DNA from: Bacillus sp. FJAT-18017
GTDB taxonomy: Bacteria > Bacillota > Bacilli > Bacillales > Cytobacillaceae
Reading direction: 5' to 3'
NCBI RefSeq assembly: GCF_001278805.1
Contig: NZ_CP012602.1
Coordinates: 537,001 to 601,000, forward strand
Length of the DNA stretch: 64,000 nucleotides
The notes below the pieces were generated by a model that was not told where the DNA came from, searched no databases, and worked only from the letters and a program-made list of their open reading frames with translations. The translations under genes and the position numbers were made by a program. Position 1 is the first letter of the stretch. Each line of letters opens with the position of its first letter. Positions 1 to 64,000 of the stretch are shown one piece after another.

Positions 1-1
1 C

Positions 2-922
2 GCACTTAAGGAGCAGGTAAACACGTTCATGGAAATGAATGATTCTTATGAGAACCTTGACGTAACGTTCGAGCTTCTAAAAGAAGAACTGGATGCTGAG
101 CTGCAGGCGGAGCTTGAAGATGAGCTTATGACGCTGACTGCGCAGTTGGATGAATACGAATTGGAAATGCTACTAAGCGAGCCTTATGATAAAAATAATG
201 CAATCCTTGAGCTTCACCCTGGTGCGGGCGGTACAGAATCGCAGGATTGGGGCTCGATGCTTCTCAGGATGTATACGCGCTGGGCTGAAAAGCGCGGCTA
301 CAAGGTGGAAACGCTGGATTACCTACCTGGAGACGAAGCAGGAATCAAGAGTGTGACACTCGCAATCAGGGGCCATAATGCTTATGGATACCTTAAGGCG
401 GAAAAAGGGGTACACCGGCTTGTGCGAATTTCACCATTCGATTCCTCCGGCAGGCGCCACACATCGTTTGTATCTTGTGAAATTATGCCCGAGCTTGATG
501 ATGATATAGAAGTTGATATCCGTACTGAGGATTTGAAAATTGATACGTATCGTGCAAGCGGAGCAGGCGGACAGCATATTAATACGACCGATTCTGCAGT
601 GCGAATTACACATATACCGACCGGAGTCGTTGTGACTTGCCAGTCGGAGCGTTCCCAGATTAAGAACCGAGATGCAGCTATGAAGATGCTAAAAGCAAAG
701 CTGTATCAGCGTGAGATTGAAGAAAAGGAAAAGCAGCTTGCCGAGATTCGCGGCGAGCAGAAGGAAATTGGCTGGGGAAGCCAGATCCGTTCGTATGTAT
801 TCCACCCATATTCAATGGTAAAGGATCACCGTACTGGTTCAGAGTCCGGAAATGTCCAGGGTGTGATGGACGGAGACCTCGATCAGTTCATCGATTCGTA
901 CCTAAGGTCAAAGTTGTCTTAA
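2..922 (+). CDS. prfB: Peptide chain release factor 2 (5'-truncated by window edge)
   Basis: Class I release factor that reads UGA and UAA in the ribosomal A site and triggers peptidyl-tRNA hydrolysis. The frame is open from base 2, so the true start and the programmed-frameshift site usual near codon 25 of prfB lie outside the window. The SPF anticodon-mimic tripeptide (in [11 protein letters not shown]) and the GGQ catalytic motif (in [16 protein letters not shown]) are both present; SPF separates RF2 from RF1 (PxT). About 306 residues are visible, ending at TAA. A strong hairpin terminator follows at 1181-1220. RF2 matters especially here because several genes in this window appear to decode UGA as an amino acid (36.8, 51.2, 51.9 and 53.8 kb), which puts RF2 in competition with selenocysteine insertion. 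Identification is very secure. Confidence 0.97.
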
Positions 923-1042
923 TAAAGTTACTATAACGTTAAACTAAAGAATTGCTGATGTGGTGACACTTTATTAAATTAATTGGAGCGGAAGGTACCG
1001 CATTTTCTCCTGCGATACCTTTTCAAGGATGATTATTCAACG

Positions 1043-1140
1043 TCCTGCGGGAAAAGCGGACAGGGGAGACCCCACAGGTGCCGCAGGCGCCGAGGAGGCT
1101 CCGCGACCGCCCGCGGAAAGCGAAGTGCCAGGAGCGGAAA
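1043..1140 (+). repeat. Dispersed Bacillus-type GC-rich intergenic repeat, copy 1
   Basis: GC-rich segment in an AT-rich spacer with the blocks GGACAGGGGAGACCCCACAG, CGAGGAGGCTC, CCGCCCGCGGAAAGCGA and GGAGCGGAAA. The same ordered blocks recur at 26429-26540. The element is mostly G/C, has small internal inverted repeats (GGCGCC-like), and from memory belongs to a repeat scattered through many Bacillus intergenic regions. The open frame covering 983-1363 runs through this repeat and has no protein-like features. The rest of the 923-1376 spacer holds the prfB terminator and the promoter of the next gene. Confidence 0.75.
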
Positions 1141-1180
1141 TATAGAAAACCATAAGTTTAAGTCATATAAAAATAAACAG

Positions 1181-1220
1181 AAAAGCCTTTGCTGCAATAA
1201 TTTGCTGGCAAGGGCTTTTT
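1181..1220 (+). terminator. Rho-independent terminator after prfB
   Basis: AAAAGCCTTTGC pairs with GCAAGGGCTTTT around a 15-nt loop, followed by T residues. It lies 260 bp after the prfB stop, beyond the dispersed repeat, which suggests that the repeat was inserted between the gene and its terminator. Confidence 0.8.
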
Positions 1221-1303
1221 GTATTGGTCCTAGCTTTATTTTGTCGGATGGAATCCCTTTGTTTTCTGAAAATAGTTTCTCATTATGTTTATCCCCTCTA
1301 GGA

Positions 1304-1312
1304 TGGTATAAT
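1304..1312 (+). promoter_or_regulatory. Extended -10 promoter candidate for the YitT-family gene
   Basis: TGGTATAAT is a full extended -10 (TG-N-TATAAT), 65 bp before the TTG start at 1377. The -35 region (TTATGT at 1283-1288, 18-bp spacer) is poor, which is normal for extended -10 promoters. Confidence 0.5.
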
Positions 1313-1376
1313 CAAAACGGCTTTATGAACCGCTATTTCTGCGGGAATTATCGTATTAACTAAGAGGTGTTGGCCA

Positions 1377-2249
1377 TTGAAAGCAAAAAGAAGAAGAAAT
1401 CATGATTTAACAGCAACCCCATTAGAAAAAATCATGGAATATATATACATACTAACTGGCTCCGCTGTTGTCGCATTATCCTTTAATTTGTTCCTTCTTC
1501 CGAATCGAATCGCTTCCGGAGGAGTCAGTGGAATATCAACCATTACCGATGCGGCATTCGGGTGGGAACCGGCATTTGTACAGTGGTCGTTGAATATCCC
1601 GCTGTTTATTGCGGGTGTTTTGTTGCTTGGCAGGCAGTTTGGTATTAAGACTCTTATCGGCACAATATTTTTGCCTTTGGTTGTCTTTGCTTCGGCAAAT
1701 CTCGAGCCATGGACGAATGACCCGCTTCTCGGTGCATTATTTGGAGGAGTAGGAGTCGGGCTTGGCCTCGGCATTGTTTTTCGCGGCAGGGCTTCGACAG
1801 GCGGGACAGATCTTGCAGCCCAGATCATGCATAAGTATACCGGCTTGACCCTTGGCCGCTGTGTCGTATTAATTGATGGGCTTATAGTTCTTGCTGCATC
1901 ACTCGTCTTTGATATTGAAAGGGGCCTTTACGCTCTAATTGGCCTGTATGTAACAAGTAAGACAATCGATCTCGTACAGGTTGGCTTTGGAACTTCGAAA
2001 ATGGCAATGATTATAACGAGTAAACAGGAAGAGGTCCGCGAAGGTATTCTAAACAAGATTGACCGGGGGGTAACAAGGCTGTCTGCATATGGTGGATATA
2101 CCGATGCAGAGAAGCCGGTCCTGATGTGCGTTGTTGATCAATGGGAGTTCACAAAATTGAAACAATTAGTTAAAACCATTGACCCAACCGCTTTTGTCAT
2201 TGTAATGGATGCTGCCGAAGTGCTTGGAGAGGGTTTCAAACGGGAGTGA
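1377..2249 (+). CDS. YitT-family multipass membrane protein (YvjA-like)
   Basis: A 290-residue membrane protein with an N-terminal YitT domain of about five hydrophobic segments (residues ~20-190) and a soluble C-terminal DUF2179 domain (~residues 200-290). The stretch NRIASGGVSGI and the GRASTGGTDL segment are typical of the family. The start is TTG, chosen because AAGAGGTG lies 7-8 nt upstream. The biochemical role of the family is not established. Its place between prfB and cccB matches yvjA of B. subtilis. It is monocistronic by appearance, with its own extended -10 promoter and cccB 43 bp downstream, so co-transcription with cccB is possible. Confidence 0.9.
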   Translation: MKAKRRRNHDLTATPLEKIMEYIYILTGSAVVALSFNLFLLPNRIASGGVSGISTITDAAFGWEPAFVQWSLNIPLFIAGVLLLGRQFGIKTLIGTIFLPLVVFASANLEPWTNDPLLGALFGGVGVGLGLGIVFRGRASTGGTDLAAQIMHKYTGLTLGRCVVLIDGLIVLAASLVFDIERGLYALIGLYVTSKTIDLVQVGFGTSKMAMIITSKQEEVREGILNKIDRGVTRLSAYGGYTDAEKPVLMCVVDQWEFTKLKQLVKTIDPTAFVIVMDAAEVLGEGFKRE

Positions 2250-2292
2250 AGCTGGTATAATTAACTAAGTACTTATAAAAGGAGTTAAATAC

Positions 2293-2598
2293 ATGAACAA
2301 AAAGTTGATTACCTTGATTATGGGTGCTTCCATGGTGCTTGCTGCCTGTGGCGGTGATAGTGGCGGCGGCGATTCCGCGAGCGCGGATCCCCAGAAACTA
2401 TACGAACAAAAATGTTCAGGCTGCCATGGTGTTGACCTGTCTGGCGGGTCTTTTCCAGAGCTTACAAAAGTGGGCAGTAAATATTCAAAAGAAGAAATTG
2501 AGAAGATCATCGTGGATGGAAAAGGCGGTATGCCTCCTGGCCTTTATAAAGGTGAAGAGGCATCCAAGGTAGCAGAATGGCTTTCACAAAAGAAATAA
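2293..2598 (+). CDS. cccB: Cytochrome c551 lipoprotein
   Basis: A 101-residue small membrane-anchored cytochrome c. The N-terminus is a lipoprotein signal ending in LAAC (lipid-modified Cys about residue 19), followed by a Gly/Ser-rich linker. The heme attachment motif is CSGCH and the distal axial methionine is probably in GGMPPGLY. It should shuttle electrons on the outer face of the membrane between the cytochrome bc complex and a terminal oxidase. Position between the YitT gene and ftsE matches B. subtilis cccB. A terminator follows directly. The C-terminal half resembles the decayed cytochrome fragment at 50905-51017. Confidence 0.93.
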   Translation: MNKKLITLIMGASMVLAACGGDSGGGDSASADPQKLYEQKCSGCHGVDLSGGSFPELTKVGSKYSKEEIEKIIVDGKGGMPPGLYKGEEASKVAEWLSQKK

Positions 2599-2604
2599 AG
2601 CAAA

Positions 2605-2633
2605 GCGTCCTGTCGAATGGCAGGGCGTATTTT
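2605..2633 (+). terminator. Terminator after cccB
   Basis: Ten-pair stem (GCGTCCTGTC with GGCAGGGCGT, including G-T wobbles) around loop GAAT, followed by ATTTTT. The remaining spacer to ftsE (2634-3078) is AT-rich and shows only a promoter candidate at 2958-2966. Confidence 0.75.
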
Positions 2634-2957
2634 TATGAAATGTTATAATACGGAATGAAGAAAACCAATAGTAATTTTAAAATGCAAACGGATTCGTTAA
2701 AATTTTCACGAGTTGTTCAAAAAGGTTTTGTAATCGAAATGTCATAATGACAAGGAAATGACATGTTATATAAGAAAAGCATTAACTTCCTTTAAACATT
2801 GTTTTGACTATATTCATAGTAAAATTTTCAAGTGACAAAATTATCCTTAAAGAAAGTATTTCTAGTTTTTTTGTCCAATACAGGATAAAATTGTAAATGG
2901 AAGTTCACTTTGAAAAGAAACTGTAATATTTCTCCCCCTTTTTTTACATGAATTGAA

Positions 2958-2966
2958 TGATATAAT
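2958..2966 (+). promoter_or_regulatory. Extended -10 promoter candidate for ftsEX
   Basis: TGATATAAT is an extended -10 (TG-N-TATAAT) about 113 bp upstream of the ftsE start. No good -35 hexamer is seen at 16-18 bp. The 5' leader would be about 105 nt and contains no obvious structured RNA. Confidence 0.5.
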
Positions 2967-3078
2967 GGGTTTGTGTTACAACACACATTGGTTTTTTTGT
3001 CAGATAAACAAGAATACTGTCAACAAGATCAGTCAACAAATTGTACAGTCGACAAAAACTAGTAAGGTGATTAAATAA

Positions 3079-3765
3079 ATGATAGAAATGCAGAGTGTTT
3101 ATAAAAAGTATCCAAACGGCGTTACTGCTGTTAATGGCATAGATATTCGTATTGGCGCGGGTGAATTCGTTTATGTTGTGGGACCGAGCGGTGCTGGTAA
3201 ATCGACATTTATAAAAATGATGTATCGCGAGGAAGTGCCCACATCAGGAACGATCCTAATAAATGGAATTAATATTGCGAAACTGAAGCAGAAAAAGGTT
3301 CCTATCTTCCGCCGCAACCTCGGTGTTGTCTTTCAGGACTATAAGCTGCTGCCAATGAAGACAGTTTATGAAAATGTCTCATTCGCTCTAGAAGTTATTG
3401 AGGAACAGCCGAAGGTCATTAAGAAGCGGGTTATGGAAGTGCTTGATCTTGTGGGCTTAAAGCATAAGGCTAGAATGCTGCCAACCGAGCTTTCCGGCGG
3501 TGAGCAGCAAAGGGTCTCAATCGCCCGTTCCATTGTCAACTCACCTAAAGTTGTTATTGCGGATGAGCCTACTGGCAACCTCGATCCTGAAACATCCTGG
3601 GAGATTATGAGGATATTTGATGAGATCAACACAAGGGGAACCACGATTGTCATGGCAACCCACAACAGAGAAATCGTGAACACTATCAAGCATCGCGTCA
3701 TTGCGATTGAGGATGGCAGGATTGTTCGCGACGAGCAAAGAGGTGACTACGGTTATGAAAGTTAG
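3079..3765 (+). CDS. ftsE: Cell-division ABC transporter ATP-binding protein FtsE
   Basis: A 228-residue cytoplasmic ATPase that pairs with FtsX to control cell-wall hydrolases at the membrane. Walker A GPSGAGKST (~residue 37), signature LSGGEQQR (~residue 137), Walker B VVIADEPTGNLD (~residue 157) and the switch His in MATHNRE are all intact. Length matches the family. An AAGGTGA ribosome site lies 10 nt upstream. The 3' end overlaps ftsX by 11 bases, so the two are translationally coupled. In Bacillus FtsEX activates the D,L-endopeptidase CwlO; here the next gene encodes a coiled-coil M23 peptidase that is a candidate partner. Confidence 0.97.
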   Translation: MIEMQSVYKKYPNGVTAVNGIDIRIGAGEFVYVVGPSGAGKSTFIKMMYREEVPTSGTILINGINIAKLKQKKVPIFRRNLGVVFQDYKLLPMKTVYENVSFALEVIEEQPKVIKKRVMEVLDLVGLKHKARMLPTELSGGEQQRVSIARSIVNSPKVVIADEPTGNLDPETSWEIMRIFDEINTRGTTIVMATHNREIVNTIKHRVIAIEDGRIVRDEQRGDYGYES

Positions 3766-4639
3766 AACCATTGGCCGCCACGCTCGCGAAAGTATGAAAA
3801 GCATTGGCCGGAACGGCTGGATGACATTTGCATCCGTTGGTGCCGTCACTGTTACACTCATTCTTGTCGGTGTCTTTTTCGTTATTATGATGAATCTCAA
3901 CAAGGTTGCTACAACCATAGAAGAGGACGTGGAAATCCGCGTTCACATCGATATCACTGCTAATGAGAAACAGCAGCAGGTGTTAAAGGAGCAAATAGAT
4001 TCCATCCCGGAAGTTGAGGAAATTGTGTACTCATCAAAAGAAGAAGAACTTGATATTCTCATTAACAATCTCGGTGAATCTTACAAGCTATTTGAGCAGG
4101 ACAATCCTTTAAGTGATGTATTTATCGTAAAAACGAAAAACCCCGAAGATACAATGAAGGCTGCAGGCAAAATCGATGCTCTGGAATTTACGGATAAAGT
4201 CCAGTATGGCCAGGAAAGCGTTGAAAGGCTGTTTAGTTTCATCGGTGCCAGCCGGAACGTAGGGCTTGCCTTAATTGCTGGATTGCTTTTTACTGCAGTA
4301 TTTTTAATCTCTAACACAATTAAAATTACAATTATTGCCCGCCGCAGAGAAATTCAGATTATGAGATTGGTGGGTGCAACTAATGCGTTTATCCGCTGGC
4401 CTTTCTTCCTGGAAGGGCTGTGGCTCGGAGTTCTTGGCTCGGTTGTGCCGATTGTCTTACTATCTATCGCCTATTACCAGGCATATGAGTTTATCTCGCC
4501 GCTTCTTGATGGACATTTTATTCAAATCCTTCCGTTTGACCCATTCATGTATCAGGTATCCGGGCTTCTCATCCTGATGGGGGCATTAATCGGTGTATGG
4601 GGAAGCTTGATGTCAGTCCGCAAGTTTTTAAAAGGGTAA
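3755..4639 (+). CDS. ftsX: Cell-division ABC transporter permease FtsX
   Basis: A 294-residue membrane partner of FtsE. The start at 3755 (ATG, MKVRTIGRHARES) is preferred over an open upstream extension because AAGAGGTG sits 9 nt before it and the overlap with ftsE is then the usual short one. It has one N-terminal membrane segment (~residues 22-45), an extracellular domain (~50-165), then three more membrane segments, the standard FtsX topology with a FtsX/MacB-type permease domain. It transmits ATP hydrolysis by FtsE to extracellular murein hydrolases. Certain at family level. Confidence 0.96.
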   Translation: MKVRTIGRHARESMKSIGRNGWMTFASVGAVTVTLILVGVFFVIMMNLNKVATTIEEDVEIRVHIDITANEKQQQVLKEQIDSIPEVEEIVYSSKEEELDILINNLGESYKLFEQDNPLSDVFIVKTKNPEDTMKAAGKIDALEFTDKVQYGQESVERLFSFIGASRNVGLALIAGLLFTAVFLISNTIKITIIARRREIQIMRLVGATNAFIRWPFFLEGLWLGVLGSVVPIVLLSIAYYQAYEFISPLLDGHFIQILPFDPFMYQVSGLLILMGALIGVWGSLMSVRKFLKG

Positions 4640-4780
4640 CGAGTTGTCACATAGTTATTTGAGTCTAAAAGTCGTTGGTTGAAGCGAGTATCATGAGCGA
4701 AAAAACAATTATTTCATAACGGATGAATCTAAGAACGATTTACCTGTACATGGGTTACACTGGAAAGGAGAAATCGGGAA

Positions 4781-6136
4781 GTGAGAAAATCAGTCATGGC
4801 GCTTACCGTATCAGTTGCGGTAGGCATAGGGAGTTTGTTTGGAGGCACTACAATAAAAACAGAAGCCTCAAAGCTATCAGATTTGCAAAACCAGAAACAG
4901 CAGATTCAAACAGAGCGTTCAGGAATCAATTCGGATATCCATGCAACAGATAAGGAAATCCAAAGGCTTCAGGTCGAGCAGGACAAGGTCGATGCTGAAA
5001 TTAAACGTCTGGATATGGCCATCGGCAACACAAACGAAAAAATTCGTGAGAAAACAGCTGATATCCAGGATACAGAAACAGAAATTAAGAAACTCCGGGG
5101 AGAAATTAAAATCTTGCAGGACCGCATCGCCAAGCGGGAAGAGCTTTTGAAGGATCGTGCCCGCAACTTCCAGGTTAGCGGCGGGATGGTCAGCTATATA
5201 GATGTACTAATGGGTGCAACCAGCTTTGGTGATTTCGTTGACCGTGCAACCGCGGTTGCAACCATCATGGAAGCTGACAAGGGTATTCTTGAAGAGCATC
5301 AAAGAGACAAGGAAAGCCTTGAAACGAAACAGAAACAAGTTGAAGAAGAGTTGGCCAGTCTGAAAGAGATGAAGGCAGAACTTGAAGTAGCGAAGAAACA
5401 GCTCGATTCCCAGCGTTCAGCAAAAGACAAGCTCATGAAACAGCTTGTTAAGCAGGAAGAAGAAGAGCATGACCATAAAATGGGCCTTCAAGAAGAAGAG
5501 GCTACGTTAAGGGCACAGGAAGCAGCGATGGCTAAAGCTATTCAGCTTGAACAGTCACGAATTGCTCAAGAAGCAGAGCGCGCCCGCAAACAAGCAGAAG
5601 CACGCGCGGCAGCAGAAGCCGCTGCAAAAAAGGCTGCGGCTGCAGCTTCGAATAAAGGAGGAGGCGGCTCCAGTGCAGCAACGGCACCAGCGCCAGCACC
5701 TTCTTCACCAGCACCAGAACCGGTAGTTACTTCAGGTAATTTCATGAAGCCGACTACAGGTGCGAATACATCCGGATTCGGTCCGCGCTGGGGAACGTTC
5801 CACTATGGCGTAGACTGGGCAAACCGCAGCTCTAACGTAGCGGTTGTAGCTGCCGCGAGCGGCGTTGTTATCCGTTCTTACTATTCAAGCAGCTATGGAA
5901 ATGTTGTATTCATTGCTCACTCCATTAATGGCCAGACATTCACGACTGTCTATGCTCACCTTGAAAGCCGCGGCATTGGCGAAGGTGCGGTTGTTTCTAA
6001 AGGTCAGTTCATCGGTTATATGGGAAATACAGGCCAATCGACTGGTAAACACCTGCACTTCGAACTTCACAAAGGCCAATGGAACGGCAGCAAGTCCAAT
6101 GCCGTCGACCCATTCGCTTACGGAGTTCCAAGATAA
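4781..6136 (+). CDS. Secreted coiled-coil M23 metallopeptidase (EnvC/NlpD-like), FtsEX partner candidate
   Basis: A 451-residue exported protein. GTG start with GGAAAGGAG 10 nt upstream. Residues 1-30 form a signal peptide; residues ~30-265 are a long coiled coil rich in Lys, Glu and Gln; an Ala-rich and Ser/Pro-rich linker follows (~265-315); residues ~325-451 form an M23 (LytM) domain. The zinc and catalytic residues are present: HYGVD, the His in YAHLES, and HLHFELH. Unlike E. coli EnvC, whose LytM domain is degenerate, this one should be catalytically active. The two-part coiled coil plus hydrolase plan matches proteins that FtsEX regulates (EnvC, PcsB, CwlO). The gene lies 141 bp after ftsX. 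Direct control by FtsEX is inference from context. Confidence 0.9.
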   Translation: MRKSVMALTVSVAVGIGSLFGGTTIKTEASKLSDLQNQKQQIQTERSGINSDIHATDKEIQRLQVEQDKVDAEIKRLDMAIGNTNEKIREKTADIQDTETEIKKLRGEIKILQDRIAKREELLKDRARNFQVSGGMVSYIDVLMGATSFGDFVDRATAVATIMEADKGILEEHQRDKESLETKQKQVEEELASLKEMKAELEVAKKQLDSQRSAKDKLMKQLVKQEEEEHDHKMGLQEEEATLRAQEAAMAKAIQLEQSRIAQEAERARKQAEARAAAEAAAKKAAAAASNKGGGGSSAATAPAPAPSSPAPEPVVTSGNFMKPTTGANTSGFGPRWGTFHYGVDWANRSSNVAVVAAASGVVIRSYYSSSYGNVVFIAHSINGQTFTTVYAHLESRGIGEGAVVSKGQFIGYMGNTGQSTGKHLHFELHKGQWNGSKSNAVDPFAYGVPR

Positions 6137-6172
6137 TAGATTTATAGTTGATAATTTCATATAAAAGACAAT

Positions 6173-6204
6173 GGCGGAGGAGCATGGCTTCTCCGTCTTT
6201 TTCT
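6173..6204 (+). terminator. Terminator after the M23 peptidase gene
   Basis: CGGAGGAGC pairs with GCTTCTCCG around ATG (one G-T wobble) and is followed by TCTTTTTCT. Apart from this, nothing recognisable is seen in the 6137-6674 spacer. Confidence 0.75.
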
Positions 6205-6674
6205 GTGGAAAAGGGGCGGAGCTGTGCTAACCATTTAGGCTTAGAATCTATTTAAAAAATTGAAAAGGCTAGGCCTGGGCCGTTGTTCTGCTTGGCTCCG
6301 CTCACACCGCCTTATTTTATAGTTTCTATTCATTAATAATAGATCCAAGTCTGTTTGCTGTTTTGGGAGCAGAAACTCATGAGTGCTCTATTGGTTAAAT
6401 AAACCGGCATCTTGATGTTCCATTCTGAGTATGCTTGCCGGGTTACACCCTATATATTTCCTTTTTTCAAGATTAGTAAACTTATTTTTCGGCAAAAAGA
6501 GATGGAAGTTGACTCCAGTTACCCTGATGAATACTCTAAGATACGCGAATCATAACTCGTCCATTCCTGCATATATGTATTGTAACTAGGCAAAAGCCGG
6601 GCTTTGGTATTGTCTTTTTAAAAGAATGGCTGCCGTATTTAAGAGTGCGGAGCCAATGCTGGGAGTGACGGAGA

Positions 6675-8129
6675 ATGAGGCGGAAATGGATGGCACTAGT
6701 GGTGGCCGCCAGCTTAACGGTTGGATCGGGCGGAACGTATGCAGGGATGAAGTGGATGGAAGCGCAGGAAACCGGATTTGCAGTCGATGTAGCGGGTGTA
6801 CTGAAAAAGGGCGATTCTAAGGCTGAAACTGTGAACTTAGATAAGGTAGGCCAGGCATACGAATTGATTTACAGCCAGTATGTGGAGGAAATCGATAAGG
6901 AGGAGCTGGTTGAGGGTGCGATTCAGGGCATGCTAGCAAAGCTGGGCGACCCTTATTCGGTTTATATGGACAAAGAGACTGCCAAGCAGTTCAATGAATC
7001 GCTTGAATCGTCTTTCGAGGGAATTGGTGCCGAAGTTGGAATGGATGGCGGCAAGACGGTGATTGTGTCTCCGTTCAAGAACTCTCCCGCAGAAAAAGCG
7101 GGCCTAAAACCGAATGATATAATTCGGAAGGTTGATGGCAAGAGTGTCGAGGGACTAGATTTATTTGAAACAACCTTGAAAATTCGCGGTAAAAAAGGGA
7201 CAGTTGTCGAGCTTGAAATTGAGCGGGCTGGCCTCAGGGAACCAATCAGGGTAAAGGTGAAGCGTGATCAGATTCCAGTCGAGACTGTTTTTTCAGATGT
7301 AAAGAATATAAATGGCAAGAAAATCGGCTATATCGAGCTGACGTCGTTTGCCGAGGAAACGGCTTCAGACTTCAAGAAGCAGCTAAAGGAGCTGGAGCGT
7401 TCGGGTGATGGAATTTCCGGACTCGTTATTGATGTGCGCGGCAATCCTGGAGGGCTGCTGTTAAGTGTCGAGGAAATCCTCCGCGAGTTAGTAAGTGGAG
7501 AAAAACCATTCGTGATGATCGAGAAGAGGAACGGCGAACGGGATAAGTACTATTCCACTTTAAAGAAGGAAAAGGAATACCCGGTTGCCGTGCTTATCGA
7601 CAAGGGAAGTGCCTCTGCTTCGGAAATCCTAGCTGGCGCGCTTGCTGAGGCAGAAGGGTATCCGCTTGTGGGAGAGAAGACGTTTGGTAAAGGGACAGTT
7701 CAGCAGGCGATGCCGATGGGCGATGGCAGTAATATTAAGCTTACGCTGGCTAAATGGCTGACCCCTGATGGAAACTGGATTCATAAGAAGGGAATAGCTC
7801 CAACGGTCGAAGTAGCGCAGCCAAGTATTTTCTCTACCCATCCTCTTCAGGTTGATGGCGCACTGCAAATGGACATGAATAATGAGCAAGTCAAGAACGC
7901 CCAGGCGATTTTAGAAGGTCTAGGCTATACACCGGGACGGACAGATGGCTATTTTAGTGCAGGCACAGTACGCTCGGTGAAAGCATTCCAGCAGCAGGCA
8001 GGATTGCAGCCGACTGGAAAGATTGATGCCAAGACAGCTGAGGCCCTTGAAACTGCTATGACGAAAGAACGGAAAAAAGAGAAAAATGACTTGCAGCTGA
8101 GGACAGCGTTACTGTTGCTCGCGAAGTAA
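6675..8129 (+). CDS. ctpB: Carboxy-terminal processing serine protease CtpB (S41)
   Basis: A 484-residue S41 protease. An N-terminal signal/anchor (~residues 5-25) is followed by a PDZ domain (~100-185; GIGAEVGMDGG, SPAEKAGLKPND), the S41 catalytic core with KGSASASEILAGAL (nucleophile Ser) and GEKTFGKGTVQ (general-base Lys), and a C-terminal peptidoglycan-binding domain (~residues 405-460, GYTPGRTDGYFS to TAEALE). B. subtilis CtpB cleaves SpoIVFA in the intermembrane space to trigger pro-sigma-K processing during sporulation, so this is a marker of a spore former. Length matches B. subtilis CtpB (480). Start chosen for the GGAG-like site (GGGAGTGACGGAG) just upstream. Its position downstream of ftsX is conserved. 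Confidence 0.94.
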   Translation: MRRKWMALVVAASLTVGSGGTYAGMKWMEAQETGFAVDVAGVLKKGDSKAETVNLDKVGQAYELIYSQYVEEIDKEELVEGAIQGMLAKLGDPYSVYMDKETAKQFNESLESSFEGIGAEVGMDGGKTVIVSPFKNSPAEKAGLKPNDIIRKVDGKSVEGLDLFETTLKIRGKKGTVVELEIERAGLREPIRVKVKRDQIPVETVFSDVKNINGKKIGYIELTSFAEETASDFKKQLKELERSGDGISGLVIDVRGNPGGLLLSVEEILRELVSGEKPFVMIEKRNGERDKYYSTLKKEKEYPVAVLIDKGSASASEILAGALAEAEGYPLVGEKTFGKGTVQQAMPMGDGSNIKLTLAKWLTPDGNWIHKKGIAPTVEVAQPSIFSTHPLQVDGALQMDMNNEQVKNAQAILEGLGYTPGRTDGYFSAGTVRSVKAFQQQAGLQPTGKIDAKTAEALETAMTKERKKEKNDLQLRTALLLLAK

Positions 8130-8230
8130 GGTAGTGAGAGGCGGGACCTGTTCCTGCCTTTTTCCTGTTTTCATCGGGGTAAGGAAGTTAATTGAATTCA
8201 TAGTTGCGTGGTCTTTTCCAATAAATGCAA

Positions 8231-8753
8231 ATGCTCATATCGATACAGAATCGGCTCATATGATGCTCATAAGTGGGGTGAAATGGCTCAAAAAATTTCC
8301 GAGCAGAAATCTGGGTTTCCAGTAAATGTCTAAATGCTCATATCTGTGCAGAATCGGCTCATATGAGGCTCATAAGTGGGGTAAAATGGCTCATAAAATT
8401 TCCGAGCGTTAATCCAAGTTTCCAGTAAATGTCTAAATGCTCATATCGAAACAGAATCGGCTCATATGAGGCTCAAAAGTGGGGTGAAATGGCTCATAAA
8501 ATTTTCGAGCAGGAATTGTGATTTCCAATAAGTGTCTAAATGCTCATATCGAAACAGAATCGGCTCATATGAGGCTCATAAGTGGGGTGAAATGGCTCAT
8601 AAAATTTCCGAGCAGGAATTGTGATTTCCAATAAGTGTCTAAATGCTCATATCGAAACAGAATCGGCTCATATGAGGCTCATAAGTGGGGTAAAATGGCT
8701 TATAAATTTTCGAGCAAGAATCGGAGTTTCCAGTAATGTCTAAATGCTCATAA
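8231..8753. repeat. Tandem array, five 103-bp direct repeats plus partial units
   Basis: Units begin (ATGCTCATAT) at 8231, 8334, 8437, 8540 and 8643, with a truncated sixth at 8744; the period is 103 bp four times and then 101. Each unit repeats GCTCATA-type heptamers four times and carries CTCATATGAG, a perfect 10-bp palindrome (for example 8358-8367; one mismatch in unit 1). The tail TTTCCARTAARTGTCTAA also precedes unit 1, as a degenerate partial copy. There is no conserved open frame or spacer variation, so this is not CRISPR. Units 3 to 5 are nearly identical, which implies recent expansion or gene conversion. The array fills the gap between ctpB and the NERD gene. Confidence 0.9.
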
Positions 8754-8881
8754 AAAAGTTCAATAAGTGTACTAAATTGTCTCAATTCTGCCACAAACGC
8801 TGTGAGAAATTAAAAAGTACCACTTTAATAAAGTGCGATATACTTCTAGAATGGTAGTATCAGGAAAAAAGGAGATGTAGC

Positions 8882-9847
8882 ATGAAACGATCAAAGCCAA
8901 AAGAATTGCTTGAACTGGAAGTCATATTGGATAGGCTGCGAAGGGGCCATCCTGCTTGGGAGAGGATAAAGGAAAAGCATAGAATATTGATGGCGGGCTA
9001 CAATGGTGAGAAAAACGTTGACTATCACTTGAGTTTTTTGGATGACCGGAAGTTCCGTCTAATACCTGGATTAAGGTTGGAAGATAAGCATTTTTTTCAA
9101 ATGGATAACGTAGCTTTATGTCAAAGTTTTTATTTGAATCTTGAAGTCAAAAATTATGCAGGTCCTCTTAGCTATAACCCTCAGACAGATCAATTCATTC
9201 AGCATGGTGACCCTGAAAAGGCATATCCGAATCCCATTAGCCAGGCAGACCGGCACGCCATCCAGTTCCAACATGTGCTGCAAAAAGAACATCTTCCTGT
9301 ACTCCCCATCATTTCCCTCGCAGTAATGTCCTATTCTTCAACAATCATCTATGTTCCACCAGGTTATGAAACCATTTTTAACAGACTGATTTATGCCGAC
9401 CAACTTCTAAGAAAAATTGACAGTCTGGAAGTGGCCTGCTCAATACCCCGGATAACAGAACCCCAGCCTGATGATGTTTACCATACTCTGCTCAAAAAAC
9501 ACACTCGACAAATGTCCAACAACACACTTGAAAAATACAATATTTCCATCGTTGATCTCTTCGGTGGAGTTCAATGCCCATTTTGCAAAAGGTACAAAAT
9601 GCTGTATAGGTCCGCACATTGGTTTTGCCCTTCTTGTAGAAACATTTCAAAAGATGCCTACATAAAAGCAGTAAATGATTATCTCATCCTATACAAACCA
9701 TTCATAACGAATGAGGATTTCCGCAAGTTTGCTGGCCTGGAATCTAGGAAAGCGGCCACTAAAATGTTGTCTGCTTTGGATTTAGTCACGATTGGCACAA
9801 ACAAAGGAACTATCTACTTCCTTACGTTTCACCCTCTACTGACATGA
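8882..9847 (+). CDS. NERD domain-containing protein with zinc-ribbon
   Basis: A 321-residue soluble protein. The N-terminal part carries a nuclease-related (NERD) domain: GYNGEKNVDYHLSFL with the conserved Gly-Glu, and the catalytic-type ExK in NLEVKNYAG (~residue 90). A C-terminal zinc-ribbon-like segment CPFCKRY...WFCPSCRN has four Cys (~residues 233-257), followed by a possible small DNA-binding tail. NERD proteins are predicted DNA-processing enzymes of unknown substrate. ATG start with AAAGGAGATG 6 nt upstream. It stands alone between the tandem repeat array and the trehalose operon, and a role in defence or repair cannot be decided from context. Confidence 0.85.
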   Translation: MKRSKPKELLELEVILDRLRRGHPAWERIKEKHRILMAGYNGEKNVDYHLSFLDDRKFRLIPGLRLEDKHFFQMDNVALCQSFYLNLEVKNYAGPLSYNPQTDQFIQHGDPEKAYPNPISQADRHAIQFQHVLQKEHLPVLPIISLAVMSYSSTIIYVPPGYETIFNRLIYADQLLRKIDSLEVACSIPRITEPQPDDVYHTLLKKHTRQMSNNTLEKYNISIVDLFGGVQCPFCKRYKMLYRSAHWFCPSCRNISKDAYIKAVNDYLILYKPFITNEDFRKFAGLESRKAATKMLSALDLVTIGTNKGTIYFLTFHPLLT

Positions 9848-9870
9848 AATTATTTCCTAATCTTAATATC

Positions 9871-9899
9871 TTGACTAACCTGTATATACAGGATATAGT
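9871..9899 (+). promoter_or_regulatory. treP promoter
   Basis: TTGACT and TATAGT are separated by exactly 17 bp, a good sigma-A promoter. The spacer contains the first TreR-like palindrome (9879-9892), so repressor binding would block RNA polymerase. Confidence 0.8.
9879..9892. promoter_or_regulatory. TreR-type operator 1
   Basis: CCTGTATATACAGG is a perfect 14-bp palindrome lying between the -35 and -10 of the treP promoter. The TGTATATACA core matches what I recall of the B. subtilis tre operator and recurs at 9911-9924 and 24935-24946. Confidence 0.8.
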
Positions 9900-9910
9900 T
9901 GTCAATGTAA

Positions 9911-9924
9911 CTTGTATATACAGG
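9911..9924. promoter_or_regulatory. TreR-type operator 2
   Basis: CTTGTATATACAGG, 32 bp (about three helical turns) downstream of operator 1, near the transcription start. Two in-phase operators would allow cooperative TreR binding. Confidence 0.78.
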
Positions 9925-9961
9925 ACAACGACATACGCCTAACTCTTTTTTCAAAAAAGAA

Positions 9962-9975
9962 TGAAAGCGCTAAAT
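9962..9975. promoter_or_regulatory. CcpA cre site upstream of treP
   Basis: TGAAAGCGCTAAAT matches the cre consensus TGWAARCGYTWNCW with one mismatch. It lies downstream of the promoter, where CcpA acts as a roadblock in carbon catabolite repression. Confidence 0.65.
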
Positions 9976-10115
9976 TATTAAACGACTGTACACTGCAAGG
10001 GGGATAAAGGGCTTGGAAATTTATGTTTACTTTTTCCTTTTTGGAGAAAAGTAAGGATGGACCAATCCAGCCCAAATCGCAAACGCTATCATCTATCATT
10101 TTAGGAGGAGACACC

Positions 10116-11552
10116 ATGGATCTGAAAAAGTCAGCATCTGAGATTGTTGACGCAGTCGGCGGCCAAGACAATATTGCAGCCGCAACCCACTGTGTCACAC
10201 GCCTGCGTTTCGCTTTGAAGGACGAAGGCAAAGTAAACAAAGAACAATTAGAAAACATCGACGTTGTCAAAGGGTCGTTCTCTGCAAATGGCCAGTTCCA
10301 GGTTGTAATCGGCCAGGGGACCGTCGATAAAGTATACAATGAAATGACAGGCCAAACGGGCATTGCCCAAGGAAGCAAGCAAGACATAAAAGATGCGGCA
10401 GAGTCTAATTTGAATCCACTCCAGCGCGCGATTAAAACGCTTGCGGACATCTTCATTCCGATTTTGCCAGCAATCGTTACTGCGGGTCTTTTGCTAGGTA
10501 TCAACAATATCCTTACCGGCGCTGATATTTTCTACGAAGGCAAATCTTTAGTACAAGTTCATCCTGAGTGGGCTGACTTTGCGTCAATCATCAACCTGAT
10601 TGCCGGAACAGCGTTCGCCTTCCTTCCAGCACTGGTTGGCTGGGCCGCGGTCACCAAGTTCGGCGGCAGTCCGCTGCTTGGTATTGTCCTTGGCCTTTCG
10701 CTTGTACACCCGGATCTCCTGAATGCATGGGGATGGGGCGCCGCACAGCAAACAGGCGAAATTCCTACTTGGAATCTCTTTGGCCTGGAAATCCAGAAAG
10801 TCGGTTATCAAGGCCAAGTATTGCCAGTCCTGGTGGCATCATATGTCTTGGCTAAACTTGAAATTTGGCTCCGCAAGAAAATTCCGGATGCGTTCCATCT
10901 TCTGCTCGTAGCACCAATCGCACTATTAGTTACTGGTTTCTTATCTTTCATTGTTATTGGGCCGGTTACATTTACAGTTGCTTCATGGATTACAGACCTG
11001 TTCACTGGAATTTTTGATTTCGCCCCAGCGATAGGCGGGTTTGTTTATGGAGCGCTATATGGCCCACTTGTTATAACAGGTATGCACCATACGTTCCTGG
11101 CTGTTGACCTGCAGCTGATTGGCAGTACAGGCACAACATTCCTGTGGCCAATCCTGGTTATGTCCAATATTGCCCAGGGTTCTGCGGCACTCGCAATGAT
11201 GCTGCTAGTTGACGATAAAAAGCTGAAAAGCCTATCCGGTACATCAGCAATTTCCGCTTATCTTGGTATTACTGAACCGGCTATGTTCGGGGTAAACCTC
11301 CGCTTCCGCTTCGCATTTATTTCAGCGATGATCGGTTCTGCGATTGCTGGTGCTTTCATCACAGTCAACAAAACTCTTGCTCCATCAATCGGTGTAGGTG
11401 GTCTGCCAGGCTTCCTGTCGATCGTGCCGCAAAAATGGGCTCCGTTCTTTATTGGAATGGCCATTGCTTTAGTCGTGCCTTTCGTCCTTACCTACTTCTG
11501 GGGCAAAGGCCGCGCACGCCGCGAAGTAAAGGTACAGGAAACACAGCTTTAA
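10116..11552 (+). CDS. treP: PTS trehalose-specific EIIBC component
   Basis: A 478-residue phosphotransferase permease that imports trehalose as trehalose 6-phosphate. The N-terminal EIIB domain has the phosphorylation Cys26 in ATHCVTRLRF; a linker (~75-100) leads to a glucose-superfamily EIIC domain with about ten membrane segments (~residues 108-470), including the ITEPAMFGVN segment. No EIIA domain is fused, so phosphate must come from a separate EIIA such as EIIA-Glc. The start at 10116 is chosen over an open upstream extension because TTAGGAGGAG lies 8 nt before it. First gene of treP-treA-treR; trehalose specificity comes from the operon partners. Confidence 0.93.
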   Translation: MDLKKSASEIVDAVGGQDNIAAATHCVTRLRFALKDEGKVNKEQLENIDVVKGSFSANGQFQVVIGQGTVDKVYNEMTGQTGIAQGSKQDIKDAAESNLNPLQRAIKTLADIFIPILPAIVTAGLLLGINNILTGADIFYEGKSLVQVHPEWADFASIINLIAGTAFAFLPALVGWAAVTKFGGSPLLGIVLGLSLVHPDLLNAWGWGAAQQTGEIPTWNLFGLEIQKVGYQGQVLPVLVASYVLAKLEIWLRKKIPDAFHLLLVAPIALLVTGFLSFIVIGPVTFTVASWITDLFTGIFDFAPAIGGFVYGALYGPLVITGMHHTFLAVDLQLIGSTGTTFLWPILVMSNIAQGSAALAMMLLVDDKKLKSLSGTSAISAYLGITEPAMFGVNLRFRFAFISAMIGSAIAGAFITVNKTLAPSIGVGGLPGFLSIVPQKWAPFFIGMAIALVVPFVLTYFWGKGRARREVKVQETQL

Positions 11553-11574
11553 TCTTTAATTGAATCAAAAAATT

Positions 11575-11610
11575 GGATACCATTGGCCATCCTGGCTAGT
11601 GGTATCTTTT
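11575..11610 (+). terminator. Intercistronic hairpin between treP and treA
   Basis: GATACCA and TGGTATC form a 7-bp outer stem with an inner TGGCC/GGCTA helix and are followed by TTTT. It may act as a partial terminator that lowers treA relative to treP, or protect the treP 3' end. Confidence 0.55.
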
Positions 11611-11688
11611 CTAATCCGGGTGGTGCCGAGTTCCATTCTAAAAAAACGGGGAGTGATATGGCACACCCCAGAAAATGAGGTGCAAAAC

Positions 11689-13356
11689 ATGAACGAACCT
11701 TGGTGGAAACGATCAGTCGTATACCAAATCTATCCGAAAAGCTTTAAAGACTCTTCTGGAAAAGGTGTCGGTGACATTGTTGGAATCATTGACAAGCTTG
11801 ACTATTTGAAACAGCTTGGGGTTGATGTCATCTGGCTAACCCCGATTTACAAATCGCCACAAAGGGACAATGGCTACGACATCAGTGATTATTTTTCAAT
11901 TCACGAAGAATATGGCACAATGGATGACTTTAATCGGCTCCTGGAAGAAGCCCATTCTCGCGGCTTAAAAATCATCATGGATATTGTTGTGAACCACACA
12001 TCGACTGAGCATCCGTGGTTCCAGGAAGCGCGCAAGTCGAAGGACAACCCGTATCGGGACTTCTACATATGGAAGGATCCTGTCGACGGCGGCCCGCCAA
12101 CAAATTGGGAATCGAAATTTGGGGGAAATGCCTGGGAGTATGATGAGAATACAGGCCAGTACTACTTGCATCTGTTTGACGTCACCCAGGCCGATTTGAA
12201 TTGGGAAAACGAAAAGGTGCGCCAGGAAGTGTATGAAATGATGACATTCTGGTTTGAAAAAGGCGTAGATGGATACCGCCTTGATGTCATTAACTTGATT
12301 TCCAAAGACCAAAGCTACCCGAACGACGATAGAGGTGACGGACGCCGCTTTTACACAGACGGTCCTCGCGTCCATGAGTTTATGAAGGAAATGAACCGTG
12401 AGGCGTTCTCGAAGTACGATAGCATGACCGTCGGCGAAATGTCTTCAACATCGATAGACCACTGTATCCAATACAGCAATCCGGAAACCCTCGAGCTCAG
12501 CATGACTTTCAACTTCCACCACCTGAAGGTTGATTACGAGGGCGGGGACAAGTGGACACTTGCCGACTTTGACTTTATTGCCCTGAAACAAATCCTGTCC
12601 ACCTGGCAGGTTGAAATGAATAAAGGTGGAGGCTGGAACGCGCTGTTTTGGTGCAACCATGACCAGCCGCGCATTGTTTCCCGTTATGGGGACGATGGCG
12701 AATACCGCGTCGAGTCCGCGAAAATGCTTGCGACAACAATCCATATGATGCAGGGAACCCCTTATATTTACCAGGGCGAAGAAATAGGGATGACCAACCC
12801 GAAATTCGATAGCATAGACGATTATCGTGATGTTGAGTCGCTTAACATGTACAACATTCTTTTATCAGAAGGAAAAACGAAAGAGGAAGTCATCAAGATT
12901 TTGAAAAGTAAGTCACGTGACAACTCGCGCACCCCGGTCCAGTGGGATGCGTCGGAAAATGCAGGATTTACGACTGGCATTCCCTGGATTGATGTGGCCA
13001 GCAACTATAAGGAAATTAACGTCGAGCAGGCGCTGGCCGATTGTGACTCCGTGTTTTACCACTACCAGTCACTTATTGCTCTGCGCAAAGGATACGACAT
13101 CATCACTCATGGAGATTACGAGCTGCTTCTCGAAGACGACCCGCAACTCTTTGCATACGTTCGCCGGATGGGAGATGAGGCCCTGCTTGTCGTAAATAAT
13201 TTTTACGGCAAGGAAGGAAGGTTTGAGCTGCCTAAAGGTATTAGCTTTGCTGGCCAGGATGCACATGTGTTGATTTCTAATTACAAGGATACCCCGATGG
13301 ATTACCGCAGCTTTAATTTGCGGCCATATGAATCTCTAGTATTTCATATTCGGTAA
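11689..13356 (+). CDS. treA: Trehalose-6-phosphate hydrolase (GH13)
   Basis: A 555-residue cytoplasmic alpha-glucosidase that splits trehalose 6-phosphate to glucose and glucose 6-phosphate. The catalytic barrel begins WWKRSVVYQIYPKSF; the three catalytic acids are Asp199 (GYRLDVI, nucleophile), Glu250 (VGEMSS, acid/base) and Asp325 (NHDQPR). Start 11689 has GAGGTG 6 nt upstream and gives the normal family N-terminus; an upstream in-frame codon at 11560 would add 43 residues unlike the family. By sequence alone it could be an oligo-1,6-glucosidase; the treP and treR neighbours make TreA the best call. Confidence 0.93.
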   Translation: MNEPWWKRSVVYQIYPKSFKDSSGKGVGDIVGIIDKLDYLKQLGVDVIWLTPIYKSPQRDNGYDISDYFSIHEEYGTMDDFNRLLEEAHSRGLKIIMDIVVNHTSTEHPWFQEARKSKDNPYRDFYIWKDPVDGGPPTNWESKFGGNAWEYDENTGQYYLHLFDVTQADLNWENEKVRQEVYEMMTFWFEKGVDGYRLDVINLISKDQSYPNDDRGDGRRFYTDGPRVHEFMKEMNREAFSKYDSMTVGEMSSTSIDHCIQYSNPETLELSMTFNFHHLKVDYEGGDKWTLADFDFIALKQILSTWQVEMNKGGGWNALFWCNHDQPRIVSRYGDDGEYRVESAKMLATTIHMMQGTPYIYQGEEIGMTNPKFDSIDDYRDVESLNMYNILLSEGKTKEEVIKILKSKSRDNSRTPVQWDASENAGFTTGIPWIDVASNYKEINVEQALADCDSVFYHYQSLIALRKGYDIITHGDYELLLEDDPQLFAYVRRMGDEALLVVNNFYGKEGRFELPKGISFAGQDAHVLISNYKDTPMDYRSFNLRPYESLVFHIR

Positions 13357-13390
13357 TCGTGCTTCTAACAGCTTATAAATGATACAATAA

Positions 13391-13416
13391 AGGAGGCAGT
13401 GAACCAGCTGCCTCCT
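13391..13416 (+). terminator. Perfect inverted repeat between treA and treR
   Basis: AGGAGGCAG and CTGCCTCCT form a perfect 9-bp stem with an 8-nt loop. There is no clean T-run after it, only ACATTATTA, so termination is likely to be partial. The 5' arm contains a GGAGG that would be hidden in the stem and could be an occluded ribosome site. Confidence 0.5.
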
Positions 13417-13426
13417 ACATTATTAC

Positions 13427-14161
13427 ATGAACCGGGTGAGGGACATGGTCCATAACAAGTATGACAATATTTATCAGGAACTTGCCGATCAGATCGAGTC
13501 AGGGAAACTGAAAAAGAACACGAAGCTTCCATCTGAAAATGTATTGGCAGAACAATATGGGACAAGCCGGGAAACCATTCGCAAGGCACTCAATCTTCTT
13601 TCCCAGCACGGCTACATCCAGAAAATTAAGGCAAGGGGTTCAATTGTCCTCGATATTGGCCGATTTGAATTCCCTGTTTCCGGGCTAACAAGTTTTAAGG
13701 AAGTGGCCGAAAAGGTTGGGCAGCCATTTTCGACAGAGGTACATGAACTTTATATAATGAAACCCGATCAGTTTTTGCAAAATGAACTGAAAATCCCTTC
13801 CCGTGAAGAAGTCTGGAAGGTCACAAGGACCCGGGAGACCGGCGGGGAGCGAATCATCCTTGATAAGGATTTTTTTATAAAAAAGCACGTCCCTGGCCTG
13901 ACAAAGGAAATCTGTGAGAACAGCATTTATGAATATATTGAAAATGTCTTGAAGCTGAAGATTTCGTTTGCCAGGAAGGAAATCACAGTCGAGGAATGCA
14001 CGGATGAGGACCGGAAGTATCTTGATCTGAACGGCACCGATCATGTGGTCGTAGTTCGCAATCATGTTTTCCTTGATAATGCCATCCTGATAGAATATAC
14101 CGAATCTAGGCATCGCCTGGATAAATTCCAGTTTGTTGACTTCGCAAGGCGAAGTAAATAG
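13427..14161 (+). CDS. treR: Trehalose operon repressor TreR (GntR family)
   Basis: A 244-residue transcription factor with an N-terminal GntR winged helix (residues ~10-75: SENVLAEQYGTSRETIRKALNLL, GYIQKIKARGS) and a C-terminal UTRA effector domain (~90-235) that in TreR binds trehalose 6-phosphate. It should repress the tre operon through the TGTATATACA operators at 9879 and 9911 and, by identical core, probably at 24935. Start is uncertain: ATG 13427 has no ribosome site, while ATG 13445 (MVHNKYDNIY) follows GGTGAGGG closely. A terminator follows at 14177. Confidence 0.92.
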   Translation: MNRVRDMVHNKYDNIYQELADQIESGKLKKNTKLPSENVLAEQYGTSRETIRKALNLLSQHGYIQKIKARGSIVLDIGRFEFPVSGLTSFKEVAEKVGQPFSTEVHELYIMKPDQFLQNELKIPSREEVWKVTRTRETGGERIILDKDFFIKKHVPGLTKEICENSIYEYIENVLKLKISFARKEITVEECTDEDRKYLDLNGTDHVVVVRNHVFLDNAILIEYTESRHRLDKFQFVDFARRSK

Positions 14162-14176
14162 TTCCTTTAAAAATTT

Positions 14177-14197
14177 CCGTCCAATTGGGCGGTTTTT
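14177..14197 (+). terminator. Terminator after treR
   Basis: CCGTCC pairs with GGGCGG around AATT (one wobble), followed by TTTTTGT. Confidence 0.75.
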
Positions 14198-14436
14198 GTA
14201 TTAAAAGGGATTGAAAATTTAGGTATTGGCTTAGGTTTACTATTTTGTTAACTAGTGAAAAGATACTAGCTAAGTTTGCTGAATTACAAACTCCCAAACA
14301 TGGACGAAGATAGCCAGAAATAAAACATTTCCCAGCTTCAAGAATCTAGCAATATGTTTTAGCGGTGCTTTTTGATAGAATAGGAATAAGCTGAATACGA
14401 TTGAAAATGATTTTACATACAGGGCGGTGCAGAAAA

Positions 14437-15636
14437 ATGATTGAGCAATGGGGTATTGAGGTGCTAAAGGGGATAGGTAGGATGTTTCTGCATCCTGTCT
14501 TCTACTACGTGTTTTTCCTGGCTGCGGTTCTTGGAGTAAGCCGAGTGAAACGCGAGCGGAAGAACTTCCACATCCGCGCCAAGGATGCTTACTTCGAGCT
14601 GCGCCAATTGGTCCCTGCCGGCCTTGCCGCGGGACTGGTGCTTTCAGTTGCGGCAATTGGGTTGGGTCTTGCGGTTCCAGTTGCATCGCTTTTCCTGATT
14701 GCGGCATTCACACTGCTGTTCAGCCTGACAGGTAATATGAGGCTAGTTGGGCCTGCGTATACAATTGGGGCGGCATTCTTTGCGCTTGCCATTCTTGGCG
14801 GAGTCAGCGTCAACTTCCCGTTTATCCAGGGAGCATTTGAGGAAGCCGATGATAAAATTTATCCTTCCGTAGCCATCCTGCTTTCCCTGCTAGTGATTGT
14901 TGAAGGGTTTTTGATTTTAAAAAGAGGAAGCTATGCAACGTCGCCAAAGTTACGAACAAGCAAACGCGGCCAGATAGTTGGCGTCCATGAGGCAAGAAGG
15001 CTCTGGCTGCTGCCCGTATTCCTGCTAATCCCGGGAAGCACACTGAGCCTGCCTTTCGAATGGTGGCCGGTGTTCACGCTTGGCGGGGAAACATACTCGC
15101 TATTTTTAGTGCCATTTGCAATTGGCATGCACCAGCAAGTATCTGGCATGCACCCGAAAGATGCAATCAAATCCCAGGGGAGAAAGGTTATTAAACTAGG
15201 GATTGTTGTTCTGATTATAGCTGCTGCGGGGTATTGGTATCCTATGGCTGCAGTCGTAGCTACAGCCCTTGCCATCCTAGGACGCGAAGCGCTTGCTCTT
15301 TTCCAAAAGCTAAAGGAAGACGGAATGCCTTTTTATTTTTCCCGAAAAAATAATGGTTTGATGATCCTCGGTATCATTCCCAACTCTCCAGCTGAAAAAA
15401 TGGGCCTTAAGGTCGGTGAACTGATCAGTAAGGTGAACGGGACCCCTGTCCATGATGAACAGGAATTCTATGAAGCTCTGCAGCATAACCGTGCCCAGTG
15501 CCGGCTTGAAGTGTTTGACACCAACAACCAAATCCGATTCGTGCAGCGTGCCCTTTACGAAGGCGACCATCACGAGCTTGGCATCCTTTTCGTCCATGAC
15601 GAGAAAAAATGGGGAGATAAAGCGGTATCGGTGTAA
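14437..15636 (+). CDS. minJ: Division-site topological determinant MinJ (PDZ protein)
   Basis: A 399-residue polytopic membrane protein with about seven or eight hydrophobic segments (residues ~20-300) and a C-terminal PDZ domain (~residues 300-385; GLMILGIIPNSPAEKMGLKVGELISKVNG). In B. subtilis MinJ bridges DivIVA and MinD to place the Min system at poles and septa; it has 397 residues and the same plan. The ATG at 14437 (MIEQWGIEVLKG) gives the family N-terminus, though the ribosome site (GGGCGGTG) is weak; an upstream in-frame ATG at 14401 is less likely. Synteny with ctpB (upstream) and csbA-uvrB (far downstream) supports the call, but foreign blocks separate them here. Confidence 0.9.
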   Translation: MIEQWGIEVLKGIGRMFLHPVFYYVFFLAAVLGVSRVKRERKNFHIRAKDAYFELRQLVPAGLAAGLVLSVAAIGLGLAVPVASLFLIAAFTLLFSLTGNMRLVGPAYTIGAAFFALAILGGVSVNFPFIQGAFEEADDKIYPSVAILLSLLVIVEGFLILKRGSYATSPKLRTSKRGQIVGVHEARRLWLLPVFLLIPGSTLSLPFEWWPVFTLGGETYSLFLVPFAIGMHQQVSGMHPKDAIKSQGRKVIKLGIVVLIIAAAGYWYPMAAVVATALAILGREALALFQKLKEDGMPFYFSRKNNGLMILGIIPNSPAEKMGLKVGELISKVNGTPVHDEQEFYEALQHNRAQCRLEVFDTNNQIRFVQRALYEGDHHELGILFVHDEKKWGDKAVSV

Positions 15637-15729
15637 TTTTTCATAATTAATCGGAATCTGTTTATAGTTCACTAGAATGAATTTCATAATTAGCTGGTTC
15701 TATCTTACTTGATAGACAAGCAAAAAAAG

Positions 15730-15755
15730 CAGTACATTATTGTACTGTTTTTTTT
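15730..15755 (+). terminator. Terminator after minJ
   Basis: CAGTACA and TGTACTG form a perfect 7-bp stem with a TTAT loop followed by eight T residues, a textbook intrinsic terminator. Confidence 0.9.
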
Positions 15756-15998
15756 ATAGAAAATAATTTTATTCATACAACCCCGATATTTTCTTCAGAA
15801 ACATTCCTACAAGGTCCTCATAAAGGTATTTTCCCAGTTAAAACCAGGCGAATTAAAGACAACTTATCGACTTGCCTATTATATAGAAGAGGCATAACAT
15901 TAAATTATTGAAACTTCGATAAATTCTGAATTTGGATTTTTTATGTATATCAAAAATATATAGTGTTACAAATTGTCTTTGAATCTAGCATTACTTAG

Positions 15999-16196
15999 GA
16001 AGGAGGTGAAGTTTTATATTGGTTTTTTAGCAACTTTATTAAATATGAGAGGGGCTTAACTAATAAAAAGATTAAGTCTTTTGTTATTACTGATTTTGTT
16101 GAAACTGCTTTAATTGCAGGCAAATGGAAAGATAAAACATACGGTCTTCCAATAAACAAGAAGCAACTACATTTTTTTCAACCAATGTTTAATTAA
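15999..16196 (+). pseudogene. Decayed fragment of an extracellular solute-binding protein
   Basis: A 65-codon open stretch with no start codon of its own reads, near its end, AGKWKDKTYGLPIN. The G-K-W/Y-x-x-K-x-Y-G-L-P motif is typical of family 1 sugar-binding lipoproteins of ABC importers (compare GNYKGKQYTLPF in the gene at 24980). Sequence around it is AT-rich and stop-filled in all frames. It is best read as a relic of a sugar-transport gene; the match rests on one motif, so confidence is limited. Confidence 0.4.
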
Positions 16197-16316
16197 TTGA
16201 AATAAAAAAGTTATTCATCTGTCCGAATAATAATAAAGAACAGTATCCTAATATGCCAAATTCAATGTGTGTTACTTTCCCATTAATCAAAAGTAGGAAG
16301 ATTAACAAACTACTTT

Positions 16317-16330
16317 TGTAAGCGTTCTCA
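16317..16330. promoter_or_regulatory. cre-like site upstream of the FIMAH protein gene
   Basis: TGTAAGCGTTCTCA matches the CcpA cre consensus with one mismatch, 54 bp before the start codon at 16384. It suggests carbon-source control of the secreted protein. Confidence 0.5.
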
Positions 16331-16383
16331 ATCCAAACACGACCTATATACAAGGCAAATATTTTTATCGAGGAGGCTGTTTA

Positions 16384-19300
16384 ATGAAAATACGTATGCA
16401 TCGCGCCCTTATAACCATGATGTGCTTGCTTCTCACTATAGCTGGTTTTGGTGGAGTGTCATCTTCGGCAGCAGAAAGTAAGCTTTCACAGAAAATATAC
16501 GGGAGCCCAGAGGAGCTTCTTTATCCCAATAATTATACGGTCGCTGTGTTTAACGGCACGGTCGGCAAGGAAGACGGGCGTAATGTGCTTTATACTACGG
16601 CGAAAGGAAAGCCGGGTTATTTGAATGTCATCGACCTGGATAATTACCAGCTGCTCCGAAGCATACCGATCGCTCCATCAGAAAGCTCTTGGGCACACAC
16701 GATAGCCCCAGACGGATCGTTATACCTTGCTGCCGACGGAGGCGGAGCGAAGTTATGGAACTACTCACCGGTAACAAAAACCCCAGTGATGGTGGCCGAA
16801 TTTGCTGGGCAATCTGTACCGAACAGCATTACAACGGATGAGCAGGGACGTGTTTACGTAGGTACTTATCCAGGGGGAAAAGTGTATCAATACGATCCTG
16901 CCACCAAGCAAACGAGAGATTACGGCCGGATGATCGGTACCTTAGACCAGGAATATGTTCGTTCAATTGCTTACCAGGGTGGACATGTTTATGCAGGTAC
17001 AGCTCATAAGCAAATTGTCAAAGTCAATCTCGAAACCGGCGAAAAAACAAATATTGCGGGTGCTCTTAATGTAAAACAAGACACGGTATATGACTTAAGC
17101 ACCATTGATGACCGTTACTTGTTAGCTCGTTATACGGACGGCAGCGGGGTTCCGGGTGAAGGTTTTATCTACGATACTCAGACGGAAACTTGGCTCGACG
17201 TTGTATTAGAAAATCTAGTTGGGCTCCATGCAACGGATTCATTGGATGGAAAATTGTATTTCCTAGCCGACAAGCAATTGAAAACATTCGATTTGACCAG
17301 CCACCAGATAGAATCGACCGGCATGACATATGGAAGCGGGTTCCGGGGAGTGGATTGGGTTGAGTTTCCGAACAAGCCTGAGCTGCCCGGTAAAAATTTA
17401 GTAACCGTTCGTTATGATGGTGGCGTAACCATCATGAATATTGAGACAAAAAAGGTTCACACCTTGCCCCCTATTGTTCCTGGATTGCCGGGAGTCGTTA
17501 ACCAACTCAGTGCGGTCTCAGAAACTCAGTTGATAGCAACAGGCTCGCAGGCGAGATCTTCTCTTGTTGATCTGGAAAGTAAGACGACTCAGCCGTTCAA
17601 TATTGGCCAGGCGGACAGTGTATATACAGTAGGGAACAAAGTGTATTTGGGAGTTTATCCGGAGGGCACGTTATACGAATACGATTTATCCGCGGAACCT
17701 AGCAGTACGAATCCGAAAAATCTAGCGGTTCTAGGCAACCAGCAAGAACGGCTTGTAAACATTACGGGTGGCAATGACAAAATCTATATTTCGACGATTT
17801 CTGGTTATGGAACCTTGGGAGGTTCTCTAACGGTATATGATCCTTCAACTGGGGAAACCCGTGTACAACGTAACGTTGTCGAGAACCAAAGCGTGCTAAG
17901 CACGACGTTCCATGATGGCAAGCTATTTGGCTCTACGACTATTCGCGGCGGTCTTGGCTCAGAGCCGACTGAAGCGGAAGCGAAAATTTTTGTTTGGGAC
18001 ACGGAAACAGAACAAAAAATCGCTGAATTTCCGCTTCGCATTCCAGGCTTAGATAAGCCGATCTTTATCGGAGATCTCTCAGTAGGGCCTGACGGATTGA
18101 TCTGGGGAGCTTCTTATGAGTTTATCTTCGCGATTGACCCGAATACGTACGAAGTTGTTAAAAGCAAGAAAATTCACCAGAAGCTGAATTTCAGTCATTG
18201 GGCTCACCATCCTCTCCGATGGTCTGAGGACGGACTGCTTTATGTCCTCTTCAATAACAAGTTGACCGTGATTGATCCGGAAACGTTGGAGTCACGTACA
18301 CTGACCGATGCAACGCGCTTTGATTTAGGTCTGGACGGTCACATATATTTTACAGATGCACAGACGAATACGATTCTTTACCGAATGGAAGTGGACGGGG
18401 AAATTAAAGAGCCGTTCCCGGACGTTTCGGTTCCTGTGAAAAACGCCGGTTTTGAAGAGGGCGGAAGTACGAATGCTATACCAGGATGGAGTCCGCTCTT
18501 TGCTACCGGTACCGGCTACTCGTATGAGCTTAGCAGCGAGAAGAGCTTCACGGGTAGCTATAGCTTAAAGACTACAGATACTCGGCGGGATGCTTCTGTG
18601 GCCGTCATTAGTGACAAGGTTCCCGTAATTCCCGGAGAAGAATATGAAGCAGGAGTCAATTTGTACATTAAATCGGGTCAGCCAGGTTTTATGTTCCGCT
18701 TCTTTGACAAGAACAACGCTACAATCTCGACATTGGAAACGCATTTAGATGAATCCCGGTTATCACAATGGCAGCACGTGATTCTTAGAGGCAAGGCGCC
18801 TGCTAATGCGGCATATGCAAAATTGATAGCTGTTACATCGCGTTATAATATTTCGGAAGCGTATTATGACGATTTCACTGTGAAATACAAGGATAAGGTT
18901 GTTCCTGTATCGCACGCAAGCTTCGATCCAGCTCCGAACGAAAACGGCTGGATTAACAGCGACACCGTTATTTCGCTCGCAGCAGACAAGGCCTATTCGA
19001 TCACGTATTCAGCCGAGGGCGCACAAGCTGCTGACCAGGTAACGGCAAAGGAAAATGAAGTTAAAGTCCCTATAAATAAGGAAGGCAAAACGACGCTCAC
19101 GTATTATGCTACGAACTATTCAGGTGTTCAAGAAGCGCCAAAGACGCTTGAAGTGAACATTGACAAGACAGCTCCAGTTATTGAATTTACCGGTCAGCCG
19201 GAGTATTCCGTTTCAGAAACTATCAAAATCAGCTGTACGGCATCAGACAACTTGTCTGGTTTGGCAGACGAACCGTGCACAGGATCGTTAATAGAGCGCC

Positions 19301-19632
19301 CAGCATACGAGTTTGGGCCGGGAAGCCATGACATTACCGTTACTGCTGAAGACAGAGCCGGCAATAAAGCAAACTCGACCTTTACTTTCCAGGTCACTGT
19401 CACGTACGTGGGGCTGGCTGAGCTTGCCCGTCAGTTTGCAGGTGAGGATACCGGGCTTGCTAATGCATTATCAAGTAAGCTTGAAAATGCGCAAGAGGCA
19501 GAGGAACGTGGAGATGCAAACGCAAAGGCTGGAATGATTCAAGCGTTTATCAACCAGACAGAAGCTCAAAGCGGTAAGAAATTAACAGAGGGGCAAGCGC
19601 AAATTCTTAGCGAACTCGCAGGTCATTTGTAA
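16384..19632 (+). CDS. Large secreted beta-propeller protein with CBM-like, OmpL47-like and FIMAH domains
   Basis: A 1082-residue exported protein of unknown function. A signal peptide (residues 1-30) is followed by a repeated beta-propeller region (~residues 40-680) with many GxVYxY/GxLYxxD-type blades; a jelly-roll carbohydrate-binding-like module (~685-840, NAGFEEGGS...IPGWSP to YYDDFTVKY); an Ig-like OmpL47-type module (~850-1010, IDKTAPVIEFTG, AEDRAGNKAN); and a C-terminal FIMAH domain (~1015-1082, AFINQTEAQSGKKLTEGQA). Such modules occur in surface-bound polysaccharide-handling proteins of Bacillus and Paenibacillus. No enzyme motif is seen. Start has GAGGAGG 8 nt upstream. It sits alone beside a decayed transport gene, consistent with an acquired block. 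Confidence 0.85.
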   Translation: MKIRMHRALITMMCLLLTIAGFGGVSSSAAESKLSQKIYGSPEELLYPNNYTVAVFNGTVGKEDGRNVLYTTAKGKPGYLNVIDLDNYQLLRSIPIAPSESSWAHTIAPDGSLYLAADGGGAKLWNYSPVTKTPVMVAEFAGQSVPNSITTDEQGRVYVGTYPGGKVYQYDPATKQTRDYGRMIGTLDQEYVRSIAYQGGHVYAGTAHKQIVKVNLETGEKTNIAGALNVKQDTVYDLSTIDDRYLLARYTDGSGVPGEGFIYDTQTETWLDVVLENLVGLHATDSLDGKLYFLADKQLKTFDLTSHQIESTGMTYGSGFRGVDWVEFPNKPELPGKNLVTVRYDGGVTIMNIETKKVHTLPPIVPGLPGVVNQLSAVSETQLIATGSQARSSLVDLESKTTQPFNIGQADSVYTVGNKVYLGVYPEGTLYEYDLSAEPSSTNPKNLAVLGNQQERLVNITGGNDKIYISTISGYGTLGGSLTVYDPSTGETRVQRNVVENQSVLSTTFHDGKLFGSTTIRGGLGSEPTEAEAKIFVWDTETEQKIAEFPLRIPGLDKPIFIGDLSVGPDGLIWGASYEFIFAIDPNTYEVVKSKKIHQKLNFSHWAHHPLRWSEDGLLYVLFNNKLTVIDPETLESRTLTDATRFDLGLDGHIYFTDAQTNTILYRMEVDGEIKEPFPDVSVPVKNAGFEEGGSTNAIPGWSPLFATGTGYSYELSSEKSFTGSYSLKTTDTRRDASVAVISDKVPVIPGEEYEAGVNLYIKSGQPGFMFRFFDKNNATISTLETHLDESRLSQWQHVILRGKAPANAAYAKLIAVTSRYNISEAYYDDFTVKYKDKVVPVSHASFDPAPNENGWINSDTVISLAADKAYSITYSAEGAQAADQVTAKENEVKVPINKEGKTTLTYYATNYSGVQEAPKTLEVNIDKTAPVIEFTGQPEYSVSETIKISCTASDNLSGLADEPCTGSLIERPAYEFGPGSHDITVTAEDRAGNKANSTFTFQVTVTYVGLAELARQFAGEDTGLANALSSKLENAQEAEERGDANAKAGMIQAFINQTEAQSGKKLTEGQAQILSELAGHL

Positions 19633-19645
19633 AAAAGTAAGTTTT

Positions 19646-19692
19646 AGCCGAGCAGATTTCAGGTGTAACATTCTGATTTTGGCTCGGCTTTT
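19646..19692 (+). terminator. Terminator after the FIMAH protein gene
   Basis: AGCCGAGC and GCTCGGCT form a perfect 8-bp stem around a 31-nt partly paired loop, followed by TTTTCTATTTTT. Confidence 0.85.
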
Positions 19693-19906
19693 CTATTTTT
19701 ATATTGCAATCAGGGGTCTGATAATCGTCTGTCCTTAAGAGGCCTGTCCAAAAACACCTTGGACCTGGGTCTGCTTTTCTGTGCCCATAATTTGAAAAAG
19801 TGGGCGCTTACACTGAAAAGCAACAAGAAAATAGGGTAAGAACGTAGGATGAACACCCAGAAATTGGTTGATATTCATTAAATATCAAAAAATAAAGCAA
19901 AAAACA

Positions 19907-19962
19907 TAAAAGGCTGCCCCAAAACAGTCGTCATTCAACGACCTTTTGGGACAACCTCTTTC
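19907..19962 (-). terminator. Terminator of the orphan response regulator gene
   Basis: Read on the minus strand, AGGTTGTCCCAAAAGGTCGT pairs with ACGACTGTTTTGGGGCAGCC around TGAATG, followed by TTTTATGTTTTTT. The 19700-19906 stretch beside it holds no gene that I recognise. Confidence 0.85.
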
Positions 19963-20009
19963 ATAGTGTTGAAACACAACTTAGTCAATGGAATTCCTTA
20001 AAATCCGGT

Positions 20010-20681
20010 TTATTCTGACCATTTGTATCCGACGCCCCACACGGTTGACAAATATTCGTTAACGGGAAATCCGGCTTTTCTCAACTTATCACGCAGGTTT
20101 CTAACATGGGAATCGATTGTCCTATCTTCCGTTACAACTGAATGGCCCCAAATTGTTGTTAACAGGTGCTCCCGCGAGAAGACTTTGTTTTTATTCTGCA
20201 TAAACAAACTCAGCATGGCGAATTCCTTCGGGGTTAAGGAGACTGGCTTGCCTTCAAAAGATAGTTCGAAAGAATCCTGATTTAGCACCAATCCCTTGAA
20301 TGACAGAGTATTGTTTGAAGGGCCTTTCCTTCTTAGTACAGCTTCAAGCCTTGCAATAAGTTCCTCTTCATCGAACGGCTTCTGGACATAGTCGTCAGCC
20401 CCAAGCTTAAGGCCTTTAACAATATCCGATTTCTCGGTTCTTGCTGTCAACATGATGATTGGAATGTCCCAATGACGCCTTATTTCCCGGCATGTTTCCC
20501 ATCCGTCCATCTCAGGCATCATAACATCGAGAAGGACCAAGTCAGCCCCTTCCGTTTCCAAGTAGTCCAATGCGGCTAAGGGGGAAGTGAACTTAATACA
20601 CCTGTAGCCCTTCGGCATTAAATACAAGGAGATTAAATCAAGCATCCTTTCTTCGTCATCGATTAAAATTACTTTTTTCAA
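20010..20681 (-). CDS. Orphan OmpR/PhoB-family response regulator
   Basis: A 223-residue two-component regulator. The receiver domain (residues 1-115) has the acidic pair D8-D9, phospho-acceptor D52 (LVLLDVMMPEMDGW), T/K switch residues in MLTARTEKS and VQKPFDEEE. The C-terminal winged helix (~130-220) ends VRNLRDKLRKAGFP..VWGVGYKW, the DNA-binding type of OmpR/PhoB. TTG start, with GGGGTGA 8 nt upstream. There is no histidine kinase next to it; the nearest kinase in the window (40997) is a hybrid with its own output. Target unknown. Confidence 0.9.
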   Translation of the reverse strand: MKKVILIDDEERMLDLISLYLMPKGYRCIKFTSPLAALDYLETEGADLVLLDVMMPEMDGWETCREIRRHWDIPIIMLTARTEKSDIVKGLKLGADDYVQKPFDEEELIARLEAVLRRKGPSNNTLSFKGLVLNQDSFELSFEGKPVSLTPKEFAMLSLFMQNKNKVFSREHLLTTIWGHSVVTEDRTIDSHVRNLRDKLRKAGFPVNEYLSTVWGVGYKWSE

Positions 20682-20825
20682 GTATGAATCACCCCAGTTG
20701 GCTGCCTTATGACTACTATTATAACTGTTTCCAAATTAAATAGATTTAGATATTTTGTTAAGAATATGAGGGTCAGGGGCAACTAAATCTGTATGTTCAT
20801 ATAATGCTGTGAGGTGATAGGTACG

Positions 20826-21185
20826 ATGTGTGTAGCCAATGACAGCTTTGAACAAGGATCCCAGTCCATTGTGGACCAAATGATTCGTGGGACCGCCTAC
20901 AAAATCACAGGGTTTGAAATCAATGGTAAACTAGTTGAGGATTCGTCAACCGCTCTAATAAAACCAAGCGATATGATATCAGGCGTGCTCCTTGTAGATA
21001 AGGCAGGAATATCCCATTTAATAAAGCCTGGCATTCCTGGGATAACGTATACCAGAGGGGACATAACGTATGATGAGTATGTGAGACTGCAAAAAAGAGC
21101 GGATAGGCTTGGTTTCGGTATATTCGGAGCCGCAGTATGCATATTCGTTGCCGTCGGTATCCTTTTGGTAAACGTTTATTTATAA
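20826..21185 (+). CDS. Hypothetical small protein with C-terminal membrane anchor
   Basis: A 119-residue protein that I do not recognise. It has a soluble N-terminal part (~1-95) and one hydrophobic segment (~residues 97-117, GIFGAAVCIFVAVGILLVNVYL) that ends the protein, a tail-anchored layout with the N-terminus inside. Start: GTG 20814 lies within the ribosome site, whereas ATG 20826 has GAGGTG 9 nt upstream and is chosen. It is followed at once by a strong terminator and stands alone between two minus-strand signalling genes. Confidence 0.6.
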   Translation: MCVANDSFEQGSQSIVDQMIRGTAYKITGFEINGKLVEDSSTALIKPSDMISGVLLVDKAGISHLIKPGIPGITYTRGDITYDEYVRLQKRADRLGFGIFGAAVCIFVAVGILLVNVYL

Positions 21186-21224
21186 AAAGGTTAGTAACCC
21201 TCAGTGGGATTACTAACCTTTTTG
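21184..21224 (+). terminator. Bidirectional terminator between 20826 gene and GGDEF/HD-GYP gene
   Basis: AAAAAGGTTAGTAA and TTACTAACCTTTTT form a perfect long stem with T-runs on both strands, serving both convergent genes. Confidence 0.9.
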
Positions 21225-21282
21225 TTTTAATCGCCAAGTACGGCCAGGTTTTAACTGGAGACATCATATGTTTTAACTGCAG

Positions 21283-23106
21283 TTAAACAACTTTTTCTCT
21301 ATCCAATCCTGCTTCTTGTTTTATCATCTCAATAAAAGGTTCCACGTATTGGGGATCGAATTGCTTCCCGGCGCACGCTCTTAGCTCTACAATAGCTTCC
21401 TCAAAGGTTTTTGTCTTCTGGTATGGCCGTTCTGTTGTCATCGCATCAAACGAGTCAATGATGCAGAGAATCCGGGCAAGCTTTGGAATCGTTTTCCCTT
21501 TAAGCCCGTACGGATATCCATTGCCTTCATATCTCTCGTGGTGGAGTTCGACCAAAGGGATAAGGTCCTCCAACTTTTTGTTCGTAGAGATAATTTCTTT
21601 GCCCCAAGTTACATGTTTTTTCATCATTTCCCATTCATGAGGCTCAAGTTTTCCTTTTTTATTTAAAATATCTCTCGGAATCTCAAGTTTTCCGATGTCA
21701 TGGATGATGGCACCGAGGATGAGGGTTTTCCTGTCATAATCGCTTAAATTCAGCTTTTTTGAAAAATCGACTGCATATTGATAGACCCGTTTACTATGGC
21801 GATATGTGTAGACATCCTTTGAAAGGAATATTTTTAACTGCTGCTCAGCTTCCTCAAGATCTTTTTCAAGATTCAAAGACCGCTGGACAGAGTAGTCCGA
21901 ATGCTCTTTAAAAACTTGAACCAGATTTTTGCCCTGATCCTTTGCGGCATACATTGCTTGATCGGCGTTATTTAAAAACTCTGAGACACTGTATGTCTGA
22001 TTTTCCCATTCCGCTATCCCCGCTGAAAAGGATAAACAGCCATAAGGCAATGCTTCAACCCCTTTGAAAAAGGTGTCATTCGTCTTTTTTCTCAGCTCGT
22101 TCATAAAAGCGTATGCTCTATCTCTGGATGTATCGGGCATTATAATTGAAAACTCTTCGCCGCCATAGCGGGCAACGATAAAGTCGTTTGTTTTCGATTC
22201 TAATTCTAGCAATGTACCAAAATCTTTAAGTAAATGATCACCTAGAATATGGCCATATAAATCGTTGTATTTTTTGAAATCATCAAGGTCAAGAAGTGCA
22301 ATGCTTAAGGGCCGCTCTGTCTCCTTTGCCGTAAAAACGTGTTTCTCAAGCAGTTCCTTGAAATAGCCGTGGTTGTTTAACCCGGTTAAATGATCTTTGT
22401 TGGCTTTATCCGACATTACCTTATATAGTTCAATATGCTGTTTAAACGCTACAGATAACAACGCTGACATACTGACAAAAAGGAAAAGTCCAAATATCTT
22501 TTGTGAATCGATTATTATAACCAATACGAAGGATAACAACAAGGTGGTTATATATGTGGCGAGTGTTCCTTTAATCATCCCTTTTAATACTTTTTCAATG
22601 CTGTCAATAGAATCACCCAGAAGGAAGTAGATTGCGATAAGGGCCACATTTGTTATAAAGTAGACACTTAAAGCACCGATGTATGGGAATAAGTTTGTAA
22701 ATTCTGTACTGCCAACTAGCCCACCTGTTAGATCAAACACATAAAAGGCATTTGTAATCATAAAGGTATAAAGAGCAAAATTAAAAACGTGCTTCCACCA
22801 TTCCGTTTTTCGATTAGAGAACATAAAAACAATCGAAAAGATGATCAATACAGTTAGGGTTAATTCAAGTCCATACAAAAAAAGACTTGCCAAATATATT
22901 GAGGAATCCATGGATAGCCGATTTCCCTCTGGGGGAAGTTCAAAGATAATGTGATTAAGCAGAAGTGTGGCTCCGGCAAGTGTAAAAATCATCGGCCAAA
23001 GGGTTGTATCAAAATGTCCATGTTTGCTCAGCAAAATAAAAACAACAATTCCTGCTGCAGAAACAAGGCCGAGGTATAGGTTGGCGCGACTCTCGATGAA
23101 ATGCAT
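21283..23106 (-). CDS. Membrane GGDEF/HD-GYP protein (cyclic-di-GMP turnover)
   Basis: A 607-residue signalling protein. Six to eight N-terminal membrane segments (~residues 10-225) form the sensor. The GGDEF domain (~235-390) keeps the active-site motif GGEEF (RYGGEEFSIIM), so diguanylate cyclase activity is plausible. The HD-GYP domain (~415-600) has HDIGK and HHERYEGNGYPYG, the metal-binding and c-di-GMP phosphodiesterase signature. Having both intact active sites means net activity must be switched by the sensor or a partner. ATG start with GAGAGTGA upstream. A DUF5317 membrane protein and a tiny membrane peptide lie just upstream on the same strand but are separated by a terminator. Confidence 0.93.
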   Translation of the reverse strand: MHFIESRANLYLGLVSAAGIVVFILLSKHGHFDTTLWPMIFTLAGATLLLNHIIFELPPEGNRLSMDSSIYLASLFLYGLELTLTVLIIFSIVFMFSNRKTEWWKHVFNFALYTFMITNAFYVFDLTGGLVGSTEFTNLFPYIGALSVYFITNVALIAIYFLLGDSIDSIEKVLKGMIKGTLATYITTLLLSFVLVIIIDSQKIFGLFLFVSMSALLSVAFKQHIELYKVMSDKANKDHLTGLNNHGYFKELLEKHVFTAKETERPLSIALLDLDDFKKYNDLYGHILGDHLLKDFGTLLELESKTNDFIVARYGGEEFSIIMPDTSRDRAYAFMNELRKKTNDTFFKGVEALPYGCLSFSAGIAEWENQTYSVSEFLNNADQAMYAAKDQGKNLVQVFKEHSDYSVQRSLNLEKDLEEAEQQLKIFLSKDVYTYRHSKRVYQYAVDFSKKLNLSDYDRKTLILGAIIHDIGKLEIPRDILNKKGKLEPHEWEMMKKHVTWGKEIISTNKKLEDLIPLVELHHERYEGNGYPYGLKGKTIPKLARILCIIDSFDAMTTERPYQKTKTFEEAIVELRACAGKQFDPQYVEPFIEMIKQEAGLDREKVV

Positions 23107-23130
23107 TTATATCACTCTCATTTATAGAAT

Positions 23131-23166
23131 AAAGGAGAAGTTATCCATGATTAACTTCTCCTTTTA
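23131..23166 (-). terminator. Terminator after the small-peptide gene
   Basis: AAAGGAGAAGTTA and TAACTTCTCCTTT form a perfect 13-bp stem with an 8-nt loop, ending in TTTT on the plus strand. It separates the DUF5317-peptide pair from the GGDEF/HD-GYP gene. Confidence 0.8.
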
Positions 23167-23177
23167 AAACTCAGTTA

Positions 23178-23270
23178 TTATCCAAGCTTATAGCCGGAAG
23201 TTAAAGCAACGATAACAGAACCAACAATGATTGCGTTAAACAAAAGATTTTTTAATTTTGCCTTGTTCAT
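23178..23270 (-). CDS. 30-residue single-span membrane peptide, coupled to DUF5317 gene
   Basis: A 30-residue open frame below usual size limits. It starts MNKAKLKNLLF, has one hydrophobic segment (residues ~10-24, NAIIVGSVIVALTSG) and ends GYKLG. It has an excellent ribosome site (AAAAGGAGGTGAAATTAA, 7-8 nt spacing) and its ATG overlaps the stop of the upstream DUF5317 gene as ATGA, which indicates translational coupling. A positively charged N-terminus and single span suggest a membrane regulator or an exported signal peptide; which of these is unknown. The strong ribosome site and coupling argue that it is real. Confidence 0.65.
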   Translation of the reverse strand: MNKAKLKNLLFNAIIVGSVIVALTSGYKLG

Positions 23271-23866
23271 TTAATTTCACCTCCTTTTATAGAAAAGGAG
23301 CTATCAATAACCTCTTCATCCCTGGAGTTGTTTACCATAAGATGCTGAATAAAAAGGAAAATCCCCACATTCATAATCACATCGCCGATACTAATTACCT
23401 GATCGCGTGGATAGGGGTTTGTCAATGGTATGATATCACCCAGAAATGCCAATCTTGTAGATTCATCCAATATCATATGCTTTGCGTATAGGCTGTTTTT
23501 CATAACATCAACAAATGCTGGATCGAGGACAGCAGCTGTAGCTTCCATTGAGACAGGCATTCTTCCTCCATTTACAGCCATTACAAGGAAGTTCAGGAAT
23601 ACCCCGATGAAAATAGCGATAAAGCCCGTATGATGGCGATTCAGGAACAAAAACAGCAATCCCAGTACATACACAAGCATATAAATGTAGGGGCTTGCCT
23701 GCCCAAGAAAAGGAATCTTATTTTGAAAAACAAATACGATGATTTGTACCAGTAATAAGAGTGGAAAAATCCAGCCATACTTTAGCTTTAATTCAGCCAA
23801 ACCTTTTAAATTGCCTTTTCGAAGCAAGCCGACAATAAAGGAAATAATAATTCCGTCATATACCAA
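23267..23866 (-). CDS. DUF5317-family membrane protein
   Basis: A 199-residue protein with five or six hydrophobic segments, the layout I recall for DUF5317. The segment NGGRMPVSMEA (~residue 105) between membrane helices is the most polar conserved-looking part. Start: a GTG at 23878 overlaps the ribosome site AGGTGG, so the TTG at 23866 (9 nt downstream of the site) is preferred. Family members are found beside HD-GYP or GGDEF genes in Firmicutes as far as I recall, consistent with the neighbour at 21283. Function unknown; it may be a membrane partner in signalling with the 30-residue peptide. Confidence 0.75.
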   Translation of the reverse strand: MVYDGIIISFIVGLLRKGNLKGLAELKLKYGWIFPLLLLVQIIVFVFQNKIPFLGQASPYIYMLVYVLGLLFLFLNRHHTGFIAIFIGVFLNFLVMAVNGGRMPVSMEATAAVLDPAFVDVMKNSLYAKHMILDESTRLAFLGDIIPLTNPYPRDQVISIGDVIMNVGIFLFIQHLMVNNSRDEEVIDSSFSIKGGEIK

Positions 23867-24071
23867 TAAAAATACCACCTAATCGTATTTGGTAAAAAAT
23901 GATTGAAATGAAATATACTACTATATTAAGTGATAGAACAAAAGGATGACAATCGTTTTTTTGAAAATTTTGTAGCTTTTCTCATAATTGTGTAGATTAA
24001 TAAAATTTTTTAGGGAAAAGGTTACCTGCATACAAGAATAGCAATAGTCAAATGACTACCCAAATATAAAC

Positions 24072-24104
24072 AAAGTCCTTTAAGGTCACCCTTAAAGGAC
24101 TTTA
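24072..24104 (-). terminator. Terminator of the AraC-family gene
   Basis: AAAGTCCTTTAAGG and CCTTAAAGGACTTT form a perfect 14-bp stem with a TCAC loop; T-rich on both sides. Confidence 0.85.
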
Positions 24105-24872
24105 TTTTGTGGAGTAATTAATCATTACATCTGGAGTTTGTATGTTCCGGAAGTGTTTGGGAGTAACCCCTATGTATTTTTTAAAAAGAAGGGTGTAATA
24201 GCTCTGGTTGCAGTATTGGAATAAGTGGGCAATATCGCTTAATGAAAGTTTGGAATGCAGTAAAAAGTATTTTGATTCCTCTACCCTCCTGCGATTAATG
24301 AATTCAGAAATCGTCACCCCTACGGATTCTTTAAATACTTTGGAAAGATAACTTGGAGTCACTCCGACATGGTCCGCGATAATTTCCAGAGATAAATCAT
24401 GAAAAATCCCCTGATTAATATAGTTGATTGCCTTGTTGATTACATTGTTGTAAATCGGGCGATTCGCCGATTTTAATGTGTCGATGAAAGAAGAAATCAT
24501 TTCATATTCGAGCGTCTTGATTTCGGCGGGAGAGCTTAATCGTTCAATTTGACGAATATACACGTCGCTTAAATCAAAGGCATCCTCCGGCAGGACTCCT
24601 GCTTTGATAATTGACCTGGTAAACAGAGTACAGGAACAAATCAAGGAATTCTTTAATGACCGGATCGGGTCGTCCGCCAGTTTTGCGCGTTCAGATGAGT
24701 TAATTTGATCGAGAACGGATTTTGCATCCTCCTCGGCACCTCTTCCTATGCAATCCATGAGCTGTTGTTCAAGTCCATAGGATGGATGGACAAAATAATT
24801 TTGTTTGTTTTTAAGACGGGTTTCAAAATATTGCTGAATGATAGCAGATTTCATAGACTGATTACTAATCAT
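24102..24872 (-). CDS. AraC-family transcriptional regulator
   Basis: A 256-residue regulator. The C-terminal ~100 residues hold two helix-turn-helix motifs: DLSLEIIADHVGVTPSYLSKVFKESVGVTISEFINRRRVEESKYFL and LSLSDIAHLFQYCNQSYYTLLFKKYIGVTPKHFR in the usual AraC pattern. The N-terminal part (~1-150) lacks a cupin fold signature and resembles the YesN/AraC type without receiver domain. It is divergent from the sugar ABC operon at 24980 and probably regulates it as an activator. The shared promoter region also contains a TreR-type operator at 24935. Confidence 0.88.
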   Translation of the reverse strand: MISNQSMKSAIIQQYFETRLKNKQNYFVHPSYGLEQQLMDCIGRGAEEDAKSVLDQINSSERAKLADDPIRSLKNSLICSCTLFTRSIIKAGVLPEDAFDLSDVYIRQIERLSSPAEIKTLEYEMISSFIDTLKSANRPIYNNVINKAINYINQGIFHDLSLEIIADHVGVTPSYLSKVFKESVGVTISEFINRRRVEESKYFLLHSKLSLSDIAHLFQYCNQSYYTLLFKKYIGVTPKHFRNIQTPDVMINYSTK

Positions 24873-24934
24873 GGCATGTTTTCACCCTAAAAATTTAATA
24901 AAAACTATAAAATTTTAGTATAACTGTCATTTTC

Positions 24935-24946
24935 TTGTATATACAA
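24935..24946. promoter_or_regulatory. TreR-type operator in front of the sugar ABC/GH65 operon
   Basis: TTGTATATACAA is a perfect palindrome with the same TGTATATACA core as the two treP operators (9879, 9911). It lies 34 bp before the start of the binding-protein gene, overlapping the likely -10 region. It predicts that TreR controls this operon, so its substrate is probably trehalose. Confidence 0.7.
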
Positions 24947-24979
24947 TTTAAGTATAAACCTTAAGGGGGTCTGTGTTAA

Positions 24980-26242
24980 ATGAAGAAAAGTTTTTTCTCA
25001 AAAATGTTAGCGCTTTCTTTCGCGGCCAGCATTGCCTTGGCAGGATGCAGCAGTGATGATACTGGCAAGGAACCTTCAAAACCGGCTGGTGGAGATGCAA
25101 AGAATGAGCCAGTTGTTCTAAAATTTGCGGCTCAAAATGATAATACACCAGCCACACAGAAATTGTTAGATGCTTTTAACGCCAGCCAGGAAAAGTACAA
25201 GGTTGAATGGACCCAAATGACAAACGATTCCGCACAAATGCATGACCAGCTGTTAAACTCGTTATCTAGCGGATCAAGTGAATATGATGTATTGTCCCTC
25301 GATGTAGTCTGGGCAGGTGAATTTGCCGGTGCTGGATATCTTGAACCAATCGATGTGAAAATGAATGAAGCTGGGTACTCAAAGGATAACTTTAATGCCG
25401 GGTCGATGGCTTCTGGAAATTACAAAGGGAAGCAATACACACTTCCTTTCTTCCCTGACCTAGGACTCCTATACTTCCGTAAAGATATCGTAAGCGCTGA
25501 AGATGCTGCTAAACTTGAAGGCGGCAGCTATACGTATGATGACCTTTATGCTATGTCGGAGAAATATTCCGGCCAAAAAGGCACTAAGTTTGGATTTGTC
25601 TACCAGTCCAAGCAGTACGAAGGCCTGACGGTTAACGTAACCGAGTTTTCCAAGTCCTACACCGATGTAAAAGGCGGACTTGAAGCGATGTACAAATTCA
25701 CAAAAGCGCCTTTCTCACCAAAGGATATCCTGAATTTCATGGAAGGCGAAACCCATACAAACTTTGAGCAAGGAAATGCTGTATTCTCCCGTAACTGGCC
25801 ATATGCTTTTGGACGTATCAATGGACAGGAAGATGGAGTAAAAATCAAGGTTGACCAGGTAGGCATCGCTCCACTGCCAAATGGAGGATCTGTAGGCGGA
25901 TGGCTGCTGAGCTTGAACAAAAACTCCAAGAACCTTGATGGCGCATGGGAATTTGTTAAGTTTGCAGCTGGAGAAGAAGGCCAAAAAATCATGAGCACAG
26001 AAGGCGGGTACCTGCCTGGATTTAACGCTCTGCTTGAAAATGCGGATGTAAAAGCAAAGAACGTTATGCTTTCCTATGCTGGTTTCCAAAAAGCATTGAC
26101 AACAACAATTGCACGCCCTGTTTCTCCTGAGTACTCCAAAGTATCGGATACCATTCAGGTTCAAGCACATAAATACTTGAGTTCCGGAGCAGGGCTTGAC
26201 GAGGCCGCTGCAGCAATTGAAGCAGCCGGTAAAGCCGAGTAA
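24980..26242 (+). CDS. Sugar ABC transporter substrate-binding lipoprotein
   Basis: A 420-residue family 1 extracellular solute-binding protein. It has a lipoprotein signal with LAGCSSDD (lipid Cys ~residue 23) and typical motifs YDVLSLDVVWAGEFAGAGYLEPI and GNYKGKQYTLPFFPDLGLLYFRKD. Length and motifs fit trehalose/maltose-type binding proteins. Ribosome site AAGGGGGT lies 13 nt upstream. A perfect hairpin terminator follows at 26256, the usual device that makes the binding protein more abundant than the permeases. Substrate inferred as trehalose or a related alpha-glucoside from the GH65 partner and the TreR operator. Confidence 0.9.
   Translation: MKKSFFSKMLALSFAASIALAGCSSDDTGKEPSKPAGGDAKNEPVVLKFAAQNDNTPATQKLLDAFNASQEKYKVEWTQMTNDSAQMHDQLLNSLSSGSSEYDVLSLDVVWAGEFAGAGYLEPIDVKMNEAGYSKDNFNAGSMASGNYKGKQYTLPFFPDLGLLYFRKDIVSAEDAAKLEGGSYTYDDLYAMSEKYSGQKGTKFGFVYQSKQYEGLTVNVTEFSKSYTDVKGGLEAMYKFTKAPFSPKDILNFMEGETHTNFEQGNAVFSRNWPYAFGRINGQEDGVKIKVDQVGIAPLPNGGSVGGWLLSLNKNSKNLDGAWEFVKFAAGEEGQKIMSTEGGYLPGFNALLENADVKAKNVMLSYAGFQKALTTTIARPVSPEYSKVSDTIQVQAHKYLSSGAGLDEAAAAIEAAGKAE
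25005..25018. promoter_or_regulatory. cre site inside the start of the binding-protein gene
   Basis: TGTTAGCGCTTTCT matches the CcpA cre consensus with one mismatch, 25 bp into the coding region. Intragenic cre sites near the start are common roadblocks for CcpA. Confidence 0.6.
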
Positions 26243-26255
26243 ACAATACAGGAGG

Positions 26256-26284
26256 AGGCTCTAATTCCTATTAGAGCCTTTTTC
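26256..26284 (+). terminator. Hairpin terminator between binding-protein and permease genes
   Basis: AGGCTCTAAT and ATTAGAGCCT form a perfect 10-bp stem with a TCCT loop, followed by TTTTCT. Read-through would supply the downstream permeases at a lower level. Confidence 0.85.
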
Positions 26285-26428
26285 TATAAGAATAGTAATT
26301 TACCATTTGTAATCGAAGCTGTATTAGTGACGTTTTGAACTCTCCGGCAAGCCAAAATGTAACCAATAAGCCACTGAGCTAGGTCCGATTCAAGTTCTAT
26401 AAGACCTTGTGCTACATCGCCGGATACG

Positions 26429-26540
26429 CCGGGAGCAGCGGGACAGGTGAGACCCCACAGTCGCTTTAGCGACGAGGAGGCTCACCGCCCGCCACGCGGA
26501 AAGCGAGCATCCTCGTGACAGGCAAAAAGCGCCTGTCCCT
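26429..26540 (+). repeat. Dispersed Bacillus-type GC-rich intergenic repeat, copy 2
   Basis: Contains GGGACAGGTGAGACCCCACAG, GACGAGGAGGCTCACCGCCC and CGCGGAAAGCGAGCATCC in the same order as copy 1 (1043-1140), then GACAGGCAAAAAGCGCCTGTC, a short inverted repeat. It lies within the sugar operon between the terminator and the first permease and ends 30 bp before the permease start. Confidence 0.75.
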
Positions 26541-26569
26541 GCGATGGTTATTCTCAGGAACTTCCGTTT

Positions 26570-27898
26570 GTGGAGCAGAAATCAGTTACAGGAAAAAATA
26601 ACAATCCTTTAGAAAACAGCTTAGAAAAAAATGCAACACAAAGGCACTTTCGCTTTTTTTACAGCCTGGAAAGGGTGATTCTATTGTGGAAAATGGGTTT
26701 TAAAGAATGGCTGTTTATTGTGCCCACGCTCATTTTAATCGGCATTTTCTCGTTATGGCCGGTGTTCCAATCACTAACCTATACGTTTTTTGATTATCGT
26801 TTGAATGACCAGCAAAAGGCTGGGCTTTACTTAAATGAACGGTTCAATGTCGACTTGTACAAGGAAACCTCCCTGTATGTATCGATGTTTCTTGATGAGG
26901 ATCTGCCTAAAGTTACGGATTCCGAAGATCAAGAGAAAATTCAAGGAATTAAAGAGCGGCTTGCCGCAACTGGCAAGCAGTATGAAACTGAAAAAGGTGT
27001 CATCAAGATTAGCCGGGATCAGCGCGATGAGGTCTCTGCACTCCATAAGGATGCAGAGGAACTTGTGGATAGCTTGAATGGGAAGTATACCGTTATTCAT
27101 AAAGATGATCTCCCCGCCCTTGTTGACGATATCCAAAACAGTATTATCCCTTCCAATTTTATTGGCTTAAAAGGGTATGCGAAGCTATTGACCGATGACC
27201 GTGTCGGAAAGGCGCTTTGGAATACGACGATCTTTACGGTTGTTTCTGTGTTTATTGAGCTTGTGCTAGGAATCGGGCTGGCGCTTATTTTAAATAAAGC
27301 AATGTTCGGCCAGGGGCTGGTCAGGACCACTTCACTGATTCCGTGGGCGATACCGACTGCAGTTGCAGCCATGATGTGGAGTTACTTATATAATGGCAGC
27401 AGTGGGATTGTTGCCTATGTTTTTGAAAATATCGGGCTAATCGAGCAATCCCAAGATTTGCTCCTGAGCGGTCCTGGCGCAATGGCATCAAGCATTTTCG
27501 CGGATGTTTGGAAAACGACGCCTTATATGGCACTGCTGTTGCTGGCAGGTTTGCAGAACATTCCAAAATCGCTATATGAGGCCGGGGCAATTGACGGCGC
27601 AGGGAAAATTCAATCGTTTTTCCGGATCACCTTGCCACTGTTAAAACCATCCATCCTGGTTGCCTTGCTATTTAGAACGTTGGATGCCTTCCGTGTCTTT
27701 GACCTGATTTTTGTCCTTACTGGAGGAGGTCCTGGCGGGGATACGGAAACACTATCAATCTATGCCTATAAAGTCATGTTCGGCCAAACCAATTTCGGAT
27801 ATGGGTCAATCCTTGTCATGCTTATGTTTATTTGTGTGGCTATTATTGCAATCCTGTTTGTACGGTTCCTCGGTACCAATCTCATGGAGAAAAATTAA
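26570..27898 (+). CDS. Sugar ABC transporter permease (MalF-like) with large external loop
   Basis: A 442-residue inner-membrane permease. After a polar N-terminus, one membrane segment (~45-65) is followed by an unusually long external loop (~70-190, Lys/Glu-rich, with helical IKERLAATGKQYETEKG-type sequence), then five segments with the permease EAA motif (YEAGAIDGAGKIQSFFRITLPLLKPS). The extra loop between TM1 and TM2 recalls the P2 loop of E. coli MalF that contacts the binding protein. GTG 26570 is used with AGGAA 9 nt upstream, but TTG 26684 or ATG 26693 (MGFKEW) after GAAAGGGTG are alternatives. The dispersed repeat immediately upstream may have changed the original start region. Confidence 0.88.
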   Translation: MEQKSVTGKNNNPLENSLEKNATQRHFRFFYSLERVILLWKMGFKEWLFIVPTLILIGIFSLWPVFQSLTYTFFDYRLNDQQKAGLYLNERFNVDLYKETSLYVSMFLDEDLPKVTDSEDQEKIQGIKERLAATGKQYETEKGVIKISRDQRDEVSALHKDAEELVDSLNGKYTVIHKDDLPALVDDIQNSIIPSNFIGLKGYAKLLTDDRVGKALWNTTIFTVVSVFIELVLGIGLALILNKAMFGQGLVRTTSLIPWAIPTAVAAMMWSYLYNGSSGIVAYVFENIGLIEQSQDLLLSGPGAMASSIFADVWKTTPYMALLLLAGLQNIPKSLYEAGAIDGAGKIQSFFRITLPLLKPSILVALLFRTLDAFRVFDLIFVLTGGGPGGDTETLSIYAYKVMFGQTNFGYGSILVMLMFICVAIIAILFVRFLGTNLMEKN

Positions 27899-27910
27899 GG
27901 GGGGAAAGGA

Positions 27911-28744
27911 ATGCAAACTTCTAAACGGAAATTGTGGATTACGGTTGGAGTATTTGTCGCATTCTATTTATTTGCGATGGTATTCCCGTTCTTCTGGGTA
28001 TTCATTACCTCCTTTAAAACATCAGGGGAAATCTTTGGGACAGGTGCCTTTAATGTCATCCCAGAAAATCCAACCCTGAAAAACTATGTTCAAATCCTTT
28101 TTGAAAAGGGAATAGTAAACTCGATTAAAAATAGTTTTATCGTCGCCACGGTAACAACCCTTTATGTGGTTATTGTTGCTACGCTTTCAGCCTATGCAAT
28201 TTCGCGTTTCCACTTTAAGGGGAAAAATATTTTGCTTGGACTTATACTCGCTGTGTCGATGTTTCCACAAATGATTTTGACCGGACCGATTTACAATCTG
28301 TTTTTGGACTTGGGCCTGCTTAACTCGTTTGCGATTGTCCTTCCATACTCGACAATTACGCTTCCGATGGCTGTCTGGATTTTGGTAACCCATTTTAACC
28401 AAATTCCGTTAGCCCTGGAGGAATCGGCAAAAATTGATGGCGCAACTACCTTCCAGACGCTTTATAAAATTATCTTTCCTTTGGCTGCCCCTGGAGTATT
28501 TACGGTTGCGATTATCACATTTATCGCTGCCTGGAATGAATTTTTGCTGTCTATTGCATTGAATGGCGAAGAGAAATATCATACGGTTCCAGTCGCTATT
28601 TCATTCCTCCGGACGCAATTTGAAATTCTCTGGGGAGAGGTATCTGCTGCAACAGTGATCGTTACGATTCCGACACTTATCATTGTCCTTTTCTTCCAGA
28701 AGCAAATCGTATCAGGACTGACAAGTGGCGGAGTGAAAGAATAG
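27911..28744 (+). CDS. Sugar ABC transporter permease (MalG-like)
   Basis: A 277-residue permease with six membrane segments and the EAA loop EESAKIDGATTFQTLYKIIFPLAAPG (~residue 170). Ribosome site AAGGGGGGAAAGGA is 1-6 nt before the ATG. It is 12 bp after the MalF-like gene and 12 bp before the GH65 gene, so the three are one transcription unit. No ATPase gene is present in the operon; a shared MsmX-type ATPase encoded elsewhere is expected, as in B. subtilis. Confidence 0.93.
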   Translation: MQTSKRKLWITVGVFVAFYLFAMVFPFFWVFITSFKTSGEIFGTGAFNVIPENPTLKNYVQILFEKGIVNSIKNSFIVATVTTLYVVIVATLSAYAISRFHFKGKNILLGLILAVSMFPQMILTGPIYNLFLDLGLLNSFAIVLPYSTITLPMAVWILVTHFNQIPLALEESAKIDGATTFQTLYKIIFPLAAPGVFTVAIITFIAAWNEFLLSIALNGEEKYHTVPVAISFLRTQFEILWGEVSAATVIVTIPTLIIVLFFQKQIVSGLTSGGVKE

Positions 28745-28756
28745 AGGTGTGTTTAA

Positions 28757-31039
28757 ATGTCCTGGAAAATCAACTCGTATTCATTGCAACCGAGCCAGCT
28801 GCTAAATGAAGAAAGCCTGTTTTTTACGGGAAATGGTTACCTTGGGGTACGCGGGAATTTTGAAGAAGCATTTCCGGATTCATTTTCATCTATCCGCGGC
28901 GCCTATATCAATGCATTTCACGATATTGTACCGGTTGAGTATGGAGAAAAGCTATATGGCTTCCCGGATACACAGCAAAAATTGCTAAACGTGATTGATA
29001 TACAGACTATTATCATCGAATTGGGCGCTGAACGATTCTCTTTGTTTGAAGGAAAGGTCATTTCATATAGGCGAACCCTCCATCTTGATAAAGGCTATGC
29101 TGAAAGAAGTGTTCATTGGCAGTCGCCGGACGGAAAAGAAGTAAAAATTAAGTTCCTCCGGCTTGCATCATTTAAACATAAGGAACTTTTTATGCAAAAA
29201 GTTGTTATTGAACCTGTAAATTATTTAGGGGAAATCACCATCGTATCAATGGTCAATGGAGATGTTTCCAATTTTACCGATAAAAATGATCCAAGGGTTT
29301 CTTCCGGCCACGCGAAACGCCTGAAACTCAATCAGGCCTTCCAGGAAAATAAAACTTCATTTGTTGAAGTAGAAGCACTGGAGTCCCAACTAAAAGCAGC
29401 CTGTGGCACTGTTCATTCTACCAGTCAAAAGACAGCGGGCGCGGCACAGGTAAATGGCGGGAAAATAGAAATCAGATTTAATGGTTTGTTAACTGAACCG
29501 CTAGTATTTGAGAAAAAAAGTGTCTACGTCGATACTCTTCGCCATGGCGATGATTTATTGGCTCGCGCAGAAGAAGTCCAGTCGCAAATTTCGAATTTGG
29601 ATTTCGATGAAGCATTATTGGAACAGGAGGCTTTTCTAGAAGCGTTCTGGTCAGATACGGATGTTCAAATTCAAGGGGATGCTGCTCTTCAGGAAGGAAT
29701 TCGTTTTAATTTATTCCACCTCCTCCAATCGGCTGGACAGGACCGGGTTTCCAATATCGCCGCTAAAGGGCTTTCCGGTGAAGGCTACGAGGGCCACTAT
29801 TTCTGGGATACGGAAATTTATATGGTACCAGTATTTTTGATGTCTAATCCGGACAGAGCAAAACAACTTCTGTTATACCGCTATTCGATACTGGATGGGG
29901 CACGGAACCATGCGAAAATAATGGGCCACTCAAAAGGCGCGCTATATCCATGGCGGACAATCTCCGGATCGGAATGTTCGTCCTATTTTCCTTCAGGCTC
30001 GGCACAGTACCATATTAGCGCGGATATAGCCTATAGCTTTATTCAATATTATTTGGTCACCGGCGACATCGAATTTTTAAAAGAGTATGGGGCAGAGGTT
30101 TTGTTTGAGACCGCAAGAATTTGGATAGAAGCAGGCCATTTCAAGGATGGACAATTCAGAATTGACGCGGTTACTGGTCCAGATGAATATACGTGTGTTG
30201 TAAATAACAATTACTACACAAATGTCATGGCCAAGCACAATCTAAGATGGGCAGCTAAGGTGTATAACTTGTTTGGATTAAATGAGCCAGGGCTTGTTGA
30301 TGTGTGGAAAAAGAATCTCCAGCTGGAGGACGAAGAAGTGAAGGCCTGGGAGAAGGCGGCGGATCAGATGTATCTTCCCTATGATTCGGAACTGAACATT
30401 AATCCGCAGGATGATGCTTTTTTGAATAAAAAGAAGTGGGACTTGGAGGCTACACCTGAAGAGAAATTTCCGCTCTTGCTTCATTACCATCCTTTAACCT
30501 TATACCGTTATCAAGTATGTAAGCAGGCTGATACTGTGTTGGCCCATTTTTTACTCGAGGATGAACAAGACAGCGAAACAATGAAAAGTTCCTATGATTA
30601 TTATGAAACGATCACAACTCATGATTCTTCGCTTTCATCCTGTGTATTCAGTATTATGGCTTCCAAGCATGGGTATACGGAAAAAGCCTACGATTACTTT
30701 ATTGAGACGGCGCGCCTTGACTTGGACAATACCCATGGAAATACAAAGGACGGGCTTCACATGGCCAATATGGGCGGAACATGGATGGCAATCATTTTTG
30801 GTTTTGCCGGGTTAAGAATCAAGGAGGATGGACTCTCCCTGAACCCTGTATTTCCGGAACAATGGAAAAGTTATTCATTCCCGCTTCGCTATCGAGAGAG
30901 GAAGCTCCGCATAACTGTTAATGGTACCGGGACAGAAGTTGAGCTTGTGTCGGGCGAGGACCTGGAGATTAAGATTTCAGATGAAACTTTTAGTGTATCT
31001 ACAGGGGGTATTATTTCTGTCGATAACTCGGATAAATAA
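28757..31039 (+). CDS. GH65 disaccharide phosphorylase (trehalose/kojibiose/maltose type)
   Basis: A 760-residue cytoplasmic inverting glycoside phosphorylase. Domain order: N-terminal beta-sandwich (~1-260), linker, (alpha/alpha)6 barrel (~300-690) and small C-terminal sheet. Catalytic acid Glu477 lies in TGPDEY, with SGSECSSYFPSGSAQYHIS and DGLHMANMGGTWMA as other family landmarks. It would use phosphate to cleave an imported alpha-linked disaccharide into beta-glucose 1-phosphate and glucose. Substrate cannot be read from sequence; the shared TreR-type operator favours trehalose. A beta-phosphoglucomutase, normally encoded beside GH65 enzymes, is absent here and must lie elsewhere. A strong terminator ends the operon. 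Confidence 0.88.
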   Translation: MSWKINSYSLQPSQLLNEESLFFTGNGYLGVRGNFEEAFPDSFSSIRGAYINAFHDIVPVEYGEKLYGFPDTQQKLLNVIDIQTIIIELGAERFSLFEGKVISYRRTLHLDKGYAERSVHWQSPDGKEVKIKFLRLASFKHKELFMQKVVIEPVNYLGEITIVSMVNGDVSNFTDKNDPRVSSGHAKRLKLNQAFQENKTSFVEVEALESQLKAACGTVHSTSQKTAGAAQVNGGKIEIRFNGLLTEPLVFEKKSVYVDTLRHGDDLLARAEEVQSQISNLDFDEALLEQEAFLEAFWSDTDVQIQGDAALQEGIRFNLFHLLQSAGQDRVSNIAAKGLSGEGYEGHYFWDTEIYMVPVFLMSNPDRAKQLLLYRYSILDGARNHAKIMGHSKGALYPWRTISGSECSSYFPSGSAQYHISADIAYSFIQYYLVTGDIEFLKEYGAEVLFETARIWIEAGHFKDGQFRIDAVTGPDEYTCVVNNNYYTNVMAKHNLRWAAKVYNLFGLNEPGLVDVWKKNLQLEDEEVKAWEKAADQMYLPYDSELNINPQDDAFLNKKKWDLEATPEEKFPLLLHYHPLTLYRYQVCKQADTVLAHFLLEDEQDSETMKSSYDYYETITTHDSSLSSCVFSIMASKHGYTEKAYDYFIETARLDLDNTHGNTKDGLHMANMGGTWMAIIFGFAGLRIKEDGLSLNPVFPEQWKSYSFPLRYRERKLRITVNGTGTEVELVSGEDLEIKISDETFSVSTGGIISVDNSDK

Positions 31040-31058
31040 TACCGTTTATTTTATTTTG

Positions 31059-31108
31059 AAAATCACCCCAATTATTAGGGCTATTCTAATAATTGGGGTG
31101 ATTTTTTT
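31059..31108 (+). terminator. Terminator after the GH65 gene
   Basis: AAATCACCCCAATTATTA and TAATAATTGGGGTGATTT form a perfect 18-bp stem with an 8-nt loop, then a T-run. Confidence 0.92.
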
Positions 31109-31161
31109 GGGAGAAAGGAAGTGAAGTTAAATAATTTTACTGAATATTTTGCATGAATCCG

Positions 31162-31198
31162 TTTACAAATATATTATATATAATATATTATATATAAC
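31162..31198 (+). promoter_or_regulatory. Promoter with AT palindromes, candidate operator of the GntR regulator
   Basis: TTTACA is followed after 16 bp by TATATT. Overlapping it are a 16-bp perfect palindrome ATATTATATATAATAT (31171-31186) and a second copy of ATATTATATATAA directly after it (14-bp period). A related sequence, TATATTATATAGTATA, lies before the GntR gene at 35766. The shared motif marks both as candidate operators for that regulator. Confidence 0.5.
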
Positions 31199-31313
31199 AA
31201 AGGGGTAGCAGCATCCTATTTGGCTATAGATGCTAAATACATAATTTAATAACTTCATAGGAAAAATACAGCACTATGCCAGAAAGTTGCTAGCCTCCAA
31301 ATGAAAAGCAAAA

Positions 31314-31327
31314 TGTAAACGTTTCCT
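31314..31327. promoter_or_regulatory. CcpA cre site upstream of the aldolase operon
   Basis: TGTAAACGTTTCCT matches the cre consensus TGWAARCGYTWNCW at every position. It lies 150 bp upstream of the aldolase start and downstream of the promoter candidate. It implies that the cluster is a carbon-catabolic operon repressed by preferred sugars. Confidence 0.75.
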
Positions 31328-31475
31328 TTATTTTAGGAAGGAAAATTAACATCTTGAATGGAGGAACAGCGGAGGTGATGTAAGAAAAAGTGAAACTAGT
31401 AGCTTGGAAATATAGGCCACTGGCTTTCGTTTAAACAATATTTGGTGAAAGCTTTGGAGAAAAGGAGGTAAGTGA

Positions 31476-32243
31476 ATGATCACTGTTAAAGAAAAACTAG
31501 AAGAAAAGAATATTGTAATAGGTACATTTAGTAAATTCTCAAGCCCAGTTGCTACCGAGATGCTCGGATATATTGGATTTGATTTTGTTATTTTGGATAT
31601 GGAGCATTCAGCTCTTGATTATAGTCAGGCAGAAGACTTAATAAGGGCTGGTGAGGCAGCCGGAATCTCAACGGTTATTCGGGTTCCAGGAATAGAAGAA
31701 AATCCACTATTGCGTGTTTTAGATTCAGGTGTTCAAGGTGTACAGGCACCTGGAGTGGACACGGCCGAAATGGCAAAAAAAGTTGTGGAAGCATCAAGAT
31801 ATCGGCCAATAGGGAAACGAGGCCTTTCATTCTCAACTCGGGCCGCTGGATATACTCTTAAGAACAAAGAGCAACACTTGTCGGATTCTTTAAAAAAGCA
31901 ATTGGTTGTCGTTCAAATAGAGAGCAAGGAAGCAGTCGAGAATTTAGAAGCAATCGCTGAGATTAAAGGGATCGATGTACTATTTTTGGGACCTGGAGAT
32001 TTAAGCAATTCATACGGTATTCCGGGACAAGTCGATCATCCGCTTGTACAGGAAGCCTTGAAAAAGCTAACCAGGGTGGCTTTAGAAAATGGGAAAGTGG
32101 CAGGAACTTTCGTTTCCAATCATGAACAAGCTTTAAGGGCGATTGGTGATGGAGTGCGGTACCTTGTATATGATAACGACGTAGCGTTTTTTGCCAGGGG
32201 TGCGAAAGCTGTTTTAGATGATTTAAATACTTCAATCGGATAA
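31476..32243 (+). CDS. HpcH/HpaI-family class II pyruvate aldolase
   Basis: A 255-residue metal-dependent aldolase of the HpcH/HpaI family, which splits 2-keto-3-deoxy or 4-hydroxy-2-oxo acids to pyruvate and an aldehyde. Signature motifs: FVILDMEHSALDY (Glu/His near the active site), RVPG (substrate Arg ~residue 70), VVVQIESKEAVENLEAI (metal Glu ~residue 150) and GIDVLFLGPGDLSNSYG (metal Asp ~residue 176). Ribosome site AAAGGAGG 6 nt upstream. First gene of a five-gene cluster ending in a GntR regulator. The exact substrate is not known. Confidence 0.88.
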   Translation: MITVKEKLEEKNIVIGTFSKFSSPVATEMLGYIGFDFVILDMEHSALDYSQAEDLIRAGEAAGISTVIRVPGIEENPLLRVLDSGVQGVQAPGVDTAEMAKKVVEASRYRPIGKRGLSFSTRAAGYTLKNKEQHLSDSLKKQLVVVQIESKEAVENLEAIAEIKGIDVLFLGPGDLSNSYGIPGQVDHPLVQEALKKLTRVALENGKVAGTFVSNHEQALRAIGDGVRYLVYDNDVAFFARGAKAVLDDLNTSIG

Positions 32244-32261
32244 ATGGAACGGAGGTTCAAC

Positions 32262-33551
32262 ATGCAGGCTGTAGAAGTTGAAGCACAACCTAAATCGAAT
32301 GGTCCTTGGTACAAGGAGATAAATGATCAACAGTGGAAAGCGCTTATCGGTGCTTTTCTGGGATGGGCACTCGATGCATTTGATTTTTTGCTATATAACT
32401 TTGTAATCGTTACTTTGATTAAAGAATGGGGCTTAACGACAGCTAGCACAGGATTGGTGGCTTCCGTTACGGTGGTTGCTTCGGCACTCGGGGGAATAGT
32501 TTTTGGACGAGTCGCTGACAAAATTGGCCGAACAAAGGCTCTATCATTGACGGTTCTCATTTATTCTGTTGCCACTATGCTTTGTGGTTTGTCTCCAAAT
32601 ATCTGGTTTCTAATGATTTTCCGTATCTTTGTCGGTTTAGGAATGGGAGGGGAATGGTCCGCTGGAGCAGCCTTGATTTCTGAAACCTGGCCTAAAGAAC
32701 ATCGCGGTAAGGCCATGTCCATCATGCAATCTGGATATGCTGTCGGTGGTTTAACTGCTGCACTGGTTGCAGGACCCCTTATTGAGGCGTTTGGTTGGCG
32801 GACAGTATTCTTTATCGGAGTCCTGCCAGCACTTCTCGTTTTTTGGATTCGTAAAAATGTAGAGGAACCGAAAATTTGGGTAGAAAACGAAGTTAAAGAA
32901 GAAATTGAGGTAAAAGAAGATAAAGAAGAAAAGACATCATGGTTCGACCTGTTCCGAGGGGAGTTACTAAAGCCGACAATTATCGGAACAATATTTTGTA
33001 TTGTAGGCCTGGGTGCCAGTTATCCTATCGCCACTTGGCTTCCTGCTTACTTAGGAACACCTGTCTCTGAGGGTGGGGCCGGTTTCAATGTTGTAAATGC
33101 ATCAATATTTATGGTTCCGTTCTATTTAGGGAGTATTTGCGGATACATCGTGTACGGATTCCTTAGCGATAAGATAGGAAGAAAAAAGAGCTTTGCGTTG
33201 TTCTTTGCAGTTGCAGCTATTTTCATTCCTACATTTATTTTCACAGGTGCCAGCAATATGGTCATTTTCTTTATACTCATGTTCATTGTGGGAGCAGCTT
33301 TTTGTGGATATTATGGCGGGTTTGGTACCGTTCTGGCTGAAATGTTTCCAACCAGATTACGCGGATCGGGTCAAGGATTTGCCTATAATGTGGGGCGCGG
33401 AGTCTCAGCATTTGCAATTACCGGAGCTGGAGCTATTGCAGTAACCACTGGCCTTGGTACCGCCCTCGTATATTCTTCAGTAGGCTTATATATTTTAGCT
33501 ATTTTTGCAGTAGCACTTTTACCGGAAACAAAAGGTAAAGAATTAGAATAA
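32262..33551 (+). CDS. MFS transporter (AAHS-like acid:H+ symporter)
   Basis: A 429-residue 12-span carrier. The start at 32262 (MQAVEVEAQPKS) has GGAGG 7 nt upstream; an ATG at 32244 abutting the aldolase stop is less likely. Hallmarks: LGWALDAFDFLLYNFVI in TM1 (the DxFD motif of aromatic-acid/sialic-acid symporters), FGRVADKIGRTKAL after TM2 (MFS motif A), and YGFLSDKIGRKKS in the second half. A charged loop (EVKEEIEVKEDKEEK) joins the halves. It should import an organic acid for the adjacent aldolase route. Confidence 0.88.
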   Translation: MQAVEVEAQPKSNGPWYKEINDQQWKALIGAFLGWALDAFDFLLYNFVIVTLIKEWGLTTASTGLVASVTVVASALGGIVFGRVADKIGRTKALSLTVLIYSVATMLCGLSPNIWFLMIFRIFVGLGMGGEWSAGAALISETWPKEHRGKAMSIMQSGYAVGGLTAALVAGPLIEAFGWRTVFFIGVLPALLVFWIRKNVEEPKIWVENEVKEEIEVKEDKEEKTSWFDLFRGELLKPTIIGTIFCIVGLGASYPIATWLPAYLGTPVSEGGAGFNVVNASIFMVPFYLGSICGYIVYGFLSDKIGRKKSFALFFAVAAIFIPTFIFTGASNMVIFFILMFIVGAAFCGYYGGFGTVLAEMFPTRLRGSGQGFAYNVGRGVSAFAITGAGAIAVTTGLGTALVYSSVGLYILAIFAVALLPETKGKELE

Positions 33552-33556
33552 AAAAA

Positions 33557-33600
33557 GCCTAAGCAAAACTATTGAACTAAAGTTTGCTTAGGAAAAATAA
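33557..33600. terminator. Hairpin between MFS and cupin genes
   Basis: CCTAAGCAAA pairs with TTTGCTTAGG around a 15-nt loop. On the plus strand it is followed by A residues, and only the minus strand has a T-run, so it may stabilise the upstream mRNA rather than end transcription. Confidence 0.45.
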
Positions 33601-33765
33601 AAAAACACCAATGTAATAGTAGTACAAAATAAGAAATACATCAAGGAATCTAGGATTGTATAGCGTATGGAAGTCCTTGAGATATGCCTTATCTTAAGGA
33701 CTTTTCCTGCACTAGCAGACTATAAAAATAGCAAGAATGAACGGAAAATTATTGGAGGTGTAGGT

Positions 33766-34686
33766 ATGTTTGACAAAACTGATCCACGCTCAACTTTAGG
33801 GCAGACAAAAGAGAATCAGAAAGAACTTAGGCAAATTGCCCCTGCGGATTACGGGAAATTCTATGAACAGGAGCCTATTGAGTCTGATGCTTTCACAAAG
33901 ACTTGGTGGATACGGGGCCAGAATTTCTTTCTTGCCTATTCTGACGCAGCTGATGGAACAAATTTCAAGCGTGAAGACCAAGTAGACGAATATGTTTTGC
34001 TGCTACCGGATAAGGACAGTGAGGCGGAGATTATTTGGGAAAATCACACAACAAAGGTAGATGGTTTTAGCATCGCCTTCATTCCTGGCGGTAAAAGTGA
34101 GATAAAGGTAAACAAAGGCGGAAAGGTCATCCGGCTGTTCAGCTCAGAAAATAAAGACATCGAAAATCTTCCATATAATAAAGAGTCCTACCGAAACCCG
34201 AATCCGCATGTTGCGCCAATCGACCCATGGCCAGAACCGGAGGGTGGTTACAAGGTAAGGGTTTACAGCTTGGATGTGCCTAAGGAGACAGGAAGATTTG
34301 GCCGCATTTACAGATGTACAACATTCATGGTCAATTTCCTCGAACCATTCGAGGGACCTCGTGATCCTTCTAAAATGTCTCCGCATACACATGATGATTT
34401 TGAGCAATGTTCGCTTGCAATTCAGGGGGAATTTACACACCATCTTCGTTGGCCGTGGACGACAGATATGGGAGAGTGGCGCCCGGATGAGCATGAACAC
34501 TGTGCAAGTCCATCTGTAGCGATCATTCCTCCAGGGGTTATTCATACTTCACAGTCGACTGGTGCGGGCTCAAACCTGTTAATTGATATTTTCAGTCCGC
34601 CGCGGATTGACTTTTCGGAAAAACCGGGTTGGGTTCTAAACTCTGATGAATATCCAATGCCGAACGTTGATAGGGAAAATAGTTAA
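33766..34686 (+). CDS. Cupin-fold protein of unknown function
   Basis: A 306-residue protein. The start at 33766 is fixed by GGAGGTG 5 nt upstream; an in-frame codon at 33667 has no ribosome site. The C-terminal half carries cupin metal motifs: HTHDDFEQCSLAIQGEF (HxH...E, ~residues 207-222) and a later His in PPGVIHTSQ (~residue 262). The N-terminal half (~40-130) looks like a second, degenerate cupin. The bicupin layout recalls sugar-acid isomerases and dioxygenases, but I recognise no named family. It is the third gene of the catabolic cluster and is likely to act on the same substrate or an intermediate. Confidence 0.75.
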   Translation: MFDKTDPRSTLGQTKENQKELRQIAPADYGKFYEQEPIESDAFTKTWWIRGQNFFLAYSDAADGTNFKREDQVDEYVLLLPDKDSEAEIIWENHTTKVDGFSIAFIPGGKSEIKVNKGGKVIRLFSSENKDIENLPYNKESYRNPNPHVAPIDPWPEPEGGYKVRVYSLDVPKETGRFGRIYRCTTFMVNFLEPFEGPRDPSKMSPHTHDDFEQCSLAIQGEFTHHLRWPWTTDMGEWRPDEHEHCASPSVAIIPPGVIHTSQSTGAGSNLLIDIFSPPRIDFSEKPGWVLNSDEYPMPNVDRENS

Positions 34687-34704
34687 TCTGAGGAGGAAGA
34701 TTCT

Positions 34705-35595
34705 ATGTATGAAAAATTACTTGAAGGCGCTTATGATTTGCATGTTCACACTGGTCCTGATATCAGTTCGCGAAAATTAGATGATTTTGATTATACAGAG
34801 CGGTTAAAAAAGATCGGAATGAAAGGGTTTGTAATAAAATCCCACTATTTTAATACTGCAGAAAGAGCCAGGCTAGTAAAAAAAATCCATCCCGATTTTA
34901 ATCCAATGGGGGCAATTGCTTTAAACAATTCTGTTGGAGGAATAAACCCTACCGCCGTGGAAATGGCAGCAAAAGATGGTGCGAAGCTCGTCTGGATGCC
35001 AACATTTGATGCTGAAAATGAGATTCAATATATGTTTAACCAAACGGGTTATGAGGAACTGCCACCTTGGGCACAAGTACAATTCGACCGTAGAAAAGAA
35101 GGGAAAACCCAAAGCGGGATTACAGTTCTAGAGGAAGGGAAACTAAAAGCTGAAGTTCATGAAGTCCTTAAAATTGTAAAAGAAAATGACCTTATCCTTG
35201 CAACAGGGCACTTGAGCAAAAAAGAAATCTTCGCTATAGTTTCAGCTGCAAAAGGTCAAGATATTAGAAAAATTGTCATTACTCATCCAACCTTCTCTTC
35301 GATTGCCCTCTCTAAAGAGGAACAGAAGGAATTAGCCGATTCTGGCGCATTCCTTGAGATATGTGTAGGCTGTATCACGCCTGCATATGGTGCGACGTGG
35401 GAGGATATTTATGAAGAAATTCGTTATATAGGAGTTGACAAGTTCATCCTATCATCAGATTTGGGACAGATGAATAATCCATTCCCGGATGAAGGACTTA
35501 TTGAAGCGGTTAAAAACCTTTCTGAAAATGGCTTCACGGATTCGGAAATTAGAAAAATCACTGTCGAGAATACTACATTCTTGGCAGAGGCCTGA
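34705..35595 (+). CDS. DUF6282-type metal-dependent hydrolase (amidohydrolase/PHP-like)
   Basis: A 296-residue TIM-barrel-like protein. Metal-binding features of amidohydrolase-like enzymes are visible: DLHVHTGPD at residues 11-19, KSHYFNT (~47), ATGHLSKKE (~168), VITHPTF (~191) and LSSDLGQ (~252). Ribosome site GAGGAGG lies 8 nt upstream and it is 18 bp after the cupin gene. It may hydrolyse a lactone or amide intermediate in the aldolase pathway; this is inference. A perfect terminator follows. Confidence 0.75.
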   Translation: MYEKLLEGAYDLHVHTGPDISSRKLDDFDYTERLKKIGMKGFVIKSHYFNTAERARLVKKIHPDFNPMGAIALNNSVGGINPTAVEMAAKDGAKLVWMPTFDAENEIQYMFNQTGYEELPPWAQVQFDRRKEGKTQSGITVLEEGKLKAEVHEVLKIVKENDLILATGHLSKKEIFAIVSAAKGQDIRKIVITHPTFSSIALSKEEQKELADSGAFLEICVGCITPAYGATWEDIYEEIRYIGVDKFILSSDLGQMNNPFPDEGLIEAVKNLSENGFTDSEIRKITVENTTFLAEA

Positions 35596-35608
35596 TACGA
35601 TATACACC

Positions 35609-35652
35609 AATTGGCTCATTTTAGATTAAAAATGAGCCAATTATGTTTTTTT
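35609..35652 (+). terminator. Terminator after the DUF6282 gene
   Basis: AATTGGCTCATTTT and AAAATGAGCCAATT form a perfect stem, followed by ATGTTTTTTT. Confidence 0.9.
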
Positions 35653-35745
35653 ATGATAGTTTTCACACTCACTTCCTCTTGGAACTTTTTTATATTATAC
35701 GTTATTATTAAAATGGCTAAGTAACCATTATTTGTTAAAGGTTTC

Positions 35746-35783
35746 TTTAACAATCCGAAAGAATCTATATTATATAGTATATG
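35746..35783 (+). promoter_or_regulatory. Promoter/operator candidate of the GntR regulator gene
   Basis: TTTAAC and TATTAT are spaced by 16 bp, with TATATTATATAGTATA overlapping the -10. The motif resembles the palindromes at 31171-31198, which suggests autoregulation by the encoded GntR protein. Confidence 0.45.
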
Positions 35784-35854
35784 ACTTTACCTTGAAGCTA
35801 GATCGGAGTTGAGTTTTCATAAATAATTTTAAGATTTATAGTACAAAAACAGAA

Positions 35855-36487
35855 ATGGTCTATCAAAGATTAAAAGAAGATATCAATACCGGTATCCTGG
35901 AGCAAGGCGAACGAATTGTTGCAAGAGAGATAGCTAAACAGTTTGGAGTAAGTGACATTCCAGTGAGGGAAGCATTAAAGAAACTGGAATCAGAAGGCTT
36001 AGTTGAAAACATTCCTCATGTTGGTTCTAGGGTAAGTACAATAAACATACAAACGGCTGAGGAGGTCTTCTCCATCCGCCTGGAATTAGAATCATTTGCT
36101 ACACGCCTGGCAGCCAAGAATGCGACTGATGAAGGTATAGATGAGCTTCAGAAAATAGTCGACGAAATCGAAAATACCATCCCAAAGGGCGATATAAAAG
36201 ATATTAGCCGTCTGAATACTGAATTTCATCAAAAGCTTTATAAATTATCAAAAAATGTCACTCTTTGTGAAATGATTTTTTCACTAATGGAAAAATCACA
36301 ATTTTCCCGAGCGGTATTTTCTTACCTTCCTGACCGGAAAGATCATTCGAATAAGGAACATCAATTAATTGTTGATGCCCTAAGGCAAAGAAATGCTGAA
36401 CAGGCAGAAAGGGCGCTAAGAACTCAAAAAGAGTATTCTTTTACCGCGCTTTTAAATATTCTGGCCCAAGACACCAAAAAGAGTTAA
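35855..36487 (+). CDS. GntR-family (FadR/FCD type) transcriptional regulator
   Basis: A 210-residue regulator. The N-terminal winged helix (residues 1-65) contains VAREIAKQFGVSDIPVREALKKLESEGLVENIPHVGSRV, and the helical FCD effector domain (~75-200) includes SIRLELESFATRLAA and LNTEFHQKLYKLS with a probable metal/effector His. No ribosome site precedes ATG 35855, and the upstream frame is open for about 15 codons without a standard start, so the start is uncertain or the mRNA is weakly translated. It is the natural local regulator of the aldolase-MFS-cupin-hydrolase cluster upstream. Confidence 0.88.
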   Translation: MVYQRLKEDINTGILEQGERIVAREIAKQFGVSDIPVREALKKLESEGLVENIPHVGSRVSTINIQTAEEVFSIRLELESFATRLAAKNATDEGIDELQKIVDEIENTIPKGDIKDISRLNTEFHQKLYKLSKNVTLCEMIFSLMEKSQFSRAVFSYLPDRKDHSNKEHQLIVDALRQRNAEQAERALRTQKEYSFTALLNILAQDTKKS

Positions 36488-36783
36488 AACATCCTATTTA
36501 ATGGTCTACGGAATTAATGGCGGGCTGAACAACACTTATATATAGGTTGAAATTTGAGGCAGATTGTGAAGTTTTGTACGTAAAGGAAAGCAGGAGTTTA
36601 GCAGGTAAAGAGTAAATTGGAGCTTTATTGACAAAGAGTTCATACTCACAAAACCTGTTCGGTTTGCAATCGGATTTATTGGTATTCATTTAAAGAAATG
36701 CTCATTGAAGTATTGCGTACGCTTACTATTCTTAGAATTGCCTGTTGTGCTTCCGTTGTCAAAAATTAAACTTTAGAGATAGA

Positions 36784-36826
36784 AAGGGATACCAGCTTGT
36801 GCAGAAAGCGCTGGTATCCTTTTTTA
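36784..36826. terminator. Bidirectional terminator between GntR and OsmC genes
   Basis: GGATACCAGC and GCTGGTATCC form a perfect stem around a 13-nt loop, with T-runs on each strand. It ends immediately before the OsmC-like stop codon. Apart from this, nothing is seen in the 36488-36783 stretch. Confidence 0.85.
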
Positions 36827-36828
36827 GT

Positions 36829-37299
36829 TTAATATTCTTCAATTGTATGTGTGTGTTCAAACTCTATTGCGTTCTTAAGAGTCTGTGATACTGGGCAGCC
36901 CCGATCAAAAACGGAGAGCGCTCGCTCGGCAGCCTCACGCTTGCCAGCGGGTATCTTCAGGCTGTAATGAACACTGATTTTGGTGATTTTGAGTATGCCA
37001 TCGACATTTTCAATCGATCCAACGACGTCGGCACTTACTTTGTCGGGTGCTGCGGGTATTTTACGCGCCTCCAGCGCGCCTGATAAGGTTCCGACCAGTC
37101 AGCCGCCTGCTGCCGCAACGATGTGATCCAATGTTGATGGATATTCTACTTGGGGTGTTGCACCGTAAAACTTCTTCACGCCGCTATGGACTCCAAACCT
37201 GATAGGTTCGGGGAAATCACCGATATACGCTTCCTTGATTTTATCCTCGACACTAACCTGGTTAATTTTAATCCGCGTTAACTCAATGGGTTCACTCAT
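36829..37299 (-). CDS. OsmC-family protein with in-frame TGA at the catalytic Cys (candidate selenoprotein)
   Basis: A 156-codon frame interrupted by a single TGA at codon 67 (37099-37101). OsmC/Ohr-type proteins are thiol peroxidases that use two cysteines. The sequence before the TGA runs STLDHIVAAAGG; after it LVGTLSGALEARKIP, then 80 more residues of family-like sequence with the second conserved Cys in DRGCPVSQTLKNAIEF, and a normal TAA. In relatives the TGA position is the first catalytic Cys. A hairpin at 37064-37078 follows the TGA at SECIS distance. ATG 37299 has AAAGGGG 6 nt upstream. I read it as selenocysteine; a nonsense mutation is the alternative, but intact downstream coding argues against it. 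Confidence 0.8.
37064..37078 (-). promoter_or_regulatory. Candidate bacterial SECIS hairpin in the OsmC gene
   Basis: In the mRNA, CGCGC pairs with GCGCG around the loop UGGAG. The loop starts at nucleotide 26 after the UGA and has G at loop position 2. Known bacterial SECIS elements have an apical loop about 16-37 nt from the UGA with a G in the first two loop positions. Confidence 0.55.
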
Positions 37300-37444
37300 T
37301 TGTTGGTCCCCTTTCAAATAGCTGAACGTATGTTTATGATACCAGATTGTCCCTGTGAATGCAGGGTGAGGGATTCGCGGGAAAGTGCCCCAAGAAGTAG
37401 AGATACAGGCTAGTTTTTTTATAAAAATTTCACAATTTATCTTC

Positions 37445-37473
37445 TTTACAGAAGGAGTTCACGGGAGTATAGT
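37445..37473 (+). promoter_or_regulatory. Promoter of the c-di-AMP riboswitch-kimA transcript
   Basis: TTTACA and TATAGT are separated by exactly 17 bp, about 20 bp before the first conserved riboswitch nucleotides. Confidence 0.75.
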
Positions 37474-37492
37474 AAGTTCAGTTTCAAATTCC

Positions 37493-37615
37493 TAAATCGC
37501 TGAAACCAATTGGTGCGGGGGACCCACTCGAATATGGGGTGAATCCTTTTTAAAGGTAGGGCAACTCATGCGCCCGAATCCGGCAGCTAACCTCGTAAGC
37601 GTTATTGGGAAGGAA
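37493..37615 (+). ncRNA. ydaO/yuaA-type c-di-AMP riboswitch
   Basis: The leader contains the conserved blocks of this class in order: AAATCGCTGAAACCAATTGG, GCGGGGGACCCAC, GGGGTGAAT, GGTAGGGCAACTC, GCCCGAATCCGGCAGCTAACC, CGTAAGCG and GGAAGGAAG. High c-di-AMP is known to cause termination and so to lower potassium-importer expression. An intrinsic terminator follows at 37644. The downstream gene kimA is the standard target. Confidence 0.95.
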
Positions 37616-37643
37616 GATGAAGCTTGCCGGACTTAAACCCTAA

Positions 37644-37686
37644 TGTCCGCAAGCCTGTTTGTGATGGCTTGCGGGCATTTTTTTGT
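37644..37686 (+). terminator. Expression-platform terminator of the c-di-AMP riboswitch
   Basis: GTCCGCAAGCC pairs with GGCTTGCGGGC around a 10-nt loop and is followed by ATTTTTTT. It lies between the aptamer and kimA. Confidence 0.9.
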
Positions 37687-37769
37687 GGTCTTTTGGAAAA
37701 ATAACCACATTTTGGGCTGGAAAGGCAAATCTCTTCTTGGAACAATTATATTATTGGAGATGACCAACG

Positions 37770-39596
37770 GTGAAATCACCTATTAAGCGGTTTTTGATTG
37801 GGCGGCCTTTGAAATCGAATGAGCTTGGGGAGCAGAGGCTGAGTAAGACGAAGGCATTGGCGATTTTGTCCTCGGACGCGCTGTCTTCTGTAGCGTACGG
37901 CCCTGAACAAATCCTGCTCGTCCTTGTGACGATTGGTGCCGCTGCATTCTGGTACTCGCTGCCCAGTGCGCTCGGCGTCCTGGTGCTGCTTCTCGCACTT
38001 ATCCTTTCTTATCGGCAAATCATTTATGCCTATCCCCAGGGTGGGGGAGCGTATGTTGTTTCGAAGGAAAACCTTGGGACTAACTACGGTTTGATTGCCG
38101 GCGGGTCGCTGCTGGTAGATTATATTCTAACTGTCGCGGTTAGCGTGTCTGCGGGTACGGATGCAATTACATCAGCTTTTCCGGCCCTGCATGACCATAA
38201 TGTGGGAATTGCAATATTGTTTGTGATTTTTATTACAACCCTGAATCTCCGCGGCGTGACCGAGTCTGCTTCGGTGCTCGCGTATCCGGTATATTTGTTT
38301 GTGCTTGCACTATTCGTCCTGATTGGGACCGGACTTTTTAAGGTTGCGACCGGTCAGGTTCCACCAGAGCTGAGTGCACCGATTGGAACACCGGTTGCTG
38401 GCATTTCGCTGTTCCTGCTGTTGCGGGCGTTTGCTTCCGGAAGTTCAGCTTTAACCGGGGTAGAGGCAATCTCGAATGCAATTCCGAACTTCAAGGACCC
38501 GGCTCCAAGAAACGCAGCCAAAACACTGGCGGCAATGGGGGGCTTGCTGGCTATTCTATTTACAGGAATTGTCCTGCTCGGCTATTTTTACGGTATTACC
38601 CCTAAAGTAGAAGAGACGGTTGTTTCGCAAATAGCATCATCTGTATTTGGCCGTAATTGGATGTATTTCTTTATCCAGTTCACAACTGCACTGATATTGA
38701 TATTGGCTGCAAACACTGGTTATTCTGCATTCCCGCTGCTCGCGGTGAATCTTGCAAAGGATAAATTCATTCCAAGGATGTTCACAATCCGCGGTGACAG
38801 GCTTGGCTATTCAAACGGCATCATCTTCCTTGGAGTGGCATCCATCCTGTTAATTGTTGTGTTTAGGGGACATACGGAAAACCTGATTCCGCTTTATGCG
38901 GTTGGCGTGTTTATACCGTTCACGCTTTCGCAGACGGGAATGATCCTAAAGTGGCTCCGTGAAAAACCGGCTGGCTGGAAGATGAAGCTTGCAATTAACG
39001 CGACTGGAGCAGTTATTTCCTTCATCGTAACGGTCATGTTCTTTTTAACCAAGTTTGCCCAGGTTTGGTCAGTGCTAGTGTTCCTGCCGCTGATTATCTA
39101 TATATTTCACAGGATTCATAAACACTATTTAGAAGTTGCCGAACAACTTAGGGTTGCGGCAAGTGAGCCTGCAATGGAAGTAGCCGGTAATGTCATCATC
39201 ATTCCGGTGGCTGGAATCACCCACGTGGTCGAGAACTCGCTGAATTATGCAAAGTCGCTAAATGCCGATAAATTGATTGCGGTTTATGTTTCCTTTGATA
39301 AGGAGGAGCAGAAGCGTTTCGAGGAAAAGTGGGGAAAATGGCAGCCGGATGTCCGCCTTGTTACGCTATACTCCCAGTATCGGAGCATCATTCATCCACT
39401 GACTAAATTTGTAGACATTGTCGAGCACAAGGCTGCCGAATCAAACTATAAGGTAACGGTGATCATCCCGCAATTTATTCCAAAGAAGGGCTGGCACAAC
39501 ATCCTCCACAATCAATCCAGCCTGTTAATCCGTGCCTACTTGCTTTACCGGCGCGACATTATTATTACAACCGTCCCATATCACTTGAAAAAGTAA
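37770..39596 (+). CDS. kimA: High-affinity potassium importer KimA
   Basis: A 608-residue K+/H+ symporter of the amino acid-polyamine-cation fold (formerly YdaO). About 12 membrane segments occupy residues ~30-455, starting LAILSSDALSSVAYGPEQILL; the C-terminal cytoplasmic part (~470-608, GNVIIIPVAGITHVVENSL) is the universal-stress-like domain that binds c-di-AMP. GTG start with GGAGA 7 nt upstream. Length equals B. subtilis KimA (607). Expression is controlled by the c-di-AMP riboswitch just upstream and activity by c-di-AMP itself, a two-level control of potassium. Confidence 0.95.
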   Translation: MKSPIKRFLIGRPLKSNELGEQRLSKTKALAILSSDALSSVAYGPEQILLVLVTIGAAAFWYSLPSALGVLVLLLALILSYRQIIYAYPQGGGAYVVSKENLGTNYGLIAGGSLLVDYILTVAVSVSAGTDAITSAFPALHDHNVGIAILFVIFITTLNLRGVTESASVLAYPVYLFVLALFVLIGTGLFKVATGQVPPELSAPIGTPVAGISLFLLLRAFASGSSALTGVEAISNAIPNFKDPAPRNAAKTLAAMGGLLAILFTGIVLLGYFYGITPKVEETVVSQIASSVFGRNWMYFFIQFTTALILILAANTGYSAFPLLAVNLAKDKFIPRMFTIRGDRLGYSNGIIFLGVASILLIVVFRGHTENLIPLYAVGVFIPFTLSQTGMILKWLREKPAGWKMKLAINATGAVISFIVTVMFFLTKFAQVWSVLVFLPLIIYIFHRIHKHYLEVAEQLRVAASEPAMEVAGNVIIIPVAGITHVVENSLNYAKSLNADKLIAVYVSFDKEEQKRFEEKWGKWQPDVRLVTLYSQYRSIIHPLTKFVDIVEHKAAESNYKVTVIIPQFIPKKGWHNILHNQSSLLIRAYLLYRRDIIITTVPYHLKK

Positions 39597-39615
39597 AGCG
39601 GGACGATAATGCTTT

Positions 39616-39643
39616 GCGGTCTCTTTGATGAGAGACCGCTTTT
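39616..39643 (+). terminator. Terminator after kimA
   Basis: GCGGTCTC and GAGACCGC form a perfect stem around TTTGATGA, followed by TTTTC. Confidence 0.85.
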
Positions 39644-39783
39644 CAGTTTTCTAAAAATCTAATTGGGCCGTTGCTGGGATGCTGGTAGGATGTGTTTTTT
39701 TGATCTATGGCCATTTCTACTTGTTTTTAAAAGAGAATTGCCTGAAAAAGAGCGGATTTCCCCTTGTCCTGCTCAATTCATTG

Positions 39784-40320
39784 TTATAGTGTCCTTGCCA
39801 GTTCGGCGAGCTTGACAGTTGTCCGCCAGTTTCGGAGTGTGGCATGGACGCCGAGCTTCATAACGTTTGGTGGCAGCTTCGACGTATGGAAATTTTTCCG
39901 CAGCAATAAGTATATGTTCTTGCCGATAAGCGTAAATTCCTCGGTTTCTGAACAGTATTTTTCCAGGCGTTTTATCGCCTCGGAAGACGGAATATCCGAT
40001 AGGAAGGCAACATGAATTAGTTCCCCTTCGGCAAGACTTTCGGGCGGGTAGGGGCTGTTGGCAATCACTGAATCAAATTCCTCGGCTGTCCGGATGACAA
40101 CCGGGACTGCCAGGCCAAACCTTTCCGCAATTGCCTTTTCAATTTTAACCGCAAGTTCCTTGGCTCCGCCGTTAGCCAAAAATAAAACATTGCCGCTCTG
40201 TATGTACGTTTTAACACTTTCAAACCCCAGTTCCTCAAACAAAGCCTTCAGCTCGGCCATTCTGATGATGTTGTGGCCACTGGCATTAATGCCACGCAAT
40301 AACGCAATAAATGTAGTCAT
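39784..40320 (-). CDS. DUF1697 family protein
   Basis: A 178-residue soluble protein beginning MTTFIALLRGINASGHNIIRMAEL, the recognisable DUF1697 opening, with YIQSGNVLF (~residue 48) as the second landmark. No function is established. Start 40320 has GGGAGGTAG 4-5 nt upstream; an in-frame extension to 40341 is unlikely. It is divergent from the small STAS-like gene at 40461 and stands alone. Confidence 0.88.
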   Translation of the reverse strand: MTTFIALLRGINASGHNIIRMAELKALFEELGFESVKTYIQSGNVLFLANGGAKELAVKIEKAIAERFGLAVPVVIRTAEEFDSVIANSPYPPESLAEGELIHVAFLSDIPSSEAIKRLEKYCSETEEFTLIGKNIYLLLRKNFHTSKLPPNVMKLGVHATLRNWRTTVKLAELARTL

Positions 40321-40460
40321 CACTACCTCCCTTTCTCCCATTCTTTACCACTACTGTATCATGACTGTACTGAAGTTTCATATAGACTTCGCCGGGGAAT
40401 CGAAGAAATATACCATTTTTGGGTGGAAACTCCCAAAGTCTAGAAAAGGAGGTTGTTGGC

Positions 40461-40817
40461 ATGCTAACTTTTATTCCAAGCAGGGATGAATCAACAATTG
40501 CTGTTGAATTCAGTGGTACGACGACAAAAGAAGATGCGGAGAAGCTTGAGCAGTATGTGAAGGAACGGTTCGGTGAAAACCAGGAGTTTAATATATTTGC
40601 CAAAATGCACGATGTGGACGGGACGACGCTGATGGGTATGGCTTACGGTATGAAATTCGATGCCAAGCGCTGGAGCCAGTTCCGTAAATTTGCCGTCGTA
40701 ACAGACTTGAAGTGGCTTGAAGCTGTGACAGAGCTGGGGAAATTTTTGCCCGGCCTTGAAGCGAGGCATTTTGACAAAGGGGAAGAAGAGGCAGCTTGGG
40801 CATGGCTAATGGATTAG
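40461..40817 (+). CDS. STAS/SpoIIAA-like small protein
   Basis: A 118-residue protein of the SpoIIAA-like (DUF3478-type) family: MLTFIPSRDESTIAVEFSGTTTKEDAEKLEQYV..., then KMHDVDGTTLMGMAYGMKFDAKRWSQFRKFAVVTDLKWLEAVTELGKFL. These resemble STAS domains but lack the phosphorylatable Ser of anti-anti-sigma factors. Start 40461 is set by AAAAGGAGGTTG 5 nt upstream. A terminator follows. Given the sigma-B-type signalling genes nearby, a link is possible but not shown. Confidence 0.78.
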   Translation: MLTFIPSRDESTIAVEFSGTTTKEDAEKLEQYVKERFGENQEFNIFAKMHDVDGTTLMGMAYGMKFDAKRWSQFRKFAVVTDLKWLEAVTELGKFLPGLEARHFDKGEEEAAWAWLMD

Positions 40818-40849
40818 GTTGAATATCTAACATGAATAATATAATGTTA

Positions 40850-40883
40850 AAGGCTGTCTGTGGGTGACCCAGACGGCCTTTTT
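40850..40883 (+). terminator. Terminator after the STAS-like gene
   Basis: AGGCTGTCTG pairs with CAGACGGCCT (one wobble) around TGGGTGACC, followed by TTTTT. Confidence 0.85.
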
Positions 40884-40996
40884 CCAGTAAAAAAACTACA
40901 AAAACAGCTCCTTAATCCTCGATAAAACATAGTACTATTGTTATAGTAGTAACTACAAGGGAGAATGGTAGATTCCGATAGAAAGTGGGTATAGCT

Positions 40997-43810
40997 GTGA
41001 CATTTAGAAAAAAACAATTGTTAGGGCTGGGATTAACAGTCTTATTTTTAGTTGTATTATTATTTGTCATTTTATTGAATACAGGAAAAATGAAAGAGAA
41101 CATGCTGGAAATCGTTGAGGATCAGTATGCCAAAGTGAATGCTGCCTTGGCGATCAGACAGTCCGTCCTTTTGACAGACCGTGAGCTTGTCAATATTATT
41201 TACGACGGCTCGGATACAGATAGTGCCACAGTCATTCCATTGCTTAGGGAAAATCAGGAATTTATACGGACCTCAATCCTTGAGCTAGAAGGTAGATTAA
41301 ATAAGGAAAAGTCCAAAGTGCTTCTTGGAGAAATTGATACAGCCTTTACAAATTATTTGAATATGGAGCAACGGTTGTTGGCCGCCTTGGAATCAGGAGC
41401 TACAGAAAATGAATTGCAGCAAATTTATTATAGTGCGGCAAACGATAAAAACCTACTTTTACAAAAGGTTAATGAATTCAAGACATATCAGGAAGGCTTG
41501 ATGAACGAGTCTCTTGAGACTGCGAATTCAGCATATGACCAGTTAATTCTGTCACTTATTGCCTCAGTTGTCTCGGCAACGATTTTGATTGCGCTTGTTA
41601 CATTATGGGTCATCCGGAGCACGAGCCGAAGCCTGGAGGCTGTAACGGAGGGTATCCAGAATGTAGATTACAACAACCTGGAGGAAATTCCAAGGCTGAA
41701 TGTGGAATCACACGATGAGATAGGTAAAATTGCAGCCTCCTTTAATTCAATGGCTGCCTCACTGGAGACATTTTATAAGAAGGAAAGAGAATTTACAGAA
41801 GAAATTTCCGAACAGAATTGGGTTCAGACCGAATCAGCTGAACTTGTCAACCTCTATACAAGAAGTACGGAGGTCGAATCGCTTGCAAGGCAGCTGATGG
41901 AAAGATTGTCCCCTGCCGTCGGAGCAAGCCTTGGCGCATTTTATTTAATGGAGAATAACTCTTTAAAGAAAATTGCATCTTATGCTGATGGCGGCGGAAC
42001 TGCAGGCCGGGAAGAAATCGCCTTGCGCGAAGGATTAGTTGGCCAGAGTGCTGCATTAAAAGAAATGATTTATATGGAAGATGTTCCGGACGATTATACT
42101 GCCATTTCGACTGGGCTGGGTTCAATGAGGCCGAAGAGTATTTTGATTGCACCGGTCATGGTCAAGGATGAAACGGTGGCAGTCGTTGAGCTTGCTTCCT
42201 TAAAGCCATTTACTAATGCGCAGCAGCGGCTTGCCGAAAAGGTATTTGAGACGCTTGGAATTGCTGTTATGAATATTCTCGGCAGGATGGAAGTTGAGCG
42301 CCTGCTGCTTGAATCACAAGCCCAGGCTGAAGAGCTGCAGTCGCAATCGGAAGAGCTTCAGGCCCAATCGGAGGAACTGCAAACACAGGCAGAGGAACTG
42401 CGGATGATCAACGAGCAGCTTGAGGAACGCACACGAGATGCTGAACAAAAATCGGCTGAATTACAGGTGGCCAAGGAAGACCTTGAGATTAAGGCAAAAG
42501 AGCTGCAGCTAAGCTCAAAATACAAATCAGAGTTCCTTGCGAATATGTCGCATGAATTGCGGACACCTCTTAACAGCATTTTGCTGCTCTCTGAAATGCT
42601 AGGTGAGGATGAGGAGTCAAATCTGACAGAAGAACAGAAAGATTTTGCTAAAGTCATTCATACTTCCGGGGAGGATTTGCTCAATCTAATTAATGATATT
42701 TTGGATTTGTCAAAGGTTGAGGTTGGCAAGCTCGAAGTTGTTTTTGATGCTGTAAATATTTCCGACTTCGGGGGAAGGATCGAGCACGTATTCTCGCATC
42801 ATGCGGTACGAAAAGGACTTGGCTTTATGGTTGAGCTAGGTGACGACTTGCCTGAGCTGTTCTACACGGACGAACAGCGCCTTCAGCAAATTGTCAAAAA
42901 CCTTCTTTCAAATGCATTCAAGTTTACTGAACAGGGAGCGGTAGTGGTCCAGGTTGAACAGGCTTCTGCAGGGGAAAAACCAGATTTCCCTGTGTCAGAT
43001 ACTTGGCTGAAGATTTCGGTCAGTGACACCGGTATCGGGGTACCAAAGGATAAGCATCAGCAAATTTTTGAAGCATTCCAGCAGGTCGACGGGGCAACGA
43101 TGCGGAAATACGGCGGCACCGGACTTGGACTGTCAATTTCAAGTGAATTTGCAAGGCTGCTGGGCGGGACGGTCAAGGTGGAGAGCGAGGAAGGAAAAGG
43201 CAGTACCTTCACACTTCTTCTGCCAAGCCTGCCGCATGGGGTCCAGGAAATCAATCCGATTCATGAAGCAAGCAAAGAAGTGGCAATCGGCGTTGAACAT
43301 GGTATTGCAACGGGGACATTTGTTATGGGAAATCATGAAAATAATGATAAGGCTACTGCCAATGCCAATGAGAGTGCTACTGCAATAGCACTCAATTCCG
43401 GCAACAGCGATATTCAGGAGCCATCCAATGGTCTAAGCGGTAAAACAGTAATCATTACCGATGATGACCACCGCAATATTTATGCCCTCGAAAAGGCTCT
43501 CCAGAAGGAAGGCATGAAAATCATTACCGCGGAAAACGGAATGGAATGCCTTGAGGTCCTTAGAACAACTGACAAGGTTGATATTGTCCTTATGGATATT
43601 ATGATGCCTGTAATGGATGGCTATGAAACCATGAAGCAAATCCGGGGAATGGAGCGGTTTGATGAACTCCCTATCATCGCCTTGACCGCCAAGGCCATGA
43701 AAGGCGACAAAGAAAAGTGCCTTGAAGCAGGCGCATCAGACTACATCTCCAAACCACTCAAAATCGACCAGCTCCTCTCCGCCATGAGAGTCTGGCTCGC
43801 ACAGAACTAG
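40997..43810 (+). CDS. RsbK-like hybrid sensor histidine kinase
   Basis: A ~937-residue membrane kinase. Two membrane segments (~10-30 and ~180-202) bracket an extracellular four-helix (CHASE3-like) sensor; HAMP (~203-255), GAF (~290-425), a Gln/Ser/Glu-rich coiled coil of QSEELQ repeats (~435-500), HisKA with His519 in MSHELRTPLNS, HATPase (~625-745; GVPKDKHQQIFEAFQQ, GGTGLGLSIS), and a C-terminal receiver with Asp867 (LMDIMMPVMDGYETM). GTG 40997 has GAAAGTGGG 7 nt upstream; GTG 40985 is the alternative. Neighbours are a CheR methyltransferase and a REC-PP2C phosphatase, the RsbK-RsbM-RsbY set that activates sigma-B in the B. cereus group. The RsbK name is inferred from this. Confidence 0.88.
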   Translation: MTFRKKQLLGLGLTVLFLVVLLFVILLNTGKMKENMLEIVEDQYAKVNAALAIRQSVLLTDRELVNIIYDGSDTDSATVIPLLRENQEFIRTSILELEGRLNKEKSKVLLGEIDTAFTNYLNMEQRLLAALESGATENELQQIYYSAANDKNLLLQKVNEFKTYQEGLMNESLETANSAYDQLILSLIASVVSATILIALVTLWVIRSTSRSLEAVTEGIQNVDYNNLEEIPRLNVESHDEIGKIAASFNSMAASLETFYKKEREFTEEISEQNWVQTESAELVNLYTRSTEVESLARQLMERLSPAVGASLGAFYLMENNSLKKIASYADGGGTAGREEIALREGLVGQSAALKEMIYMEDVPDDYTAISTGLGSMRPKSILIAPVMVKDETVAVVELASLKPFTNAQQRLAEKVFETLGIAVMNILGRMEVERLLLESQAQAEELQSQSEELQAQSEELQTQAEELRMINEQLEERTRDAEQKSAELQVAKEDLEIKAKELQLSSKYKSEFLANMSHELRTPLNSILLLSEMLGEDEESNLTEEQKDFAKVIHTSGEDLLNLINDILDLSKVEVGKLEVVFDAVNISDFGGRIEHVFSHHAVRKGLGFMVELGDDLPELFYTDEQRLQQIVKNLLSNAFKFTEQGAVVVQVEQASAGEKPDFPVSDTWLKISVSDTGIGVPKDKHQQIFEAFQQVDGATMRKYGGTGLGLSISSEFARLLGGTVKVESEEGKGSTFTLLLPSLPHGVQEINPIHEASKEVAIGVEHGIATGTFVMGNHENNDKATANANESATAIALNSGNSDIQEPSNGLSGKTVIITDDDHRNIYALEKALQKEGMKIITAENGMECLEVLRTTDKVDIVLMDIMMPVMDGYETMKQIRGMERFDELPIIALTAKAMKGDKEKCLEAGASDYISKPLKIDQLLSAMRVWLAQN

Positions 43811-43820
43811 GAAGGTATAC

Positions 43821-43850
43821 GGGTAGGGGGTAAGGGTCAGACCCCTACCC
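43821..43850. repeat. Perfect inverted repeat between rsbK-like and rsbM-like genes
   Basis: GGGTAGGGG and CCCCTACCC form a perfect 9-bp stem around GTAAGGGTCAGA, with no T-run. It lies in the 54-bp gap just before the ribosome site of the methyltransferase gene. The GGGTCAGACCCC core is, from memory, a common interspersed motif in Bacillus. Confidence 0.6.
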
Positions 43851-43864
43851 TGGGAGGTATTTTG

Positions 43865-44689
43865 TTGCAAAGGGAAGACTTAGAATTAGAGTTGCTGCTT
43901 TTAGCGGTGTATAGGCTGTCGGGTTTTGATTTTCGGCAGTATATGAATTCATCGATTATGCGCCGGGTGCAGAATCGGCTTCGTCTTGAACAACTTCCGG
44001 GAATTTCTCGTTTGACGGAAAAGATTATTGAGGATGAAACAGTTCTCAAAAAGCTGCTTGATGACTTTTCAATTAATGTAACAGAAATGTTCCGTGATCC
44101 AAGTTTTTTTGCATCCTTTAGGCGCAATGTTATCCCGCGCCTGAAGGAGCTTGAACAAATCCGCATCTGGCACGCAGGCTGTTCAACTGGCGAGGAGGTA
44201 TACTCCATGGCTATCTTGCTGGAAGAGGAAGGACTTGGGGAGCGGGCAAAGATTTATGCGACTGATATGAGTGAGAAGGTACTGACAGTAGCAGAGAATG
44301 GGATTATTCCACTGTCAAAGATGCAGGCGTATACGAAAAATTATTTGCAAGCAGGTGGGAAGCGGGCTTTCTCGGAGTACTATTCAGCCGACAGCCATTT
44401 TGCAACAATCATTCCATCATTGCGTGATAAGATCGTATTCGCCCAGCATAACCTGGTCACGGATGGGTCTTTTAATGAATTTCATGTCATTATTTGCCGG
44501 AATGTACTCATATATTTCAATCAGGATTTGCAACGGCATGTACTGAAGCTGATTGACGGCAGTCTAAGCGTAGGAGGGTTCCTTGGTCTTGGCAGCAAAG
44601 AGGCTATTCGGACTGATGTACATCCGAATTTTGAAGAATTTGACCCGTTAGAAAAGCTATATAGGAAGACTTCAGTAAAAGTAAATTAA
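43865..44689 (+). CDS. RsbM-like CheR-type protein methyltransferase
   Basis: A 274-residue SAM-dependent methyltransferase of the CheR family: N-terminal helical domain (~1-80; SIMRRVQNRLRLEQL) and catalytic domain with SAM motif IRIWHAGCSTGEEVYSMAILL (~100-120), YATDMSEKVL (~135), VIICRNVLIYFNQDLQ (~205-220). TTG start with GGGAGGT upstream; the first TTG at 43862 is too close to the ribosome site. No CheB demethylase or chemotaxis operon is present, so the substrate is probably not a chemoreceptor. In the B. cereus group RsbM methylates the kinase RsbK; the same pairing is likely here. Confidence 0.87.
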   Translation: MQREDLELELLLLAVYRLSGFDFRQYMNSSIMRRVQNRLRLEQLPGISRLTEKIIEDETVLKKLLDDFSINVTEMFRDPSFFASFRRNVIPRLKELEQIRIWHAGCSTGEEVYSMAILLEEEGLGERAKIYATDMSEKVLTVAENGIIPLSKMQAYTKNYLQAGGKRAFSEYYSADSHFATIIPSLRDKIVFAQHNLVTDGSFNEFHVIICRNVLIYFNQDLQRHVLKLIDGSLSVGGFLGLGSKEAIRTDVHPNFEEFDPLEKLYRKTSVKVN

Positions 44690-44719
44690 AACGAGCCCCT
44701 ATACGGTGCTCGTTTTTTT
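44688..44719 (+). terminator. Terminator after the rsbM-like gene
   Basis: AAACGAGC pairs with GCTCGTTT around CCCTATACGGT, followed by a T-run. Confidence 0.88.
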
Positions 44720-44833
44720 GTGTCGTTAGTGGTAAAGGAGATACGCTCAGGCCGCCTAGAGAGGGACCTGGATATAGCTCCTGCCTTCATAAAAAATGCA
44801 CAGCTTTCTTTTTAATCGGTTTATACATTTTAA

Positions 44834-45135
44834 ATGAATGACAACTCCAGGTTGCCAAGAGAGTGAGATGTCATTCATAAAGCCGATGAATGACATCTTC
44901 AGGTTGCCAAGAGAGTGAAATGTCATTCATAAAGCCGATGAATGACAACTCAAGGTTGCCAAGAGAGCGAAATGTCATTCATAAAGCCGATGAATGACAA
45001 CTCAAGATTGCCAAGAGAGCAAAGTGTCATTCATAAAGCCGATGAATGACAACTCAAGGTTGCCAAGAGAACAAAGTGTCATTCATAACGGCGATGAATG
45101 ACAACTCAAGGTTGCCAAGAGAGCAATGTCATGCA
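44834..45135. repeat. Array of 52-bp hairpin repeats (five full units plus partial)
   Basis: Units start at 44834, 44886, 44938, 44990, 45042 and 45094 with an exact 52-bp period; the sixth is truncated near 45135. Each unit is ATGAATGACA, about 25 nt containing GGTTGCCAAGAGAG, then TGTCATTCAT, then AAAGCCG. The two 10-mers are exact reverse complements in most units, so every unit can fold into the same 10-bp hairpin. The loop sequence is itself conserved and there are no unique spacers, so this is not CRISPR. It fills the gap between convergent rsbM-like and rsbY-like genes and ends about 10 bp from the rsbY stop codon. Confidence 0.92.
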
Positions 45136-45145
45136 TTAGAACTTT

Positions 45146-46282
45146 CTATCTGGCCTGTATCACGATCACGCAAATATCATCGTCAGCAACGGCTTGCAAG
45201 TCCTTCGAAAGCAGGAAATCCACGGGTTCCTGCCCCTCAACCTCCAAGTGCCGGGCAGCGGCTTGCTTCATATATTCCATTCCAGGCAGTCCATGCTTTT
45301 CAGCGGTTTCCGGAACTCCATCGGTAAACAAAAGAAGCTGTGCCGAATTCTCATATGAAAGGACTTTATTTTCAACATTGATTTTATCGAAAAATCCTAC
45401 AGCGACTGTACCAGATTTCAGTTCTACAAGCTCTCCATCAATAAGGGCGTACCCGGACGGATGGCCAGCATTGATATATTGAAGTGTTTTCGTCCCTGTA
45501 TCTACAACAGTATAAATTGCTGTAAAATAATACGGAATTTGCTGGTTCCGGCTGTTCAGGGAACTCATCCAGCGATTCAGCTCCCGAATCACATGTTCGG
45601 GGTCAGGATTAGCCCTGATCAAGTCACGGAGCACAGAGGAAATGAACATGCAGACGAGTGATGCGGATATACCATGCCCCATCATATCAAGCAAGATGAC
45701 TGCATAGCGGTTATCGTCAATTTTATGCCAATAGTACATATCTCCGGCTAATGTATTGGCCGGTAAGTATGAAGCCTTAATTAACAACTTGTCCTCAACG
45801 ACCGGCTCGCTAAGCAGGCTTTTTTGAACCTGCATCGACAAGTGAAGCTCATTCTGGATTTTTTCATCCTGCTCTTTATGCCAGTCTTTTTCATATTTAA
45901 GCCTGAGTGCGACACGAATTCGTGCCAACAGCTCAGTTTTGTTTATTGGCTTCATTACATAGTCACTTCCGCCGGCATCGAGTGCTTCGGATACTTTATT
46001 TGAATCCTCAAGCGCCGTTACGAAAATGACCGGAATGTCCCGGGTTTGCGGATGCTCCTGCAGACGCCGGCAAGCCTCAATTCCATCCATCTCCGGCATC
46101 ATGATATCCATTAAGATAACGTCTGCAGGGCGTTCGATAGGATGAGGGTTGTCAATCTGCAAATAATCGAACATCTCGCGGGCCGTCAAAAAGGACAGGT
46201 AATTGGTGTAGCCCGCCCGTTTTAAAATCTTTTCTATTAAAAATAAATTCACCTGGTTATCGTCAACAATCAGAATTGCCAT
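45146..46282 (-). CDS. RsbY-like response regulator with PP2C (SpoIIE) phosphatase domain
   Basis: A 378-residue protein. The receiver domain (residues 1-130) has D7-D8, phospho-acceptor Asp59 (VILMDIMMPEMDG) and VMKPINK. A short helical linker precedes a SpoIIE-type PP2C phosphatase (~170-378) with metal-binding AGDMYYWHKI, VILLDMMGHGISASLVCMF and LLLFTDGVPETAEKHG. When phosphorylated by the neighbouring hybrid kinase it should dephosphorylate the anti-anti-sigma factor RsbV and so release sigma-B. ATG start with AAGGGG 10 nt upstream. No rsbV, rsbW or sigB gene is in the window, so the core regulon genes lie elsewhere. Confidence 0.9.
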   Translation of the reverse strand: MAILIVDDNQVNLFLIEKILKRAGYTNYLSFLTAREMFDYLQIDNPHPIERPADVILMDIMMPEMDGIEACRRLQEHPQTRDIPVIFVTALEDSNKVSEALDAGGSDYVMKPINKTELLARIRVALRLKYEKDWHKEQDEKIQNELHLSMQVQKSLLSEPVVEDKLLIKASYLPANTLAGDMYYWHKIDDNRYAVILLDMMGHGISASLVCMFISSVLRDLIRANPDPEHVIRELNRWMSSLNSRNQQIPYYFTAIYTVVDTGTKTLQYINAGHPSGYALIDGELVELKSGTVAVGFFDKINVENKVLSYENSAQLLLFTDGVPETAEKHGLPGMEYMKQAAARHLEVEGQEPVDFLLSKDLQAVADDDICVIVIQAR

Positions 46283-46491
46283 CTCAAGACCCCTTTGCCT
46301 TCCTTAAACACTAGTCTCTCTCTATTATAAGTATATCCCTTTCCATTACCCTTTGCAGAAAAGTTGAAACCATTTGGAATGTAAAAATGCTATTTTTTTA
46401 AAAAAATCCTTTAAAATCATAAATTGTGACAAAATCGGGACACTATGTACGGGATTAGTAAATTATAAAAAAATATAAGAAATAATTGTTG

Positions 46492-46511
46492 CATAGGGTG
46501 GGGGGGTATAG
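46492..46511. promoter_or_regulatory. CsoR operator candidate before csoR
   Basis: CATAGGGTGGGGGGGTATAG is a G-tract sequence with a pseudo-inverted TAGGGT/GGGTATA layout, 27 bp before the csoR start. It resembles CsoR-type operators, less perfectly than the site at 47211. Confidence 0.55.
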
Positions 46512-46537
46512 TAATATAAGTGTGAGGAGGCGATGGA

Positions 46538-46885
46538 ATGGAAATAATTAACCCTGAAGAAACAGCACCTGTGTGTGAAGACCATTGCAATACTGAAAAC
46601 TCTGCCCGAAAAAGCCATCATTCCGAGAAGACGAAATCAAATCTTATTACAAGGTTAAATCGTATTGAGGGGCAGATCCGAGGCATTAAAGGCCTTATTG
46701 ACAAGGATACGTATTGTGATGATGTCATTACACAAATTTCGGCAACACAGGCCGCTCTGAATTCCGTCGCAAAAATCCTGCTTGAAGGACATATGAAAAG
46801 CTGTGTTGTTGAACGCATCCAGGAAGGCGATCACGAGGTTGTTGATGAGCTGCTAGTTACCATTCAAAGGCTCATGAAAAAATAA
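46538..46885 (+). CDS. csoR: Copper-sensing transcriptional repressor CsoR
   Basis: A 115-residue all-helical repressor. The Cu(I) ligands C60, H85 and C89 (DTYCDDVITQ..., EGHMKSCVV) are all present, the set that defines copper-sensing members of the CsoR/RcnR family. An N-terminal extension of about 30 residues carries extra Cys and His (VCEDHC, SHHSE) that could also bind metal. Ribosome site GTGAGGAGG lies 7-8 nt upstream. It heads csoR-copZ-copA, and operators for it are seen before csoR and before copA. Confidence 0.95.
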   Translation: MEIINPEETAPVCEDHCNTENSARKSHHSEKTKSNLITRLNRIEGQIRGIKGLIDKDTYCDDVITQISATQAALNSVAKILLEGHMKSCVVERIQEGDHEVVDELLVTIQRLMKK

Positions 46886-46912
46886 AATAGGTTTGAGAGG
46901 GGAAGTTTATTT

Positions 46913-47119
46913 ATGGAAAAAACATTATTGAATGTAGAAGGTATGTCTTGCGGACATTGCGTTAAGGCAGTTGAAGGCAGCGTAGGCAAGCTGGATGGTG
47001 TGGAGCGTGTCCTTGTTGACCTTAGCGCCAAAACAGTTGCAGTCGAGTACAATAACGATAGCGTTTCGTTGGACGAAATTAAGGAAACAATTGAAGACCA
47101 GGGCTACGATGTAGTCTAA
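46913..47119 (+). CDS. copZ: Copper chaperone CopZ
   Basis: A 68-residue heavy-metal-associated domain protein with the Cu(I) motif GMSCGHC (C13, C16) and the family end DQGYDVV. It carries Cu(I) in the cytoplasm and delivers it to CopA and CsoR. It lies 27 bp after csoR and has GAGGGGAAG upstream. A structured spacer with a terminator and a second CsoR operator separates it from copA. Confidence 0.96.
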   Translation: MEKTLLNVEGMSCGHCVKAVEGSVGKLDGVERVLVDLSAKTVAVEYNNDSVSLDEIKETIEDQGYDVV

Positions 47120-47126
47120 AAAAGCG

Positions 47127-47202
47127 AAGGCACCCGTTTAGCGGCGTTGCTGGAGTTGGATTCAAACGGCGCGTGCCTAAATCTCTTGGCACGTTCTTTT
47201 TT
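47127..47202 (+). promoter_or_regulatory. Attenuator-like RNA structure between copZ and copA
   Basis: Two mutually exclusive folds are possible. Fold A pairs AGGCAC (47128-47133) with GTGCCT (47173-47178), enclosing CCGTTT (47134-47139) with AAACGG (47164-47169). Fold B pairs CGTGCC (47172-47177) with GGCACG (47188-47193), followed by TTCTTTTTT, an intrinsic terminator. GTGCC is shared, so fold A is an antiterminator. It could be a plain terminator after copZ or a regulated attenuator of copA. Confidence 0.55.
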
Positions 47203-47210
47203 CAATAAAA

Positions 47211-47230
47211 TATACCCTATTGGGGTATGG
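47211..47230. promoter_or_regulatory. CsoR operator before copA
   Basis: TATACCCTATTGGGGTATGG matches the known CsoR operator pattern (TACCC...GGGGTATGG) closely and lies 14 bp before the copA start. It implies that copA has its own copper-controlled promoter in addition to read-through from csoR-copZ. Confidence 0.8.
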
Positions 47231-47243
47231 GGGAGTTGAGAAT

Positions 47244-49682
47244 ATGAGTACGGGTACAGCATTAGAAAAACTAGCAAAAGAAACGACGATGCAAATTACC
47301 GGAATGACGTGTGCCGCCTGTGCAGTCCGGATTGAAAAAGGCTTAAACAAGCTTGAGGGCGTACATGAAGCGAACGTTAACCTTGCACTCGAGAGGGCTT
47401 CGGTCAAATTTGACCCGGCTGTCACTAACCTTGCCAGCCTTGAAAACAAGGTCCGGAATCTTGGCTATGATGTCGTAGCCGAGAAAAAGGAGTTCGATAT
47501 CACAGGAATGACGTGTGCCGCTTGTTCGACCAGAATTGAGAAAGGCCTCAACAAGATGGACGGCATTACCAAGGCGAATGTCAATCTTGCTCTTGAAAAA
47601 GCATCAGTTGAATACAATCCTTCCGTTCTTTCGGAACGCGATATTATTAAAAAGGTTGAGGCGCTTGGCTACGGTGCAGCTTTGAAGGAAGAGGCAAACG
47701 AGCAGGCAACAGCGGACTATCGCCAGCGGGAGATTGAAAACCAGACAGGGAAATTTATTTTCTCGCTCATCCTGTCCTTGCCGCTCCTATGGTCAATGGT
47801 TGGTCACTTTTCGTTTACCTCGTTCATATATGTACCGAATATGTTCATGAATCCGTGGGTACAGCTTGCGCTCGCGACACCTGTCCAATTCATAATTGGC
47901 CGCCAGTTCTATGTCGGTGCCTACAAAGCATTGAAAAACGGCAGTGCCAACATGGATGTGCTTGTTGCACTCGGTACGTCGGCAGCCTATTTCTACAGCC
48001 TTTACCTGTCATTTGTATCGCTCGGGGGCAATGCACATTCAGTTGAGCTGTACTATGAAACAAGTGCTGTATTGCTGACGTTGATTATTCTCGGAAAGCT
48101 GTTTGAAGCAAAAGCAAAGGGCCGGTCATCCGAAGCAATCAAGAAATTGATGGGGCTCCAGGCTAAGACTGCAATCGTCGAACGTGACGGGGCAGAGGTT
48201 GAGATTGCTCTTGAAGAAGTACTTGTTGGCGACATCATCCACGTCAAACCAGGCGACAAGATTCCTGTTGATGGACGGATTGTCGAGGGGCAGTCTGCCA
48301 TTGATGAATCGATGCTGACCGGGGAAAGCGTTCCGGTTGATAAAGCAGCAGGAGATGAAGTCATTGGCGCGACAATCAATAAGAACGGTTTTATTAAAAT
48401 TGAAGCAACCAAAGTTGGGCGTGACACAGCCCTGGCGCAGATCATTAAGGTCGTTGAGGAAGCGCAGGGCTCAAAGGCCCCAATCCAACGGTTGGCTGAC
48501 CAGATTTCTGGTATTTTCGTTCCAATCGTTGTCGGAATCGCAGTTGTTACATTCCTTGTCTGGTACTTCTGGGCAGAGCCTGGCAATTTTGCAGAAGCGC
48601 TTGAAAAAATGATTGCTGTGCTTGTAATTGCATGCCCATGCGCACTTGGCCTGGCAACTCCGACCTCGATTATGGCAGGTTCAGGCCGTGCTGCGGAATA
48701 TGGCATCCTGTTCAAGGGCGGGGAACATCTTGAAATGACACATAAAATCGATACAGTCATCCTAGATAAAACCGGTACCGTTACAAATGGAAAGCCTGTT
48801 TTGACAGATGTCATCCTTTCAGGGACTATAGCTGAAAATGAATTTCTTGCGCTTGTTGGTTCTGCCGAAAAGCAATCCGAGCATCCGCTTGCCCAGGCGA
48901 TTGTACAGGGCATCAAAGAAAAAGGCTTGAATTTATCTTCGGGTAGTTCTTTTGAAAACATTCCGGGTTTTGGCATAAAAGCCTCTGTTAGTGGCCGCGA
49001 GTTGCTAATTGGGACCCGTAAACTAATGGCAAAGCATGGTGTGAACAGCGAAGGTGCTTTTGAAAAAATGGATGCACTAGAGCGCGAAGGAAAAACGGCA
49101 ATGCTTGTTGCAATTGATGGCCAGTATGCTGGAATCGTTGCAGTTGCTGATACAATCAAGGACACTTCGAAGGCGGCGATCAAACGCCTGAAAGATATGG
49201 GCCTTGACGTAATCATGATTACAGGCGATAACACTCAGACTGCGAAGGCAATCGCTTCCCAGGCGGGAATTGACAACGTTATTGCTGAAGTTCTTCCTGA
49301 AGGTAAGGCAGAGGAAGTGAAAAAGCTCCAAGCTGCCGGTAAAAAAGTTGCGATGGTCGGTGATGGCATCAATGATGCCCCTGCCCTAGCAGTCGCTGAC
49401 ATCGGAATGGCGATTGGAACAGGTACGGACGTTGCCATGGAGGCTGCTGACATTACCTTGATTCGGGGCGACTTGAACAGTATTGCCGATGCTATCTTTA
49501 TGAGTAAGCTGACTATCCGCAACATTAAACAGAACCTGTTCTGGGCATTTGGCTACAATACACTGGGCATCCCAATTGCGGCCCTTGGCTTCCTCGCTCC
49601 ATGGCTCGCGGGTGCTGCGATGGCGTTCAGTTCCGTATCAGTCGTTCTGAATGCACTCCGCCTCCAAAAGGTGAAACTGTAG
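47244..49682 (+). CDS. copA: Copper-exporting P1B-type ATPase CopA
   Basis: An 812-residue Cu(I) efflux ATPase. Two N-terminal metal-binding domains have GMTCAAC (C23/C26 and C91/C94); eight membrane segments follow; the ion motif is CPC ([13 protein letters not shown]), the phosphorylation site DKTGT, and the hinge [10 protein letters not shown]. Start 47244 ([10 protein letters not shown]) has GGGAG upstream; an in-frame TTG at 47220 lies inside the CsoR operator and is rejected. It pumps Cu(I) out of the cytoplasm, where the secreted CueP and PCYCGC proteins and the Csp-type protein could handle it. Very secure. Confidence 0.97.
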
Positions 49683-49694
49683 GGAGGGAAACAG

Positions 49695-49820
49695 ATGATA
49701 AAAAAATGGACAATAGCGGCTGTTGCATATCTCGTATTGGTAATGGCCGGTTATGGAGTATATTCGGCAATTGAAGGGCCTGAAGATGCACCTGTACAAC
49801 ATGAACAAACAAATCATTAA
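49695..49820 (+). CDS. 41-residue single-span membrane peptide downstream of copA
   Basis: A 41-residue open frame starting 12 bp after the copA stop, with GGGAGGG 6-7 nt before the ATG. MIKKW is followed by one membrane segment (~residues 5-25, TIAAVAYLVLVMAGYGVYSA) and a short acidic/His tail (VQHEQTNH) outside. It is co-transcribed with copA by position and closed by a terminator at 49836. Function unknown; the terminal His residues could contact copper, or it may be a CopA accessory subunit. Confidence 0.65.
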   Translation: MIKKWTIAAVAYLVLVMAGYGVYSAIEGPEDAPVQHEQTNH

Positions 49821-49835
49821 ATCTAGCTTATGAAT

Positions 49836-49880
49836 AAAGCTGGCCCAAGGACTGTGAATTCAGAATCCGGGCCAGCTTTT
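49836..49880 (+). terminator. Terminator of the copper operon
   Basis: AAAGCTGGCCC and GGGCCAGCTTT form a perfect 11-bp stem around 22 nt, followed by TATTTTT. Confidence 0.9.
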
Positions 49881-49951
49881 ATTTTTGCTTGGATTAAGTA
49901 TCTGCGACATGGCATTTGAAATCTGAACGCCTATATCATTGGAAGAAGCGA

Positions 49952-49980
49952 AAAAGCCGGCTTGCTGACCCGGCTTTTGA
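49952..49980 (-). terminator. Terminator of the rhodanese-like gene
   Basis: AAAAGCCGG pairs with CCGGCTTTT around CTTGCTGA; T-run on each strand. It adjoins the stop codon of the minus-strand gene at 49984. Confidence 0.85.
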
Positions 49981-49983
49981 TTT

Positions 49984-50424
49984 TTATTTTTCAAGTTCAC
50001 CGGCCCAATTCTCCATTCCTCCCAAGAGATTTGAGACATGCTGATAACCTTCCTGGATAAGGAATTCACTGCTCGAATCACCCTTACCGTCTTCGTCCGA
50101 CACTAAGATAATGTGCTTATTGGGATCCAATTCGGCAAGCCGATTCTGTAACTCATAAAAGGGGACGTTGATTGCACCTGGAATATGTCCATTTTGATAT
50201 AATTCAAACTCCCGTAAATCGATTATCACCGTATCCGGATGGTTAATACTTTTTTCGAGGTCTGAAGAATTTATTGGATGGACTCCTACTTCCCCGGCGT
50301 CCCCCATACCAGGCATGCCTTCGTGGCTCCCATTTGACGAAATGGCCTTATTAACTCCTACAACTACATAAACAATAAACAAAATGCTTACCATACCGAT
50401 GATTATAGATAGTTTTTTATTCAT
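49984..50424 (-). CDS. Membrane-anchored rhodanese-like protein lacking the catalytic Cys
   Basis: A 146-residue protein with an N-terminal membrane anchor (~5-28), a Gly/Met-rich linker (GSHEGMPGMGDAGEVG) and a rhodanese domain (~50-146: VIIDLREFELYQNGHIPGAINVP, LLGGMENW). The active-site loop, normally a Cys followed by xxGxRS, reads LVSDEDGKGDSS, so no sulfur-transfer Cys is present and the domain is probably not an active sulfurtransferase. There is no TGA at that position, unlike the other genes in this region. The Met-rich linker may bind Cu(I), in keeping with the copper neighbours. Ribosome site GGAGG 5 nt upstream. Confidence 0.85.
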   Translation of the reverse strand: MNKKLSIIIGMVSILFIVYVVVGVNKAISSNGSHEGMPGMGDAGEVGVHPINSSDLEKSINHPDTVIIDLREFELYQNGHIPGAINVPFYELQNRLAELDPNKHIILVSDEDGKGDSSSEFLIQEGYQHVSNLLGGMENWAGELEK

Positions 50425-50501
50425 GCTAACCTCCTTTATTGAATTAACCGTTTACTTCATCCTCTAAGTGGTATCAGGAAAAAGTAGAGGAGGTGAAACG
50501 G

Positions 50502-50837
50502 ATGGAAAACCAACAATTTTCAGATTGCATCGAAGCATGTTTCGAATGCATGGAAGCCTGCAATCATTGTTATGATGCATGCCTTCGAGAAATGGATGTC
50601 AAGATGATGGCAGAATGCATCCGCACCGACCGGGAATGTGCAGACATCTGTGCATTTGCCATTAAAGCTATGCAGTCGAACTCACCTTTTGTAAAAGAAA
50701 TTTGTGATCTCTGTGCGGAAATCTGTGAAGCGTGCGGACGGGAATGTGAAAAGCATGCCGATCATCACGAACATTGCAGGCAATGCGCCGAAGCTTGCTT
50801 CCGCTGTGCCGAGGCCTGCCGGAAAATGGCTGCTTAA
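50502..50837 (+). CDS. Cys-rich four-helix protein (Csp-type copper storage, DUF326)
   Basis: A 111-residue protein with Cys recurring on one face of predicted helices: CIEACFECMEACNHCYDAC, CIRTDRECADIC, CDLCAEICEACGRECEKH and CRQCAEACFRCAEAC. This is the pattern of copper storage proteins that hold many Cu(I) ions inside a four-helix bundle. No signal peptide, so it is a cytosolic form. The start at 50502 is favoured (AGAGGAGGTG 7 nt upstream; an in-frame GTG at 50493 is inside the site). Copper context is clear from csoR-copZ-copA nearby. A terminator follows. Confidence 0.88.
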   Translation: MENQQFSDCIEACFECMEACNHCYDACLREMDVKMMAECIRTDRECADICAFAIKAMQSNSPFVKEICDLCAEICEACGRECEKHADHHEHCRQCAEACFRCAEACRKMAA

Positions 50838-50866
50838 TTATTTTCATTAACAAATTTAACTGGAGG

Positions 50867-50906
50867 GAAGGCATCCGCGATTTCGTGGACGCCTTCTCTT
50901 ATTTTT
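50867..50906. terminator. Terminator shared by the Csp gene and the cytochrome relic
   Basis: GAAGGCATCC pairs with GGACGCCTTC (one mismatch) around GCGATTTCGT, followed by TCTTATTTTT. Confidence 0.8.
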
Positions 50907-51017
50907 ATTTCTTTTCCGCGAGCCAGTTGGCCAGGATCTTTGCATCAGCTTCTGATACTAGTCCGCTTGGCATCATGCCTTTGCATTCTTTGAGAGTCAT
51001 TTGTGTGCTTTCTTCAT
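50905..51017 (-). pseudogene. Remnant of a small cytochrome c gene (internal deletion)
   Basis: A good ribosome site (GGAGGA) and ATG at 51017 give only MKKAHK before the frame is lost. In another frame the sequence ECKGMMPSGLVSEADAKILANWLAEKK and a TAA follow, clearly like the C-terminus of the window's own cytochrome c551 (GKGGMPPGLYKGEEASKVAEWLSQKK). The signal peptide and CxxCH heme site are missing. This looks like a cccB-like gene with its middle deleted. Its promoter region is still similar to that of the neighbouring PCYCGC gene. Confidence 0.6.
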
Positions 51018-51048
51018 GATGATTTCCTCCATTAAGTTGATATACCTA

Positions 51049-51082
51049 AGAATGAAGGGAAAGTGTGCAGAAATTATCGAGA
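51049..51082 (-). promoter_or_regulatory. Conserved upstream element A (cytochrome relic)
   Basis: A 34-bp block with core GTGCAGAAATTATCGAGA (plus-strand reading) also occurs, nearly identical, at 51743-51776 upstream of the first PCYCGC gene. It is a candidate common promoter or regulator site. Confidence 0.45.
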
Positions 51083-51184
51083 ATCTCCAAACTATTTATG
51101 ACAATATACAAGGTAAATTAGATGTTAATAAAAAAATCACAAATTGCCGATAAGATCCCCTAAAGGCGTAGACAATTTAAACTA

Positions 51185-51210
51185 AAAAACCCTCCGAACA
51201 GGAGGGCTTT
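51185..51210 (-). terminator. Terminator of the first PCYCGC gene
   Basis: On the minus strand GCCCTCC pairs with GGAGGGT around TGTTC, followed by TTTTTAG. It lies 34 bp beyond the TAG stop reached only by reading through the TGA, which supports the longer gene. Confidence 0.8.
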
Positions 51211-51243
51211 ACTGGGGAGATGCTATTTCAAGTTCTTAATATA

Positions 51244-51699
51244 CTAATTTGCAGGTACTGGTGTCGGTGTCCCTTCACCCAAATTCGAATAGTGGTCTAC
51301 AATCGTTTCGTTAATTTCCTTTAGGCCTTTACCTTCTTGACGCATCATGCTCGCCTCCCGGGCGATGTTTACGCACGTGTCTCAAGCGGTGCCATGAGGA
51401 TCCCATTCAGTTACGGTATTGCCGTCACCCATTCCTTTAACAAAGCAATCAAGGTTGCTTTCGTGGCCATCGTCCATTCCGCAGCCGCAATAGCAGGGAG
51501 ATGCGGCTAAAGCCTCAGGGTATTTGGCAGCCAAAAGGTAGGTTTCCTGAACCTTATCCGGGCTCTGTAAAACATAATCCGGAAGGGGAGTGTGCTTTGC
51601 ATCGAGCTCAAGGTTTTCTGTATCCAAAGAGCTGCAGGCAGAGATGATGCCAATTGCCAGGATTGAAAACATCAGTAACAAATATCTGGATAATTTCAT
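51244..51699 (-). CDS. PCYCGC-motif lipoprotein 1 with in-frame TGA (candidate selenoprotein)
   Basis: A 151-codon frame with one TGA at codon 106 (51382-51384). The N-terminus is a lipoprotein signal ending in SACSS; the middle holds the defining motif ASPCYCGCGMDDGHESNLDCF. The TGA follows EWDPHGTA and is followed by DTCVNIAREASMMRQEG, KGLKEINETIVDHYS, GEGTPTPVPAN and TAG. Standard family members have Cys at the TGA position, forming CxxC; here it would be UxxC, a classic redox selenoprotein motif. A hairpin lies 21 nt after the TGA. The terminator lies beyond the TAG. The protein is probably membrane-anchored outside the cell; a metal or redox role is likely from the Cys pattern and copper neighbours. 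Confidence 0.82.
51351..51365 (-). promoter_or_regulatory. Candidate SECIS hairpin in PCYCGC gene 1
   Basis: In the mRNA, UCGCC pairs with GGCGA around the loop CGGGA, starting 22 nt after the UGA, with G at loop position 2. The 16-nt block ATCGCCCGGGAGGCG is identical in PCYCGC gene 2 even at wobble positions, although flanking codons differ. Confidence 0.6.
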
Positions 51700-51742
51700 T
51701 ATGCTATCCTCCTTATTTATTTTCTCTGTTGTCCTTACTGCT

Positions 51743-51776
51743 AGAATGCTTGAAAAATGTGCAGAAACTATCGAGA
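51743..51776 (-). promoter_or_regulatory. Conserved upstream element B (PCYCGC gene 1)
   Basis: Contains ATGTGCAGAAACTATCGAGA (plus-strand reading), nearly identical to 51049-51082. It lies 44 bp upstream of the PCYCGC gene 1 start. Likely promoter or activator site shared with the cytochrome relic; sigma factor not identified. Confidence 0.45.
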
Positions 51777-51814
51777 AACGGTTAAAAAATAATGAACAGT
51801 TATACGAGATGTTA

Positions 51815-51844
51815 AAACAAAGGCCCTTCCACTAACGGAAGAGC
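51815..51844 (-). terminator. Terminator of the second PCYCGC gene
   Basis: On the minus strand GCTCTTCC pairs with GGAAGGGC (one wobble) around GTTAGT, then CTTTGTTTT. It lies just after the TAA reached by reading through the TGA. Confidence 0.75.
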
Positions 51845-51861
51845 TCTGAAATAAGGCTATG

Positions 51862-52320
51862 TTAGTTTGCTGGGACAGGTGTCGGAGTTCCTTCACCATA
51901 GGATGAATATTCTTCAACAATAGCTTCGTGGATTTCCTTCAGGCTTTTACCGTCTTGTTTCATTTCTACCGCCTCCCGGGCGATATTGACACAAATGTCT
52001 CAAGCGGTGCCATGCGGATCCCATTCAGTTACAGCGAGGTCGGAATCCATTCCCTTAATGAAGCAGTCCAAATTACTTTCATGGCCGGATCCGGTGCCAC
52101 AGCTGCAATAGCATGGAACAGATGCAAGTGCATCGGGATGCTGTGCGGCCATAACATATGTTTCTTGCACTTTATCAGGTGTCTGGAGAACATAATCTGG
52201 CAAGGCAGTATGCTTCGGATCCAATGTCAGCTCTTCAGTTGATGATTGCGAACTGCAGGCAGAAATGATGCCGATGGCCAGGATTGAAAACATCAGCAGC
52301 AAGTATCTAGATAATTTCAT
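51862..52320 (-). CDS. PCYCGC-motif lipoprotein 2 with in-frame TGA (candidate selenoprotein)
   Basis: A paralogue of the preceding gene (152 codons) with TGA at codon 107 (52000-52002). Lipoprotein signal to SACSS; core ASVPCYCSCGTGSGHESNLDCF; EWDPHGTA before the TGA and DICVNIAREAVEMKQDG, KSLKEIHEAIVEEYS, GEGTPTPVPAN after it, then TAA. The UxxC position and the downstream hairpin are conserved with copy 1. The copies differ at many silent sites, so the duplication is old and both have been kept as coding sequence past the TGA. In copy 2 one Cys of the PCYCGC motif is replaced by Ser (PCYCSC). Confidence 0.82.
51969..51983 (-). promoter_or_regulatory. Candidate SECIS hairpin in PCYCGC gene 2
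   Basis: UCGCC pairs with GGCGG around loop CGGGA (outer pair U-G), starting 22 nt after the UGA. Same position and sequence as in gene 1. Confidence 0.6.
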
Positions 52321-52573
52321 GGCCTTCTTCCTTTCATTTATTTACACCCTTATTTTAACAAGGAAACCATGGTGGAAACCTGTTGCTTTTCAAACGTTTT
52401 GTGACGGAGAATGGCGTGTATGGTGGAATGGGTACTGATACAAGTCTGGGGTATGGATCAGCTATGAATAAGCCTCGGTGGCTGTTGGTTTTCACAAAAG
52501 TGATCGTCGTTTTTTTTGAAGTTGGAATGGGTATGATATAAGTATTTACGAGATCCGGAGGGGGTTTGCTATC

Positions 52574-53455
52574 ATGGATTTGACACCGCAGCAGCGGGTG
52601 GAGCTGCATGGCTTCAATAATTTGACGAAAAGTTTAAGTTTTAATATGTACGATATTTGCTATACGGGGACGAAGGAGGAGCGTGAGGCGTATCTTGAGT
52701 ATATTGATGAGCAGTACAATGCGGATCGCCTGACAAAAATCCTGAAGCATGTCGCGGATATTATCGGGGCGCATGTGTTGAATGTGGCGAAGCAGGATTA
52801 TGTGCCGCAGGGTGCGAGCGTGACGATGCTAGTGTCCGAGGGCCCGGTTGTCGAGGTGCCGACTGAGCATTTTGAGGAATCGCCTGGGCCGCTGCCATCA
52901 AATGTGACGCTCTCTCTTGATAAAAGTCATATTACGGTTCATACATATCCGGAGTATCATCCGGATGAGGGGATTTCGACGTTCCGCGCCGATATTGATG
53001 TGTCGACTTGCGGAGAGATTTCGCCGCTGAAGGCGCTCAATTACCTGATTCATTCGTTCGAGACAGATGTGATGACGCTTGATTACAGGGTGCGTGGTTT
53101 CACACGTGACAAGGAAGGCTACAAGCTGTTTATTGACCATGAGATTTCGTCAATCCAGAATTACATTCCGGATGAGGTGGCTGATAAGTTTCATATGATC
53201 GATGTGAATGTGTATCAGGAAAACATCTTCCATACAAAGTGCAAGCTGCGTGATTTCGACTTGAACAATTATCTGTTCGGCTATACGAAGGACAAGTTAA
53301 GCGAGGAGCAGCGCGAGGAAATTGAAGGCAGCATCAAATGGGAGATGGATGAAATTTTTTATGGGAAAAATATTTACATGGGCAGTTTTGATAAGAACGC
53401 CGAGAAAGCCTTCCGTGAGAATCTGGAGAGCGAAGTGCAGAGAAAGAAAAACTGA
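52574..53455 (+). CDS. speD: S-adenosylmethionine decarboxylase proenzyme
   Basis: A 293-residue enzyme of the E. coli SpeD type, longer than the ~125-residue SpeH of B. subtilis. It makes decarboxylated SAM, the aminopropyl donor for spermidine. The self-cleavage site is Lys-Ser118 ([13 protein letters not shown]), where Ser becomes the pyruvoyl group; [27 protein letters not shown] carries the active-site Cys. Start has GGAGGGGG 10 nt upstream. It is a single gene between two candidate selenoprotein loci and reads opposite to them; no spermidine synthase is adjacent. Confidence 0.93.
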
Positions 53456-53486
53456 TCCTGATTTGAGAAGGATAGGTTGTGTAGGG

Positions 53487-53524
53487 AGGGTGTCCCAAAA
53501 GTATACTTGGGACACCCTCTTTTT
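53487..53524 (+). terminator. Terminator after speD
   Basis: AGGGTGTCCCAA and TTGGGACACCCT form a perfect 12-bp stem, followed by CTTTTTC. Nothing recognisable lies in 53525-53715. Confidence 0.9.
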
Positions 53525-53715
53525 CTTAAGCCCCCATGTAAAAACGAGTGATAAGTGTTTACAAAAGGATTTACTAAACGGAATTGGGGCCTGGAGGGTG
53601 AGAATCGTCGAGAGAAGGATTTACTAGACCACCAATAATTTGAAGCAGTCGGCCCGACAGGATTGATTTTATCGACCTTTTGAAACAGCTTACCTGTTTC
53701 GTTTTGCGACAAGAA

Positions 53716-53741
53716 AGGGCCCAGTACATCAGCTGGGCCCT
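53716..53741 (-). terminator. Terminator of the cueP gene
   Basis: AGGGCCCAG and CTGGGCCCT form a perfect 9-bp stem. On the minus strand it is followed by TTCTTG. It lies 15 bp beyond the TAG that is reached by reading through the TGA. Confidence 0.8.
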
Positions 53742-53756
53742 CTATTTATTGTGCTG

Positions 53757-54317
53757 CTATAGTAATTGCATGGTTGTAATACAGGTGATATCTCCCTGGG
53801 AAGTAGACAGCTGGGATTCTGTTACTTTTCCGTCGTGCTCAATCTTTACATTGTATGTTTTATTCCGGGGCAGCCATAAATCAATGAACCCGTTTGATCC
53901 GGATTTCAACGTTTTGTCTACTACAATATTGCCTTCATTATCTTTGATGACAACATCAAATTCCTCATTCATGAGCTCTCCCTGACAACCTGCCAGGCTA
54001 TGTGTACCTCATTCATGGGTTTGGCTGACATAAGGGGCAATTGATACAAAGAATTGGTCTGCTGGTAACTCATGAACAGTTTCAGTTCCATCCGTTCCCT
54101 TAACGATAAGCTGGTCAGATGTAACTGAAGCAGCTTCGACTTCTGTTTTACCTGAACTGATATCGGCTAATAATTCCTGAACAGTAGGGGTTTCACTCTG
54201 ATTGGCAGCTGTTTCGTTAGCTGAGTTCTCAACTTTGGTGCTGTCTTCACCGCAGCCGGCCAGGATGATGCCAAGAAACAAAGCAACTGTAAAAACCTTA
54301 AGCTTCACCAAATTCAC
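53757..54317 (-). CDS. cueP: CueP-family copper-binding lipoprotein with in-frame TGA at a copper-ligand Cys (candidate selenoprotein)
   Basis: A 186-codon frame with one TGA at codon 103 (54009-54011). CueP is an extracytoplasmic Cu(I) protein with three conserved Cys. The lipoprotein signal ends ILAGCGED; PYVSQTHE precedes the TGA; GTHSLAGCQGELMNEEF follows, then NGFIDLWLPRNKTYNV and GDITCITTMQLL, all family hallmarks. In ordinary CueP the segment is THDC..HSL.TCQGEL, so the TGA replaces the first metal-ligand Cys while the other two remain. A good SECIS-like hairpin begins 12 nt after the TGA. A gene caller would split it into a 102-residue protein and a separate 71-residue ORF from an internal ATG at 53972. 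Ribosome site AAGGAGTGA upstream. Confidence 0.85.
53981..53997 (-). promoter_or_regulatory. Candidate SECIS hairpin in cueP
   Basis: In the mRNA, CCUGGCA pairs with UGUCAGG (7 bp, one G-U) around the loop GGU, which begins 19 nt after the UGA. The GGU apical loop and spacing closely resemble the E. coli fdhF SECIS. This is the strongest of the four hairpins. Confidence 0.7.
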
Positions 54318-54564
54318 TCCTTATTTAATATTAATTCCCATTATAAACTAAGTTTTTTCTTATGCTTACTTTTTCACAAATTGCACATACTTTACAATCC
54401 ATTTTACCTAGGTGTAAAGCACTGCCCTTTTTAAAATTAAAATGAAACCCCGTCACTCTTTCCCCCCTTCCCGCGCAAGTATATCCACCCTTTGGAATGG
54501 CTATGATGGTAGTTGATGGAAAAACCAGCATGTCTTTCGCATGCGGTATGCCGAGGTGGAATAT

Positions 54565-56025
54565 ATGGAAACGGAAGTGAAAAATAAAGTAAGCAAGAGC
54601 CTTGAAACGAATGTTGCTTTTTTGAAAAGTGAGCTAGGGGTTGGAAAAAGCTTTGACGTTATCCATCTCGAGGTCGAGTACTCGGGGCGGAAAATGAGCC
54701 TATTCATGATTGATGGGCTTGTAAAGGATGACATGCTGCATCTTCTGCTGAAGTTCATGGCCAACTTGAAAAAGGAACAGCTCCAGGGTGCAACGATCAA
54801 GGAAATGTTGAAGACATATGTCCCCTATATTGAATTGGACTCAACGGATGACCTGGACAAGGCAGCTGATATGGTGCTTGCCGGGCCGACTGCGCTTGTC
54901 ATTGATGGCGAGAAGGAAATCATCCTGATTGATGCCCGTACCTATCCGGTCAGAGGGCCGCAGGAGCCCGATACTGAGCGGGTCGTTCGCGGCTCGCGTG
55001 ACGGATTTGTTGAGACGATTGTGTTTAATACGGCACTTGTCAGGAGGAGGGTTCGCGACCGGACGCTGCGAATGAAGTATATGCAGGTCGGGCGGCGTTC
55101 AAAAACAGATATGGTTATCTGCTATATTGAGGACATTGCCGACCAGGACTTGGTAAAGAAAATTGAGGATAAGCTCTCGAAGATCGATACGGACGGGCTG
55201 CCGATGGCGGAGAAGACAGTTGAGGAATTCATTACCGGCAGTAAATGGAATCCATTCCCGGCGGTTCGGTATACGGAGCGGCCAGATACAATGGCGACTC
55301 ATTTGTACCAAGGGCATATTTGTGTGCTTGTCGATGGATCTCCGAGTGCAATGATCACGCCGACGACATACTGGCATCATCTTCAGCACGCAGAGGAGTA
55401 CCGAAATAAGCCGCTCGTCGGTGCTTACTTAAGGCTGGTTCGATTTTTGGCAGTCTGGGCGTCCTTGTTCCTGCTGCCGATCTGGTATTTGCTAGCAATT
55501 GATCCGAGCCTAGTACCAAAAAGTATGGAGTTTATTGGCCCGAATGATCCTGGAAAAATCCCGCTATTCCTGCAATTTTTGATTGTAGAGGTCGGGGTCG
55601 ATATGCTGCGTATGGCGGCCATTCATACGCCTACATCGCTGGCAACCGCACTGGGCCTTATTGCTGCGTTGATGATCGGGCAGGTTGCAGTCGAGGTGGG
55701 ATTGCTCACCAATGAGGTTATCCTCTATTTGGCGCTAGCAGCAATCGGAACATTTTCGACCCCAAGCTATGAGCTTAGCCTTGCCAACCGGCTTGTCCGT
55801 TTGTTTTTGCTCATTTCCACGGCACTATTCCACACTGTGGGACTGGTTGTCGGCTTCACACTCGTTGTAATCTATCTTTCAAGGATGAAAAGCTTTGGAA
55901 TACCGTATATGTGGCCGTTCATTCCTTTTAATCTCAAGTCGTTCAAGGAAATTCTGATCAGGTCGCCGATCCCGTTTAAATCCAAGCGGCCGGGGGTCCT
56001 GGATCCTAAGGATCCGGACAGATAA
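54565..56025 (+). CDS. GerA-family spore germination protein, SpoVAF-like
   Basis: A 486-residue membrane protein. An N-terminal cytoplasmic domain (~1-280, DRTLRMKYMQVGRRSKTDMVICYIEDIADQ) precedes about five membrane segments (~290-450) and a Pro/Lys-rich tail. The conserved region RYTERPDTMATHLYQGHICVLVDGSPSAMITP is typical of GerA A-subunits; length and the TYWHHLQHAEEYRNKP stretch favour SpoVAF. Start 54565 has GAGGTGG 5 nt upstream. In B. subtilis spoVAF closes the spoVA operon, but no other spoVA or ger B/C gene lies here, so it is a stand-alone copy. It supports a spore-forming host. Confidence 0.85.
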   Translation: METEVKNKVSKSLETNVAFLKSELGVGKSFDVIHLEVEYSGRKMSLFMIDGLVKDDMLHLLLKFMANLKKEQLQGATIKEMLKTYVPYIELDSTDDLDKAADMVLAGPTALVIDGEKEIILIDARTYPVRGPQEPDTERVVRGSRDGFVETIVFNTALVRRRVRDRTLRMKYMQVGRRSKTDMVICYIEDIADQDLVKKIEDKLSKIDTDGLPMAEKTVEEFITGSKWNPFPAVRYTERPDTMATHLYQGHICVLVDGSPSAMITPTTYWHHLQHAEEYRNKPLVGAYLRLVRFLAVWASLFLLPIWYLLAIDPSLVPKSMEFIGPNDPGKIPLFLQFLIVEVGVDMLRMAAIHTPTSLATALGLIAALMIGQVAVEVGLLTNEVILYLALAAIGTFSTPSYELSLANRLVRLFLLISTALFHTVGLVVGFTLVVIYLSRMKSFGIPYMWPFIPFNLKSFKEILIRSPIPFKSKRPGVLDPKDPDR

Positions 56026-56283
56026 GAATGGTTTTATTGGAGAGGTTTTCCGCCACTTTGTATCCACGCTTACCGGTTTACCGGTTAATCGGAGTTAGGG
56101 AATTGTTCATTGCCAAGACGCTCAAGCAGGGTTTTGTTTAGGTAGTCATAATTGCGATTGAACAGATATATACTTTCTATTGGCAACCTTGCTTTGCCAG
56201 CCAGGGGGAAGGGGTGGCATTCATGCTGCCTCTTCCTTTTCAATACTCGTCTTCACCGGAGGCTCGTAAGCTGTTCGATGCAA

Positions 56284-56634
56284 CTAATGGACATGCGCGT
56301 AAAACGTCGGCTTAATCTGTTCGTCCCGGACGTCAATGATATATTGTTTGAACACATAATCCTTGCCTCCGTATGCCTCATACCAGGATTGAACCTGCTG
56401 GGCATGGGCCTCGTCCTCGCGGATATTTGCCTCAATCTCCAGGAATGATTCAAAATTATCATATTCCCAGATTGCGAAGATTTCAGTTGTATCAGCATCG
56501 ACAGGAACCATCCAGCGGCCGGTAAGCCGCGCACCATACCTAAGGCGATTCGCAAAATTGTGCTCATTAAAAAGATCATTCAGGGAATCCACAAATTCAT
56601 TTTTTACAAGATAAGATTTTCTTCGGTAAAACAT
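56284..56634 (-). CDS. NIPSNAP-family protein
   Basis: A 116-residue alpha/beta-barrel protein of the NIPSNAP/dimeric ferredoxin-like type: MFYRRKSYLVKNEFVDSLNDLFNEHN..., YGARLTGRWMVPVDADTTEIFAIWEYDNFESFLEIEANI. No catalytic residues are known for the family. It is a single gene. The 56026-56283 spacer before its 3' end holds no feature that I can support. Confidence 0.85.
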   Translation of the reverse strand: MFYRRKSYLVKNEFVDSLNDLFNEHNFANRLRYGARLTGRWMVPVDADTTEIFAIWEYDNFESFLEIEANIREDEAHAQQVQSWYEAYGGKDYVFKQYIIDVRDEQIKPTFYAHVH

Positions 56635-56735
56635 TGAAAAAAGCCACTTCCTTTAGGTTTCTATCACTTCCAATGTGTTTGTCGTAATTTCTAAGAAATA
56701 GTTTCATATCTTTAATGTGAAAATCGTTAAAAAGA

Positions 56736-56755
56736 GCGTTCCTTTGTAAGGAACG
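56736..56755. repeat. Perfect hairpin in the NIPSNAP-DUF2071 spacer
   Basis: GCGTTCCTT and AAGGAACGC pair perfectly around TG(T), without a T-run. A role in the AT-rich spacer is not apparent. Confidence 0.5.
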
Positions 56756-56858
56756 CGTAAAAAACTGGCTGTGCTCCTATTTTTGAGCTCTGCCAGCTCA
56801 GGATACTGTTAGTTTATTTTTAATAAAAAACAGATATGCGGTGCTTGGGATTACCTAT

Positions 56859-56940
56859 CGGTTTTAAGCGGACTTTTTTGTTTTATGGAACACTTTTTCG
56901 GTTTTATGCCGCACTTTTCAGGTTTTATGTCATACTTCCA
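56859..56940 (+). repeat. Four degenerate ~20-bp tandem repeats
   Basis: Units GGTTTTA-x-G-x-x-G-x-ACTTTT recur at 56859, 56880, 56900 and 56921 with 20-21 bp spacing. The short open frame over them encodes a repeated LFRFY motif but has no ribosome site and is not counted as a gene. The rest of the 56635-57081 spacer is featureless apart from the hairpin at 56736. Confidence 0.6.
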
Positions 56941-57081
56941 AAAACTTATGTGAGACAAAACAAGATTTATCAAGACTTACATTTACGCGTGATTAATCCG
57001 TTACATTCCTATCCCGTCACAAGGATGCGATAGTCTAGCCAAGAGTTTAACAGAAACGAAGTCACCTAATCCCTGATAACT

Positions 57082-57828
57082 TTAGTCCTCCACAAACGGA
57101 AACATCAGCACTTTTTTCGATTCGCAGTATTGAAGAATCGGATCGCCGTAAAGCGAAACCGGGCTCATTGTATTCACACTCACTGCAGCCCACGCTTCAC
57201 CCACATCCCACGGCAAGTGGTGGATATCGCCGCGCAGCACTTTTCCATCCCGTGTCGTGAACAAACAATACCGTTCAACCAGCCAGTGTTCAAGCGAACC
57301 AGGCTTACATACAAAAGGAGCGGATTCCGGCCTGTAGGCAGCCTGATATTTACCGAAACCGTTCTCGGCCGAAATTCTTTTATTTGTAAAAAGAAAACCA
57401 GTTTCTCCTTCGGCATCCTCTCCAGCCCTCTTGAACTCCATTTCAGCATGCTTATAAGGAAGAGCAAGCAGCCCATTTGCCGCCAGCACAGCCGGCGCCA
57501 AATTTGCATCAAGAGAAAAGAAATAAACCCCATGCTTCCCGCCGCGTTTCACGTAAGTCCGCACATTCAATTCAAGGTACTCATTCAAAAGCGGAATCTC
57601 TGGCATTATTCTGAATCGCTGGTGCTTTACCTGAAACGGCGAAATAGTCAGCCATGCCTGCCCCTCCCACGTATCCAATTCAAGTTCGGCGGGAACCAGC
57701 GCCCTTATCGCTGATGTATCAACCGGCCAATGCATGAACAGCAAGTTTTCCCATGTCTGGGTCATCATCCATGGCAAATCCGGCAGAGGAAAGGGGCGGT
57801 GTGAAGTCACCTTCAGTACATCATCCAC
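57082..57828 (-). CDS. DUF2071 family protein (YqjF-like)
   Basis: A 248-residue soluble protein with the family pattern PWMMTQTWENLLFMHWPVDTSAIRALVPAELELDTWEGQAWLTISPF and LLNEYLELNVRTYVKRGGKHGVYFFSLDANLAPAV. The structure is an acetoacetate-decarboxylase-like fold, but the role is unknown. GTG 57828 is chosen because GGAGG lies 8 nt upstream; an open extension to a TTG at 57843 would overlap that site. Stand-alone gene. Confidence 0.85.
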   Translation of the reverse strand: MDDVLKVTSHRPFPLPDLPWMMTQTWENLLFMHWPVDTSAIRALVPAELELDTWEGQAWLTISPFQVKHQRFRIMPEIPLLNEYLELNVRTYVKRGGKHGVYFFSLDANLAPAVLAANGLLALPYKHAEMEFKRAGEDAEGETGFLFTNKRISAENGFGKYQAAYRPESAPFVCKPGSLEHWLVERYCLFTTRDGKVLRGDIHHLPWDVGEAWAAVSVNTMSPVSLYGDPILQYCESKKVLMFPFVED

Positions 57829-58037
57829 AATTATTACCTCCAATCAGCATCATACCCTACATTTTCTCCTCCTTTAATGGAGTGAAACCTGCAAAGAATG
57901 CAAATTGAGAGAATTTCCTGTATTATATGAAGGTAAAAGCAATCGTTGAAGCAAGCAGCCCTCCTCAGAGAGCTTGAGGACAGGAGGGAACGGAATTGCC
58001 TGCTATTTTCGTCTATTTTTGTGTTGCGGAGGCTATC

Positions 58038-58880
58038 ATGAACGAATTAGATCAAGCCCTATACGAATACCTATTGTCCCATTCATCGGATATGACCGAC
58101 GAATGGCTAAGCCGCAGGAATAAAGAATCAGGCTCGCTTTATTCCAAAGATGCAGCCCCGGAGTTAGTTAAAAAGCTCCGCGAGCAAAACAAACTATTTA
58201 ATACGAATATCTCCAAGGTTTTCATAGAGGAAGAAGAGCCCTACAAGGAAGGTCTGATTCCATGGACAAAGATGGTTGCGGAGGACCGTGTAAATTCCAA
58301 CGTCCCTCTTCACCTTGTCATTAAGCAATTCGGTGTTTTCAGGGCTGTCTTCCTGGACTTTATTGAAAGTTTTGTTACTCAAAACGATAATCTGGCCATA
58401 AAGCACGGTGATATTTTTCGCTGGTCCAAAAAAATCAATATAGCATTTGATAAAGTAGTGGACTTATTCTCAGAGCACTATAATGAAGTAAACAACAAGC
58501 TGCTAACTGAGAAGGAAAAGATTATCCTTGAACTAAGCGCCCCGGTTATCCCAATAGCAAGCAGCATCGGCGTCCTGCCGTTAATCGGTAAAATTGACAT
58601 CGAGCGCGCCCAGGCAATCATGGAATCGGTACTGAATCAAAGTTCGCAAATGCGAATTACAAGGCTGTATATTGACCTGTCCGGAGTTCCAGAAATGGAT
58701 GCAGTAGCATCATGCGAGCTTTCCAAGGTTATAAAAGGGCTAAACCTGCTCGGTGTGCAGGCCATCCTTTCAGGAATGCGCCCGGAAGTAGCCCAGGCCG
58801 CCGTTGAACAGGGAATCAACTTCAGCAATACACAAATCGAGCCTAATCTCGGCGCTGCCCTGTCGAAGTTTGAGTGGTAA
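58038..58880 (+). CDS. RsbR-family STAS co-antagonist (stressosome component)
   Basis: A 280-residue protein with an N-terminal globin-like RsbR domain (~1-150) and a C-terminal STAS domain (~165-278: APVIPIASSIGVLPLIGKID, LYIDLSGVPEMDAVASCELSKVIKGLNLLGVQAILSGM). RsbR paralogues assemble with RsbS into stressosomes that relay stress to sigma-B. In B. subtilis RsbRA the regulatory Thr205 lies in the segment GV..D(T); here the equivalent reads DAVAS, with Ala, so phosphorylation there may be lost. Start 58038 has GCGGAGG 6 nt upstream. It sits directly upstream of csbA, a sigma-B regulon gene in B. subtilis. Confidence 0.88.
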   Translation: MNELDQALYEYLLSHSSDMTDEWLSRRNKESGSLYSKDAAPELVKKLREQNKLFNTNISKVFIEEEEPYKEGLIPWTKMVAEDRVNSNVPLHLVIKQFGVFRAVFLDFIESFVTQNDNLAIKHGDIFRWSKKINIAFDKVVDLFSEHYNEVNNKLLTEKEKIILELSAPVIPIASSIGVLPLIGKIDIERAQAIMESVLNQSSQMRITRLYIDLSGVPEMDAVASCELSKVIKGLNLLGVQAILSGMRPEVAQAAVEQGINFSNTQIEPNLGAALSKFEW

Positions 58881-58910
58881 TCCCAACAAGGAAAGGGAGG
58901 TAGAAAGGTG

Positions 58911-59141
58911 ATGAAATACTTGGCGGCATTCTTCCTGCCCGGGCTGACAGTCCTTTTGTTTTCACGGGTAACGTATAACCGGGTTATCGGTCTCGTCCTG
59001 ACAGTTGCCTTAATTGCTGCCTCCGTCTACAAAGGCTACACTGACAGCTGGGCGCTAATCGTCATCGACGCATTCTCGCTCACAGCCGGTTTTTGGGCAG
59101 CCTCCTACCTCAAACCGAAATTCCCTGGAAAACAAACATAA
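58911..59141 (+). CDS. csbA: CsbA-type small membrane protein
   Basis: A 76-residue protein with three hydrophobic segments (~2-19, ~25-43, ~50-66) and a basic tail (KPKFPGK). B. subtilis csbA also has 76 codons, is sigma-B-dependent, and is immediately upstream of uvrB, exactly as here. ATG 58911 is used; a GTG at 58908 lies in the ribosome site. It lies 30 bp after the RsbR-like gene. Confidence 0.88.
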   Translation: MKYLAAFFLPGLTVLLFSRVTYNRVIGLVLTVALIAASVYKGYTDSWALIVIDAFSLTAGFWAASYLKPKFPGKQT

Positions 59142-59151
59142 AGTGAGCCTT

Positions 59152-59174
59152 CCATCAGCGTTCTTTGCTGATGG
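59152..59174 (+). terminator. Hairpin after csbA
   Basis: CCATCAGC and GCTGATGG pair perfectly around TTCTTT; no long T-run follows, so termination may be weak. Confidence 0.5.
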
Positions 59175-59193
59175 TTAGTCGAACCAATCGGAC

Positions 59194-59234
59194 CTTAAGG
59201 GACAGTTGCCCTTTAGGGCATACTGTCCCTTAAG
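59194..59234. repeat. Long near-perfect inverted repeat between csbA and uvrB
   Basis: CTTAAGGGACAGT-TGCCC and GGGCA-T-ACTGTCCCTTAAG form an 18-bp stem with one unpaired base and a TTTA loop. No T-run follows and the stem is longer than usual for a terminator. Confidence 0.7.
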
Positions 59235-59259
59235 AGTTGGATGAAGTGAACTGAACTGA

Positions 59260-59287
59260 ACTCCCGAGCCATTAACGGGAGTTTTTA
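59260..59287 (+). terminator. Terminator upstream of uvrB
   Basis: AACTCCCG and CGGGAGTT pair around AGCCATTA and are followed by TTTATTTTA. Confidence 0.8.
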
Positions 59288-59425
59288 TTTTATAAAATAG
59301 CGCTTGTTCCTGCCTGCCTACAAGGTTTATGTATTTGTGGGCAACAAAGGATTCAGGCTCCATAGGATGAAATTCTTCCCTATCGCGGTTTATTTCAAAA
59401 AAATTGGGAAAAACTCGAAACTAAT

Positions 59426-59439
59426 CGAATATTTGTTCG
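59426..59439. promoter_or_regulatory. LexA/DinR box before uvrB
   Basis: CGAATATTTGTTCG matches the Bacillus LexA consensus CGAAC-N4-GTTCG with one mismatch. It lies about 35 bp before a -10-like TAGAAT at 59472-59477. It predicts SOS control of uvrBA. Confidence 0.8.
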
Positions 59440-59639
59440 CATATTATTGGTTAGTTTCATACAGTTTGTGGTAGAATGGTTAGTATGAGATTTGGGGACA
59501 ATGCCGGGATTATTGAATTCGGGCATCCTTTCAGTTGCCTTCTCTCATTTATGAGGGGAAGGGGACATGTTCGTTTGTGCCCGTCCATTCAAATAAGGAG
59601 CGGACCGGGTTACACTTTGACTACTGGAGGGCATTTAAT

Positions 59640-61619
59640 TTGAAAAACCAATTTGAGCTAGTGTCCAAGTATTCGCCACAGGGAGACCAACCGAAAGCCA
59701 TTGAGAAGCTGGTAGACGGAATTTATAAAGGCAAGCGTATCCAGACACTGCTCGGGGCGACTGGAACCGGGAAGACATTCACTGTATCAAACGTTATTAA
59801 AGAAGTGAACAAGCCGACACTTGTTATCGCACACAACAAGACGCTTGCCGGACAGCTCTACAGCGAGTTCAAGGAATTTTTTCCGAACAATGCTGTTGAA
59901 TACTTTGTTAGTTACTACGATTATTATCAGCCAGAGGCCTATGTGCCCTCGACCGATACATTTATAGAAAAAGATGCAAGCATCAATGATGAGATTGACA
60001 AGCTTCGCCACTCGGCGACTTCCGCATTGTTTGAACGTAAGGATGTCATCATCATAGCGTCCGTCTCCTGCATCTACGGCCTCGGTTCTCCTGAGGAATA
60101 TAGTGAGATGGTTCTAAGCCTCAGGACCGGGATGGAAATTGAACGGAACAAACTTCTTCGCAGACTGGTCGATATCCAGTATGCGAGAAATGATATTGAT
60201 TTTAAGCGCGGAACGTTCAGGGTTCGCGGCGACGTCGTCGAAATTTTCCCTGTGTCGCGTGATGAGCACTGTGTAAGGGTTGAATTTTTCGGCGATGAAA
60301 TTGATCGTATCCGTGAAGTTGACGCACTGACTGGAGAAATCCTCGGTGAACGCAACCATATCGCAATCTTCCCAGCTTCCCACTTCGTAACCCGCGAAGA
60401 AAAGCTCCGTATAGCAATTCAAAACATTGAGGCCGAGCTTGAAGAACGGCTGGAAGAGCTTCGTTCCGAGGAAAAATTGCTGGAAGCACAAAGGCTTGAA
60501 CAGCGGACAAGATATGACCTCGAAATGATGAGGGAAATGGGCTTCTGTTCCGGGATCGAGAACTATTCGCGCCACCTGACACTCCGGCCTCCAGGCTCGA
60601 CGCCATATACACTGCTCGATTATTTTCCTGAAGACTTCCTGCTCGTCATCGATGAGTCCCATGTTACCCTTCCGCAAATCAGGGGTATGTTTAATGGAGA
60701 CAAAGCAAGGAAACAAGTGCTTGTCGATCACGGCTTCAGGCTGCCGTCCGCGCTCGATAACCGTCCGCTCATGTTTGAGGAGTTCGAGAAGCATATTTCG
60801 CAGATGATCAACGTCTCGGCAACGCCGGGACCTTATGAAATCGAGCATACACCGGAGATGGTCGAGCAGATTATCCGTCCAACTGGCCTGCTGGATCCAA
60901 CAATTGAGGTCCGTCCGATCGAAGGCCAGATTGACGACCTGATTGGGGAAATCAATGAGCGTGTGGCGCGGAATGAACGTGTCCTTATAACGACACTGAC
61001 AAAGAAAATGTCCGAAGACCTGACTGATTATCTAAAGGAAATCGGCATTAAGGTTAATTACCTGCATTCCGAAATCAAGACGCTTGAGCGAATTGAAATC
61101 ATCCGCGAGCTCCGGCTTGGGAAATACGATGTCCTGGTCGGGATCAACCTTCTAAGGGAAGGTCTTGATATTCCTGAAGTATCGCTGATTGCAATTCTAG
61201 ATGCGGACAAGGAAGGCTTCCTCCGTTCCGAACGCTCGCTTATCCAGACGATTGGACGCGCAGCGAGGAACTCGAACGGACATGTTATTATGTACGCTGA
61301 TAAAATCACTAACTCGATGCAGATAGCGATTGAGGAAACAAAGCGTCGCCGTACGGTCCAGGAGGAATACAACAAAAAACACGGAATCACACCGACGACG
61401 ATTCAGAAGGATATCCGTGCAGCAATCCGTGCTACCCAGGCAGCAGAGGAAAGCGAAGACTACTCAGCAACAGCCCCGCTTGCCAAGCTTGCTAAGAAAG
61501 ACCGTGAGCGCGTAATTGCTCAAATGGAAAAAGAAATGAAGGAAGCTGCAAAGGCGCTTAACTTTGAGCGTGCAGCCGAGCTTCGTGATTTGATACTAGA
61601 GTTAAAAGCGGAAGGATGA
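59640..61619 (+). CDS. uvrB: Excinuclease ABC subunit UvrB
   Basis: A 659-residue nucleotide excision repair helicase-like damage-verification subunit. Walker A GATGTGKT (~residue 40), the beta-hairpin region [21 protein letters not shown] (~90-110), DESHVT (~338), [13 protein letters not shown] (~545) and a C-terminal UVR domain (~620-657, [19 protein letters not shown]) are present. The TTG start at 59640 is chosen over the open extension back to 59535 because TGGAGGG lies about 8 nt upstream and the product then starts [10 protein letters not shown] like B. subtilis UvrB. It is controlled by the LexA box at 59426 and forms an operon with uvrA. Confidence 0.97.
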
Positions 61620-61625
61620 CAACAA

Positions 61626-64000
61626 AATGGCATTGGATAAACTTGTCGTAAAAGGCGCCAGGGCCCATAATTTGAAAAATATCGATGTCACCATTCCGAG
61701 AGACAAGCTTGTCGTAGTGACTGGGCTTTCCGGTTCCGGAAAGTCCTCTCTTGCATTCGATACCATTTATGCCGAAGGGCAGCGCAGGTATGTCGAATCG
61801 CTGTCCGCATATGCAAGAATGTTCCTCGGCCAGATGGACAAACCAGATGTTGATTCAATTGAAGGCCTTTCGCCTGCAATCTCGATCGACCAGAAGACTA
61901 CAAGCCGTAACCCGCGGTCAACAGTCGGGACGGTCACTGAAGTTTATGATTATTTAAGGCTGCTTTTTGCAAGGGTCGGCCGGCCGGTTTGCCCGGAACA
62001 TGGAATCGAAATTTCCTCGCAGACGATTGAACAAATGGTCGACCGTGTCATGGAATATCCGGAACGGACCAAAATGCAAATCCTGGCCCCGGTAGTCGCC
62101 GGCAGGAAAGGGATGCAAGTCCAGGTTCTTGAGGACATCAAGAAACAGGGTTTTGTCCGCGTCCGAATCAACGGTGAAATGGTTGACTTAAGTGAAGAAA
62201 TTTCACTTGAAAAAAATAAAAAACACTCAATTGATGTTGTCGTCGACCGAGTCGTTGTCAAGGAAGGAATCGAGGCCAGGCTTGCCGATTCCTTGGAAAC
62301 TGCACTCCGGCTCGGAAGCGGGAAAGCCGTCATTGACGTCATGGGCCAAGAAGAGCTGTTGTTCAGCGAACATCATGCCTGTCCGATCTGCGGCTTCTCA
62401 GTTGGCGAGCTTGAGCCGCGGATGTTCTCGTTCAACAGTCCATTTGGTGCTTGCCCTGAATGTGACGGCCTCGGTGCCAAAACGGAAGTCGATCCAGACC
62501 TTGTTATACCAAACAAGGACCTGACCTTGAACCAGAATGCAATTGCCCCTTGGGAATCTGTTTCGTCTCAATACTATCCATCACTCCTTAAGGCCGTCTG
62601 TGACCATTATGGGATCAACATGGATGTTCCAGTCAAGGATCTTCCCAAGAGCCAGCTGGACAAGATCCTGAAGGGTTCAAAAAGTGATAAGATTTATTTT
62701 AAATATAAAAATGATTGGGGCCAGGTAAAGGAAGGTTATATCGTTTTTGAGGGTGTCCTTCGAAATGTCGAGCGCCGCTACAAGGATTCAAGCTCTGACT
62801 GGGTCCGCGAGCAGATGGAAAAATATATGGGACAGCAGCCTTGTCCAACCTGCGACGGCTACAGACTTAAGAGGGAAGCGTTGGCTGTTAAAGTTTCAGG
62901 CCAGCATATCAGTGAAATCACGGATTATTCCGTTGTAGAAGCACTGGATTTCTTTTCCTCACTTAACCTGACAGAGAAGGAAATGCAAATTGCCAGATTG
63001 CTGTTAAGGGAAATCGGCGAACGGCTTGGTTTTTTGAAAAATGTCGGCCTCGATTACCTGACGCTTAGCCGTGCAGCCGGAACCTTATCAGGCGGTGAAG
63101 CGCAGCGGATCAGGCTTGCGACCCAAATTGGCTCGCGGCTCACCGGAGTACTCTACATCCTGGACGAGCCGTCGATTGGCCTCCATCAGCGCGACAACGA
63201 CCTGTTGATCAGTACTCTTCAAAATATGCGCGACATTGGCAATACGCTGATTGTCGTTGAACACGATGAAGACACAATGTTTGCTGCCGATTACCTAATT
63301 GATATCGGCCCAGGAGCTGGCGCGCACGGCGGTGAGGTTGTCGCCATGGGCACGCCTGAAGAAGTCATGAACAACCCTGCATCCTTGACCGGCCAGTATC
63401 TTTCCGGTAAAAAATTCATCCCGCTGCCGGTCGAAAGGCGCAAGCCGGATGGGCGCTATCTGGAAATCAAGGGCGCTTCGGAAAACAACTTAAAAAACAT
63501 AAATGTCAAGTTTCCGCTCGGTGTTTTCATGGCCGTTACAGGTGTTTCCGGATCCGGGAAGAGTACACTAGTGAATGAAATTCTTCAAAAGTCGCTTTCC
63601 CAGAAGCTTCATCGTGCAAAAACAAAGCCAGGGGCATTCAAGAGCATCAAGGGAATCGACCATCTTGACAAGGTTATCGATATTGACCAGTCTCCGATCG
63701 GCCGTACACCACGGTCGAATCCGGCTACCTATACAGGAGTCTTTGATGATATTCGTGGTTTGTTTGCATCTACCAATGAAGCCAAGGTTCGCGGTTATCA
63801 GAAAGGACGTTTCTCTTTTAATATCAAGGGCGGCCGCTGTGAGGCGTGCAAGGGTGACGGGATTATCAAAATTGAGATGCATTTCCTGCCGGATGTCTAC
63901 GTCCCTTGCGAAGTTTGCCACGGGAAGCGCTACAACCGCGAAACACTTGAAGTGAAATATAAAGGCAAAAGCATTTCTGATATCCTTGAAATGACAGTTG
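61626..64000 (+). CDS. uvrA: Excinuclease ABC subunit UvrA (3'-truncated by window edge)
   Basis: About 791 of roughly 955 residues are present. It is the ABC-type damage sensor of nucleotide excision repair. Visible: first Walker [15 protein letters not shown], zinc-finger CPICGFS...CPEC, signature [17 protein letters not shown], Walker [13 protein letters not shown], second Walker A VSGSGKST, and the second zinc-finger start CEACKGDG. It begins 6 bp after uvrB, with GGAAGGA 10 nt upstream, so the two are co-transcribed. The frame is open to the last base; the ATG is the first in-frame start after uvrB. Confidence 0.97.

What the first reader, a model, noticed from the sequence alone, without database searches (positions are those of the whole stretch)
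53757..54317. CueP homologue with in-frame TGA replacing a copper-ligand cysteine, with a fdhF-like SECIS hairpin
Seen: the minus-strand frame has a single TGA between THE and GTHSLAGCQGEL, and 83 codons of clear CueP sequence follow to a TAG and a terminator just beyond it. Known: CueP binds Cu(I) through three conserved Cys; this position is the first of them. The mRNA just after the TGA folds into a 7-bp hairpin with a GGU loop 19 nt away, as in known bacterial SECIS elements. Inference: this is a copper-binding selenoprotein, where Sec would bind Cu(I) more tightly than Cys. I am not aware of a described CueP selenoprotein but could not search.
Basis: partly seen in the sequence, partly recalled or inferred. 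Interest (0 to 1): 0.95.

Follow-up and report, generated by a model that had tools for sequence, protein, structure and literature searches.

The report
Selenocysteine form of copper-binder CueP
In this bacterium and 116 related genomes, the gene for the copper-binding protein CueP carries an in-frame UGA codon exactly where other CueP proteins have a conserved cysteine, followed each time by a matching RNA hairpin, so the protein likely contains the selenium amino acid selenocysteine at its predicted copper site, a form of CueP that is absent from the published selenoprotein inventory that was checked.

Summary
The minus-strand CueP frame (54317-53757) has one TGA (54011-54009) in place of the first of three conserved Cys. 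The genome (one contig) has selA, selB, tRNA-Sec(UCA) and a selD that itself carries a TGA. In relatives the column alternates: 123 TGA copies (117 genomes, 26 genera, 13 families) against 73 Cys rows (one counted twice). In 123 of 123 TGA copies a 7-bp hairpin with GGU loop starts 12 nt after the TGA, with coupled synonymous changes; 4 of 73 Cys rows keep all 7 pairs. TGA copies occur almost only where Sec machinery is found. Pseudogene, sequencing error and chance are excluded; Sec decoding is the best reading (about 0.96). That Sec binds Cu(I) is inferred. A 2026 inventory of 119 selenoprotein families/subfamilies lacks CueP; searches of open-licence papers found no CueP selenoprotein. The same gene cluster holds two further TGA genes (PCYCGC family, already listed as selenoproteins). 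Against over-reading: copper genes are rarely beside cueP elsewhere (4 of 72 loci), hairpin stability alone is unremarkable, no Rfam SECIS model hits, and a tree-aware association test was inconclusive.

The parts
53757..54317 (-). cueP frame with in-frame TGA read as Sec (186 aa; likely real start GTG at 54308); lipoprotein-type CueP
54009..54011 (-). TGA codon, residue 103, at the first conserved Cys of CueP
53981..53997 (-). SECIS-like hairpin: 7 bp, GGU loop at 53990-53988, 12-28 nt after the TGA
   Evidence: 123 of 123 TGA copies
54252..54263 (-). lipobox LAGC, lipidated Cys predicted at residue 22
   Evidence: sequence; motif recalled
53714..53743 (-). terminator-like hairpin (11 bp predicted, T-rich end) beyond the TAG stop
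51862..52320 (-). PCYCGC lipoprotein gene with in-frame TGA (residue 107), predicted selenoprotein of a family already listed
51244..51699 (-). tandem paralogue of the PCYCGC gene with in-frame TGA (residue 106)
46538..46885 (+). CsoR-type metal-sensitive repressor (PF02583)
46913..47119 (+). CopZ-like HMA domain protein
47220..49682 (+). CopA-type P1B ATPase (E1-E2 ATPase, two HMA)
50493..50837 (+). Cys-rich DUF326 protein (four-helix copper-storage type; name recalled)

Best explanation
This cueP gene carries an in-frame UGA at the first conserved cysteine of CueP followed by a conserved hairpin, in a genome with selA, selB, selD and tRNA-Sec, so its mRNA is very likely decoded as a selenoprotein whose selenocysteine is predicted to take the place of a copper-ligand thiol. 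Likely working: SelB with Sec-tRNA(UCA) would bind the GGU-loop hairpin 12-28 nt behind the UGA and insert Sec instead of ending translation; the lipoprotein would be anchored on the outer face of the membrane, where Sec103 with Cys111 and Cys179 would bind Cu(I) (or hold a redox-active selenenylsulfide that handles copper), more tightly or faster than the all-Cys form. Shown by sequence: TGA/Cys alternation, hairpin conservation and coupled changes, the presence of the machinery. Inferred: Sec insertion itself, membrane anchoring, copper chemistry.
For: CueP domain intact across the TGA; the model (Cys for Sec) matches solved CueP 4gqz (TM 0.71/0.84). Machinery: tRNA-Sec 65.2 bits over cut-off 47, ARAGORN tRNA-SeC(tca), selB 362.8 bits over 242, selA 572.9 over 268, selD 401 over 125 with its own TGA in KAGUGCK. 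Column 103: own genus 8 of 8 genomes have one TGA inside CueP; own family 109 copies in 104 genomes: 91 TGA, 17 Cys, 1 fragment; in the order sample 81 further distinct copies: 32 TGA, 48 Cys, 1 Tyr. Hairpin: 123 of 123 TGA copies with 7 of 7 pairs and GGU, against 4 of 73 Cys rows with 7 pairs; Leu codon TTG goes with CAA (110) and CTG with CAG (13), never mixed. Synonymous identity of codons 106-112 is 0.975 in 89 TGA copies, best non-overlapping window 0.724. Machinery: family, TGA 86 selB+ / 1 selB- (a 66% complete genome), Cys-only 7 / 9, p 4e-8; outside the family, 30 of 30 genomes with TGA at this column are selA+.
Against: No experiment. No Rfam SECIS family matches. MFE is ordinary against synonymous recodings. 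A tree-aware test of TGA against machinery has only 1-2 informative pairs (same direction in nearly all pairings), so inconclusive. Some Sec-using genomes keep Cys forms (7 in the family, 16 outside), so Sec is not indispensable. cueP is rarely beside copper genes elsewhere (4 of 72 loci). One TGA copy in a Sec-using genome is also broken by a TAA (G537, L198).
Confidence: 0.9

Rival explanations
1. Sec is inserted, but its job is redox catalysis (Cu(II) reduction or peroxide removal, thiol exchange) rather than tight Cu(I) binding.
For: Many selenoproteins are thought to be redox proteins (PMC13188914, parts 1 and 2 of section 7); a direct ROS-scavenging activity of Salmonella CueP is named in the title of a reference (paper not held).
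Against: No UxxC/CxxU motif: Sec and the next Cys are 8 residues apart; CueP Cys and His residues are described as the Cu site (PMC7558416 passage); C104S loses the copper resistance that CueP gives in Salmonella (PMC13201067 passage), though that is the second Cys.
Confidence: 0.3
2. UGA is read through by another amino acid (for example Trp by near-cognate decoding) or used mainly as a regulated stop, giving a short and a long product.
For: Six of 120 listed database homologues bear Trp at this column, and a 102-residue first half would be made whenever Sec is lacking.
Against: In the DNA read here the alternative is Cys (72 distinct copies; one decayed copy has Tyr, none Trp); hairpin and Sec machinery track the TGA; TGA is the stop of two other genes of this window, an AdoMet decarboxylase relative and a UvrB-like ORF (UvrB name recalled); the six Trp rows are best read as TGA mistranslated by gene callers (inference).
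Confidence: 0.03
3. The gene is a pseudogene broken by a nonsense mutation, or the TGA is a sequencing error.
For: A mechanical ORF listing gives two fragments.
Against: Same TGA in 117 genomes of 26 genera, downstream half conserved; a truly decayed copy looks different (L194: Tyr at 103, TGA at 111 and a TAG).
Confidence: 0.01
4. The hairpin is only a by-product of protein conservation (SLTGCQG).
For: The peptide is conserved in Cys forms too.
Against: Cys forms with the same or nearly the same peptide use varied codons: 4 of 73 rows keep 7 pairs, loop codon GGT in 22 of 73.
Confidence: 0.01

Closest known systems
CueP of Salmonella (PDB 4gqz) and Cys-form CueP of other bacteria (PF21172, NF038094)
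   Same: Same fold, family scores over cut-off, second and third Cys kept
   Different: First Cys replaced by UGA/Sec; lipoprotein instead of soluble periplasmic protein (lipobox, inferred); below the cut-off of the Salmonella-type model NF038095 (132.5 < 195)
Bacterial selenoproteins with a SECIS just behind the UGA (fdhF, selD and others)
   Same: In-frame UGA, stem-loop with G in a small apical loop, Sec machinery, Cys homologues; AGGU apex shared with E. coli fdhF
   Different: Host protein is a copper binder not listed among 119 families/subfamilies of a 2026 inventory; 3-nt loop as drawn here
CYCXC/PCYCGC selenoproteins (PF13798, OS_HP4)
   Same: Two copies lie beside this cueP, each with UGA and hairpin
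   Different: Unrelated protein family, already listed as predicted selenoprotein
Metal-related selenoproteins: CopZ-family (2Fe-2S) proteins, MbdU, SaoB/SaoC, SO_0444 Cu/Zn efflux transporter (names from PMC13188914)
   Same: Sec in predicted metal-handling proteins
   Different: Other protein families (domain ids of Table 1); not compared here

Membership tests
CueP family (PF21172 / NF038094) | Score over curated family cut-off | tested here: met
   PF21172 147.5 > 27; NF038094 177 > 60
CueP family (PF21172 / NF038094) | CueP fold | tested here: met
   AlphaFold2 model (mean pLDDT 78.5; read with Cys for Sec) matches 4gqz, TM 0.71/0.84
CueP family (PF21172 / NF038094) | Second and third conserved Cys | tested here: met
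   Cys111 and Cys179; Cys in 120 of 120 listed homologues
CueP family, all-Cys form | First conserved position is Cys | tested here: not met
   TGA instead, conserved in 123 copies; hence filed as a Sec variant, not as the all-Cys form
Salmonella-type metallochaperone CueP (NF038095) | Score over the model's cut-off | tested here: not met
   132.5 bits against 195
CueP family (PF21172 / NF038094) | Binds copper | not testable with these tools
   literature on Salmonella CueP only
Bacterial selenoprotein | In-frame TGA with conserved coding sequence on both sides, aligned with Cys in homologues | tested here: met
Bacterial selenoprotein | selA, selB, selD, tRNA-Sec in the genome | tested here: met
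Bacterial selenoprotein | Conserved stem-loop with G in a small apical loop just behind the TGA | tested here: met
   123 of 123 copies; pattern from PMC1088965 passages
Bacterial selenoprotein | Match to a curated SECIS family (Rfam); supporting, not required | tested here: not met
   only a chance-level HLE match, E 0.23
Bacterial selenoprotein | Selenium in the protein | not testable with these tools
   needs 75Se or mass spectrometry
PCYCGC selenoproteins (the two neighbours) | PF13798 over cut-off, TGA in UxxC | tested here: met
   101.4 and 111.7 bits > 25; UDTC and UDIC

The most novel reading that the evidence does not exclude
CueP is a new, widespread selenoprotein family of Bacillaceae and relatives in which selenocysteine itself is a Cu(I) ligand on the cell surface, so that copper handling in these bacteria depends on selenium; in this genome it forms, with two PCYCGC selenoproteins, a selenium-based copper-handling set next to csoR-copZ-copA.
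Probability: 0.55. Interest if true: 0.85.

Novelty: new variant of a known kind. Interest (0 to 1): 0.74.

Why it matters
Most selenoproteins are thought to be redox proteins; a copper-binding protein with Sec at its predicted copper site would be a clear case of selenium used for metal binding and would tie copper handling to selenium supply in a large group of bacteria. It also suggests that ordinary annotation splits or loses many such genes: the best listed database homologue is 58% identical although a genome in a public collection holds a 95% identical TGA form, and no U stood in the 120 proteins returned (the tools may write Cys for Sec, and near relatives of the window may be left out). 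The recurrent Sec/Cys switching (at least 18 changes on one tree), with apparently fossil hairpins in some Cys copies, is a ready natural experiment on why Sec is kept or lost.

Tried and rejected
Hairpin stability: MFE of the 45 nt behind the codon against 300 synonymous recodings gives mean z -0.62 for 71 distinct TGA sequences (4 of 71 at p<0.05) and 0.16 for 16 distinct Cys ones, family copies only: not useful on its own. Rfam: no SECIS hit. Conserved copper neighbourhood: of 72 family loci with up to 3.5 kb on each side (72 of 109 copies; the genus genomes are not among them; some are cut by contig ends), 4 hold a CsoR, CopZ, CopA, DUF326 or PCYCGC relative, so the island is not general. 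Upstream operator: no common 8-mer or 10-base palindrome stood out (best 25 of 106). Plasmids: 23 PLSDB records with CueP relatives, best 52% identical; the residue at column 103 was not tabulated for them. Phylum sample: 10 of 398 genomes match, TGA only in the two of the window's family. Tree-aware association inconclusive. Literature: ten searches; 'CueP' with 'selenoprotein' or with 'selenocysteine' gives the same one unrelated paper; 'CueP' with 'selenium' gives 15 papers, 10 listed, none of whose titles is about a selenium-containing CueP (listing only; 5 not seen). Only open-licence PMC is held, so earlier print elsewhere, or RefSeq records marked as CueP selenoproteins, cannot be excluded.

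Rows dropped: L027 (named duplicate of L024) from the hairpin, codon and tree counts (its row stands in the raw tally: 92 TGA with it, 91 without); L127, L129 (fragment, frame-broken) from the codon table; L128 (lacks the region) from the hairpin counts; L027, L127-L129, L194, L198-L200 and L158-L165 from the tree (184 rows). The 73 Cys rows hold one duplicate (L154 = L200) and 7 copies from outside the order. Four short pieces (G375, two of G392, G396) were not fetched. One search counted G350 as TGA; one search shows its TGA is not at this column. An earlier tree of 189 rows also gave 18 changes.

Full report
What is there. On the minus strand, 54317-53757 is one frame of 186 codons with a single TGA at codon 103 and a TAG end. 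It scores as CueP across the TGA (Pfam 147.5 bits over residues 57-184, NCBIfam CueP_fam 177 over 45-185). A mechanical ORF listing gives two pieces of 102 and 71 aa. The N-terminal stretch ends in LAGC, a lipobox (motif recalled). AAGGAG sits 8 nt before the GTG at 54308, which is the likelier start. A terminator-like hairpin follows the TAG, so the whole frame lies within one transcript by inference.

The position. Among the 120 listed of 1101 database homologues, column 103 is Cys in 114 and Trp in 6, and Cys111 and Cys179 are kept in 120 of 120. It aligns with the first of three Cys in Salmonella CueP, PDB 4gqz (its residue number 96 is recalled). The Trp rows read TH(P/T)W and are probably TGA genes translated under a code with TGA as Trp. 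A predicted model (mean pLDDT 78.5, residues 1-41 mostly under 50) matches 4gqz chains best. A review describes conserved Cys and His on one face of the C-terminal domain as the copper site (PMC7558416, passages), and C104S loses the copper resistance given by CueP in Salmonella (PMC13201067, passages). I saw no text on the first Cys by itself.

Machinery. The window's genome is one contig of 5.27 Mb. It has tRNA-Sec with anticodon TCA, selB, selA and, 0.6 kb from it, selD with its own TGA in KAGUGCK. Sec use in this genome therefore does not rest on cueP alone.

Relatives. All 8 genomes of the genus held have one TGA inside cueP. In the family, 104 of 193 genomes have cueP; of 109 copies read, 91 have TGA at column 103, 17 have Cys (13 TGT, 4 TGC) and 1 lacks the region. 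In a 397-genome sample of the order, 88 genomes have cueP, 76 of them outside the family. Of 85 matches there I read 81 distinct copies (four short pieces left out): 32 TGA, all at column 103, 48 Cys and 1 Tyr. The Tyr copy, L194, has TGA at 111 and a TAG; it is a decayed second copy in a genome without a selA match. Two of the 32 are incomplete (L198, also broken by a TAA; L199, at a contig end). TGA forms span 117 genomes, 26 genera and 13 families; seven families hold both forms and two genomes hold both. In a 398-genome sample of the phylum, 10 genomes match and TGA occurs only in the two of the window's own family.

Hairpin. In all 123 TGA copies bases 12-18 behind the TGA pair with 22-28 around a GGU loop. 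The window's CCTGGCA-GGT-TGTCAGG differs from the common CTTGACA-GGT-TGTCAAG by a T-A to C-G change on both sides and an A-T to G-T change. Across TGA copies Leu codon TTG goes with Gln codon CAA (110) and CTG with CAG (13), never mixed; two copies change A-T to G-C. Cys rows vary: 4 of 73 keep 7 pairs (71% of pairs formed overall, against 32-50% for partners shifted by 1-2 bases). In Cys rows the TTG/CTG and CAA/CAG codons are also associated but less strictly (13, 3 mixed, 6). Cys copies L040, L041, L222 and L239 that keep 7 pairs look like Sec-to-Cys changes with a fossil hairpin (inference). Synonymous identity over codons 106-112 is 0.975 in 89 TGA copies, against 0.724 in the best non-overlapping window and a median window of 0.513. 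A small apical loop with a guanosine, just behind the UGA, is the published bacterial pattern (PMC1088965, passages).

Co-occurrence. In the family selB passes its cut-off in 170 of 193 genomes. Among genomes with cueP, TGA forms: 86 with selB, 1 without (G078, 66% complete); Cys-only: 7 with, 9 without (Fisher p 4e-8, G138 fragment left out). Outside the family, 30 of 30 genomes with TGA at this column have selA; of the genomes without it 16 have selA and 30 do not (G350 moved here). Species are related, so such p-values overstate; a tree-aware test had too few informative pairs. The parsimony count is 18 changes between forms and 19 in machinery.

Surroundings. The window holds csoR-, copZ- and copA-type genes, a rhodanese, a Cys-rich DUF326 protein, two PCYCGC genes and cueP within 8 kb. 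Both PCYCGC genes have an in-frame TGA in UDxC with a hairpin behind it, predicted as UAUCGCC-CGGGA-GGCGGUA in the second and UCGCC-CGGGA-GGCGA in the first; 16 of 16 matches in the 8 genus genomes have one TGA. This family is listed as a predicted selenoprotein (CYCXC, PF13798, UxxC; PMC13188914 Table 1), which independently supports Sec use at this very locus. PCYCGC genes lie within 3 kb of cueP in G000, G003 and G007, 22-30 kb away in G002, G004, G005 and G006 and on another contig in G001; copper genes are within 3.5 kb in 4 of 72 loci of other genera.

Novelty. The 2026 inventory PMC13188914 (Table 1 read in full, in parts 1 and 2 of section 7; part 3 and the rest not read) covers 119 families/subfamilies and does not hold CueP; the word 'CueP' does not occur in its text nor in the deep-Sep paper PMC12013277 or the review PMC9312934 (term searches). 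Full-text searches for CueP with selenoprotein, selenocysteine or selenium listed nothing on this. CueP and selenoproteins are both known kinds; the Sec form of CueP appears new.

Verdict. Sec decoding about 0.96; Sec as a copper ligand or copper-related redox residue is plausible but untested.

Noticed in passing
window 51244-51699 (-) and 51862-52320 (-): Two tandem PCYCGC lipoprotein genes, each with an in-frame TGA followed by 45 further codons; a plain ORF listing stops at the TGA. 16 of 16 matches in the 8 genus genomes have one TGA.
   Followed up: yes
L132 1465-2532 (G000:C1, selD): selD itself carries an in-frame TGA (KAGUGCK) and lies beside selA, on the other strand; selB and tRNA-Sec lie about 0.57 and 0.67 Mb away and about 94 kb from each other.
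   Followed up: partly
L194 (G350): A decayed second cueP copy in a genome without a selA match: Tyr at column 103, TGA at the second Cys and a further TAG.
   Followed up: partly
L040, L041, L222, L239: Cys-form cueP copies that keep all 7 hairpin pairs, apparently fossil SECIS elements after a Sec-to-Cys change.
   Followed up: partly
P0029, P0030, P0046, P0074, P0088, P0095: Database CueP proteins with Trp at the Sec column, probably TGA genes translated under a TGA=Trp code by gene callers.
   Followed up: partly
G182 (loci L071, L077, L105): One genome with three cueP copies, all with TGA.
   Followed up: no
window 49984-50424 (-): A short rhodanese-domain protein with an N-terminal hydrophobic stretch inside the copper cluster.
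   Followed up: no
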